DNA from: Microcaldota archaeon
GTDB lineage: Archaea; Micrarchaeota; Micrarchaeia; Micrarchaeales; Micrarchaeaceae
Assembly: GCA_021816885.1 (NCBI GenBank)
Contig: JAKAWS010000010.1
Location: 1-37,591 of the forward strand
Length of the DNA stretch: 37,591 nt
Direction: 5' to 3'
The notes beneath the pieces were generated by a model. That model saw only the letters and a program-made list of their open reading frames with translations. It was not told the DNA's origin and did no database searches. A program made the translations under genes and the position numbers. This document shows positions 1-37,591 of the stretch, in pieces; position 1 is the stretch's first letter; every line of letters starts with the position of its first letter.

Positions 1-50
1 TGCCGCGATTAACCAACCGTGTATTATATATTTTCCAGTTTCTACTTTGT

Positions 51-103
51 TTCATACTAGTCGCCAAAACTAGTATGAACCTAGGGATTAAAACCCCTAG
101 GTT
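51..103. repeat. Two tandem perfect hairpins
   Basis: Two adjacent inverted repeats are visible. The first pairs 51-61 with 69-79 (11 bp, 7-nt loop). The second pairs 78-86 with 95-103 (9 bp, 8-nt loop). The arms of the two hairpins share bases 78-79, so only one may form at a time over those bases. They lie upstream of the VapBC promoter. They could be a terminator for a gene to the left, an end of a mobile element, or an operator. The sequence does not decide which. Confidence 0.6.
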
Positions 104-140
104 TTAGTGGAATTATTGGACACAGTCGCTAAACAAGAAA

Positions 141-159
141 CTTTATATATGTATACATA
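141..159 (+). promoter_or_regulatory. vapBC promoter with palindromic operator
   Basis: A TATA-like element (141-150) is overlapped by a perfect 12-bp palindrome, TATGTATACATA, at 148-159. The antitoxin start codon follows about 20-30 nt downstream. VapB-type antitoxins usually bind palindromes overlapping their own promoter, so this is a plausible autorepression site. The second VapBC pair of the window has a similar 12-bp palindrome upstream of its start. Confidence 0.55.
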
Positions 160-178
160 CATTATACATATGATAATC

Positions 179-403
179 ATGGCGAGACAAATATCCGTAT
201 CAAATGAGATTTATGCCCAGTTGTCTAAGAAAAAGGGACAGAGAAGCTTCTCTGAGGTGATAAAAGGAGCGTTGGCCGCGAAAAGTGATAATGAGGAAAC
301 AGAAAGGGGCAAAGCTGCAGATGTATGGTTGCTTACGCGAATGAAGGAAGGGTACAAGCTTGGTAAAATAATAGGCACAAGAGACGATTGGCATGCCAGA
401 TAA
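179..403 (+). CDS. vapB: VapB-type antitoxin (DUF217/COG1753-like)
   Basis: Predicted antitoxin of a type II toxin-antitoxin pair. The N-terminus (MARQISVSNEIYAQLSKKKG followed by SFSEVIK) matches the short ribbon-helix-helix-like DNA-binding segment of archaeal VapB proteins. The charged C-terminal part would wrap the toxin. A longer reading frame opens at a GTG at 107, but it would run through the TATA box and palindrome at 141-159, so I start at the ATG at 179 (74 residues); an ATG at 170 is also possible. The gene overlaps the start of the downstream PIN-domain toxin by 11 nt, the usual arrangement for translationally coupled antitoxin and toxin. Confidence 0.8.
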   Translation: MARQISVSNEIYAQLSKKKGQRSFSEVIKGALAAKSDNEETERGKAADVWLLTRMKEGYKLGKIIGTRDDWHAR

Positions 404-824
404 TAAATTCATAGATACGTCTGTACTCGTCTACGCGTTTGATAAGAGCGAACAGGCAAAGCACGAAACGGCATCAAAACTTGTCAGAGACATGTTTGAA
501 AGAGGCGAAAAAGGGGCAATCTCTGCGCAGGTGCTTTTAGAACTCTACAATGTGCTAACAAGGTCCATATCGGATCCTCTTTCGCCGGCAGATGCGTCTT
601 CTATAGTCTACAAATTTTTTGAGGCTGCAGGCTGGATTAAATTGGATTATAACACTCTGATTGCAAGACGAGCTGTTACAATCGCTGCAGGACGCAAAAC
701 AAAAATTTGGGATACGTTAATTGCAGAAACGATGAAAGAGAATGGCATTGATACAATAATTACTGAGAATGAAAAGGATTTTAAGAAGATTCCCGGTATA
801 AAAGTTATAAACCCATTCAAATGA
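393..824 (+). CDS. vapC: VapC-type PIN-domain toxin ribonuclease
   Basis: A 143-residue PIN-domain protein, the normal length for VapC. The acidic metal-binding residues expected of the family are visible: D8 in FIDTSVLVYAFD, E50 in VLLELYNVL, D107 in IWDTLIAETM, and acidic residues near E125/D129 in the final ENEKDF segment. VapC toxins are Mg-dependent ribonucleases that often cut tRNA or rRNA, and they are neutralised by the cognate VapB. The start codon lies inside the end of vapB, so the two are almost certainly co-transcribed and translationally coupled. The target RNA cannot be read from the sequence. Confidence 0.9.
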   Translation: MPDNKFIDTSVLVYAFDKSEQAKHETASKLVRDMFERGEKGAISAQVLLELYNVLTRSISDPLSPADASSIVYKFFEAAGWIKLDYNTLIARRAVTIAAGRKTKIWDTLIAETMKENGIDTIITENEKDFKKIPGIKVINPFK

Positions 825-850
825 GCTTATGAAGAAGAAACGATATCCGT

Positions 851-880
851 AATATGGAATTTCCCGCTATCCATAGTTAA
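851..880 (-). repeat. 30-bp repeated 3'-end motif, copy 1
   Basis: This 30-nt stretch is 27/30 identical to 22342-22371. Both copies lie on the minus strand at or just past a stop codon (the pilin-like gene here, hemE there). On the minus strand the arms TATGGA and TCCATA can pair around an 11-nt loop, TAGCGGGAAAT, that is identical in both copies. It could be a 3' UTR or terminator element, or the end of a small mobile element. Confidence 0.6.
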
Positions 881-1356
881 CCATATGCCGGAGATATGTA
901 TACGCACGAGACTGCAGGGTTTGATGGACACTTCGCATCGGCGCTTACATTCAAAAGATATGTGCCCTGGGTCGATAGGCCCCCTATATTTCCGCTGACG
1001 TTCACCGGAGTGTATGAAACAACATTGTCGAGCCCGCCCGTCGTGGATATGGACAAGATTATGAAATGACCTACACCGTTACTCAGGTTCCCAACGTATA
1101 TATTCTGCACGCCTGGAGGTATCTCTACAGTGGTGAGTTGCCGTGCCGGAGGACCTTGCGAGCCAACAAGTGCAGCGACTGTTGCTAGCTTCGACCCTAC
1201 CTGCTGGGCTGCTGTAGCAGATAGTGTGGAGGATGATGATGATATCTGAAGGAATGCGAGTGCCACTATCGGGAGCAGTATTATTAGGCCGAACGACAAT
1301 GTGACTAGCAGCTCTAGGCTCGACTGGCCCTTATGCGCAGATTCCTTATTCCTCAT
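877..1356 (-). CDS. Type IV pilin-like protein with class III signal peptide
   Basis: A short secreted or surface protein. The N-terminus has a positively charged leader followed by KGQSSLELLVTLSFG and a hydrophobic helix. The G-Q-x-S-x-E pattern is the class III signal peptide cleaved by archaeal prepilin-type peptidases. The rest (about 125 residues) is rich in Ser, Thr, Val and Gly, with two Cys near the C-terminus that may form a disulfide (CPSNPAVSC). I start at the ATG at 1356, which gives a short leader and an 11-nt overlap with the upstream CBS-domain gene; a start at 1377 is possible. Coupled transcription with the CBS gene is likely. Which filament it belongs to is unknown, and no pilus assembly ATPase is in the window. 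Confidence 0.75.
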   Translation of the reverse strand: MRNKESAHKGQSSLELLVTLSFGLIILLPIVALAFLQISSSSSTLSATAAQQVGSKLATVAALVGSQGPPARQLTTVEIPPGVQNIYVGNLSNGVGHFIILSISTTGGLDNVVSYTPVNVSGNIGGLSTQGTYLLNVSADAKCPSNPAVSCVYISPAYG

Positions 1357-2485
1357 CTTCCAGCTCTGGCCTCTCATTCTTCACTACCATTTTCTCTTTA
1401 TTTTTCATTACCATCTCTTTTAGCTTTGCAAGCGCGCTGTTTACGGTGCGCTCCAGATAGAAGCCGCTCATGTGCACATACATCGTGCCGCGTTTTGGGA
1501 CTGCTGCCCTTGCATAGACCTCATATTTCTTGTCCTTTATCCTCTTGAATCTTATTACAAGATAATCCAACTTTATCTTGTTTATCTTCCCTATCCTATC
1601 TACGAACCTGGCGGCATACTCTTCTAAAGTGTCTTTGTAATCCTCGGTCTCCTCGTCAATTCCAGTTATGAGAAGTTTTGTCGGATTTTGGTCCGCCATT
1701 ATGAGCGATTCGAACACGTCGTATACTGTGATTATCCCTGCGACATCCTTATTATCTTTCACAATCAAAGAAGACACGTTGTTCATCACAAAGCTACGTA
1801 CTGCATCTTCCAGGCTGCCCTCTTTGCTTATGTATATGGGGTTCTCGTTTGCCAGCTCCACTACCGCCGCATCGTTCGGAGAGATTCTCTTAGTCATTCT
1901 CTGTGGTTTTCTGTCTGACGGCTTTCTGCCGCTGAAAGCAATGTCATGAAGGGTTATCACTGTCGGCAGCCCGTTCTCCGTTAGCGTTACAAGTCGGTTT
2001 ACCTTTTTCTTGGCCATCATAGCTGTCGCCTCCGATATGCTCCTTGACTGGTGTATGCTGAGGAAATTGGAGGTCATAGTATCCCCCACCTTCATTCCCC
2101 TAAGTGCCTTTGTCGAAAGCAGCGCCTTCAGTAGTGTGGTCCTCTTGACCAAGCCCGTTATCTTTCCGCCTTTCGAGTAGGGAAGCGCCTTGCATCTTGC
2201 TGTCTGCATGTACCTTATCGCCTCTATTATCGTAGATTCTTCTGACAGAACAGGCGTCTTCCTGGCCATTTTGCCCACAATAGCGGTCTTTGAGATAGTC
2301 GTTCCGTGCATTTCCCTGCCTACGGCCCTCTTGTCAAGAATCCCCACCACATCTCTTCCTCTTTTGACTATCACCGCATCCTCTTTCGATACGCTATCGA
2401 GCACAGCTACCGCTTTATCATTATAATCAACGAATTTCGCATTTGAGACAAGCTCCTCGCCTATCCTTAATGACAAGTCTATCAT
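1346..2485 (-). CDS. Four-CBS-domain protein with HPF/S30AE-like C-terminal domain
   Basis: 379 residues. Residues 1-265 contain four CBS repeats, recognisable from recurring blocks such as ISEATAMMAKKKVNRLVTLTE and LEDAVRSFVMNNVSSLIVKD. CBS pairs usually sense adenine nucleotides. Residues about 270-365 look like the beta-alpha-beta-beta-beta-alpha S30AE/HPF fold (LDYLVIRFKRIKDKKYEVYA, then a basic strand and a long helix). That domain in bacteria binds the 30S decoding centre and inactivates ribosomes. The combination suggests an energy-sensing ribosome hibernation factor; this is inference from fold-level resemblance. The promoter is a TATA element at 2515-2528 shared with the divergent tRNA-Cys. 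The tail is acidic (RPELEDEE). Confidence 0.75.
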   Translation of the reverse strand: MIDLSLRIGEELVSNAKFVDYNDKAVAVLDSVSKEDAVIVKRGRDVVGILDKRAVGREMHGTTISKTAIVGKMARKTPVLSEESTIIEAIRYMQTARCKALPYSKGGKITGLVKRTTLLKALLSTKALRGMKVGDTMTSNFLSIHQSRSISEATAMMAKKKVNRLVTLTENGLPTVITLHDIAFSGRKPSDRKPQRMTKRISPNDAAVVELANENPIYISKEGSLEDAVRSFVMNNVSSLIVKDNKDVAGIITVYDVFESLIMADQNPTKLLITGIDEETEDYKDTLEEYAARFVDRIGKINKIKLDYLVIRFKRIKDKKYEVYARAAVPKRGTMYVHMSGFYLERTVNSALAKLKEMVMKNKEKMVVKNERPELEDEE

Positions 2486-2514
2486 AATCCCACCGTCGTC
2501 TCTAATTGGGACGC

Positions 2515-2528
2515 TAAAATATATATAC
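2515..2528. promoter_or_regulatory. Bidirectional TATA element (tRNA-Cys and CBS gene)
   Basis: An A/T-only run, TAAAATATATATAC, is centred near 2522. It lies 29 nt before the 5' end of tRNA-Cys on the plus strand and 37 nt before the CBS-gene start on the minus strand. The near-palindromic TATA core could serve both directions, since no other TATA candidate is present between the two genes. Confidence 0.6.
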
Positions 2529-2550
2529 TGTGATAATCAAATCAGACTGG

Positions 2551-2634
2551 GCCAGGATGGCAGATTGGCTATGCGGCCGCCTGCAGAGCGGCTTAGGGGG
2601 GTTCGACACTATTGCGAAAATCCCTCTCCTGGCT
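2551..2634 (+). tRNA. tRNA-Cys(GCA) with probable 13-nt T-loop intron
   Basis: The acceptor stem pairs 2551-2557 with 2627-2633, and the discriminator is T2634 (U73, typical of tRNA-Cys). The anticodon stem pairs 2576-2580 with 2588-2592 around loop CTGCAGA, giving anticodon GCA. The T-stem pairs 2597-2601 with 2622-2626. The T-loop is 20 nt (2602-2621) instead of 7. A bulge-helix-bulge fits exactly: TTCG (2602-2605) pairs with CGAA (2615-2618), flanked by 3-nt bulges 2606-2608 and 2619-2621. Standard cutting between bulge positions 2 and 3 removes 2608-2620 (13 nt) and leaves TTCGACT, that is, an intron at position 59/60. Non-canonical intron positions are known in archaeal tRNAs. The gene lies 4 nt from the convergent archease gene. 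Confidence 0.88.
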
Positions 2635-2638
2635 CTCC

Positions 2639-3076
2639 TTATACATCCAACACGGCTCTTATCCTGTAACCGTTCTTGGTCTTTTCTGCGGATATCTCGT
2701 ATCTCGATACTGCTTTTACTTCCGTCCTTGCAAATTCTTCGCTTTCTGGCTTACCAAAAGCCGATATCGCACATGATACCATATGTCCTTTTTCGGAAAG
2801 CCTGACGCAGTCGACCGTGTACAGGAAAAGGCCTTTAGAGCTTGATACGGAGAGAAGGTATTGCAGCACAGACCATGCCAGGTCGGTGTAGTTGTTTGTC
2901 CTCTTCTTTATTTTTACCGTGTACATTCTGGATTTGGCATGCGATACTTTCTTCACGTCGCATATGGTCTCAAACATCGCCATGGCGGCGTTCTTTATCG
3001 CTTCCGGCATGTCCTTGCCGGTAGCTATGAACTCTACGTCAGCCGTATGCTCTATAAACCTGTATCCGTTTCCCAT
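2639..3076 (-). CDS. Archease, RtcB tRNA-ligase activating protein
   Basis: 145 residues, typical archease length. The signature FIEHTADVEF lies near the N-terminus. The C-terminal TEVKAVSRYEIS followed by GYRIRAVLDV holds the acidic, metal-binding end typical of the family. Archease activates the RNA ligase RtcB by promoting its guanylylation, which joins tRNA halves after intron excision. Its stop codon is 4 nt from an intron-bearing tRNA-Cys on the opposite strand, a fitting but possibly chance neighbourhood. RtcB is not in the window. The ATG at 3076 is about 34 nt from a TATA element at 3106-3113, so the mRNA has a very short leader or none. Confidence 0.93.
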   Translation of the reverse strand: MGNGYRFIEHTADVEFIATGKDMPEAIKNAAMAMFETICDVKKVSHAKSRMYTVKIKKRTNNYTDLAWSVLQYLLSVSSSKGLFLYTVDCVRLSEKGHMVSCAISAFGKPESEEFARTEVKAVSRYEISAEKTKNGYRIRAVLDV

Positions 3077-3105
3077 ACTCTCCGTATGGAGCTTGAAACG
3101 TCAGG

Positions 3106-3113
3106 TTAATATT
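3106..3113. promoter_or_regulatory. Bidirectional TATA element (archease and C/D sRNA)
   Basis: The element TTAATATT is centred near 3110. On the plus strand it is about 23 nt before the terminal stem of the C/D sRNA at 3133. On the minus strand it is about 34 nt before the archease ATG. It is the only good TATA candidate between archease and the archaeosortase. Confidence 0.45.
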
Positions 3114-3132
3114 TGTATTTGAAGAATGAGTC

Positions 3133-3194
3133 ATGTCCGATGATGAAGAGAGTAACTGCTGACTCGTGATGAAGCCCATTTCGGCAGAGGACAT
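3133..3194 (+). ncRNA. Archaeal C/D-box guide sRNA
   Basis: Box C is ATGATGA (3140-3146), followed by a 12-nt guide (3147-3158), box D' CTGA (3159-3162), a 3-nt linker, box C' GTGATGA (3166-3172), a 12-nt guide (3173-3184), and a box D CAGA (3185-3188, one base off CTGA). A perfect 6-bp terminal stem pairs ATGTCC (3133-3138) with GGACAT (3189-3194). Two guides of exactly 12 nt are the hallmark of archaeal C/D sRNAs, which direct 2'-O-methylation by L7Ae, Nop5 and fibrillarin. Guide targets would pair with AGAGAGTAACTG and AGCCCATTTCGG; I could not identify them without rRNA and tRNA sequences. The RNA ends 12 nt before the archaeosortase ATG. Confidence 0.88.
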
Positions 3195-3206
3195 TAAGGT
3201 ATACAT

Positions 3207-4706
3207 ATGCGCAATAGATGGCTTGGGATTGCGGCATTGCTCATTGCGTTTCTGTTAGCAACTGCGGTCTCCATAGAGATAACTGGATTCAACATATCTG
3301 ACAGCGCGCAGGGCAGCTATGTTGTAGTAGTCATGTTGATGCTCTTCCTTTTTATCATATTCTCTTCAAAGGAGGACATCGAGATAGAGGCCCGGCCGCG
3401 CAATATAATCTATGGAGTGGCAACCGCGCTTATTTTCTTTCTGGTCACGAGTTTTCTCAGAGGGAAGTTCTCCTTTCTTTTTCTCTCTTACAGGCTTGAC
3501 GCGCTATTATTTCCAATAATTCTTATATCTTTGATAATCACGCTGTTCGGGAAGAAGGGTCTGTTCAGGATGAAATGGCTTGTTTTTTATTCAGCCTTCG
3601 CTTCTCCAGTATTGCTTCTTCCTCTCCTTTCGCTGAACGGACAGTTCACGGCCCTCAATGCACAGTTTGTCTATACTGTGCTGAAGCTTATCGGGGAACC
3701 GGTGATTAGAAACGGCCTGGTTATCTCTGCGGCAGGCAGCTCTTCGATAACCATATCAAAGACATGCACCGACATAGCAGCGTTTGTAGGCATTGCGATG
3801 TTCATGCTTCCGCTTGCCTATATGTTTGACGGAAGGAGGTCAAAAAAACTTTTATGGGTCGTCTCTGGAGTGGTCATGCTTCTTGTTTTTAATTTCGGGA
3901 GAATGCTGTTCATATCGCTTGAATGGATATACTATGGAGTAGGTCCGGCAGTCTCTGTGTTCCACACCTTTGCCGGCCAGATACTTTTCGACCTTGCGAT
4001 AGTGATAATGGTGCTGTTGTTCGGGAAGTTCGGACTTTCCATTCCAACCCTCAAGAGGAGGATATCCAGAAAAAGAAGCGTGCCTGCGCTCCCGTACATC
4101 TTTTCTTCCATACTCGTCGGCATCTTCTTTATGGTCATCACGACCCCCTACCTTAGCTCTGCCTCTGTTCCGTACAGCTCTTTCTACGGCGCGCCGGTCA
4201 ATGCAACGAACCAGAGCATCTCGCTTCTCTATCTGTCGCTCATCAAGAGCCCTGCCTCCACCCGGATATACCCGATAGGGCCGGTCGGCCCTGATGCAGT
4301 CGCATTTGGGCTTTTCAATAAGAGTACCAACACGACTGATTTCATGACGTTCTCCGCCTTGGGCTATCCCGGTGCGCCGTCGTCCAATCCTTACGGCAAT
4401 ACCTCCTTCATCTCATCTTATATACTAAATAATGGTGCGGTAATCAATGCATATGATTCATACAGCAACGGGACTGAGATCTATATCGATTCGTTTTCTA
4501 TTCCGACCGAACTCAACGGCAAGTATATAAGCGCCATAGGGATGGAGATATCCGAACCGGGCCCTTATGCAGCTGGATGCGGGCATACTATCGGATATGT
4601 AGACAGGATTGAATCATCGGTTTACACATTTATCAAAGGAGGCGCAGGACACGGACCTGGCTCCCCATTGCTTTGCGCGTCATATTATACGGCCATGGGT
4701 GGATGA
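3207..4706 (+). CDS. Archaeosortase/exosortase-family transmembrane transpeptidase with C-terminal ectodomain
   Basis: 499 residues. The first ~280 form a polytopic membrane domain with 8 or more hydrophobic helices. It carries the exosortase/archaeosortase triad: C187 in KTCTDIAAF, R232 in FNFGRM, and H253 in FHTFAGQ. After a basic cytoplasmic segment (KRRISRKR) and one more helix (about residues 295-310) comes a ~185-residue ectodomain rich in Ser, Asn and Tyr. Archaeosortases cut C-terminal tripartite signals of surface proteins and transfer them to a lipid anchor. No protein in this window shows an obvious C-terminal sorting helix with basic tail, so its substrates lie elsewhere. The NUDIX-UDG gene follows 9 nt after its stop and is probably co-transcribed. 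Confidence 0.88.
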   Translation: MRNRWLGIAALLIAFLLATAVSIEITGFNISDSAQGSYVVVVMLMLFLFIIFSSKEDIEIEARPRNIIYGVATALIFFLVTSFLRGKFSFLFLSYRLDALLFPIILISLIITLFGKKGLFRMKWLVFYSAFASPVLLLPLLSLNGQFTALNAQFVYTVLKLIGEPVIRNGLVISAAGSSSITISKTCTDIAAFVGIAMFMLPLAYMFDGRRSKKLLWVVSGVVMLLVFNFGRMLFISLEWIYYGVGPAVSVFHTFAGQILFDLAIVIMVLLFGKFGLSIPTLKRRISRKRSVPALPYIFSSILVGIFFMVITTPYLSSASVPYSSFYGAPVNATNQSISLLYLSLIKSPASTRIYPIGPVGPDAVAFGLFNKSTNTTDFMTFSALGYPGAPSSNPYGNTSFISSYILNNGAVINAYDSYSNGTEIYIDSFSIPTELNGKYISAIGMEISEPGPYAAGCGHTIGYVDRIESSVYTFIKGGAGHGPGSPLLCASYYTAMGG

Positions 4707-4715
4707 GGTGATTCA

Positions 4716-5723
4716 TTGGTAAAGTTTGAGTACTCGAGCGGAATACTTTTCTACAAACATGTAAACGGGAAACGTCTTTTTGTGGTGCTGAGAAGAGGAA
4801 GGTCGCTTGATGTTCCAAAAGGACATATGGAAAAGGGAGAGAGCGCATACACAGCCGCTAAACGCGAATCGTTCGAGGAGACCGGAATAGAGGTTGAGCC
4901 TGACAGGTACTTCAGGCATCAACTTACTTATTGGTTCTACGGAAAAGGAGAGAGGAATAAGGGAGAAACTGTAAGAAAACGGGTTACTATGTTCATAGCG
5001 GAGGCGCCGGCATCTGCCGAGGTAAAGGTGTCTGACGAGCACAGCAGCTCGGAATGGCTGGATTATGAAAGCTGCATGAAAGTGATGAGATTCAAGCAGC
5101 ACAAGGAGCTGATAAGACACGCTGATGATTATATAAATAGGAAGCAGGAGCTGGAACACATAAACCGCAATTATGCGAAACTGGCAGGAATGGAAGGCTG
5201 GGGACTGAGCAGGAACTTTGTTCCTGGAGATGGACCTTGCGATGCAGAGGTGATGATAATAGGGCAGGCGCCTGGCGCCACGGAGGATGAGGCTCTGCGC
5301 CCATTTGTCGGGCGCGCCGGGAAGTTTCTTGACTCTCTGATAAGAAGTGCAAGGCTTAGAAGAGATAGCATATATATAACAAGTGTGGTACAGTTCTTCC
5401 CTCCGGAAAACAGGCAACCCACCAAAGAGGAGATAGAGGCATGCCTCCCGTTCCTGAAAAGGCAGATATTGGTAGTGGATCCGCTGCTTATAATATGTCT
5501 TGGGAAGGTATCAGCTTTGGTGCTTACAGGCAGAGATGATATATCAAACGTGCACGGAACTGTCATACCAATAAAACTCTTGGAAGTAGGGATAGGATGC
5601 TTTGTCACGATGCACCCCGCAGCCGGAGTCCGTTTCAAGAAGAACGTTGGACAGATAAAGGAGGACTTCTCCAAGCTTGAAGGCATCATGAGAAAGCTAA
5701 AGAACGGGAATCCTAAAGAGTAG
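4716..5723 (+). CDS. NUDIX hydrolase fused to family 4-like uracil-DNA glycosylase
   Basis: 335 residues, two enzymes in one chain. Residues 1-140 are a NUDIX domain with a complete NUDIX box at 36-58 (G36, E42, R50-E51, E54-E55, G57), similar to Ap4A or oxidised-nucleotide hydrolases. Residues 150-330 are a family 4-type UDG with IGQAPGATED (182-191), FFPPENRQP (227-235) and the HPAAG motif at H300. Family 4 enzymes normally hold a 4Fe-4S cluster on four cysteines. Here the N-terminal C-x2-C is missing and F227 replaces the Cys before RPP; only C243 remains, so the cluster is probably lost. The start is TTG at 4716 with a strong GAGGTGA ribosome site 5 nt upstream, overlapping the end of the archaeosortase gene. 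Confidence 0.88.
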   Translation: MVKFEYSSGILFYKHVNGKRLFVVLRRGRSLDVPKGHMEKGESAYTAAKRESFEETGIEVEPDRYFRHQLTYWFYGKGERNKGETVRKRVTMFIAEAPASAEVKVSDEHSSSEWLDYESCMKVMRFKQHKELIRHADDYINRKQELEHINRNYAKLAGMEGWGLSRNFVPGDGPCDAEVMIIGQAPGATEDEALRPFVGRAGKFLDSLIRSARLRRDSIYITSVVQFFPPENRQPTKEEIEACLPFLKRQILVVDPLLIICLGKVSALVLTGRDDISNVHGTVIPIKLLEVGIGCFVTMHPAAGVRFKKNVGQIKEDFSKLEGIMRKLKNGNPKE

Positions 5724-5779
5724 AAAACTTATGCTCAAATTTTTCACTGCCTATCTCATCACACCACTTCTTAAGCACA

Positions 5780-5803
5780 GTGCCCCGCCATTGTGCGGGG
5801 CAC
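5780..5803. terminator. Hairpin between convergent genes
   Basis: A 9-bp perfect stem, GTGCCCCGC paired with GCGGGGCAC, with a 6-nt loop sits between the 3' ends of the NUDIX-UDG gene and the winged-helix gene. Its position between convergent genes suggests a bidirectional terminator or an RNA-stabilising 3' end. Confidence 0.6.
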
Positions 5804-5810
5804 ATATTGC

Positions 5811-6350
5811 CTATTTCTGTGGGGGTGAGACAATCAGTGTTTTGGCCGCCTTGCCAGCATCAAATTTGTAATAAACTTTGTGACCTAATTGATATCTGTC
5901 TAATACCCCTAGTCTGTATAGCCGATTAAGGCGCGCACTCGCGGCGTTCCGGCATCCATAACCCATCTGAGCCATTATCTCATCAGCACACGACATGCTG
6001 TTGTGCGATATCTGTATAAGCTGGAGTATTTTGGCATCGACATCCGACAGTATAATCTGGCTCTGGGATTGCATCTGTATGTTGGAAACGGCCGGACTGT
6101 ATGCTGTGTCCCCATATTCATCGTCTGATTCTTCCATTCTTGTGATTGAACCGAGTATTTGGTTAAGGACCATTGTGGTTTTCTTATTTTCCTCCATCAT
6201 GTACTTCAAGAGCAGGAACATGTGCTTTGATGTGCTCTCTTCTGAACCATCCTGCATGATCTTCTTTAGCTCTTCGTTCCTTTGGGATAAATCAGATAAG
6301 CGGCTTTTGAGCGCAACAATCTCCTCTTCTATCTCTTTTCTGGTTCTCAT
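5811..6350 (-). CDS. Coiled-coil plus winged-helix transcriptional regulator
   Basis: 179 residues, family not recognised by name. Residues 1-55 form a charged heptad-like coiled coil (EIEEEIVALKSRLSDLSQR), followed by a second helix-rich and polar linker. From about residue 98 comes a winged-helix domain: ILSDVDAKILQLIQ, then CADEIMAQMGYGCRNAASARLNRLYRLGVLDRY, and a wing GHKVYYKFD. The coiled coil suggests a dimer. The gene is monocistronic, with a TATA box at 6421-6436 and four helically phased CATGA-type repeats between TATA and start codon. That points to negative autoregulation. Other targets cannot be named. Confidence 0.75.
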   Translation of the reverse strand: MRTRKEIEEEIVALKSRLSDLSQRNEELKKIMQDGSEESTSKHMFLLLKYMMEENKKTTMVLNQILGSITRMEESDDEYGDTAYSPAVSNIQMQSQSQIILSDVDAKILQLIQISHNSMSCADEIMAQMGYGCRNAASARLNRLYRLGVLDRYQLGHKVYYKFDAGKAAKTLIVSPPQK

Positions 6351-6370
6351 CTTACCCTACCCGACAAACC

Positions 6371-6408
6371 CATGACATCTTCATGTAAGAGTCATGATTC
6401 CGTCATGA
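6371..6408. promoter_or_regulatory. Four helically phased TCATGA-type boxes
   Basis: The boxes CATGAC (6371), TCATGT (6381), TCATGA (6392) and TCATGA (6403) recur every 10-11 bp, one helical turn. They lie between the TATA box (6421-6436) and the ATG of the winged-helix gene. They therefore cover the expected transcription start, as a repressor site would. Confidence 0.6.
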
Positions 6409-6420
6409 TATTGTAGTGAT

Positions 6421-6436
6421 GGAATATATATTTAAA
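6421..6436 (-). promoter_or_regulatory. TATA box of winged-helix gene
   Basis: GGAATATATATTTAAA on the plus strand reads as a strong TATA box on the minus strand. It implies a start near 6402 and a leader of about 50 nt that contains the phased boxes. The rest of the gap down to 6514 shows no supported feature. Confidence 0.55.
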
Positions 6437-6514
6437 GCTTACTGAAAATCTGATGAAATAAAGGATTAGCGGAATGGGACAGTTGATATGTGGATGAATG
6501 GCAAGGATTAGCAT

Positions 6515-7492
6515 TTATCGTCGGTGTTTCCTGTTTGGTCGGCGTTCCTCTCTGAAGTAAGTATCGCGGTTAGGATAAGATTGGCGTTTTGCGCTGTGAC
6601 GGGGTTGTTCCCTATGGCCATAGTCTCTTGAATCTTTGCCGTGATCTCTTGAATCACGGCTGCGGTGCTGCTGCGCCTTTGGCTTGGGTTCCTGGCTCAT
6701 TATTCTTTCTATACTCTTGTCCAGAGCGGCTTTGAGTTCAGGAGCTATGAACCTTTTTGAAAGCACGTCCGCTTTAAGAGCCGTTGCTATCTTTGCTGAG
6801 TATGCGCGCGCCATCTTTCCACGCACATCTGGACGAGCCTGGGATATCGCCGGTAGTCTGAAAAGCACTCCGTATTTAGGCGGTTTGCTTCCGAACTTTA
6901 TGTGCTTGAACAGCGCCTTCTCTGCGCCGAGGAGCTGGATGGTGCCTGCAGGCATAAGAACAAGCCGGTCAAGCGATCCGGCTTTGCTAAGAAGTTCGGC
7001 AGCGACCATATTGTCAGTCAGATAAACCGTGTTGGGAAGAAGGCGTTCTGTCGCTGATTTGATGTAGTCCTCTAGGGATTTGCGGAGCGATTCTGCGGAA
7101 TCGCTGCTCTCTGTGAATTTTGACAGAACAGACATCTCCTCTTCCCCCATCTTCCTGCCTATAGATTCGGATATCTTCTCGTAGATGCGGTCTGACATCT
7201 CTTCGCCGAGTATCTCTGCTAGTTCGTCGCGATTAATGCTGCCTGATGTCGAAAGCTTATGGACAACCTTTGATAGACTGGATGGATTTGATATTCTGAC
7301 TTCCGGAAAATAGATACCGAACCATTCGGAGAGGCGCTCAAACGAGAGATTGTATGACCTGTTCAGCTCGTTTATCGCGTTAACAGCCTGTATGAGTGCA
7401 TACTCCTCGCTCGCATAAGAGCTCTTTATACCCTCTTTGGCAGCTATAATCATCTGTCGCCTAAGCTCCTCGGTCCCGTTATCCAGAAAAAC
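6515..7492 (-). CDS. Nop5/Nop56-58-like C/D RNP core protein, short N-terminus
   Basis: About 325 residues from the GTG at 7492. It shows the Nop5 coiled coil (EEYALIQAVNAINELNRSYN followed by LSEWFGIYFPEV) and the Nop RNA-binding domain (PNTVYLTDNMVAAELLSKAG, then LMPAGTIQLLGAEKALF and PPKYGVLFRLP). A very basic Arg/His-rich tail follows. Nop5 bridges L7Ae, guide RNA and fibrillarin in 2'-O-methylation RNPs. The usual ~110-residue fibrillarin-binding N-terminal domain is absent: only about 30 residues precede the coiled coil. The frame stays open upstream to 7741, but that stretch does not resemble Nop5 and contains a TATA box at 7517-7525, 29 nt before the GTG. I therefore treat the message as leaderless. 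Confidence 0.85.
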   Translation of the reverse strand, partial: VFLDNGTEELRRQMIIAAKEGIKSSYASEEYALIQAVNAINELNRSYNLSFERLSEWFGIYFPEVRISNPSSLSKVVHKLSTSGSINRDELAEILGEEMSDRIYEKISESIGRKMGEEEMSVLSKFTESSDSAESLRKSLEDYIKSATERLLPNTVYLTDNMVAAELLSKAGSLDRLVLMPAGTIQLLGAEKALFKHIKFGSKPPKYGVLFRLPAISQARPDVRGKMARAYSAKIATALKADVLSKRFIAPELKAALDKSIERIMSQEPKPKAQQHRSRDSRDHGKDSRDYGHREQPRHSAKRQSYPNRDTYFREERRPNRKHRR

Positions 7493-7516
7493 ACCTGTAT
7501 TGGTTGACTGGCGGCG

Positions 7517-7525
7517 TTTAAATAC
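7517..7525 (-). promoter_or_regulatory. TATA box of Nop5-like gene
   Basis: TTTAAATAC on the plus strand reads GTATTTAAA on the minus strand, centred 29 nt before the GTG at 7492. This supports the short form of the protein. The remaining gap to GlyRS (7526-7762) holds only a 7-bp hairpin (7724-7730 with 7740-7746), which may affect glyS expression. Confidence 0.5.
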
Positions 7526-7762
7526 TTTTCTGGGAAGGAGCAGGGCACTTTGCGTACACGCATATCTGAAGAGAAGGAGCCGCGCAGTTGGCTTCGGCCT
7601 AAAAAAGGTTCGGGCAAATACGGCAAGCCGATAACTTACAAGGGCTGCCGGCCTTCCGAAAAGGATCTTCTCTGACCTTTCCTTTTTTCCTTTTTTTTCT
7701 CCTTCTCGTGACAGAAAAGGATAAAGGGATTTGCGTGACATCCCTTATTACTTTGTGGTCCT

Positions 7763-9244
7763 ATGGAAAGACAGAGCCTTGAGAGCCTGGTGAATCTTTG
7801 TGCTAGGCGGAGCATAATAATACCCGCATTCGAGGCATACGGAGAGGTCTCCGGATTCTACGATTACGGCCCGATAGGCACCAGAATAAAGCACAATATC
7901 GAGAACTCTTGGAGAAAATCATTTGTCGACAGTATGGGGAACCTTGAAATAGAGAGCACTGTAGTGTGCCCTGAGAGGGTTTTTGAAGCTAGCGGCCACT
8001 TGAAGAACTTCGTCGATCCGGTAGTGAACTGTCCGAAGTGCGGAAGCAGCTACCGCGCAGACAAACTGCTTGAGGAATACTTTGCGGGCCTGAAGGACGA
8101 TGCAAGGAGAGAGGCAGTCAAGCACTCTGCCCCTGCAGAACTTCAGTCCCTAATAAAAGAGAATATAAAGTGCCTTAAATGCAAGAGCGACCTTGGCGAG
8201 GTTGGGACTTTCAACCTCATGTTCCAGACGAAGATAGGCCCTTCCAACAAACAGGTTGGCTATCTCAGGCCAGAAACTGCCCAAGGCATCTTCCTTGACT
8301 TCAAAAGCATATTCAGGAATTATGGATTGAAGCTTCCTATCGGAATCGGCCAAATCGGAAAGGTCTTCAGAAACGAGATCTCTCCCAGGAACATGCTTAT
8401 AAGGATGAGAGAGTTTTCCCAAATGGAGATGGAGTACTTTTTTGACCCGGCTGACTTGTCCTCTATCGAGAAAGACGCTCAAACGTACTCTGCATGCAAA
8501 ATAAACTTCTTATCTAGGGATGCACAGGCGAACAGGGGATCCGACACCGAACCCGTCAGCATTGGCGAACTCCTTGACAGGAAGGTATTGCCGAACCATC
8601 TTTATGCGATGCTCCTTGCAAGGGAGCTTGACTTCCTAAAGCGGATAGGTATAACTGACGATCTTATAAGGTTCAGAGACCTGATGGAGGACGAACTTCC
8701 ACATTATTCGAAGAGGAACGTAGACGTTGAGGTAAAGATGCAAGGCGGATTCGAAGAGGTCATAGGAAACGCTTACAGGACAGATTTCGACCTTACCAAC
8801 CACCAGAATGCGTCGGGTAAGAACATGTCAATCATGAGTAACAACAAGAACATAGTGCCCCATGTGGTTGAAACGAGCTTTGGCATCGACAGGCTTTTCT
8901 GGGCGGCAATGTATAATTCCCTGTACAAGACAGAAGGGAGGGAGTGGGATGTCCTCTTGCTCAATGAGAGCATAGCACCTTACCGATACGCGCTATTCCC
9001 TCTCCAGAAAGACGAGCAGCTTATCAATAAGACAATTGCGGTAAGGGATAAGCTCTCCAAATCAAACCTCTCCGTCTTCTACTCGGAGAGCGGAAGCATA
9101 GGAAAGAGATACGCGAAGGCTGACGAGATGGGAATACCGTATTCCGTAACTATCGATTATGATACGTTGAAGGACGAGACAGTAACTGTCAGAAACGCCT
9201 CTGACACAAAGCAGACCAGGGTAGACTGGAACCACATTAGGTAA
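7763..9244 (+). CDS. glyS: Glycyl-tRNA synthetase, dimeric class II
   Basis: 493 residues of the archaeal/eukaryotic alpha2 type. Class II motif 2 is FRNEISPRN and motif 3 is in FGIDRLFWA. The N-terminal signature GFYDYGPIGTRIKHNIENSW and the block GYLRPETAQGIFLDF are characteristic. Four cysteines in two pairs (CPKCGSSY and CLKCKS) suggest a zinc knuckle in the insertion domain. The C-terminal part (DVLLLNESIAPYRYALFPLQ onward) is the anticodon-binding domain. It charges tRNA-Gly with glycine in the cytoplasm. An OGG-type glycosylase follows after 51 nt and translin after that, in the same direction. Confidence 0.97.
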   Translation: MERQSLESLVNLCARRSIIIPAFEAYGEVSGFYDYGPIGTRIKHNIENSWRKSFVDSMGNLEIESTVVCPERVFEASGHLKNFVDPVVNCPKCGSSYRADKLLEEYFAGLKDDARREAVKHSAPAELQSLIKENIKCLKCKSDLGEVGTFNLMFQTKIGPSNKQVGYLRPETAQGIFLDFKSIFRNYGLKLPIGIGQIGKVFRNEISPRNMLIRMREFSQMEMEYFFDPADLSSIEKDAQTYSACKINFLSRDAQANRGSDTEPVSIGELLDRKVLPNHLYAMLLARELDFLKRIGITDDLIRFRDLMEDELPHYSKRNVDVEVKMQGGFEEVIGNAYRTDFDLTNHQNASGKNMSIMSNNKNIVPHVVETSFGIDRLFWAAMYNSLYKTEGREWDVLLLNESIAPYRYALFPLQKDEQLINKTIAVRDKLSKSNLSVFYSESGSIGKRYAKADEMGIPYSVTIDYDTLKDETVTVRNASDTKQTRVDWNHIR

Positions 9245-9295
9245 ACTACATACCGCCAAAAGGCGCGGATTTCCATTGCGAAGTTAGATGATCCA

Positions 9296-10159
9296 TTGAA
9301 GAGCGAAAGACTTACTGCGGAGATACTAAACTTATCTTATACTATAGAGAGCGGTCAGCCCCTTACTTTCTACGGAGACTACAGAAATGGATCTGACCAG
9401 ATAACCTATCCGGTTGGCGGTGCGCTTGTGACAGCAAGATTCGCGCATATGGGCGATAAGGTAGTTATAGATGCAAGAAGTAGCAATGGAAAATCTGTTA
9501 AGGACGAGATAACGAGTAGGTTCAGGCTAAATGATGATATCCAAACTATGTATGAATCCATAAGCACGGACAAAAAGATATCTGCTGCGATAAGGCAATT
9601 CCGAGGAATGAGAGTCACAAAGAACGAACCATGGGAGACCAGCGTCTGCTTTATAATATCGCAGTTCAACAACCTTAAGAGGATAAGAGGAATAATCAAG
9701 AATATGATGGAACGCTTCGGAGACCCTATCTGCAGCTTTGACGAAGAAACGAGATATTCTTTCCCTTCTGCAGAGGCGCTCTCCAATGCAAGAATAGAGG
9801 ATATAATGAGATGCGGCGCGGGCTTCAGGGCAAAGTACATAAAGAGCGCCGCGAAATACTGCACGGAGAACCTCGACCTTGAGAGCATATCAAAACTTGA
9901 ATATGCTGATCTAAAAGAGGAATTGATGAGGATAGATGGAGTGGGGGACAAGGTAGCCGATTGTATAGCACTTATGGGATACGGAAAGATGGAGGCATTT
10001 CCGGTAGACGTTTGGGTAAAGAGAAGCATGGAGAAGATGTACTTCAAAGGAAAGAAAAAGGGCGTGAAAGATATACACGCTTATGCGAGTGGGAAATGGG
10101 GAGAGATGGCTGGCTTTGCGCAGCAGTATATCTTTTGGTATGGACGTAGCAATTTTTAG
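9296..10159 (+). CDS. 8-oxoguanine DNA glycosylase/AP lyase, OGG1 type
   Basis: 287 residues with an OGG1-like N-terminal domain and the HhH-GPD core. The hairpin-helix-hairpin motif IDGVGDKVADCI carries the catalytic Lys K219. The Gly/Pro-Asp loop FPVDVW carries D238. The block ISQFNNLKRI matches the damage-binding NNN-type region. The enzyme excises 8-oxoguanine opposite cytosine and can nick the abasic site through a Schiff base. No 4Fe-4S cysteine cluster is seen, in keeping with the OGG1 family. The start is taken as TTG at 9296, since no in-frame ATG precedes the conserved part; the precise start is uncertain. Translin begins 8 nt downstream. Confidence 0.9.
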   Translation: MKSERLTAEILNLSYTIESGQPLTFYGDYRNGSDQITYPVGGALVTARFAHMGDKVVIDARSSNGKSVKDEITSRFRLNDDIQTMYESISTDKKISAAIRQFRGMRVTKNEPWETSVCFIISQFNNLKRIRGIIKNMMERFGDPICSFDEETRYSFPSAEALSNARIEDIMRCGAGFRAKYIKSAAKYCTENLDLESISKLEYADLKEELMRIDGVGDKVADCIALMGYGKMEAFPVDVWVKRSMEKMYFKGKKKGVKDIHAYASGKWGEMAGFAQQYIFWYGRSNF

Positions 10160-10167
10160 GCGGTTGT

Positions 10168-10734
10168 ATGATAGACAAGGAACTGGAACTCATAGAGAAA
10201 GAGATAGAGAAAAGACAGACGAGACTTGATCAGGTGAACGAGCTTTCTAAAAAGGCAATAAGAATAGCTGGCAGTATAATGGCCATGATACACAACAATG
10301 AGGATGTGGAAGAGAAGATTGGCGAACTGAGAAAATATGCAGAGACGCTGAAGAAAGTCGATAGCGAATTTAGGTGGCACGCACTTCAGGCGCTTCAAGA
10401 GTATGTAGAAGCAGAGGCACTCTATTCTATAAAGAGAAAGGGCGTGCTGCCCGACAGTCCAAGCCTAAACGTATCTCCCGAGGCATATCTTCTTGGGATT
10501 ATGGATGTGATAGGAGAGCTAAGGAGGGAAGTAATAGATTCTCTTAATGATGAGAACCTGGAACGGGCCGAAAGTCTGTACAAGATGATAAGGGAGATAT
10601 TCGATGTGACTAGGGGGATGAGGTATACTGAATCTCTTGTTCCGGGATTCAGGAGAAAGCAGGATGTGGCAAGGATACAGATGGAGAACTCCGGCAGCGA
10701 GATTCTTCTGTTCAAGGGCAAGAAAAGACTCTAA
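10168..10734 (+). CDS. Translin/TRAX-family protein
   Basis: 188 residues, all-helical. The family core is clear: EYVEAEALYSIKRKGVLPD and then SPEAYLLGIMDVIGELRREV, LYKMIREIFDVTRGMRYTE, and the basic PGFRRKQDVARIQ. Translin-family proteins form octameric barrels that bind single-stranded nucleic acid. TRAX subunits are Mg-dependent RNases that in other systems process tRNA 5' leaders and small RNAs, with Glu/Asp catalytic residues such as those in EAEALY. The gene is 8 nt behind the OGG gene, so co-expression is likely. Its stop overlaps by 4 nt the stop of a convergent HTH gene. Confidence 0.92.
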   Translation: MIDKELELIEKEIEKRQTRLDQVNELSKKAIRIAGSIMAMIHNNEDVEEKIGELRKYAETLKKVDSEFRWHALQALQEYVEAEALYSIKRKGVLPDSPSLNVSPEAYLLGIMDVIGELRREVIDSLNDENLERAESLYKMIREIFDVTRGMRYTESLVPGFRRKQDVARIQMENSGSEILLFKGKKRL

Positions 10735-11087
10735 GATATCTCTAGCAGATTGCGGTCCAGGGCTACGCGCTCTATCTCCAATAAGACCGCATCCTTGTTG
10801 GCTCCGGAGGCGGCTTTTTGGACCACCGCCACCTCGAGGCTTTTGTTTATTATATATGCCACCATCCTTGCGGTTTTTGCGGAGTATCTCTTATGGAGGT
10901 ACTTGTTTACCGCGGCTCCAGTCACATCAAGAATCCGTGCTATCTCCACGCTGCTGAAGGACCTTTTCTCAGAAAGAGATAACGCTGCGGCTATTTTGAC
11001 TGCTGACACAGTATCCCTAATGTTCCCAGAACATGGGGCGTCCGTCTTTCCGGCTTTGACCATCGAGTAAAATTCCAATCCACTCAT
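10731..11087 (-). CDS. Small HTH DNA-binding protein (COG2522-like)
   Basis: 118 residues. A helix-turn-helix is visible at about residues 43-66: FSSVEIARILDVTGAAVNKYL followed by HKRYS. It resembles the archaeal COG2522-type regulators that pair an N-terminal segment with an XRE-like HTH. The N-terminal part includes a single Cys (DAPCSGNIRD). The C-terminal helix is predicted to be amphipathic. It is transcribed divergently from eS26 with a TATA candidate at 11104-11116, 25 nt before the ATG (leaderless). Regulation of the neighbouring ribosomal protein operon is possible but unproven. Confidence 0.65.
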   Translation of the reverse strand: MSGLEFYSMVKAGKTDAPCSGNIRDTVSAVKIAAALSLSEKRSFSSVEIARILDVTGAAVNKYLHKRYSAKTARMVAYIINKSLEVAVVQKAASGANKDAVLLEIERVALDRNLLEIS

Positions 11088-11088
11088 A

Positions 11089-11116
11089 TTTTAATATTTG
11101 GTATGGAATATAATAC
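11089..11116. promoter_or_regulatory. Divergent promoter pair (HTH gene / eS26)
   Basis: Two A/T-rich elements lie in a 39-nt gap. ATTTTAATATTT (around 11094) faces eS26, and a TATTATATTCC-like element (11104-11116, minus strand) faces the HTH gene. Each is 25-33 nt from the start codon it would serve. Confidence 0.5.
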
Positions 11117-11126
11117 AGGTGTTTAA

Positions 11127-11363
11127 TTGAGAGGAAAGAATACTGTGGTAGTTTGTGAGTCATGCGGAAGGAAGACCCCGAGGAATAAGGCTGTCGCATA
11201 CGAGAAAGCGCTCAGCATAGGCACGGGAATGAACACCACCAAAGATGTAAGGCTCTTCGAAAAAAGGAAGATATATTATTGCATAAGCTGTGCAAAACAC
11301 AGGGGAATCTTTGAGAAGAAGAAGCGCGAGGCGAGGGCGCGTTCAGAAAGGTCTTTTAGATGA
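11127..11363 (+). CDS. rps26e: Small-subunit ribosomal protein eS26
   Basis: 78 residues, shorter than the ~100 of eukaryotic S26. It has the two zinc-binding CxxC pairs: C10/C13 (VCESCGRKTPRNKAV) and C52/C55 (YYCISCAKHRGI). The C-terminus is basic and Arg-rich (KKKREARARSERSFR). eS26 binds near the mRNA exit site of the 30S subunit. It is not universal in archaea; it is usual in TACK and Asgard lineages and patchy elsewhere. The start is TTG at 11127. The stop overlaps the next gene's ATG by 4 nt, suggesting a translationally coupled operon with two uncharacterised genes. Confidence 0.85.
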   Translation: MRGKNTVVVCESCGRKTPRNKAVAYEKALSIGTGMNTTKDVRLFEKRKIYYCISCAKHRGIFEKKKREARARSERSFR

Positions 11364-11776
11364 CCATAAATCCCAACAAAGATCTATTGATATTCAGGAT
11401 GAGGATAGAAAGGGAACAGGCCGGCATACGGTCTGGCCCCCAGACGAGAAATAACCCATTCCATGTCATTAATTTTGAGGCTATCGAGGAGAGGATAGAG
11501 AGGCCGATAGTGGCAGGCATGAAGAGCGGAATAAAGAAAATACTAGAGGAGCAAGAAAAAGCGAGGATTGTCGTAGAAACTGTGCGCACGAAAAAGAGCG
11601 GCGCAGCACAGGAGCCAAAGAAGGAACAATCGCAACATGGACAACCTGCAGCAGAAAGCATAGTCAACCCAGGCGACCAGATAAACGAGATAGATGAGAG
11701 TGTAGACAAAGTACTTGACATGCTTAACAAGATAAGCGAGAAGCAGAAAGTAATCTCAGATTTGGATGGTGCATAA
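11360..11776 (+). CDS. Uncharacterised coiled-coil protein
   Basis: 138 residues, family not recognised. The N-terminal part (INPNKDLLIFRMRIEREQ, then NNPFHVINFEAIEERIERP) looks folded. The remainder is charged helix with a polar Gln/Glu/Lys linker (about 78-105) and a last helix (IDESVDKVLDMLNKISEKQK) suited to coiled-coil pairing. There is no membrane segment or metal motif. It sits between eS26 and a zinc-finger membrane protein and overlaps both (4 nt and 11 nt). Its function is therefore probably tied to the membrane protein that follows. Confidence 0.7.
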   Translation: MTINPNKDLLIFRMRIEREQAGIRSGPQTRNNPFHVINFEAIEERIERPIVAGMKSGIKKILEEQEKARIVVETVRTKKSGAAQEPKKEQSQHGQPAAESIVNPGDQINEIDESVDKVLDMLNKISEKQKVISDLDGA

Positions 11777-12899
11777 GATGGCTGCGCAGTCCCCAGAAAA
11801 AGAGATAGGCGGAATGATAGCGCAGGCGAAGGATTTATCACAGGCAATAATAAGGCAGAGGGAGGCGATTGCCGCGGATATAAAATTAGGCAGGTCTTCC
11901 GCTGCAAACATACAAAAGTTAAACTCGATGATAGCGCAGGCGAATGAGATTGCTGTGCGTATAAGCGCAGCCCAGGACACTCTCATATCCATGAAGGTCT
12001 CGGCACAGAAGCAGGCAGGTAATACGCGAGGCGGAGAAAAGAGGACCGGAGAGGAGAGACAGCAGATACCGATGCCTTCGCTCGGCAAACCAGCAAAAGT
12101 CCAAAGCGCGCCTACTGCTGAAGTAATTAAGAACGCTGTTTATAGCCAGCCTGCGCAAGAGCAAAAAATGGAGAAGCGGACGAACTCCTTTACCGCAAGC
12201 CAGATAGAGGCAGCTGGAGTCCCATCAGACTACCTTACCGATCATAAAACAGGAAAGACCCAGGAAAACAGGCAGAAGTGCATATGGCACCCTTGGAGAG
12301 ACGCATACACTACATGTAAATTCTGCGGCAGGCCGTTCTGTTACGAAGATATAATAGACAAGAACGGAACAGCCTTCTGCCTTGAAGATATTGATAAGAC
12401 CGAGAAGCCGGTAGAAACGAAAAGCGCCAGGTATCAGTACGGAGGCATGATGTCGGCTTCGGTGCTCATGCTTATCCTCATACTCTTCATATATTTCGGG
12501 TACCCACAGATAATTTATCAGGGCGGCAAGCTCTTTTTGGCTCTGCCGGGCGTATTGCACGGCAATTTCTCTGAACTGGGGCAGTTCGAGAACTTTGTAA
12601 ATCTCTTCCCACTGCTCGGATTGCTTATTGCACTTTTTGATTTCGCTTCTGGAGTGGCGGTCCTTGCCAGCACAAGAAAATCTTTCGTGTACGGAGTAAG
12701 CGCGGATATGATATCGATAATCGCCTTTTCGTATGCATATCTTGCTTACATAAGGAATTATATGTTGATTATAACGATACTCTCTTTTGTCTCTCTAGTA
12801 TTACTTGTGGTGTATAAAGAGTATGAATACGGAGCGACCGAGAAAAGCGATATCACCGATTATCTTGGGGCAGACCTATCTAATCTTACTGCGTACTGA
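11766..12899 (+). CDS. Membrane protein with B-box-like zinc finger and coiled coil
   Basis: 377 residues. Residues 10-80 form an Ala/Gln-rich coiled coil, followed by a disordered linker to about 140. A zinc-binding segment at 172-208 carries C172, H175, C184, C187, C192 and C205 in the order C-x2-H...C-x2-C...C...C, similar to B-box fingers. Four to five hydrophobic helices span about 227-350, followed by a short acidic tail. The topology suggests a cytoplasmic N-terminal binding region attached to the membrane. The family is not recognised by name. An ATG at 11778 is an alternative start that avoids overlap with the previous gene. A small hairpin (12917-12934) follows the stop. Confidence 0.7.
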   Translation: MVHKMAAQSPEKEIGGMIAQAKDLSQAIIRQREAIAADIKLGRSSAANIQKLNSMIAQANEIAVRISAAQDTLISMKVSAQKQAGNTRGGEKRTGEERQQIPMPSLGKPAKVQSAPTAEVIKNAVYSQPAQEQKMEKRTNSFTASQIEAAGVPSDYLTDHKTGKTQENRQKCIWHPWRDAYTTCKFCGRPFCYEDIIDKNGTAFCLEDIDKTEKPVETKSARYQYGGMMSASVLMLILILFIYFGYPQIIYQGGKLFLALPGVLHGNFSELGQFENFVNLFPLLGLLIALFDFASGVAVLASTRKSFVYGVSADMISIIAFSYAYLAYIRNYMLIITILSFVSLVLLVVYKEYEYGATEKSDITDYLGADLSNLTAY

Positions 12900-12916
12900 A
12901 GTAGATATGCAAAAAA

Positions 12917-12934
12917 CACCAGGAAATTCTGGTG
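12917..12934 (+). terminator. Small hairpin after zinc-finger membrane gene
   Basis: CACCAG (12917-12922) pairs with CTGGTG (12929-12934) around a 6-nt A/T-rich loop, 18 nt after the stop codon. The following stretch to 13147 contains only a 32-codon open frame (12907-13005) with no recognisable features. It also has an A/T-rich promoter-like segment around 13064-13096 for the PH-like gene. Confidence 0.4.
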
Positions 12935-13147
12935 CAATTTCTGAGCTTCGTGCATATAAGGAAACAAGCATATCCCAACTATTTGAACAAGCGCACGCCA
13001 ACTAGGAGGCAGGTACGTAAGATAAATGCTGGTCTGGTATTGGTGCCGAAGTTGAGGTCGCAGAAAAGTATTTATCGCTTAAGTTTTATGATATAGAAGT
13101 GGCAACGCTGGATTGATTGGCGGAGCTCCTCCAAAAGAAGTGATATT

Positions 13148-13492
13148 ATGCCCCACAAACTTTCTATTCATGAAGGAAAAATTATCGTGGAATTTGAAGG
13201 GCTTGAAAAGATTGCAGCCATAAAAAGGAAGCTAGTGTTCAGATTGAATAATGTTGTATCTGTTTCTACTGAAACAAGAAGATGGTTAGAAGGGATTAGA
13301 TTGGGAGGTGCCGGTCTTCCTGGTGTTATCAAGGAGGGAAGATATGGACTCAGAGATGGACGCGCATTCTTTGCGATGCGGAACCCGGATAAGTGCGTAA
13401 CAATAGAGTTCAAGAACGAACCGTATAAGTATCTTGTTATAGATGTTGACCATAAAGATAAAATCGCAAAGGAATTACTCAGAAAAAAATGA
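13148..13492 (+). CDS. Small PH-like domain protein
   Basis: 114 residues, all-beta with a final helix. The pattern (EGKIIVEFEGLEKIAAIKRK, then a strand VVSVSTE, RLGGAGLPGVIKEGRYGL, and VTIEFKNEPYKYLVIDVD) resembles a family of short pleckstrin-homology-like proteins common in Actinobacteria and other bacteria. Their function is undefined. There is no signal peptide and no membrane helix, so it is probably cytoplasmic. It stands alone, with a TATA-like segment about 60-80 nt upstream. Bacterial resemblance may reflect lateral transfer. Confidence 0.6.
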   Translation: MPHKLSIHEGKIIVEFEGLEKIAAIKRKLVFRLNNVVSVSTETRRWLEGIRLGGAGLPGVIKEGRYGLRDGRAFFAMRNPDKCVTIEFKNEPYKYLVIDVDHKDKIAKELLRKK

Positions 13493-13662
13493 GATTATAA
13501 ATTTCAAAAACCAATTCAAAAAATCAAGAAAAACTCGTTCCGACCATTGAATTGCTGAAACCGGTTGCGGTAACAACGGCGTAGAAGCGTGTACAAAACC
13601 AAGAACGGATGCCGCCACGATTGCAAAAGACCATGTCCAGATCCAGTCTTTGTTCCGCTATA
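13493..13662. other. Intergenic stretch without supported gene
   Basis: 170 nt between the PH-like gene and tRNA-Gln. It is A/T-rich at first (13493-13545), which may serve as a terminator region for both sides, then mixed. Short open frames exist on both strands but have no protein-like composition. No guide-RNA boxes, repeats or promoter that I can defend. Confidence 0.5.
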
Positions 13663-13735
13663 TAGCCCCGACCGGATTCGAACCGATGTGCGCGGGTCCA
13701 AGGCCCGCTATCCTTGGCCACTAGATGACGGGGCT
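13663..13735 (-). tRNA. tRNA-Gln(TTG)
   Basis: A 7-bp acceptor stem (minus strand AGCCCCG with CGGGGCT) and discriminator A. The A1:U72 pair is the archaeal tRNA-Gln identity feature read by the transamidation route. The anticodon stem GCGGG/CCCGC encloses CCTTGGA, giving anticodon TTG but with C rather than the near-universal U at position 33. The T-arm has the canonical loop TTCGAAT. There is no intron. The first tRNA base directly follows the proS stop codon, so the tRNA is very likely cut out of the proS transcript by RNase P. Confidence 0.88.
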
Positions 13736-15214
13736 TCAATGCGATCTTGCAAAGTTCACGATATGGTGTGCTGGCCTAGAGCATAATACACAACTCTTGT
13801 GTTCAGCGTCTCGCTGAGAGTCTAACGGCATATTCGTCGCTTTCGCGCCGGTCTCGTCCTTTATTTTGTCCTCACAACCTTCATCGCCGCACCATGGAGC
13901 TTGGGCAAAAAATCCCTCCGCCACAGCGAGCTTGAGCTCTTCATAGGTCAAGACCTTTCTTACTCTAGATAATATGAATCTCTTAGAGTTGTCGTACATT
14001 CCTTTCTGGATGCTCTCAAGCCTCTCTTTTATGCCGTTTATGAGGCCCTCTTCTTGCACCTTCTCCTTGGACGCGTTGTAGCGCGTATATACAGTGACTG
14101 ACTTCTCTGAAATCTCGCGTACACCGATCTCTATCCTTAATGGTACGCCCCTCAATTCCCATTCGTTGAATTTCCATCCTGGAGAGTATTCGTCGCGTGA
14201 ATCTAGCGAAGTCCGCGCTTTTCCTGCAAGTCTCTTCTCCAGCTCCGCGGCATGCTTCATGACTTCTTCCCTTGTCTCGTTGTTGTATATCGGCACTATC
14301 ACAACCTGTACCTTTGCCACATTCGGCGGGAGCACAAGACCCTTGTCATCAGAATGCGTAGCGACCATCACGCCGATCTCCCTGGAGGATATGGCATACG
14401 TGTTCTGGTATACATAATCAGCGCGCTCGTCCCTGCCTGTAAAAGATATCTCAAAAGCCTTAGAGAACTTCTGTTCGTCGTGGTGGAAGTCCGGACCCTG
14501 TATTGCCTTGCCGTCTGGCATGAAGTGCTCTAAGCTAAAACTTGCGACGGCACCCGCAAATTTTTCCTTCTGGGTCTTCCTTCCCTGGATACCAAATATC
14601 GCAAACGTGTCTTTCAACGCATTCTCATAAATCCCCATAATACGGGGCAGCTCCGCCTCAGCTTCTTCCTTAGATGCAAACGCGGAATGACCCTCGTTCC
14701 ACAGAAATTCTCTTGTACGCAGAAACGGTGTTGGATGCTTGAACTCCCAGCGCAGCACATTGTTCCACTGGTTAAGGCGCATTGGAAGGTCTCTCCATGA
14801 CCTTATCCATTTAGACAGATTTTCGTACATTATTGCCTCGGAGGTAGGGCGTACGGCGAGCCTCTCTTCCAGCTTTGTGTCGCCTGTTTGTGTAACCCAT
14901 GCAACCTCTGGGGTGAATCCCTCCACATGCTCCTTCTCTTTCTGAAGAAGATGCTCTGGTATAAGGGTAGGGAAATAGACATTTTCTATTCCGTCCTCCT
15001 TGAATTTTGCGTCCACATAATCCCTTACTTTCTCCCATACGAAATACGCTGACGGCCTAAAGGCGATGCAGCCTGATACTGCAGTATAGTCGATAAAATC
15101 CGATTTTAGGAGTACCTGCACATACCATTCTGAGAAATCTTTCTGCTTAGAAGCAGTTATACTGCGGTTTGGGCTGTTCTTCTCTCTAGAATCATTCGTA
15201 GCCATCAGTATCAC
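13736..15214 (-). CDS. proS: Prolyl-tRNA synthetase, archaeal/eukaryotic type
   Basis: 492 residues, the length of archaeal ProRS without an editing insertion. Visible are motif 2 (LRTREFLWNEGHSAFAS), the ATP/proline-site block RPTSEAIMYENLSKWIRSWRDLP, and motif 3 followed by the anticodon-binding domain (PPNVAKVQVVIVPIYN). A C-terminal zinc-type domain carries C-x4-C and C-x2-C. The usual C-terminal Tyr is replaced by His (FARSH). It charges tRNA-Pro. The gene has its own TATA candidate (15247-15256) and ends flush with tRNA-Gln. Proline dehydrogenase lies just upstream, so proline catabolism and charging genes are neighbours. The start could also be the fourth codon. Confidence 0.96.
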   Translation of the reverse strand: MILMATNDSREKNSPNRSITASKQKDFSEWYVQVLLKSDFIDYTAVSGCIAFRPSAYFVWEKVRDYVDAKFKEDGIENVYFPTLIPEHLLQKEKEHVEGFTPEVAWVTQTGDTKLEERLAVRPTSEAIMYENLSKWIRSWRDLPMRLNQWNNVLRWEFKHPTPFLRTREFLWNEGHSAFASKEEAEAELPRIMGIYENALKDTFAIFGIQGRKTQKEKFAGAVASFSLEHFMPDGKAIQGPDFHHDEQKFSKAFEISFTGRDERADYVYQNTYAISSREIGVMVATHSDDKGLVLPPNVAKVQVVIVPIYNNETREEVMKHAAELEKRLAGKARTSLDSRDEYSPGWKFNEWELRGVPLRIEIGVREISEKSVTVYTRYNASKEKVQEEGLINGIKERLESIQKGMYDNSKRFILSRVRKVLTYEELKLAVAEGFFAQAPWCGDEGCEDKIKDETGAKATNMPLDSQRDAEHKSCVLCSRPAHHIVNFARSH

Positions 15215-15267
15215 CGCGTCATTGACTTACAAGTGTAGTAGGAAAGATGATTTATATGTTTATTGGA

Positions 15268-16128
15268 CTATAGTTCCTTGACAGACGGTCCGAAGAGCGA
15301 TCTTATCAACAATGACAAGTGACCTGCTTCTCTGAGCCTCCTATATGAATATGATATCCATTCCTCTCCGAAGGGCAGATACATGGAGGTCTTGTGACCT
15401 GATTCTGCGAGCCTTACCAGATAGTCGTTCCTTATCCCCCTAAGCATCGCGTATGTCACATCGCGCTTGTGTATCTTGTTTAGGGAGAGTGCCTTCCTTA
15501 TTATCTTGTCGTCGTGAGTCCCTATGGTGAACGTATGCCCGCGTTTAAAGAGCTTGTCCATGAGCTTATAGTAGTTTGCCGTCACGTTCTTTCTGTCATT
15601 ATACGCTATGTCGGTCCCAGCTGAATACGCTCCTTTTACCAGCCTTATGACAGAGCCCCTGGTCTTGGTTATCCTGTCTATGTCGGTGGCGCTCCTCTTC
15701 AGATAGGACTGTATGCATATCCCTACACCGCCTTTTCTTGTCTCTCTCTCGTATAGGTCGATAGTGTCTTCCACCAGGGAGCTTTCCTCCATGTCCAGCC
15801 ATACGAATACGCCGCGCTTCCTTGCATACGCGACTATCCTAGAATAGTTCTTCGAACAATAGTCTTTGCCTACCAGTATTCCTAGCTGGGACGGCTTTAG
15901 GGATATATTAAAAGAGAGCTTTCTGGTCTTGAGGACATCTATAGCCTTTATATAAATGCGGATTGTGCGCTCCACGCTCTTCTTGTCCTTGTATGCTTCG
16001 CCGAGATAGTTTACTATTGGAATTATGCCGTAGCGTTGTGCTTTCTTCGCTTCGCGCAACGCGTCGCTTATAGACGGACCGGCTATCCACCTCCCTGAAA
16101 AGATACGTTCGATTGTGCCGGGCATCAT
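15268..16128 (-). CDS. Proline dehydrogenase (PutA/PRODH barrel)
   Basis: 286 residues, a single FAD-binding (beta/alpha)8 PRODH domain. Recognisable blocks are FNISLKPSQLG, FVWLDMEES, VIRLVKGAY, FTIGTHDD, and the substrate-binding YLPFGEEWISYSYRRLRE with its twin Arg. It oxidises L-proline to pyrroline-5-carboxylate with FAD and passes electrons to the membrane. No pyrroline-5-carboxylate dehydrogenase is in the window. The start overlaps the stop of the upstream HAD gene by 4 nt, so they form a two-gene operon. The next gene downstream is proS, with its own promoter. Confidence 0.93.
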   Translation of the reverse strand: MMPGTIERIFSGRWIAGPSISDALREAKKAQRYGIIPIVNYLGEAYKDKKSVERTIRIYIKAIDVLKTRKLSFNISLKPSQLGILVGKDYCSKNYSRIVAYARKRGVFVWLDMEESSLVEDTIDLYERETRKGGVGICIQSYLKRSATDIDRITKTRGSVIRLVKGAYSAGTDIAYNDRKNVTANYYKLMDKLFKRGHTFTIGTHDDKIIRKALSLNKIHKRDVTYAMLRGIRNDYLVRLAESGHKTSMYLPFGEEWISYSYRRLREAGHLSLLIRSLFGPSVKEL

Positions 16129-16721
16129 AAAACACCAATTCTTTCTAAATCGTCCACCAACTGACTGTAATCTTTGAACACAATCCCATTTATCCCTATC
16201 GATTCGGCTCCCAAGACATTCTTTTTCAGATTGTCTATGAATACTGTCTTGTCTGATGTGCTCTTCATACTTTCTAGTACTTTCCGATATATTGAAGCGG
16301 ATGGCTTTGCTATCCCCATCCCAAATGAAGTAAACCTTCTGTCAAATATGCTGGGATCGAACTTGTGCCTGTACGCCATAGCATACCTACTTTTAGATAT
16401 GTTGGTTATCAGTGCGGTCTTGTATCTTTTATGGAGCCGTCTTACCAGCGATTCGACATCCTTGTTTGTTTTTGCGAGTTTTAGGAATGCGCTGTTCCAC
16501 TCTATATCGGTGTTGGGATCCACTCTTAGTTCGGCAAGACATTTTTCCTTGAAAGGCACGAAGCCGATCTTCCCTAGCTCATGTTGTTTGAGGTTTCTGA
16601 CAAAAACCTCATGCATCTTGCTGTAATTTAGATGAAGCTTCTTGCTTATGTATCTGATGTACATCTCTTCGTTGAAATCCACGATAACGCCACCTAGATC
16701 AAATATTATCAGCTCAAACAA
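16125..16721 (-). CDS. HAD-superfamily hydrolase, subfamily IA
   Basis: 198 residues. All four HAD motifs are present: IIFDLGGVIVD (motif I; nucleophile Asp, second acid replaced by Gly as in the DLGGV group), LITNIS (motif II), IAKPSASIY (motif III Lys), and VFIDNLKKN (motif IV). An alpha-helical cap lies between motifs I and II. It is probably a small-molecule phosphatase; substrate unknown. The start is TTG at 16721 with a TATA candidate around 16733-16746, consistent with a leaderless mRNA. A relic of an IS200/IS605-type end lies directly upstream. Translationally coupled to proline dehydrogenase. Confidence 0.85.
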   Translation of the reverse strand: MFELIIFDLGGVIVDFNEEMYIRYISKKLHLNYSKMHEVFVRNLKQHELGKIGFVPFKEKCLAELRVDPNTDIEWNSAFLKLAKTNKDVESLVRRLHKRYKTALITNISKSRYAMAYRHKFDPSIFDRRFTSFGMGIAKPSASIYRKVLESMKSTSDKTVFIDNLKKNVLGAESIGINGIVFKDYSQLVDDLERIGVL

Positions 16722-16746
16722 AAGATCACGAAGTTATTTGTTAATA

Positions 16747-16785
16747 CAAGAGAACCGCGACTTTCGAGTCGTGGATAAGTTGCAC
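16747..16785 (+). mobile_element. IS200/IS605-type right-end hairpin relic, copy A
   Basis: A 39-nt segment containing an 8-bp hairpin (CCGCGACT with AGTCGTGG, one G-U pair, 4-nt loop), followed by a GTTGCAC-like end. It is 34/39 identical to 37423-37461 on the other strand. The layout, AA + hairpin with CGACTTT...AGTCG + GGAT + TTGCAC, resembles the right end and reRNA/omega-RNA 3' end of archaeal IS200/IS605 (tnpB) elements. No transposase is nearby, so it is a solo end or miniature derivative. Confidence 0.6.
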
Positions 16786-16882
16786 AGGGTTATATTGTGG
16801 CAAAGTATAAAAACATACAATCCTGCGCTCCGTATTGGTTCTCTCAAAGCCAGGGTTGGGAGAGGAGGTTACACTAAGAAAG

Positions 16883-16890
16883 CTATAAAA
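16883..16890 (+). promoter_or_regulatory. TATA box of PMM-like HAD gene
   Basis: CTATAAAA is centred 26 nt before the ATG at 16913. The mRNA should start at the ATG itself, the leaderless arrangement repeated through this window. Confidence 0.6.
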
Positions 16891-16912
16891 GGCTTAAAAC
16901 CACTCTTCCAAT

Positions 16913-17701
16913 ATGGACAAATCAACCATATCAGAAAAGAAGATAATAGTAGCCGATCTTGACGGCACACTTGCAGAGAGCAAGGCGAAAGTCGATAAGG
17001 ATATGGGCAGTATTATAAATTCTTTGCTCGGGTATATGGATTTTGCAGTAATAAGCGGCGGAAGCTACAAGCAACTGTTCAAACAGTTTATAGGAGAGAT
17101 CGAATTGGACAAGAGCGCAGCGCCGAGGCTGTATATACTTCCGACTTCAGGCAGCGAGATGTATCGCTTCTCTGATGGAGGGTGGAAGACAATCTACTCT
17201 GAAAAGTTGTCTGCCTCGGAAAAAAAGAGGATATTTGACGCGTTCAGGACTGTTGAGAATGAAGGCCTTTACATCAGACCTGATAGAGTATATGGAGAGA
17301 TAGTGGAAGACAGAGATACCCAGATAACGATGTCTGGAGTCGGGCAAGAGGCACCAATGGGGGCCAAAGATGCATGGGATCCGGACGCGAAGAAGCGCAC
17401 GCGGATAAAGGCGAGGATGGATATGCTGCTCCCGGATTTCGAGGTAAAGCTAGGTGGAAAGAGCTCTATAGACGTCACAAGAAAGGGGATAGACAAGGCA
17501 TACGGAATAAAGAAGATAAACGAGCATTTAGGGTATGGGATATCGGAGATGGTCTTCCTTGGAGATGCTTTGTTTGATGGAGGGAACGATTATCCGGTAT
17601 TAAAGTGCGGAGTGGATTGCATAGCTGTTGGGTCGGTAAGCGAGTCTAAGTCTGTGCTCAGGGGATTTCTTGATCAGCTTGGAAAGGGGGCTAAGGACTG
17701 A
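16913..17701 (+). CDS. HAD-IIB hydrolase, phosphomannomutase-like
   Basis: 262 residues. Motif I is VADLDGTLA (D15, D17) and motif IV is FLGDALFDGGND. In between are a C2-type cap with SGSEMYRF and ITMSGVGQEAPMGAKDAW, and GGKSSIDVTRKGIDKAYGI. The last block resembles the GG-x-SFDVFP-x-GWDKTY region of eukaryotic-type phosphomannomutases; trehalose- or sucrose-phosphatase-like members of the same subfamily are alternatives. A sugar-phosphate substrate is likely. The gene is leaderless and its last 11 nt overlap the 3' end of the convergent asparaginyl-tRNA synthetase gene. Confidence 0.82.
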   Translation: MDKSTISEKKIIVADLDGTLAESKAKVDKDMGSIINSLLGYMDFAVISGGSYKQLFKQFIGEIELDKSAAPRLYILPTSGSEMYRFSDGGWKTIYSEKLSASEKKRIFDAFRTVENEGLYIRPDRVYGEIVEDRDTQITMSGVGQEAPMGAKDAWDPDAKKRTRIKARMDMLLPDFEVKLGGKSSIDVTRKGIDKAYGIKKINEHLGYGISEMVFLGDALFDGGNDYPVLKCGVDCIAVGSVSESKSVLRGFLDQLGKGAKD

Positions 17702-19004
17702 CCCTGTTCATCATCCTCGGAAACGGTATGGCATCCCTTATGTGATCTAGGTTGAGCACCCATTTTATAAGACGTTCCATCCCCATGCCGAATCCCGCAT
17801 GTGGCACTCCGCCATATCTTAAAAGGTCAAGGTACCACGAGTAGTTATCCATATTGAACTTTGTCCCCTTTGCCTTTTCAACTTCCTTAAACCTTTTTAC
17901 CGCCTCAGCGTATTTCCAGATCCTTTCACTGCCTCCCACAATCTCTCCGTGGCCACCTGGCGCCTGCAGGTCTGCACACAGCACAGTACGCTCGTCTTCC
18001 GGGTTTATCGGCATATAGAAAGACTTAATCTCTTTAGGCCAGTATGTCACGAACACTGGGACCTTCTCCTTTTCTGTGAGGAGCCGTTCCTCTTCTACCC
18101 CGAAGTCATCTCCCCATGAAAGCGATTTACCGTTACTATTTAGCTGCTCTATTGCTTTTTCGTAAGTTATGCGCTTGAACGGAGGTTTGATATGCGAAAG
18201 CACATTCTTGTCAGCCCCTGCCTGCTCAAATAATTCAGCGTCCTCCTTCAGAAGGCCGGATACTATGGCCGAGACAAGACCTTCTACAAGTTCCATAGTC
18301 ATGTTTATATCGTAATACGCCATCTCGGGTTCAAGGTGCCAGTATTCTGCCAGGTGCTTTACTGTGCGGGATTTTTCGGCCCGGAACGAGGGGGCAAATG
18401 AGTATACCTTCTCGAGCGAGTATATCATCGCCTCTGAATATAACTGGGAGCTTTCTGTAAGATACGCATCCTTTCCGAAATAATCAACTGTGAACATGTC
18501 TGCACCGGTCTCTCCGGCCGACGATGTTATAAGAGGTGGCGTTATCTCGAAGAAACCATTGCTGTCCAAGAAGTGGCGGGCATGTCTGAATACGGCCGCC
18601 CTTACCTTCATTATCTTTGTCATCTTTGTACTTCTTAGCCAAAGATGACGTTTGTCCAGGAGCAGTTCTGTGCTCTGATATTCTGTTATCGGATATGGCT
18701 CGGAATTGGATATAAGTTGTATGCCGGATGCCTGTATCTCGTAGCCAGTAGGGGCACGCTTGTCCTCTACGACAGTCCCGTTTACCGAGACGCTCGATTC
18801 TACTGTTACTTCATCCACAACCTTCCACTCTTTTTCTGGAAGAGATTCTTTCTTAAGGGATATCTGTACGATTCCACTATGGTCTCTAAGCACAACGAAG
18901 GTTATTTTTCCACTGCCGCGTTTCCTGTGGATCCAACCGCGCAGCGAAACCTTCTTCCCTACTTTATCCCCTATCTCTGAAATGTGGATGTACATTGCAA
19001 GCAC
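17691..19004 (-). CDS. asnS: Asparaginyl-tRNA synthetase
   Basis: 437 residues, class IIb. The N-terminal OB-fold anticodon domain (VSLRGWIHRKRGSGKITFVV) is followed by the catalytic core: ITPPLITSSAGETGADMF, YLTESSQLYSEAMIYSLEKV, motif 2 SFRAEKSRTVKHLAEYWHLE, and motif 3 GFGMGMERLIKWV. HLAEYWHLEPEMA and the ending FPRMMNRVSP favour AsnRS over AspRS. A non-discriminating AspRS is less likely. It makes Asn-tRNA directly. It is divergent from scpA across 69 nt that include an AATAAATAT element usable in both directions. The start may be at 19004 or at the ATG three codons in. Confidence 0.92.
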   Translation of the reverse strand: MLAMYIHISEIGDKVGKKVSLRGWIHRKRGSGKITFVVLRDHSGIVQISLKKESLPEKEWKVVDEVTVESSVSVNGTVVEDKRAPTGYEIQASGIQLISNSEPYPITEYQSTELLLDKRHLWLRSTKMTKIMKVRAAVFRHARHFLDSNGFFEITPPLITSSAGETGADMFTVDYFGKDAYLTESSQLYSEAMIYSLEKVYSFAPSFRAEKSRTVKHLAEYWHLEPEMAYYDINMTMELVEGLVSAIVSGLLKEDAELFEQAGADKNVLSHIKPPFKRITYEKAIEQLNSNGKSLSWGDDFGVEEERLLTEKEKVPVFVTYWPKEIKSFYMPINPEDERTVLCADLQAPGGHGEIVGGSERIWKYAEAVKRFKEVEKAKGTKFNMDNYSWYLDLLRYGGVPHAGFGMGMERLIKWVLNLDHIRDAIPFPRMMNRVSP

Positions 19005-19073
19005 CCGTTACATTATGTTTCTTTGGGCAACAATAAATATCTTTGTGACCAACTATAATCGACCGGTCTTCAG

Positions 19074-19802
19074 ATGAAAGATACAGTAATCTTAGAGAGT
19101 AGCTTGGAGGAGAAAGCGATAAGTGGAGCTGGCTTCGATATAGAGGAGCTTGTATCCAGCGCGACTTGGAAGGAGCTTCTGCTTAGGTTGGTAGAGACAA
19201 ACAAGCTTGACCCATGGGATATAGACATAGGGAAGATTGCTGTAGATTACATATCCACCATAACAAAGATGAAACTGATGGACCTGTCTGTACCTGCCAA
19301 CATATTATTCGCGGCTTCTTACCTGTTAAAGCTGAAGAGCGAATATATGCAGATATTCCCTGAGAACGTGGCAAATGAAACAGAGGTAGATGGAGGATAC
19401 CCTAGGAGGGTATTGCCCGAGATACCAAACCTCGTGGTCAGGTCAAGGCACCTACCCTACAGGAAGATAACTCTGCAGGACCTTATGGATGCGCTGGACG
19501 ATGCGATAAAGATAGAGGAGAAGAGGGAAGTGGCAGCAAAAAGCTTTGCGCCGCAGCTGAAAATCAATATAGATATGGAGGATATATACAATAAAATGGA
19601 TATTGCATATAAGGTTTTCGAAAAGGGCGCAGATTCAGAGCGCAGCGTACTATTCAGCAAAATCTCCAAAGGCATGGATACAGATTCGATGATATTCGAC
19701 ATTTTCCTGCCGATGTTGTTCCTTGAACAGAATGGAAAGCTGTCTCTTTTCCAGGATCCGTTCTTTGGCGAGATAATAATAAGGCTTGGAAAGGCAGGGT
19801 GA
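19074..19802 (+). CDS. scpA: Segregation and condensation protein ScpA (kleisin)
   Basis: 242 residues. The N-terminal SMC-binding helix region has the signature WKELLLRLVETNKLDPWDID followed by ANILFAASYLLKLKSEYMQI. The C-terminal winged helix (SMIFDIFLPMLFLEQNGKLSLFQ) binds the other SMC head. ScpA bridges an SMC dimer and recruits ScpB for chromosome compaction and segregation. SMC itself is not in the window. The ScpB start follows 4 nt after the stop, with its ribosome site GGGTGAG overlapping the scpA stop codon, so the two are coupled. Confidence 0.93.
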   Translation: MKDTVILESSLEEKAISGAGFDIEELVSSATWKELLLRLVETNKLDPWDIDIGKIAVDYISTITKMKLMDLSVPANILFAASYLLKLKSEYMQIFPENVANETEVDGGYPRRVLPEIPNLVVRSRHLPYRKITLQDLMDALDDAIKIEEKREVAAKSFAPQLKINIDMEDIYNKMDIAYKVFEKGADSERSVLFSKISKGMDTDSMIFDIFLPMLFLEQNGKLSLFQDPFFGEIIIRLGKAG

Positions 19803-19806
19803 GAAT

Positions 19807-20277
19807 TTGGAGTCAGATAGTAAAGCGACGTCTAAAAAAATGGTTGAAGCTGTACTCTTCCTCTCGGGAAAGGCGATAAGCACAGCAGATATATCGAAAA
19901 TAACAGGGATTGTGTCAGTAGGGCAGATATCCAAGTTCCTGAGAGAGATAGAGAACGAGTATAGGGAACGCGACACGCCGATTATCATCAATGAGATAGC
20001 AGGAAAATTTATTATGGAGCTTAGGGAGCCGTACGCAAGCAGACTTAGCGGGTTGGCCAACCAGCCGGAAATATCTAAGGGAGCTTTGAGAATACTGGCG
20101 TACATAAGCAAGAACGAGCCGATTATGCAAAACAGGATAGTGAATACCTTCGGCGATTCCGCTTATCAGTACATAAAGGAACTCGTGGAGAAGGAGTTCA
20201 TAACGACTGAGAGGGAAGGCAGAACAAGGAGGATATCCACGACAAAGAAGTTCTCCGAATATTTTGGTATTGGTTAA
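19807..20277 (+). CDS. scpB: Segregation and condensation protein ScpB
   Basis: About 157 residues, two winged-helix domains. The N-terminal one is KMVEAVLFLSGKAISTADIS and then the KITGIVSVGQI turn. The second is GALRILAYISKNEPIMQNRI followed by AYQYIKELVEKEFI and the wing GRTRRISTTKKFSEYFG. ScpB dimers bind the linker of ScpA. I start at TTG 19807, which has a good GGGTGAG ribosome site 4-5 nt upstream; an in-frame TTG at 19786 would overlap scpA. The stop codon abuts, with no gap, the stop codon of the convergent cobalamin adenosyltransferase gene. Confidence 0.93.
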   Translation: MESDSKATSKKMVEAVLFLSGKAISTADISKITGIVSVGQISKFLREIENEYRERDTPIIINEIAGKFIMELREPYASRLSGLANQPEISKGALRILAYISKNEPIMQNRIVNTFGDSAYQYIKELVEKEFITTEREGRTRRISTTKKFSEYFGIG

Positions 20278-20835
20278 TCAGCCAGTGGGGTGTGCTTCCT
20301 CGACGTGCTCCGAGAAGCACAGATATCTACCCAGCCAGAAAAGATATGAGGAAAGGCGGTTGATATATTTTTTGGCGATCGAGATGCGTTCGCCAGACAG
20401 GCTATAAGATCCACAAAAAGAGAAGAAAGAGCGTTCTGCACGTCTGCACACAGATCTAGAAAGGTCAGCAGCCGCACTAGGACCGGTACCGCCGGGGAGC
20501 ACGAAGAGAGTGATTTTGGGCATAAGCTCGCCGACCGCCCTTGTCGCAGCCTCCAAAGAAGACAGATCTGCTTCAGACATTTTCTTTTTTGGGGAGAACT
20601 TAGGCTCTACAATTGCTGCAATCTCTGAATTTATAGAAAAGAGGATGTCTTGTATGCTGATAAGTTGGGATTGCAGGCGTTCGTCGGATATTTGAGAGCG
20701 GAGAAAGCCGATAGATGAAATTAGTTCGTCAATTTCGCCAATGCAACATATGAGAGGGTCGTTCTTAGGCAAGCGCTTTCCGCCTATCACCGTAGTCCCG
20801 TCATCTCCAACTCCAGTATAGTAGATATTCTCCAT
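20278..20835 (-). CDS. Cob(I)alamin adenosyltransferase, PduO type
   Basis: About 185 residues. The PduO-type ATP-binding signature is YYTGVGDDGTTVIGGKR, followed by K-x-D-P and IGEIDELISSIGF. The C-terminal half has FVLPGGTGPSAAADLSRSVC, then RRAERSFF and INRLSSYLFWLGR. It transfers the adenosyl group of ATP to cob(I)alamin to give coenzyme B12. No B12-dependent enzyme or other cobalamin gene is in the window, so it may salvage imported corrinoid. The ATG at 20835 is 25-27 nt from a TATA element (20855-20865) shared with tRNA-Val; a longer start at 20880 would run through that promoter. Confidence 0.93.
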   Translation of the reverse strand: MENIYYTGVGDDGTTVIGGKRLPKNDPLICCIGEIDELISSIGFLRSQISDERLQSQLISIQDILFSINSEIAAIVEPKFSPKKKMSEADLSSLEAATRAVGELMPKITLFVLPGGTGPSAAADLSRSVCRRAERSFFSFCGSYSLSGERISIAKKYINRLSSYLFWLGRYLCFSEHVEEAHPTG

Positions 20836-20854
20836 AGAAAAGATTAACCAAACA

Positions 20855-20865
20855 ATAATAAATAT
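20855..20865. promoter_or_regulatory. Bidirectional TATA element (adenosyltransferase / tRNA-Val)
   Basis: ATAATAAATAT lies about 24 nt before the 5' end of tRNA-Val on the plus strand and about 25 nt before the adenosyltransferase ATG on the minus strand. The whole divergent gap is only 48 nt. Confidence 0.5.
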
Positions 20866-20883
20866 GTGTGCGTGATTCATTTG

Positions 20884-20955
20884 GGGCCCGTAGTCGAATG
20901 GTAAGACGTCCGCTTCACACGCGGGAGACCCGGAGTCCGATTCTCCGCGGGCCCA
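20884..20955 (+). tRNA. tRNA-Val(CAC)
   Basis: The acceptor GGGCCCG pairs with CGGGCCC, discriminator A20955. The anticodon stem 20909-20913 with 20921-20925 encloses TTCACAC, giving anticodon CAC. The D-stem is GTC/GAC. The T-stem is CGGAG/CTCCG with loop TCCGATT, which has C instead of U at position 55. There is no intron and no encoded CCA. Its 3' end is exactly the left border of an A/T-rich gene block: the next base is already the stop codon of the DUF4143-type ATPase on the other strand. Confidence 0.95.
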
Positions 20956-22209
20956 TCATTGCAATAACCATTTCCATGCCGGTATGGTTCTTACCCCATC
21001 GATTTCTATCTCTTGGTCATAGGTAATTAATATCGGAATGTTGCCAAATTTCTTTACTGCCTCAATTAGGCCATTCACTTCACGCTTTTTATTTCCATCG
21101 TTTAGGGTATGGCACACCTGAATTGAATTTTCCTTTGTTATGAAGTCGCATTCAAACCCGTTCGTATAATGATTCAGCTGGGACTCCTTTCGTCTCATCA
21201 ACTCTACTGCCACTACGTTCTCCAAAAGCCTCCCTATATCCTTTTCCGTATTATAATAATTTATAAATCCGTGGTCGTAAAGATATGCCTTCTTTAGGTA
21301 AGTTGATTCTTTTTTGAATGATTTTTGCCTCGCTTTTAGGAAAAAGCAGAAGTATATCTCTTCTACAATGATTGAATATTTCTGGATGGTCGAGGTACTG
21401 GATTTATAAGAGGAGCTCTTTGCAAAATTATTGAATTTATTGATAGAGTAATCGCCGCCATATTGCCTCGCAAGGAATAGCATAAATAATCGCATTAGAT
21501 CGGTGTTTGTTATCCTGTACCTCTCTATTATGTCCTGAAAGAGCATCGTTTTGAAATACTGGTCAACGAAGTCCAGCCTATTCTCCAAAACTACTTCCGG
21601 AAAGCCGCTCAATGCAATATATTCGTCAAATGCTCTTTTAATCTTTGTTTTGACAATGCCAAACTCCCAATTCTTTTTCAGTTTTATACCCCGCACGCTC
21701 AAGAACTCCTTGAATGAAAACGGCAAGACCTGAATCGGATAATCTCTGCCTCTGAGTTCGGTAGCTATCTCTCTGCTTAACAGTTTTGAATTCGATCCGG
21801 AAATGTATATTGAATAGCCTTCGTCATTGAGTCTCCTTACAAATTTTTCCCAACCGCTTATATTCTGCACCTCGTCTAGGAAAAAGATAGGTTTCTTTTC
21901 TTCGTAGAGTTCGTTGTAGGAGGTAATGATTAGGTCCAACTGACTTGCTTTTAGTTCGGCAAGCTTTTCATTTTCAAAGTTCAGATAAATAAATTCTGTT
22001 AGATGCCTGCCTGACTCTATAAGCCGCTTCATCGATTGATAAAGTACGAATGTCTTGCCAGCCCTTCTTGGCCCAATCACCACTACAATCTTGTTTGCTA
22101 TTCTGAAATCAGGGATGTGGATGTCCCGACTAATTATCTCGGGCAGCTGTGATGAATGAAATCGTATCAGCAACTCTTTTATTACATTCTTCAACTCAAA
22201 ATCGTCCAT
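20956..22209 (-). CDS. AAA-family ATPase with DUF4143-type C-terminus
   Basis: 417 residues. Walker A is GPRRAGKT (46-53), Walker B is FFLDEVQN, and there is a sensor ISGSNSKLL with an Arg-rich LRGRDYPI block. These are the AAA_14 hallmarks. The C-terminal part (LLENVVAVELMRRKESQLNHY, then FECDFITKENSIQVC) resembles the restriction-endonuclease-like DUF4143 domain. Such ATPases are abundant, highly mobile and of undefined function in archaea. Base composition is A/T-rich like the heme operon beside it (19 of 60 G+C at 21301-21360). The stop codon directly abuts the 3' end of tRNA-Val, which suggests arrival by insertion at the tRNA. Confidence 0.88.
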   Translation of the reverse strand: MDDFELKNVIKELLIRFHSSQLPEIISRDIHIPDFRIANKIVVVIGPRRAGKTFVLYQSMKRLIESGRHLTEFIYLNFENEKLAELKASQLDLIITSYNELYEEKKPIFFLDEVQNISGWEKFVRRLNDEGYSIYISGSNSKLLSREIATELRGRDYPIQVLPFSFKEFLSVRGIKLKKNWEFGIVKTKIKRAFDEYIALSGFPEVVLENRLDFVDQYFKTMLFQDIIERYRITNTDLMRLFMLFLARQYGGDYSINKFNNFAKSSSYKSSTSTIQKYSIIVEEIYFCFFLKARQKSFKKESTYLKKAYLYDHGFINYYNTEKDIGRLLENVVAVELMRRKESQLNHYTNGFECDFITKENSIQVCHTLNDGNKKREVNGLIEAVKKFGNIPILITYDQEIEIDGVRTIPAWKWLLQ

Positions 22210-22246
22210 GCTATTACCATTATGTAATTTCGGGGCATATTCTTAA

Positions 22247-22297
22247 ATCTTTCTTTAAAAAGAAAGATATATCAAATAATTCTTCTTTTAGAAGAAT
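22247..22297. repeat. Two perfect hairpins upstream of the ATPase gene
   Basis: Inverted repeats pair 22247-22255 with 22260-22268 (9 bp) and 22279-22286 with 22290-22297 (8 bp). Both are A/T-rich with short loops. They sit just upstream of the TATA-like segment of the ATPase gene and could be operators or terminators of the heme operon transcript. The gap from 22210 to 22372 otherwise holds only the 30-bp repeat at 22342. Confidence 0.5.
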
Positions 22298-22341
22298 ATT
22301 TCAATAACACATAGCCTTGTGAGATTCTCTGCAATCTAAAG

Positions 22342-22371
22342 AATGTGGGATTTCCCGCTATCCATTGTTAA
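22342..22371 (-). repeat. 30-bp repeated 3'-end motif, copy 2
   Basis: 27/30 identical to 851-880 and, as there, placed immediately past a stop codon on the minus strand (hemE). The 11-nt core TAGCGGGAAAT is unchanged. The flanking arms AATGGA and TCC...ATT can still pair with a 3-nt bulge. Its recurrence 21 kb away, behind an unrelated gene, shows it is a dispersed element and not part of either gene. Confidence 0.6.
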
Positions 22372-22372
22372 A

Positions 22373-23407
22373 TTATCTGGAAGTAACTTGAAATGTATGT
22401 ACTATATCTACTAATTTTCTGACATTTTCTGGTTTTGTATCTGGCAAAATCCCATGCCCCAAGTTGAATATGTGCCCTTTCCTGCCGTCTACCAGCTCTA
22501 GTATTTTTATCGTAGAGTCGGTCATGTGTTTGCCGCCAGCAACTAGAAGTGATGGGTCTAAATTTCCCTGAATTGCCTTTGAATATCCAATTTGCGCCCA
22601 CGCTTTGTTTATATCATTACGCCAGTCTATACTAACAACATCACAGCCGAGTTGTGCTAGATCTTTGAGTATGCTATCTGAGTTGAGTGCAAAATGTATT
22701 TTTGGTACTAATGAATTCATTTCTGTAACAGATTTAAGGATTTTTTGGGAATAAGGCATCACGAATTTGCAGTATGTTTTTTTATCCAGTATTCCGCACC
22801 AGGTGTCAAAAAGCTGGATAGCATCTGCGCCTGCGCGCACTTGGAGTTCTAAATATCTTATTACTATGTCAGTAAGCTTGTCCATCAGCTTATAGAAGAT
22901 TTCTGGCTTGTTTATTACCAACCACATTGTTTTTTCAAATCCTTTGTTGTGAATTCCGTCTATCAGATAGCATGCGATGGTAAAAGGCCCTCCTGCAAAA
23001 CCTATAACTGGCACATCTACTTTGTCCTTTAGCAATTTTATTGTGTCGGCCACAAACCCAACTTCTTCGGTATCATATTCAGTTATATCATCTATATCTG
23101 ACATGTTCTTTATCGTATTCTCAATCACTGGGCCAACTTTGTCTACGAGACTAAATTTTATACCGGTTGGTTCAAGCGGCACCATCAAATCCTCAAATAT
23201 TATAGCTGCATCCAGTCCGAACATATTTATTGGCATTGCTGAAACATCAGAAGATAGTTCTGGGTTCTTACATATTTCCATGATACCATGCGTTTTTCGT
23301 ATTTTTCTGTATTCTGGAATGTATCTTCCAGCCTGTCGCATTAACCATATTGGAGTATAATCAACTTTTTTCTGCCCACAGGCACGTAAAAATGTGTTAT
23401 TTTTCAT
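22373..23407 (-). CDS. hemE: Uroporphyrinogen decarboxylase
   Basis: 344 residues, normal HemE length. The N-terminal signature is PIWLMRQAGRYIPEYR. The active-site Asp lies in IIFEDLMVPLEPTG. The block GFAGGPFTIACYLIDG and the end HIFNLGHGILPDTKPENV are conserved. It decarboxylates the four acetate side chains of uroporphyrinogen III to give coproporphyrinogen III. It is the last gene of the heme operon; its ATG overlaps the hemCD stop (ATGA). A/T-rich (18 of 60 G+C at 22681-22740). It is followed by the 30-bp repeat. Confidence 0.96.
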   Translation of the reverse strand: MKNNTFLRACGQKKVDYTPIWLMRQAGRYIPEYRKIRKTHGIMEICKNPELSSDVSAMPINMFGLDAAIIFEDLMVPLEPTGIKFSLVDKVGPVIENTIKNMSDIDDITEYDTEEVGFVADTIKLLKDKVDVPVIGFAGGPFTIACYLIDGIHNKGFEKTMWLVINKPEIFYKLMDKLTDIVIRYLELQVRAGADAIQLFDTWCGILDKKTYCKFVMPYSQKILKSVTEMNSLVPKIHFALNSDSILKDLAQLGCDVVSIDWRNDINKAWAQIGYSKAIQGNLDPSLLVAGGKHMTDSTIKILELVDGRKGHIFNLGHGILPDTKPENVRKLVDIVHTFQVTSR

Positions 23408-25083
23408 TTATGTCCCTTACTTGAACTGTTTTCTATGCAGCTCACAATCCCTGAAAGTGTATGCTCTTCTGACACCATATGTACTGTTATTTCTTCGTCG
23501 GCGCATTTTTTAGACGTTGTATCCCCTATACATACAACTTTGCTATTTGCAAGTATTTGTCCCGCGTTTCTTTTCCCTAGAATCGAAATAAATCCTTCGA
23601 CAGCGGATGGACTTGCAAAAGTCACGAAGTCAAATTTGTAACCGATAATGGCTTTTTTCCGTGTTTTGCTTATGTTTGGTTTGGTTATGGTATATGGGGT
23701 TATTCTGTCCACTTTTCCGCCTTTGTTAATTAACTCTTCCAGTAACTTGTTCGTTGCCTTTGCGGAATTTATAATCAATATCTTCTTGCCTTTTATGTCT
23801 GTTAAGCCACTAATTATATTGTTTGAATAAGACGATTCTGGCATGTAATCCACAGTAGTCCCGTTCTCTTGGAGGTATCTTTTTGTCTCCCTGCCTATCG
23901 CAACTATGCGAGCTTTGATTGCGGCGGCGTTTACATACTTAAGTAGCATTGATGCACCTCTCCTGCTGGTAATTATAATAATGTCATACTTTTTTAATGT
24001 GGCTGGCCTTATATCTGATTTTTTCCCTTGTAAATCCACTGTTTTTATTGTTGGAAAATATACGGGCACCGCGCCCTTTTCGAGCAACATTTGATATATC
24101 CCCTCGCCCTCTCCCTCTTCCCTTGTAACGGCCACAATCTTTCCATTCAATGGTGACCTTTGTTTTTTGCTTCCTACAATGTTGGCCGCGCCGCTCATGA
24201 GAATTTTCTCTGCAAGCATCAATCCTGCTTCCTCTGGAAACTTGATGTCCCCTTCTTGTTTATATCGGTATTTTCTATTGCCATTATTGCTGGTTACTGC
24301 GGCGTTGATATATAATTTGCCTTCTTTAACTTCAGCAAATATCCCTAAAAGGGCATTACATCCTCCCCCGATCCTTGATAGCGTTACTCTTTCTGCTTCT
24401 ACAGCAGCTCTTATTTTGCCATCATCTAGCTTGCTTACTATATCGGTCATTGTTTTGTCATCGCTTCTGATTCCTATTGCAAGAGCACCCTGTCCCGGCG
24501 CAGGCAACATAACATTAAATGGAAGATATTCCGATATCCTGTTTGCTTCTCCTAGTCTTTCAATTCCTGACGCAGCGAGTACTATTGCATCATAGTTCCC
24601 TGCGTCAAGCTCGGCGAGGCGTTTATCAACATTGCCCCTCATCTCAATTATTTTAAGGTCTTTTCGAAATGCCAGCATTTGGCTTTTCCTTCTTAAGCTG
24701 CTTGTCCCTATCTTCGCATTCTTCTTTAGGTCCTTTAATTTTTTATTGCCGTTTGATATAAGAACGTCTCTTGGATCTCCTCTTTCTACTATAGCTCCTA
24801 TTTTTACCGCATCGGACAACTTTGTTGGTATGTCCTTCAGGCTGTGAACTGCCAAATCTATCTTCCCCTCTATGAGTCGCCTGTCTATGTCCTTTACAAA
24901 AACTCCTTTCTGTTCCGTGCCGTCTAGTTTCATGTTCTTTTTCACATCGCCAAGAGTTTTTATGACCTCGACCTTCACGCCCAGTGTAGGAAAAATACGT
25001 TTGATCTTATCTACAACTATCTCGGTCTGCACAAGACTCAGTCTACTGCCCCTTGTACCTATTATTATCGTTTCCATAATCAT
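23404..25083 (-). CDS. hemCD: Fused porphobilinogen deaminase and uroporphyrinogen III synthase
   Basis: 559 residues, two consecutive enzymes. Residues 1-300 are HemC: IIGTRGSRLSLVQT, catalytic D84 in HSLKDIPTKL, the Arg cluster GTSSLRRKSQML, and the dipyrromethane-cofactor Cys C242 in RIGGGCNALLG. After a short linker, residues about 320-559 are HemD: GKIVAVTREEGEG at the start, then IIITSRRGASMLL and FVTFASPSAVEGFI. Together they convert porphobilinogen to uroporphyrinogen III, and the fusion would hand on the unstable hydroxymethylbilane. An ATG two codons in is an equally good start. It overlaps hemE by 4 nt and follows hemH after 5 nt. Confidence 0.95.
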   Translation of the reverse strand: MIMETIIIGTRGSRLSLVQTEIVVDKIKRIFPTLGVKVEVIKTLGDVKKNMKLDGTEQKGVFVKDIDRRLIEGKIDLAVHSLKDIPTKLSDAVKIGAIVERGDPRDVLISNGNKKLKDLKKNAKIGTSSLRRKSQMLAFRKDLKIIEMRGNVDKRLAELDAGNYDAIVLAASGIERLGEANRISEYLPFNVMLPAPGQGALAIGIRSDDKTMTDIVSKLDDGKIRAAVEAERVTLSRIGGGCNALLGIFAEVKEGKLYINAAVTSNNGNRKYRYKQEGDIKFPEEAGLMLAEKILMSGAANIVGSKKQRSPLNGKIVAVTREEGEGEGIYQMLLEKGAVPVYFPTIKTVDLQGKKSDIRPATLKKYDIIIITSRRGASMLLKYVNAAAIKARIVAIGRETKRYLQENGTTVDYMPESSYSNNIISGLTDIKGKKILIINSAKATNKLLEELINKGGKVDRITPYTITKPNISKTRKKAIIGYKFDFVTFASPSAVEGFISILGKRNAGQILANSKVVCIGDTTSKKCADEEITVHMVSEEHTLSGIVSCIENSSSKGHK

Positions 25084-25088
25084 CTACG

Positions 25089-25979
25089 TTATATGTAGTT
25101 CTCTTTTACTACATCTTTTAGTGCAGATATAAGCATTTTGGACGTGTTAGGCATTTTCGCGCGCCTCAGCTCTATGTTTTTCTCCGCTGCCCAGGTCTTG
25201 CATGAGATATCCAGATCATATAATATCTCCATATTATCAGAAACAAAGCCTATTGGTGCTATAATGAAAGAATTACTCTTAGCTCTGTTCTGTTCGATGA
25301 GCTCCGGTATTGTCGGACCGTACCATTTTTCTCCTCTGCTGCTCTGGCTCTGGAATGCCAGGCCATAATTTTCTATTCTAGCAATTTCGGCTATTTTGGC
25401 TGCAGTTTCCAATAGCTGCTTCTTGTATGGCCCTTTGTCTTCTATTTTTTCTGGTAAGCTATGCGCGGAAAAAACCACAAATGGTTTTTCTGTGCTTTTG
25501 AGGATTTCAGTTATGTTTTTGCTCCACAAAGCAATCAGATTTGGATTCATATGCCATTCCTTGACAAATTTTATATTGACCTTGTTGGATATTGAAGCGT
25601 TAGCTTCATTTACTCTGCTTTCGTATCCGCCAATCCCTGTTATAGAATAATGAGGGGCCAGCGCTATGCATACAAGTTCTCTTATTCCATCCTTTGCACT
25701 CTTCAATACCGCATCTTTGAGGAACGGTTTGGAATGCTTCATTCCAAAATACACCCTAATATCAGAATTTTCCTTCTCTAGAACCTCCTGCAATCCCTTT
25801 GCTTGATCTTCAGTTATTCTGCATAGTGGAGAAGTGCCGCCTATGACTTCATATTTTTTAACCAGAACTTTTATTTGATCCTCTGTTGGCCTTTTTCCTC
25901 CCATTATATCGGTATAATACGCTACCACATTGTCCATGGAGCTCGGAGTTCCGTAGGTCATCAGCAGCACTCCTTTCAT
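25089..25979 (-). CDS. hemH: Ferrochelatase (probably coproporphyrin ferrochelatase)
   Basis: About 296 residues. The start MKGVLLMTYGTPSSMDN is typical, so I begin at 25979 and not at the upstream in-frame ATGs inside the previous gene. The active-site His is H173 in VVFSAHSLPE and the Glu is E251 in APIGFVSDNMEILYDLD. The block FQSQSSRGEKWYGPTI is conserved. It inserts Fe2+ into a porphyrin. With HemQ in the same operon, the substrate is most likely coproporphyrin III and not protoporphyrin IX. No Fe-S cysteines are evident at the C-terminus. One base separates it from the ABM gene. Confidence 0.94.
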   Translation of the reverse strand: MKGVLLMTYGTPSSMDNVVAYYTDIMGGKRPTEDQIKVLVKKYEVIGGTSPLCRITEDQAKGLQEVLEKENSDIRVYFGMKHSKPFLKDAVLKSAKDGIRELVCIALAPHYSITGIGGYESRVNEANASISNKVNIKFVKEWHMNPNLIALWSKNITEILKSTEKPFVVFSAHSLPEKIEDKGPYKKQLLETAAKIAEIARIENYGLAFQSQSSRGEKWYGPTIPELIEQNRAKSNSFIIAPIGFVSDNMEILYDLDISCKTWAAEKNIELRRAKMPNTSKMLISALKDVVKENYI

Positions 25980-25980
25980 A

Positions 25981-26280
25981 CTATCCCGGTTTTTCATTAA
26001 TATCCGCAAATACCCTGTGGTAAGGCCTACCCTCTATTATAGATTTTCCGTAGCTGGTAGTGTCGCTGAACGCCTTGCTCTGTATAAATGCCTTAAATAC
26101 ATCCATGCTCTCCCATTCGGTGTATATAAGGTACTCACTTTTTCCAATTTCCCTGTACAATTTAGCATCTCTTATTCCCACTTTTGCGTTTTTCAGAGTT
26201 TCGACAACACCCGTAAAGGTCTTTTCAAACTCCGCCTCATGTCCTGCTTTGACATTATAGTACAGTCCTACATTTATCAT
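25981..26280 (-). CDS. Antibiotic-biosynthesis-monooxygenase (ABM) domain protein
   Basis: 99 residues with the dimeric alpha-beta barrel pattern of ABM proteins: MINVGLYYNVKAGHEAEFEK, IRDAKLYREIGKSEYLIYTE, WESMDVFKAFIQSKAF, and a final strand. Heme-degrading IsdG/HmoB enzymes share the fold, but the key Asn/His pair cannot be assigned safely. It sits between hemQ and hemH. In haloarchaea an ABM domain is fused to a HemQ-like domain (PitA proteins), so a role together with HemQ is a reasonable inference. A GGTGG ribosome site precedes the ATG. Confidence 0.85.
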   Translation of the reverse strand: MINVGLYYNVKAGHEAEFEKTFTGVVETLKNAKVGIRDAKLYREIGKSEYLIYTEWESMDVFKAFIQSKAFSDTTSYGKSIIEGRPYHRVFADINEKPG

Positions 26281-26293
26281 ATTACCACCATTA

Positions 26294-26935
26294 TTATATC
26301 AAGAATTCCTTGAAATTGCTTTTGCTTCCGACTAATATAGGCTTTTCGTTAGTTATCCATTTTCTGGCTTCGGCTTCACGTAGGTTTGTGGTTACTGCTA
26401 CCCACTCCGGAATCGAATTAAGTTCGTATAGCACTACAAACTCGTTATCATCTATACCAAAGGACGTTGTTGTGTATGAATTTATTCCTTTGTTGTTTAC
26501 ATCGCTTGTTGCAAGCCTTATGTGCTCGGCCATGATCCCTGTGCGTTTTTCCTTTGGCAGAAGGTACCATTCCGGGCTCTTGCTTATCGGATATGAGACA
26601 AAATACTCTTTACCTGAGCTATCTTTCAGCTTATTTGCTTCGTACACTGATAGAAACCCGTATTTTAATGATGCATAAGAACCAAAAACTTTTCCCAATC
26701 TGGCCCGCGTCTCGTTCAAGTCAGTGGAATCTTTCAGCAGCAGCCAGAATATCAGATTTGAGTCAGGTCTTAGCGATGAATATATCTCAGCTTTAATATC
26801 TTGGTTATTCTTCTCGTGAGTTTCCTTCAATATGGTTTTGAGGTCATCAATAACTTTGATTCTGCTTTCCTTTGTGAGTTTCCACCAGCTAGACCTGAAT
26901 TTATATGCTAGCACATTAGAGAAAAAGTCCCCCAT
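26294..26935 (-). CDS. hemQ: HemQ/ChdC coproheme decarboxylase (chlorite dismutase family)
   Basis: 213 residues. The family core is FVSYPISKSPEWYLLPKEKR followed by IMAEHIRLA, with the probable reactive Tyr Y115 and the proximal heme-ligand His H138. Further conserved blocks are TTTSFGIDDNEFVVLYE and LREAEARKWITNEKP. The enzyme decarboxylates two propionates of coproheme to give heme b, with peroxide as oxidant. The Arg of true chlorite dismutases is not obvious, which fits HemQ. It is the first gene of the heme operon: a TATA element (26957-26966) lies 26 nt before the ATG, so the message is leaderless, and a 10-bp inverted repeat lies directly upstream. Confidence 0.93.
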   Translation of the reverse strand: MGDFFSNVLAYKFRSSWWKLTKESRIKVIDDLKTILKETHEKNNQDIKAEIYSSLRPDSNLIFWLLLKDSTDLNETRARLGKVFGSYASLKYGFLSVYEANKLKDSSGKEYFVSYPISKSPEWYLLPKEKRTGIMAEHIRLATSDVNNKGINSYTTTSFGIDDNEFVVLYELNSIPEWVAVTTNLREAEARKWITNEKPILVGSKSNFKEFLI

Positions 26936-26956
26936 GCGATTACTATCTTACTGGCA

Positions 26957-26997
26957 AATATAATAACTTAGCTTTTTGAGCTTTGATTCAAAAAGCT
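26957..26997 (-). promoter_or_regulatory. Heme operon promoter with upstream 10-bp inverted repeat
   Basis: The TATA element is 26957-26966 (minus strand TTATTATATT), 26 nt from the hemQ ATG. Immediately upstream, 26970-26979 pairs perfectly with 26988-26997 (arms AGCTTTTTGA and TCAAAAAGCT, 8-nt loop). The position, next to the BRE, would suit an activator or repressor of heme synthesis, although a terminator for a rightward neighbour cannot be excluded. Confidence 0.55.
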
Positions 26998-27357
26998 TGG
27001 TGTATTATGAGCTGAATATTACTGTAACCAACAGGTTCGATTGCAAGCAATTGAGTTTAATAGGGGTTGCTATGAAAAATGATAACACGCGTCGACAAAG
27101 GTCGACTGATAATCGAGAGGCCGTGTTCAAATCTCATCGGGTTTATATACATCCGTGAGATGAACGTAATGGTGCGAATATGAATTACCAATATCGCAAA
27201 AAGAATGCTAAAATACCAAACGATGCGCAATCAAAGTCGCGCGTGCTGAATTTAGCTAGCTTGGAATGCAGTTGTTCTTTTTCCAACAAAACCAAAGGTC
27301 TTTATAACTTATACTCCATATCTGAAAAAGGTAATCTCGTTTTGCTACGGTGTTATA
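26998..27357. other. 360-nt gap at right border of A/T-rich block
   Basis: The gap contains the tRNA-Ile 3' relic (27101-27141) and a GTCGAC repeated at 27091 and 27101. It also has a hairpin (27132-27140 with 27152-27159) enclosing the TATA-like GGGTTTATATAC, and a second TATA candidate (around 27300-27311) for the helicase gene. A 62-codon open frame at 27180-27368 has no protein-like features. Confidence 0.5.
27101..27141 (+). pseudogene. Degenerate 3' half of tRNA-Ile(GAT)
   Basis: From the anticodon loop CTGATAA (27106-27112, anticodon GAT) the sequence follows an archaeal tRNA-Ile in order: the 3' anticodon strand TCGAG, a variable loop AGGCC, GTG, TTCAAAT, CTCAT, CGGG. The T-stem has lost two bases on its 5' side and no longer pairs. 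No matching acceptor or D-arm lies upstream. It is therefore a relic, such as an old integration (att) site that kept the 3' half of a tRNA gene. Confidence 0.55.
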
Positions 27358-28629
27358 TTGAGTTTTGAAGAATTAGGAATTAGCAAGGGCATAGCAGATG
27401 CTCTACGAAGGATAAATGTTGTAGAACCGACTGACGTTCAGCGCGAATCTATACCAGTCATACTTACTGGAAAGGATGTCATTGTTAGGGCCAAAACAGG
27501 TACTGGGAAGACGATAGCCTTTCTTGCTCCAGGCATACAGCTGACATCCAAGCATCATGAATACAGGCAGCCACATATACTCGTACTAGCGCCCACCAGG
27601 GAACTTGCTGTCCAGATAGCCGGAGTCGCATCCAGGATAACAGACCGAAGACGGGTCGCTACCATCTATGGCGGCGCTTCTATAAACATGCAGATAGACA
27701 CGCTTAGGAGGGGCGCAGACATAATAATCGGCACACCTGGGCGTATTATCGACCTTATCGAACGCGGTGCTCTCAAGCTGGGAACGGTAGAGCACCTCAT
27801 TATAGACGAAGTAGACATTATGCTCGATATGGGTTTCGTAGAGGATATAGAGTATATAATGGACCGTACCCCGAGTGAAAAACAGACTATCATGCTCTCG
27901 GCGACCATGCCTAAAGACATACTCGAGATATCAAAGAGGAAGATGAAGAACCATCAGATGATATCTGTGGGAGACAGCGGCGAGATAACGGTAAAGAGCA
28001 TAAAACACATGTACAGCATCGCAAGAGGCACACAGAAGTTCCATATGCTGCTTGCTTATATAGACGAGTACAAACCAAAAAAGGCAATCATCTTCCTTCA
28101 GACAAAAAGGGAGGCCGACATCCTCCACTCCTTCCTTCTTGAACAGAATCAGGATGCGATACTTCTTCATGGCGGGCTTACCCAGGCAAAAAGAAGTAAG
28201 TCTATGAGCAGTTTCAGACAAGGAAGCAGGTTCCTGATTGCGACAAACGTTGCTGCCAGGGGGCTTGACATAAGCGATATAACAGATATAATCAACTTTG
28301 ACATACCGGACAGTCCTTACGTATATGTACATAGGGTAGGAAGATCTGCCAGAATGGGAAAGGACGGACGTGCATTCTCGATAATATCAAACGACCAGAT
28401 TGGAATAGTCAAAGACATAGAGTTCGAGGCGAGAATAAAGATGGAAAAGATATTCTTAGACACCAAGAAATATGAGGGTGTAAGGGTAGAGTTGAGAAGC
28501 AGTAGGGGATTCGGTGGAGGCCGCGAGGGACGTTTCGGTAGCAGCAGCAGGCAACGGCCGGAGCACGGTCATCGGGAGCGCAGTTCTGGTGGCGGACATT
28601 GGCACCAGAACAGGAGAAGAAGCTATTGA
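27358..28629 (+). CDS. DEAD-box RNA helicase with Arg/Gly-rich tail
   Basis: 423 residues. All helicase motifs are visible: Q motif (PTDVQRESIP), motif I AKTGTGKT (45-52), PTREL, GG, motif II DEVD (150-153, in place of DEAD), SAT, ARGLDI, and HRVGRSARMG. The last 45 residues (RSSRGFGGGREGRFGSSS and on) form an RGG-like RNA-binding tail. It should unwind short RNA duplexes with ATP, in ribosome assembly, RNA decay or cold response. The start is TTG at 27358, preceded by a weak GGTG site; the first residues MSFEELGISK match the family start well. A terminator-like hairpin follows the stop. Confidence 0.95.
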   Translation: MSFEELGISKGIADALRRINVVEPTDVQRESIPVILTGKDVIVRAKTGTGKTIAFLAPGIQLTSKHHEYRQPHILVLAPTRELAVQIAGVASRITDRRRVATIYGGASINMQIDTLRRGADIIIGTPGRIIDLIERGALKLGTVEHLIIDEVDIMLDMGFVEDIEYIMDRTPSEKQTIMLSATMPKDILEISKRKMKNHQMISVGDSGEITVKSIKHMYSIARGTQKFHMLLAYIDEYKPKKAIIFLQTKREADILHSFLLEQNQDAILLHGGLTQAKRSKSMSSFRQGSRFLIATNVAARGLDISDITDIINFDIPDSPYVYVHRVGRSARMGKDGRAFSIISNDQIGIVKDIEFEARIKMEKIFLDTKKYEGVRVELRSSRGFGGGREGRFGSSSRQRPEHGHRERSSGGGHWHQNRRRSY

Positions 28630-28645
28630 TACATAACGCAGACCA

Positions 28646-28675
28646 GCAAAGTTCCTGTTATCTTTGCCCGATTTT
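28646..28675 (+). terminator. Hairpin and T-run after helicase gene
   Basis: GCAAAG (28646-28651) pairs with CTTTGC (28662-28667), followed by ATTTT. It lies 17 nt past the helicase stop. The remaining gap to 28836 contains TATA candidates at 28773-28783 and 28814-28824 for the phosphoesterase gene. Confidence 0.45.
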
Positions 28676-28836
28676 GTGATTCGGCTGCCGTAAGTGAAAT
28701 CTCTGATTGAATCTAGACAACATACTCGTTGAACGGGCTTTCTTTGATTATTTGCTCGGTTTTTAATGAAAATCAATATATATCTTATAGTTAAAGGATA
28801 TCCGGACTAAAGGATGTATATTTTTAACCTGGTTCA

Positions 28837-31683
28837 ATGGGAAGGCAATTTGTTGGAATTAGGAAGAACGACACAGAGGTGCCAGAACCTGCCCTCGACG
28901 AAAGGCATGCGAGAATCTGGTCAGTAGGGGAACTTGGAGGAGGGACCAGCTACTTTGGAAGAGATAATCTTCTCGGCATATACCGCATGCTAAAAGACAG
29001 GATACCTGGTGGGAAATATCCCGACCTCATCGTCTTCCATGGAGAGGTACTTCCGGAAATACCAAAGTTCATATCCAAGCAAGGAAGACAACGCAGCCTA
29101 ATAATATCAGATCTGGTCGAGAACATCGACGAAGCTTCTGTAATGATGAAACCCCACCTTAGCAGAATATCTGATGTCATAAGAGAGAAAGGCGCTAAGA
29201 CAAAAATAGCCTATATAATGGGACATAGCGACCTTATGAATATAGATAGGGAATATGATATCCTAAACAGCTCCTACAACTACGACCCTAGGCACATATT
29301 CATCATGCGGCAGAGGTACATACAGATGCTATCCGAATTGGAGAAAAAGACCGAAAGCCTTAGGCTACAGATATCAGAGAAGGAAAAGGCAGTTGAGGTC
29401 CTTAAAAGCAAGAGATGGAAGTCTAAAGCCGTTGACAAGCTCACTGTCGATATTTCAAAACTGAGGGAAAAAGAAGAACAGAAGATAAGTGAGTTAGACG
29501 ACAATAGAGACATAAAGAACCTGTATTCCGGATTTGTGAAAGCATGGATAATAGACGGAAGCCATAACCTCAAGTATCTGATGGAAAAGGTAGGGGACTG
29601 TTTGGACCATGAGCTGTTTGAAGTCATCGCAAGATACAGGAAGGAGGATGCTGTAGATCTTGCCAAAAACTATGAGACTGAACTTGAGAAGATAATCGCG
29701 AAGATAAAGGCTGAAGGCGGGAAGCCCAAATCGCATAAGACCGTAAAGAAACTCGAGAAGAAGTCCAAGGAGATAGGAAATCTCCTGACAAAGCTCTCTA
29801 ATGAGATAATAACAAGAGAAAAAGCAGGCGAAGAGAGAAAGCATGACAACCGCCTGGAGCGTGGTTACCGCTTTACTAACAATATACCTGGCACCCCTAC
29901 AAGGTCTAAAATCTCATACGAGCTTGCATGTAAGGTAGTGAGAAGCAGAATCAGGGATGTTTTTGGGCGCAGGTTAAGCATAGATATAATTGGAGAAAAT
30001 TGCGCTGCGGTTGAACTGAATGGGCTCAGGCTTTTCTTGAGCAATAAACCTTCGAACACGTCCCATATGTTCCTAAAGAGCCCGAATAAAGGAGTGGGTT
30101 CGATAAATTGGGCACTTAGGACGGTATCTTCCAATGCAGACATAATGATAACCTCTGGTTCCCCGCTAGGACTCTCCACTTACGTACCGAAATATGACCA
30201 GAGCGAACAGTTCTGTTATCAGCTTTCTTCGCCGCCATGTGTCAACTCTGCGAAGATAGTAGACGCTTGGAATGCAAGGCTGAAGACATGGTTTACCGAG
30301 ATATTAACAAAAGGGAAAGGCTCCCTTGGATCGGGATTCGATGAGATAGAAGTACAGGGAAACAAGATAAAGCACACCTTCTTCTCGGAAGACATGCTTC
30401 GCAGAATCGCTGATTTGGAGAAGGAGAGCCAGTTGCTGGTTCTTGCCAAGATGATAGAGAGGGCAGGCACCTATGAGAGCTCTCCTACGCAGCTTGATAA
30501 GAAGGACAGGATACAGCTAAGCAACAAATTACCCAGGGAGATTACAAACAAACGCCTATTCTCGAGGATGGTTGAGGACCTCGGCATAAAAAACAGCGCT
30601 GAAAGGAAGGCACTAGGAGGGATGGTAAGGTCACACCGATTCGATGGCGGATCTGCACTTGTGAACAAGAATGCACTCGAATTCTTCTCTAAATATCTTG
30701 TACCGTCTGATTCCGGAAGAGAAATAGAGAGGAAGAATTTTGTAGTGCTTACTGATGTGCATGTAGGCAGTCCGGGCACTGGCTATCCGAACGAGCTTTT
30801 GCTCAATGCGGCTGTCTCATACATAAATGACAACGTCAAGGATGGGTTTGTGCTCAGCCTTATGGGGGACAATATCGAGGGCAATCTCAGAGACCATAAG
30901 AATGAGGTGCATCTTGACAATGACCCGACGAACATAGCAAGATTCAAGAGGTTCATGGAAGAGAGAGGGATATCTGCAGGCACTGAGACATACAAAAAGA
31001 ATCTGGAAAGGTATGCGGCATGGCTCTATTACAAGACACCTAAGGCTAACACGAACGCACAGGCAGAAACATTTGTGGATGGAGTGAGACAACTGCTTGA
31101 TGACCGCAGGGTCTCAGCTGTAGTGGTTGCGGACGGCAACCATGTTAACAAGAGCTACATTAGAAAGGATGTGACTGAATCAGGACTGCTATTCAGAAGC
31201 ATAGAGCAGTCTGTGCCAGAGGAGAAGCGCAATGCCGTAAAACGGGTCTACGGCGGAGATTATGGACATGGAGATATAGTCATAGGTGATCTGCCGGTCC
31301 TTTTCTCGCATAGAGTAGTACCAGAGCAGATAATAGGCGATCTCGGCATGGGGGAGGGGCTGGCGATCGGAGGGGACAGGCATATTCATGAATTGGCGAC
31401 AGGCGGAGGAAAGGTAGTGTTTACAGGGGCCCAGATGCAGGGGAACTCAGGCTTCCCGCAGACAATCGGCATACCTGTGAGCGAATCACTCAGGGGCTTC
31501 TCCATTCTCTCCGTATATTACGATCCCAAAGAACCCGGAAAGGTGCTTACCGCCACTGACACCTACATAAATATGAGACACCTGAAGGACAGAGGTTATA
31601 TAAAGACAAATTCGCTTATAGAAAAGTTCGAAGAAGGGCTATCTTTGCTGCCGGCGCAACAGGAGAGAATAAAACTCAGATGA
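28837..31683 (+). CDS. Giant calcineurin-like metallophosphoesterase
   Basis: 948 residues. The C-terminal part (about 633-930) is an intact metallophosphoesterase: VVLTDVHVGSPG, LMGDNIEGN, VADGNHVNK, LFSHRVVP, GGDRHIHE. It should bind two metal ions. The N-terminal half appears to hold a second, degenerate copy: YPDLIVFHGEVLP, LIISDLVENIDEAS, AYIMGHSDLMN, and, after a long charged coiled coil (about 165-370), LRLFLSNKPSNTSHMF and ADIMITSGSPLG. That would make it an active phosphoesterase paired with a pseudo-enzyme split by a coiled coil (inference). Substrate unknown; nuclease or nucleotide phosphodiesterase activity is possible. No signal peptide, so cytoplasmic. It stands alone between its promoter and mazG. 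Confidence 0.8.
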   Translation: MGRQFVGIRKNDTEVPEPALDERHARIWSVGELGGGTSYFGRDNLLGIYRMLKDRIPGGKYPDLIVFHGEVLPEIPKFISKQGRQRSLIISDLVENIDEASVMMKPHLSRISDVIREKGAKTKIAYIMGHSDLMNIDREYDILNSSYNYDPRHIFIMRQRYIQMLSELEKKTESLRLQISEKEKAVEVLKSKRWKSKAVDKLTVDISKLREKEEQKISELDDNRDIKNLYSGFVKAWIIDGSHNLKYLMEKVGDCLDHELFEVIARYRKEDAVDLAKNYETELEKIIAKIKAEGGKPKSHKTVKKLEKKSKEIGNLLTKLSNEIITREKAGEERKHDNRLERGYRFTNNIPGTPTRSKISYELACKVVRSRIRDVFGRRLSIDIIGENCAAVELNGLRLFLSNKPSNTSHMFLKSPNKGVGSINWALRTVSSNADIMITSGSPLGLSTYVPKYDQSEQFCYQLSSPPCVNSAKIVDAWNARLKTWFTEILTKGKGSLGSGFDEIEVQGNKIKHTFFSEDMLRRIADLEKESQLLVLAKMIERAGTYESSPTQLDKKDRIQLSNKLPREITNKRLFSRMVEDLGIKNSAERKALGGMVRSHRFDGGSALVNKNALEFFSKYLVPSDSGREIERKNFVVLTDVHVGSPGTGYPNELLLNAAVSYINDNVKDGFVLSLMGDNIEGNLRDHKNEVHLDNDPTNIARFKRFMEERGISAGTETYKKNLERYAAWLYYKTPKANTNAQAETFVDGVRQLLDDRRVSAVVVADGNHVNKSYIRKDVTESGLLFRSIEQSVPEEKRNAVKRVYGGDYGHGDIVIGDLPVLFSHRVVPEQIIGDLGMGEGLAIGGDRHIHELATGGGKVVFTGAQMQGNSGFPQTIGIPVSESLRGFSILSVYYDPKEPGKVLTATDTYINMRHLKDRGYIKTNSLIEKFEEGLSLLPAQQERIKLR

Positions 31684-31870
31684 ATGGTTAGGTTACTGCC
31701 GTTTGGCGTTAGTATAGAAAGAATGTAGAAAGGAGCAGGAACAGGATGAAGAGTTTCTTCCCTGATTCGATACCTGTCACTCCTATAGCCGGACAGAACC
31801 ATATTTGTAATAGCAGCGATGATGCTGATAGTGGCGCGGGGTTTCTGCGACGCAAGGTCCGACACACATT
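31684..31870. other. Intergenic stretch without supported gene
   Basis: About 190 nt between the phosphoesterase and the mazG promoter. Two overlapping frames on the minus strand are open (ending in hydrophobic segments), but neither has a convincing start, ribosome site or composition. No hairpin or guide-RNA box pair that I can defend. Confidence 0.4.
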
Positions 31871-31878
31871 CATAAAAG
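31871..31878 (+). promoter_or_regulatory. TATA box of mazG
   Basis: CATAAAAG is centred 26 nt before the ATG at 31901, giving an expected transcription start on the start codon itself (leaderless). Confidence 0.5.
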
Positions 31879-31900
31879 CAATAACGATAATGGTGACATC

Positions 31901-32245
31901 ATGGAAGAATCTCAGATAAAGAGTTTTAGCGATTATGCGGCAGAGGCGCATAAAACAGCGATTTACCCAGAAGACAAGGCGATTGAATACCTGGCCTTAG
32001 GTCTAGCAGGAGAAGCGGGAGAGGTAGCAAACAAGGTAAAGAAGATAATAAGAGGGGACAAAGAGATAAATCTCGAAGAGATAATAGATGAGCTTGGGGA
32101 TGTTATGTGGTATCTATCAGAACTCTCTAGATTGGTTGCCAAGAACAGCGATTCGCCATTGGCGCTCGTAGCTTCCAGAAACATAAGGAAGCTTAGAGAT
32201 AGAGCCGAGAGGGGAATGATAAAGGGCACGGGCGACAACAGGTAA
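31901..32245 (+). CDS. mazG: MazG-like nucleotide pyrophosphohydrolase
   Basis: 114 residues, a single all-alpha MazG domain. The metal-binding E-x2-E...E-x2-D pattern is seen in LGLAGEAGEVANKVKK and EEIIDELGDVMWYLSELS. Such enzymes hydrolyse (deoxy)nucleoside triphosphates to monophosphates and pyrophosphate, cleaning the pool of aberrant nucleotides. The protein is of the short, single-domain type found in archaea and phages. It stands alone, leaderless, convergent with the giant surface-protein gene (21-nt gap). Confidence 0.93.
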   Translation: MEESQIKSFSDYAAEAHKTAIYPEDKAIEYLALGLAGEAGEVANKVKKIIRGDKEINLEEIIDELGDVMWYLSELSRLVAKNSDSPLALVASRNIRKLRDRAERGMIKGTGDNR

Positions 32246-32266
32246 TGATTGGGCGGCGTTCAAGAC

Positions 32267-35200
32267 TCAGCAGCTGTTCTCTATAGTTATTATCTGGTTG
32301 TATGTACCGGCTGATTGCGCTGCAGGGATATTAAGCCCGAAGTATATCGAGTTGGAGGAGCTGGATGCCACGCTTATCAATGTGTTTGCCGCGGTAGGTC
32401 CTAGTTTGCTAGCAGCAGCATATGTAATACCTGAAGATGGGGACCAAGACGTATTGCTTACTCCGAAGCTGGATGGGCCTGATATCCAATTCCCGCCGTA
32501 TACGTACATGTATGCAGATGCGCTCCCTGAGTTTGTGTCGACAATCTGATTATTTGTGAGTGAACTTGTTCCGGGATTTATCAAACCGAAGTTTATGGTG
32601 CTTGGATTTAAGGAAATCAGGCATGCAGGAGTGATTGCCGAGTATACACTACCAAAAAAGTTTGAAGGCATTACGCCGTTCGGCGGAAGCTCCCTTATTA
32701 TTACACCGTTCCAGTACTGTATACCGCTGGCCGCATCCCCTACGAGCCCTATGTAGTTGCCTTTGTTGCTTACTGTATATATGTTGGATGCATTTTGACC
32801 TATCTCGCTTCCGTATATGCCTGGCACAACTGAGACAGACATCTGCGCACTGCCGCTGTTTACGACTATTGATAAAAGTAGCCATTTATTTGACCAAAGT
32901 CCAGTATCTGGCGGCGCAGACCAGCTGGTCCATGAAGCTGCCGACGCGATGCCATACCAACCATTACCGTTGCCGACTCTTCCTATCTGTCCAGAACCAG
33001 CTGAATTGGCAAGGAAAAATAGGTCATCTAAATTTGCCGTATACGTATAATATTCTATAATCATGTTTGCTGTTTGATTGCCGGCAATAGTATCTAGATA
33101 ATCTCCGTTTGCACCGTCTGCATAGAAAGCGTGCGTACCAAAAGGCGAGCCGGGTGGCCCGGATGGCGCTGACACTGTCTGCCCCGCAGTGCCTGCCACT
33201 GTCCAACCTGTAACCGAGTTGCCGCTGAAGTAGTTACCGAATACGCTTGTGCCGTCATCGTATTGGCCGTATGTTGAGGTAATGGCAGGGGCCTCTCCGA
33301 TACCGGTTGTTCCTGACGCGGAGAGAAGATTGGTCACAGTATTTGCGAATCCCAGATAAAGGGGGCTTATGGAATTTGCCTCTACCCCGTTAGCGATTTT
33401 TGCCCAGATCACAAGTTTGCCTGATTGGTTCTTTTCTATCCATGCCGGTTGGACTGCACCTATTGCATTAAACACCTCGAAGTCTGCAATGTTCCCGTTA
33501 TATGTAAGATAAGTGGAGTATGTGCTTTCTGTTATGTTTATCATCTGCTGGAATTGGACCGGGGCGGCAGCGGACTGGTTATTCGAGATACAGATAGGTG
33601 CATAGTAAATTACATTGACCGGGAACGCGCTGGGCGCAGGCATGGCACAGAACTTTGTTATTACGTTAGCCGAAGTATAGTTGGAGTTCCCTATGGTATT
33701 CGCCTGTATAGTATAAATCCCATTGTTCGGGTTCACGCTGTAAACACTGTTTGTCGATGTGCTAGAGACTATAGCACCGTTAACTTGCAGGCTGGCGGCC
33801 AGTTGATTTCCTACGGTAGATATGCCATAATTGATATTGGTGCTGGTTCCGGAGAAGACCACATTAGGACTTGACAGCGTCAGAACAGGAAGGGCTTTGT
33901 TTATTCTCAGAATACCGTTGGTTGACAACCCGCTGGTTATGTCTGTTGCGGTTATAATGTAGTTGCCAGGGATCCAACAACTACCCAAAGACGGAGTTGT
34001 ATCACATACCGTATAACTTATAGTATTGGCAGTAGGGCCGGCTATTACAGTGCCGTTTTTGAGTATTTCTATACTGTCACTGCTACTGTGGGCCGTGGCT
34101 GTTATGCTATCAGTATTTCCATATACCGTAGGGTTTGTCTGAATCAGCAGCAGAGGAGAAAGTGAGGAAGCAACAGAGCCGAAAGAGGAGCCTGGCATTA
34201 TGTCATTCGGCGGCAGCGCCCTTATTATCATGCTATTCCAGTATGTTACAAACTGTCCTCCGAGCGCATCACCGACTAAACCTATGTAATTTCCATCATT
34301 TGTCGCAGTATATGTGTTTGCGAGAGTGCCAAACGCGCCGAGCAGATTGTTTGAAGGACCTATGTACGAGGTTGTCGTACTGCCAGCTATCATTATATCG
34401 TATTTGTACCAAGTGTTTGTCGTCTCGCTCAACCCAGAAGCAGGACCCGACCACGATGTCCAAGAGGAGGTGCCAGCTAGACCTGAGTAATCCCCTCCAC
34501 CCCTGCCATCAAGCCTCCCCATCTGACCAGCACCGCCTGAACTCGTAAGGAAGAACAGGTTGCCGAGTCCGGATGTCCGAACATCAAAGCTTATTATCTC
34601 GTTTACAGTTAATGAAGGGACCGAGGTGTCAAGGTAGTCACCATTGGCGGAGTTTGCATAAAGCGCGTTTGTAGTTGAATAACCACTCCCGGATGGCGCG
34701 GTTGGAGTTTGGCCGGCGGATCCTACAACTGCCCAGCCCGCAGTGCTTGCAGGGTTAACGTTATAATAATCGAACACTGTAGGCCCGTCATCGTATTGTG
34801 CGTATGTGGCACTGAGTTGCGGTGCTTCCCCGACATTTATGTTATTTAATAGGTTCTGTGAAGTTGGCGCAAAACCCATGTAGATAGTTATACTATTGCT
34901 TGCAGGTATGCCATTAGAGATATTAAGCCAATAGATGGTGTTTGTGGATGTGTACAAGTTTGGCGAATTCGCAACTGTGTTTAATAGAGTGTTGCTTGCA
35001 CTGCCTTCCATCCAACTTGGTATGACATTGCCGTCCGCATAGAAAAATTCTATATTATTTAGGCTGTTCGTCTCATAAGAGTTATAAGAAAGGCTATTTA
35101 CGGACAGCATTTCTTGAAATGGGGACGGGGTAGGGGCAGTTTGACTGTTAGATAGCGTTATCGGCACATAGTACTCTATTTGAGCAGGTATTACTAAAGC

Positions 35201-36676
35201 ACCCGGGTCTTCTGCAGTATAATTTGCGTTGCCGCTCACATCAAAAATTATCTTTGCGGTTTCGTTTGAATGAAGCGTGAAGACCTTGGAATAGGACACA
35301 TTACTGCTGTTGATGCTGCCGTTGATTGCAGTGTTATTCGAGAAAATTATATTATAACTGTAGTTTGCCGGGTTTCCACTTATCAGTGAGCTTTCCAATG
35401 ATAATGTTATTTTATATGACGTTTGGCCTAACATTATTGGAATGTAGATTTTAGATGTGACGTTGGGGGTTGAAATTGTTGCGCCGTTGGCCGTTATTGT
35501 AAGGCGAGGGACCGCTTTTTCTATGCTTACCTTATAGAGGGTTGCGATGCCGTGTGTGTTATATGCAATGTAATTGAGCTTGCGCCCGGCCTTTACATAG
35601 CTGGAGTTCTGCATTACCATGCCATAAGGTAAAGTTATCGTTTTATTGAAAACATGCGCTTGGTTGCCTATCAATTTCATTGTGTTTGCCAGCTGGCTTT
35701 GATTAAGCGAGGTCAGATTGCTCATCTCTGAATAATTCAGTTGCACTGGTGCGATGATATTCGCTATCGTGCCGTTTATGTCTGTAGCAGAAATACTGCT
35801 GTTTGTTATAAATACAAAATCCGATGGAACGCCGTTGCTCCGTAAGAGGCGGCTTACTGCGTCTACGCTGGTGGTAGTGATTATAGTAGGAGATGATGAA
35901 ATATGATTTATTTGAGGTATAGATGTCGTCGGAGAAGAAGTCGAGGTGCTTGAAGATGTAGTAGAGGTAGTGATAGAATTTGATGTATTATAGGTTTTGT
36001 TCGATGCCGTGTTCGGGGAAACTGTGTTTCCGTTATTCAGATAGAATACCGTGTTCCGTGCCGTGCCGGCCGTGACATTGCCTATGCTGTTATATGGAGT
36101 AAAAATCTCGTTGCCAAAGACTACGTTTTGTACCGAGTAGTTGTATATACTGTTTGGGAGCAGGAACTCGATGCTGTTTCCCGCAATCGCGTTGGTGGTT
36201 GTGTTGGCCACTTCTACTGACCATGGCGCGTTATTCGGCAATGCGCTTTCGCTAAATGTTGTGTAAATCTCAGGATTGAACAGCGCCGATATCGTTCCGT
36301 TGCCATTTATATCTGCAGTAGTATTCTCGGAGGATTTGTTGGATATGTAAATTCCAGCGTCAGTCCATCCGCCAAATGTGAAGTTTTGCTCAGGAATCGC
36401 TTTTATTGGATAATTGCCTGGCAAAACAGCTTCCTTTGCCGTGGTGTTTATTGTAAGCCCATTAAAATTTATCGCACCGCCACTACTGGAGTTTATGCTT
36501 ATTATAAACGAGTTTGTCGGACTGTTTGACGGCATTGCATTAGCTAGTATGGCGATTGATGCCATTAGGATTAACACCGATAGGGGATACAATGTGTGTG
36601 TACAGCCCGGTTTATGCTTTGATTGTTTCACTCTGTTCGCCATCTTTGGCCTTTGCCATAGTTTAGTTTTTCGCAT
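32267..36676 (-). CDS. Giant secreted surface protein with two DUF2341-like modules
   Basis: 1469 residues. A basic N-terminus and the hydrophobic segment LYPLSVLILMASIAILANA make a signal peptide. Next come an InlB-like repeat (about 60-130), an Asn-rich region, a Ser/Thr stalk (about 230-260) suited to O-glycans, and a beta domain. Two related modules follow, at about 495-825 and 1025-1335. Each runs from a Y-x-PI-x-SN-Q start through an F-x-PAWIE/PSWMEG block and GEAP...YGQYDDG to a YWNxxIIRxLPPN end. An Ig-like stretch lies between them. The C-terminal ~125 residues end in ENSC with no membrane anchor. Many N-x-S/T sites suggest heavy glycosylation. The promoter (about 36683-36698) sits so close that the ATG at 36643 may be the real start. 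Confidence 0.85.
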   Translation of the reverse strand: MRKTKLWQRPKMANRVKQSKHKPGCTHTLYPLSVLILMASIAILANAMPSNSPTNSFIISINSSSGGAINFNGLTINTTAKEAVLPGNYPIKAIPEQNFTFGGWTDAGIYISNKSSENTTADINGNGTISALFNPEIYTTFSESALPNNAPWSVEVANTTTNAIAGNSIEFLLPNSIYNYSVQNVVFGNEIFTPYNSIGNVTAGTARNTVFYLNNGNTVSPNTASNKTYNTSNSITTSTTSSSTSTSSPTTSIPQINHISSSPTIITTTSVDAVSRLLRSNGVPSDFVFITNSSISATDINGTIANIIAPVQLNYSEMSNLTSLNQSQLANTMKLIGNQAHVFNKTITLPYGMVMQNSSYVKAGRKLNYIAYNTHGIATLYKVSIEKAVPRLTITANGATISTPNVTSKIYIPIMLGQTSYKITLSLESSLISGNPANYSYNIIFSNNTAINGSINSSNVSYSKVFTLHSNETAKIIFDVSGNANYTAEDPGALVIPAQIEYYVPITLSNSQTAPTPSPFQEMLSVNSLSYNSYETNSLNNIEFFYADGNVIPSWMEGSASNTLLNTVANSPNLYTSTNTIYWLNISNGIPASNSITIYMGFAPTSQNLLNNINVGEAPQLSATYAQYDDGPTVFDYYNVNPASTAGWAVVGSAGQTPTAPSGSGYSTTNALYANSANGDYLDTSVPSLTVNEIISFDVRTSGLGNLFFLTSSGGAGQMGRLDGRGGGDYSGLAGTSSWTSWSGPASGLSETTNTWYKYDIMIAGSTTTSYIGPSNNLLGAFGTLANTYTATNDGNYIGLVGDALGGQFVTYWNSMIIRALPPNDIMPGSSFGSVASSLSPLLLIQTNPTVYGNTDSITATAHSSSDSIEILKNGTVIAGPTANTISYTVCDTTPSLGSCWIPGNYIITATDITSGLSTNGILRINKALPVLTLSSPNVVFSGTSTNINYGISTVGNQLAASLQVNGAIVSSTSTNSVYSVNPNNGIYTIQANTIGNSNYTSANVITKFCAMPAPSAFPVNVIYYAPICISNNQSAAAPVQFQQMINITESTYSTYLTYNGNIADFEVFNAIGAVQPAWIEKNQSGKLVIWAKIANGVEANSISPLYLGFANTVTNLLSASGTTGIGEAPAITSTYGQYDDGTSVFGNYFSGNSVTGWTVAGTAGQTVSAPSGPPGSPFGTHAFYADGANGDYLDTIAGNQTANMIIEYYTYTANLDDLFFLANSAGSGQIGRVGNGNGWYGIASAASWTSWSAPPDTGLWSNKWLLLSIVVNSGSAQMSVSVVPGIYGSEIGQNASNIYTVSNKGNYIGLVGDAASGIQYWNGVIIRELPPNGVMPSNFFGSVYSAITPACLISLNPSTINFGLINPGTSSLTNNQIVDTNSGSASAYMYVYGGNWISGPSSFGVSNTSWSPSSGITYAAASKLGPTAANTLISVASSSSNSIYFGLNIPAAQSAGTYNQIITIENSC
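32660..35190 (-). repeat. Duplicated DUF2341-like module coding segments
   Basis: The coding segments at about 34195-35190 and 32660-33610 encode two homologous ~300-residue lectin-like modules within the surface protein. Shared landmarks in order are the YYxPIxxSN start, GEAP followed by an ATYAQYDD/STYGQYDD block, GWxVxGxAGQT, NGDYLDT, a SxWTSWS block, NYIGLVGDA, and IIRxLPPN. The copies have diverged well beyond nucleotide identity, so this is an old duplication within the gene. Confidence 0.7.
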
Positions 36677-36691
36677 CGGGATGTTTAATAT

Positions 36692-37099
36692 TTAATACGT
36701 CTTTAGATCCAAACCGGAAATTTGTACGAAATGCTTCTTATTTCTGCTCACTAGTTTTATGTTATAATATAATGCTGTGGCACCAATATAAATGTCATTT
36801 ATTCCGATAGGTTTTCCTTTTTTAGTGACTTCTGCCTGGATTTTAGAACTAACATTTGCTATATCCTCGGTAAATGGAATTGCTTTAAATTTACTTAAGT
36901 CCCTGTTCGCAGATTCAAGCTTATCCTTAAGATTATCCTTTCCGTTATATGTAAGGTATACACCAAGCAAATATTCGTGAATAGATATGACTGAAAGTGC
37001 GGGTTGTTCCCCGATTTTATCTAGTTCAGTTGCGATATTCGCTGATCCGGTTTGCCCGTTGACCAAATCTATCAAAAAGTCCGTATCGAAAAGTATCAA
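36692..37099 (-). CDS. vapC: VapC-type PIN-domain toxin ribonuclease
   Basis: 135 residues. PIN-domain acidic residues are visible at D5 (ILFDTDFLIDLVNG), E42 (SIHEYLLGVYL) and D102 (IGINDIYIGATAL); N120 takes the place of a fourth polar residue (LVSRNKKHF). It is the second VapC in the window and not a close copy of the first, so the two modules were acquired or diverged independently. The antitoxin gene lies 4 nt upstream in the same operon. The surface-protein gene begins only 15 nt after its stop, in the same direction, so its promoter must lie inside vapC's last codons. Confidence 0.92.
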   Translation of the reverse strand: MILFDTDFLIDLVNGQTGSANIATELDKIGEQPALSVISIHEYLLGVYLTYNGKDNLKDKLESANRDLSKFKAIPFTEDIANVSSKIQAEVTKKGKPIGINDIYIGATALYYNIKLVSRNKKHFVQISGLDLKTY

Positions 37100-37103
37100 G
37101 AAA

Positions 37104-37325
37104 TCATCCGGTTAATTTGGATATGGTTACGGCTTCCGTCTTCTTTATCTCAGCCTTTACTTTCTTCCAGTCCTCTGTACTAATCGTCTTGCTTCCGACA
37201 ATATCGGAAAGCTTGGATGTGCCTTCAATGCTTCTTTTTATCACTTTAGAAAAGCTCTCGTCTGGCCTCTTCGCTCTCTTTAAAAGCAAATAGACCTCAT
37301 CCGAGACTGCTATTACTTTCGCCAT
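37104..37325 (-). CDS. vapB: VapB-type antitoxin (DUF217/COG1753-like)
   Basis: 73 residues. The N-terminal MAKVIAVSDEVYLLLKRAKR followed by DESFSKVIKRSIEG is the DNA-binding part typical of archaeal VapB. The Lys/Glu-rich C-terminus would neutralise VapC. The N-terminal layout matches that of the first VapB in the window (V/I-S-V-S-x-E-x-Y ... SFS-x-VIK), so both belong to one family. It starts at the ATG at 37325, downstream of a palindrome and a TATA box. Confidence 0.88.
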   Translation of the reverse strand: MAKVIAVSDEVYLLLKRAKRPDESFSKVIKRSIEGTSKLSDIVGSKTISTEDWKKVKAEIKKTEAVTISKLTG

Positions 37326-37333
37326 ATCTTATA

Positions 37334-37356
37334 TATATGCATATACATATAAATAC
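37334..37356 (-). promoter_or_regulatory. vapBC promoter with palindromic operator, second pair
   Basis: On the minus strand the order is TATA-like ATTTATATG (about 37347-37356), then a perfect 12-bp palindrome TATATGCATATA (37334-37345), then the ATG at 37325. The same layout of TATA plus 12-bp A/T palindrome is seen in front of the first VapBC pair. It is probably the site for autorepression. Confidence 0.55.
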
Positions 37357-37422
37357 CTATCAGCCCGGTCAAACTCTGTATAGTAAATGTCTGCCACTTG
37401 ACATGCTTAACATACACACCTA

Positions 37423-37461
37423 GTGCAATTCATCCACGACTTAAAAGTCGCGGTTTTCTTG
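37423..37461 (-). mobile_element. IS200/IS605-type right-end hairpin relic, copy B
   Basis: On the minus strand this is 34/39 identical to 16747-16785. The arms of the hairpin keep pairing despite base changes in the loop, and the end ATTGCAC is conserved. No tnpA or tnpB gene lies in the window. It is probably a solo end or the 3' end of an orphan reRNA-like RNA. Confidence 0.6.
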
Positions 37462-37489
37462 CATCAACACATATAACTCCACAAAAAAG

Positions 37490-37564
37490 TGCTCCTGTCG
37501 GGATTTGGACCCGAGTTTCGGCCTTGAGAGGGCCGCGTCCTTGACCGAGCTAGACGACAGGAGC
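37490..37564 (-). tRNA. tRNA-Glu(CTC)
   Basis: The acceptor GCTCCTG pairs with CAGGAGC (minus strand), discriminator A. The D-stem is GTC/GAC. The anticodon stem CGGCC/GGCCG encloses CTCTCAA, giving anticodon CTC. The T-stem TCGGG/CCCGA has loop TCCAAAT, again with C in place of U at position 55, as in tRNA-Val. There is no intron. Its promoter would lie to the right and is partly outside the window. Confidence 0.94.
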
Positions 37565-37591
37565 TCAGTTTCTTCATTTCCTCCTTATTCT

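Follow-up and report, generated by a model that had tools for sequence, protein, structure and literature searches.

The window (the whole stretch of DNA analysed, 37,591 nt) contains a tRNA-Cys(GCA) gene at positions 2551-2634 that reads as complete apart from its T-loop (Table 1). Its acceptor stem (2551-2557/2627-2633) is paired at seven of seven positions and is followed by the discriminator T2634 (T73), the anticodon stem GCCGC/GCGGC closes the loop CTGCAGA with the anticodon GCA, and the T-stem consists of GGGGG (2597-2601) and CCCTC (2622-2626). The T-loop between them (2602-2621) is 20 nt long, TTCG-ACA-CTATTG-CGAA-AAT, and excision of 2608-2620 from it leaves the standard 7-nt loop TTCGACT. 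An AT-rich stretch lies about 25-30 nt upstream of the gene, and an archease gene faces it tail to tail, with its stop codon 4 nt away. Elsewhere in the window, a small gene and, after it, a gene for a PIN-domain protein (PF01850) at 107-824 together resemble a VapBC-type toxin-antitoxin pair. A tRNA-Glu(CTC) is found near the ends of two contigs, at 37489-37564 of the window and at C21:1487-1561, and the assembly may have divided a single locus into these two.

Table 1. Features of the tRNA-Cys locus (window positions) and further tRNAs with T-loop introns (contig:position)
Feature	Position	Strand	Content or basis
AT-rich TATATATA, plausible archaeal box A promoter	2517..2527	+	sequence
5' exon of tRNA-Cys(GCA)	2551..2607	+	acceptor, anticodon, T-stem, T-loop nt 54-59 (TTCGAC)
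Central 4-bp helix, 5' strand TTCG (U54 U55 C56 G57)	2602..2605	+	pairs with 2615-2618; covariation
13-nt intron ACTATTGCGAAAA, T-loop 59/60	2608..2620	+	intronless homologues match spliced sequence over the junction
Central helix, 3' strand CGAA, intronic	2615..2618	+	homologue register and covariation
3-nt bulge AAT, predicted 3' cut 2620/2621	2619..2621	+	sequence; homologues
3' exon: T60, T-stem 2622-2626, acceptor 2627-2633, T73	2621..2634	+	sequence
Archease, 145 aa	2639..3076	-	Pfam PF01951, E 2.1e-24; synteny
T-loop-introned tRNAs L016, L034-L036, L039-L042	C12:15393, C17:10521, C14:1180, C21:3560	minus for C21:3560	
T-loop-introned tRNA L032	C12:42806		
T-loop-introned tRNA L074	C6:21809		

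The predicted cuts, 2607/2608 and 2620/2621, each fall after the second base of their three-base element. Both the central 4-bp helix (TTCG/CGAA) and the 3-nt bulge at the 3' splice site (AAT), which BHB and BHL substrates have in common, are found. A second 3-nt bulge with an inner helix, which belongs to the full BHB only and is dispensable in a BHL, is lacking: the stable inner (h') helix is absent, and 2606-2614 form a 9-nt loop with no more than one or two pairs. The lack of this helix makes the splice motif of this tRNA-Cys a bulge-helix-loop (BHL, or relaxed) rather than a full BHB; such a helix is present in other tRNAs of the genome, namely three Arg. An earlier sequence-only reading of this DNA had described an "exact BHB geometry", which stands for the 4-bp helix, the AAT bulge and the cut positions but not for the motif as a whole, while its 20-nt T-loop and spliced loop TTCGACT agree with the sequence. 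It had also held that the tRNA cannot fold fully before splicing. This applies to the T-loop and elbow, whereas the acceptor, anticodon and T stems are kept in the predicted precursor fold. Nor is the size of the intron, described in that reading as near the known minimum, exceptional: beside its 13 nt stand the 11-nt inserts of the same genome, which occur in the T-loop of Leu CAA and as ARAGORN-called introns in tRNA-Thr and tRNA-Gly.

To follow the distribution of the insert, the predicted spliced form (71 nt) was used as a query against 59 related genomes, and the tRNA-Cys was read in 50 of them. Uninterrupted tRNA-Cys genes of relatives match the query over all 71 bases, across the junction and with up to 96% identity, indicating that a normal tRNA results from removal of the intron; in other relatives, the alignment is interrupted where the junction is predicted. 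In the gene itself, the 5' exon matches the 5' part of the spliced form at 100% and the match breaks off there, leaving a 14-nt match of the 3' exon to the 3' end of the query. An insert of 13-29 nt is found at exactly 59/60 in 19 of the 50 genes and is missing from 31, a count in which G013 and G038, whose T-loops start with C, were taken as intronless after re-reading by eye. The spliced loops (TTCGACT, TTCGATT or TTCGAAT) resemble the intronless loops, TTCRAYT, and the three-base element corresponding to AAT ends in T in all 19 introned homologues.

The pairing between exon and intron is conserved in a specific register. All four central pairs are present in exact register in 17 of the 19 introned tRNA-Cys genes and in none at eight shifted registers, and shuffled introns reach the full 4-bp register in 2% of cases; the two remaining homologues (G012 and G022) have three of the four pairs. 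In a sister genome (G001), the 5' exon is 98% identical over 60 nt and the intron measures 15 nt instead of 13, with the pairing kept. Among 44 distinct T-loop introns, exon and intron bases covary (A57-U in 25, G57-C in 18, C55-G in 2), paired cells amount to 98.7% in register versus at most 63% when the introns are slid, and none of 500 shuffles reaches the observed covariation score. Presence and absence in relatives and covariation thus both agree with the 13-nt intron at 59/60, positions 2608-2620, that had been read from the sequence alone.

The gene escapes standard tRNA detection. ARAGORN missed it, it is not among the loci listed by a search of its genome with RF00005, and the sole tRNA-like match in Rfam is to tRNA-Sec, at 23.3 bits, below the gathering score of 47. 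A covariance model made from four tRNAs of the same genome (Lys and three Arg), with Cys left out, recovered 2551-2634 over its full length and aligned the helix (44 bits, E 3.5e-8). Because both ARAGORN and the Rfam tRNA model miss the gene, the lineage would falsely seem to be without tRNA-Cys and several other tRNAs. A second intact tRNA-Cys(GCA), for which the sequence-only reading had proposed to look, was not found in the 795-kb draft genome (93.65% complete, 21 contigs), nor was one found in the single-contig relatives G009, G010, G025 and G031, which bear the same insert.

These searches bear on the view that decay has made the locus a tRNA-Cys pseudogene whose T-loop took up a random insertion, the cell being served by an intact copy elsewhere. 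The genome does hold a copy of tRNA-Arg(TCG) that bears an intron and has decayed (L075), and its assembly is incomplete, but all stems of the tRNA-Cys are perfectly paired, the 5' exon is nearly unchanged in the sister genome while an intron of different length keeps its pairing, and the relatives assembled in a single contig offer no alternative copy either; decay is thus very improbable. That the tRNA might function unspliced, with an enlarged 20-nt T-loop, would be compatible with the folding of the other stems in the precursor. This too is highly unlikely, as the T-loop bases that form the elbow are paired to the insert, 31 of 50 genomes lack the insert and its length elsewhere varies between 13 and 29 nt, the conserved pairing is exactly what EndA requires, and the ARMAN-2 homologue is reported to be cut in vitro (PMC12397907). 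A helix arising by chance, or a locus encoding another RNA such as the tRNA-Sec of the Rfam match, is scarcely conceivable given the register-specific pairing and the close match of the spliced form to ordinary tRNA-Cys genes, and the tRNA-Sec identity itself is rejected by homology and by the anticodon GCA, found together with a 7-bp acceptor and a 5-bp T-stem.

The splicing endonuclease of this genome (EndA) is a single 386-aa protein that matches 4fz2/9w2k over its full length (E 2.2e-164). It has Y160, K161 and Y236 as well as the equivalents of H251, K282, R275 and W384. With one three-unit protein, the catalytic Tyr/His/Lys and the ARMAN-specific loop Tyr160-Lys161, it carries all key residues of the epsilon2 (ARMAN-type) enzymes, to which its sequence assigns it. 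A gene for the ligase RtcB is also present. The EndA gene adjoins a tRNA-Lys(CTT) gene with a T-loop intron in this genome and in the sister genome (L041, L048); it also lies beside a tRNA gene in G025, G026, G020 and G056, and adjoins archease in G015.

The sequence-only reading had drawn attention to the archease gene, which lies where it was said to lie, 4 nt from the tRNA; the tie to the intron that this had suggested was not borne out. Of 57 genomes of the order, 34 have tRNA-Cys and archease tail to tail within 5 kb, and both intron-bearing and intronless genomes are among them. Those with the intron show close adjacency (<100 nt) more often than the others, 10/19 versus 2/38 (Fisher p 1e-4, raw), but a phylogeny-aware pair test, in which independent pairs were too few, gave no association. 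A link between archease and intron was rejected on these grounds, and the adjacency is an old gene order of this archaeal order, a conserved neighbourhood that is not specific to the intron.

Presence and absence in relatives, covariation, the ARMAN-type endonuclease and the failure to find a second tRNA-Cys give strong support to the intron, to its boundaries and to the prediction that the splicing endonuclease removes it. Very probably, then, the tRNA-Cys(GCA) is interrupted at 59/60 by a 13-nt relaxed-type archaeal intron that the epsilon2 EndA cuts and that RtcB and archease deal with by joining the halves. The gene, its insert and pairing, their distribution in relatives and the genes for endonuclease, RtcB and archease can be read directly in the DNA, and from them we infer the following course in this organism. 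Transcription would yield a precursor in which the T-loop bases UUCG (54-57) pair with the intronic CGAA, forming the central 4-bp helix beside the T-stem. The epsilon2 endonuclease would then cut at the predicted sites, after C2607 and after A2620, and RtcB, aided by archease, would ligate the halves to give the 7-nt loop. Half of the central helix would be supplied by the near-invariant U54-U55-C56-R57. Because T-loop bases 54-57 are nearly invariant, any insert at 59/60 that ends in about YGAA plus NN would make a substrate, which is probably why many tRNAs of the lineage use this position; plausibly, the near invariance of U54-R57 makes 59/60 a favoured intron site.

Seven more T-loop inserts at 59/60 were found in the same genome, in tRNA-Lys(CTT), Arg(TCG), Arg(TCT), Arg(CCT), Leu(CAA), His(GTG) and Pro(GGG). 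Those of Lys, the three Arg, Leu and His are about 11-30 nt long, and ARAGORN misses those tested. The tRNA-Pro(GGG) gene (L076, C8:95230-95335) apparently has two T-arm inserts, one at 59/60 and another of about 17 nt between 53 and 54. The decayed tRNA-Arg(TCG) copy mentioned above (C17:11246-11348) lies some 620 nt downstream of its intact counterpart and has kept its intron nearly whole. Among the genomes of the R1 survey whose best locus was read, 30 of 30 have T-loop inserts at 59/60, a survey that favours this geometry by construction, whereas the tRNA-Cys survey is free of such bias. Matches of the R1 model measure 102-131 nt in other families of the class (e.g., G093, G078, G096, G095, G072), lengths that suggest T-loop introns outside the order as well.

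A minimum of six changes of state is required to explain the Cys intron on the endonuclease tree, two of them forced by well-supported branches. It is possible, if still somewhat doubtful, that in the Micrarchaeum order the T-loop position 59/60 is a recurrent landing site, where introns may repeatedly come and go and move from one tRNA to another in concert with the relaxed epsilon2 endonuclease; with bases 54-57 nearly invariant, one type of insert ending in about YGAA plus NN would fit almost any tRNA. Present with the intron in 19 genomes and without it in 31, this one tRNA gene provides a natural set for studying intron gain and loss, useful also for the tolerance of epsilon2 endonucleases towards substrates that have no inner helix. 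A literature search found no tRNA-by-tRNA listing of T-loop 59/60 introns for Micrarchaeota.

Crenarchaeal lineages have (alpha-beta)2 endonucleases with a Crenarchaea-specific loop, unlike the present genome, whose enzyme is epsilon2 with the ARMAN-specific loop. Non-canonical tRNA introns of the T-arm have been reported in Caldiarchaeum and other archaea, and resemble the present one in having a relaxed or full BHB in the T-arm and in being removed by the splicing endonuclease (PMC3293823, PMC6379350). Permuted tRNA genes in Thermofilum pendens and Cyanidioschyzon merolae are likewise joined at 59/60 (PMC3218864), and share with the tRNA-Cys gene this position and a BHB-type processing. In those genes, however, the halves are reversed, with the 3' half upstream of the 5' half, while the exons read here are in normal order, 5' then 3', which rules out a permuted tRNA of the 59/60 type.

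The closest counterpart is found in a member of the same family, Candidatus Micrarchaeum acidiphilum ARMAN-2, whose crystallised endonuclease (PDB 4fz2) is identical over 380 aa to the EndA of genome G018. The single tRNA-Cys of G018 has a 13-nt T-loop insert, ACGAATGCGAAAA, at the same place and a normal 7-nt anticodon loop, and no insert other than the T-loop one is visible in it. One report describes cleavage in vitro of the ARMAN-2 pre-tRNA-Cys(GCA) by the epsilon2 endonuclease as a "BHL-type" substrate (PMC12397907); judging from G018, the intron of that substrate would be the T-loop insert. The two pre-tRNAs agree in tRNA, intron position, 13-nt length, TTCG/CGAA helix, AAT bulge and endonuclease type, and the ARMAN-2 gene likewise has archease as its tail-to-tail neighbour, with 5 nt between the gene and the Pfam match. 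They differ at some exon positions and at several inner bases of the intron, and cleavage is reported for the ARMAN-2 molecule only (PMC12397907). A 13-nt T-loop insert is found in the tRNA-Cys of Candidatus Micrarchaeum sp. A_DKE (NZ_CP060530.1) too. The T-loop intron of tRNA-Cys is therefore of a type already known, shared by close relatives and represented by a published test substrate in ARMAN-2.
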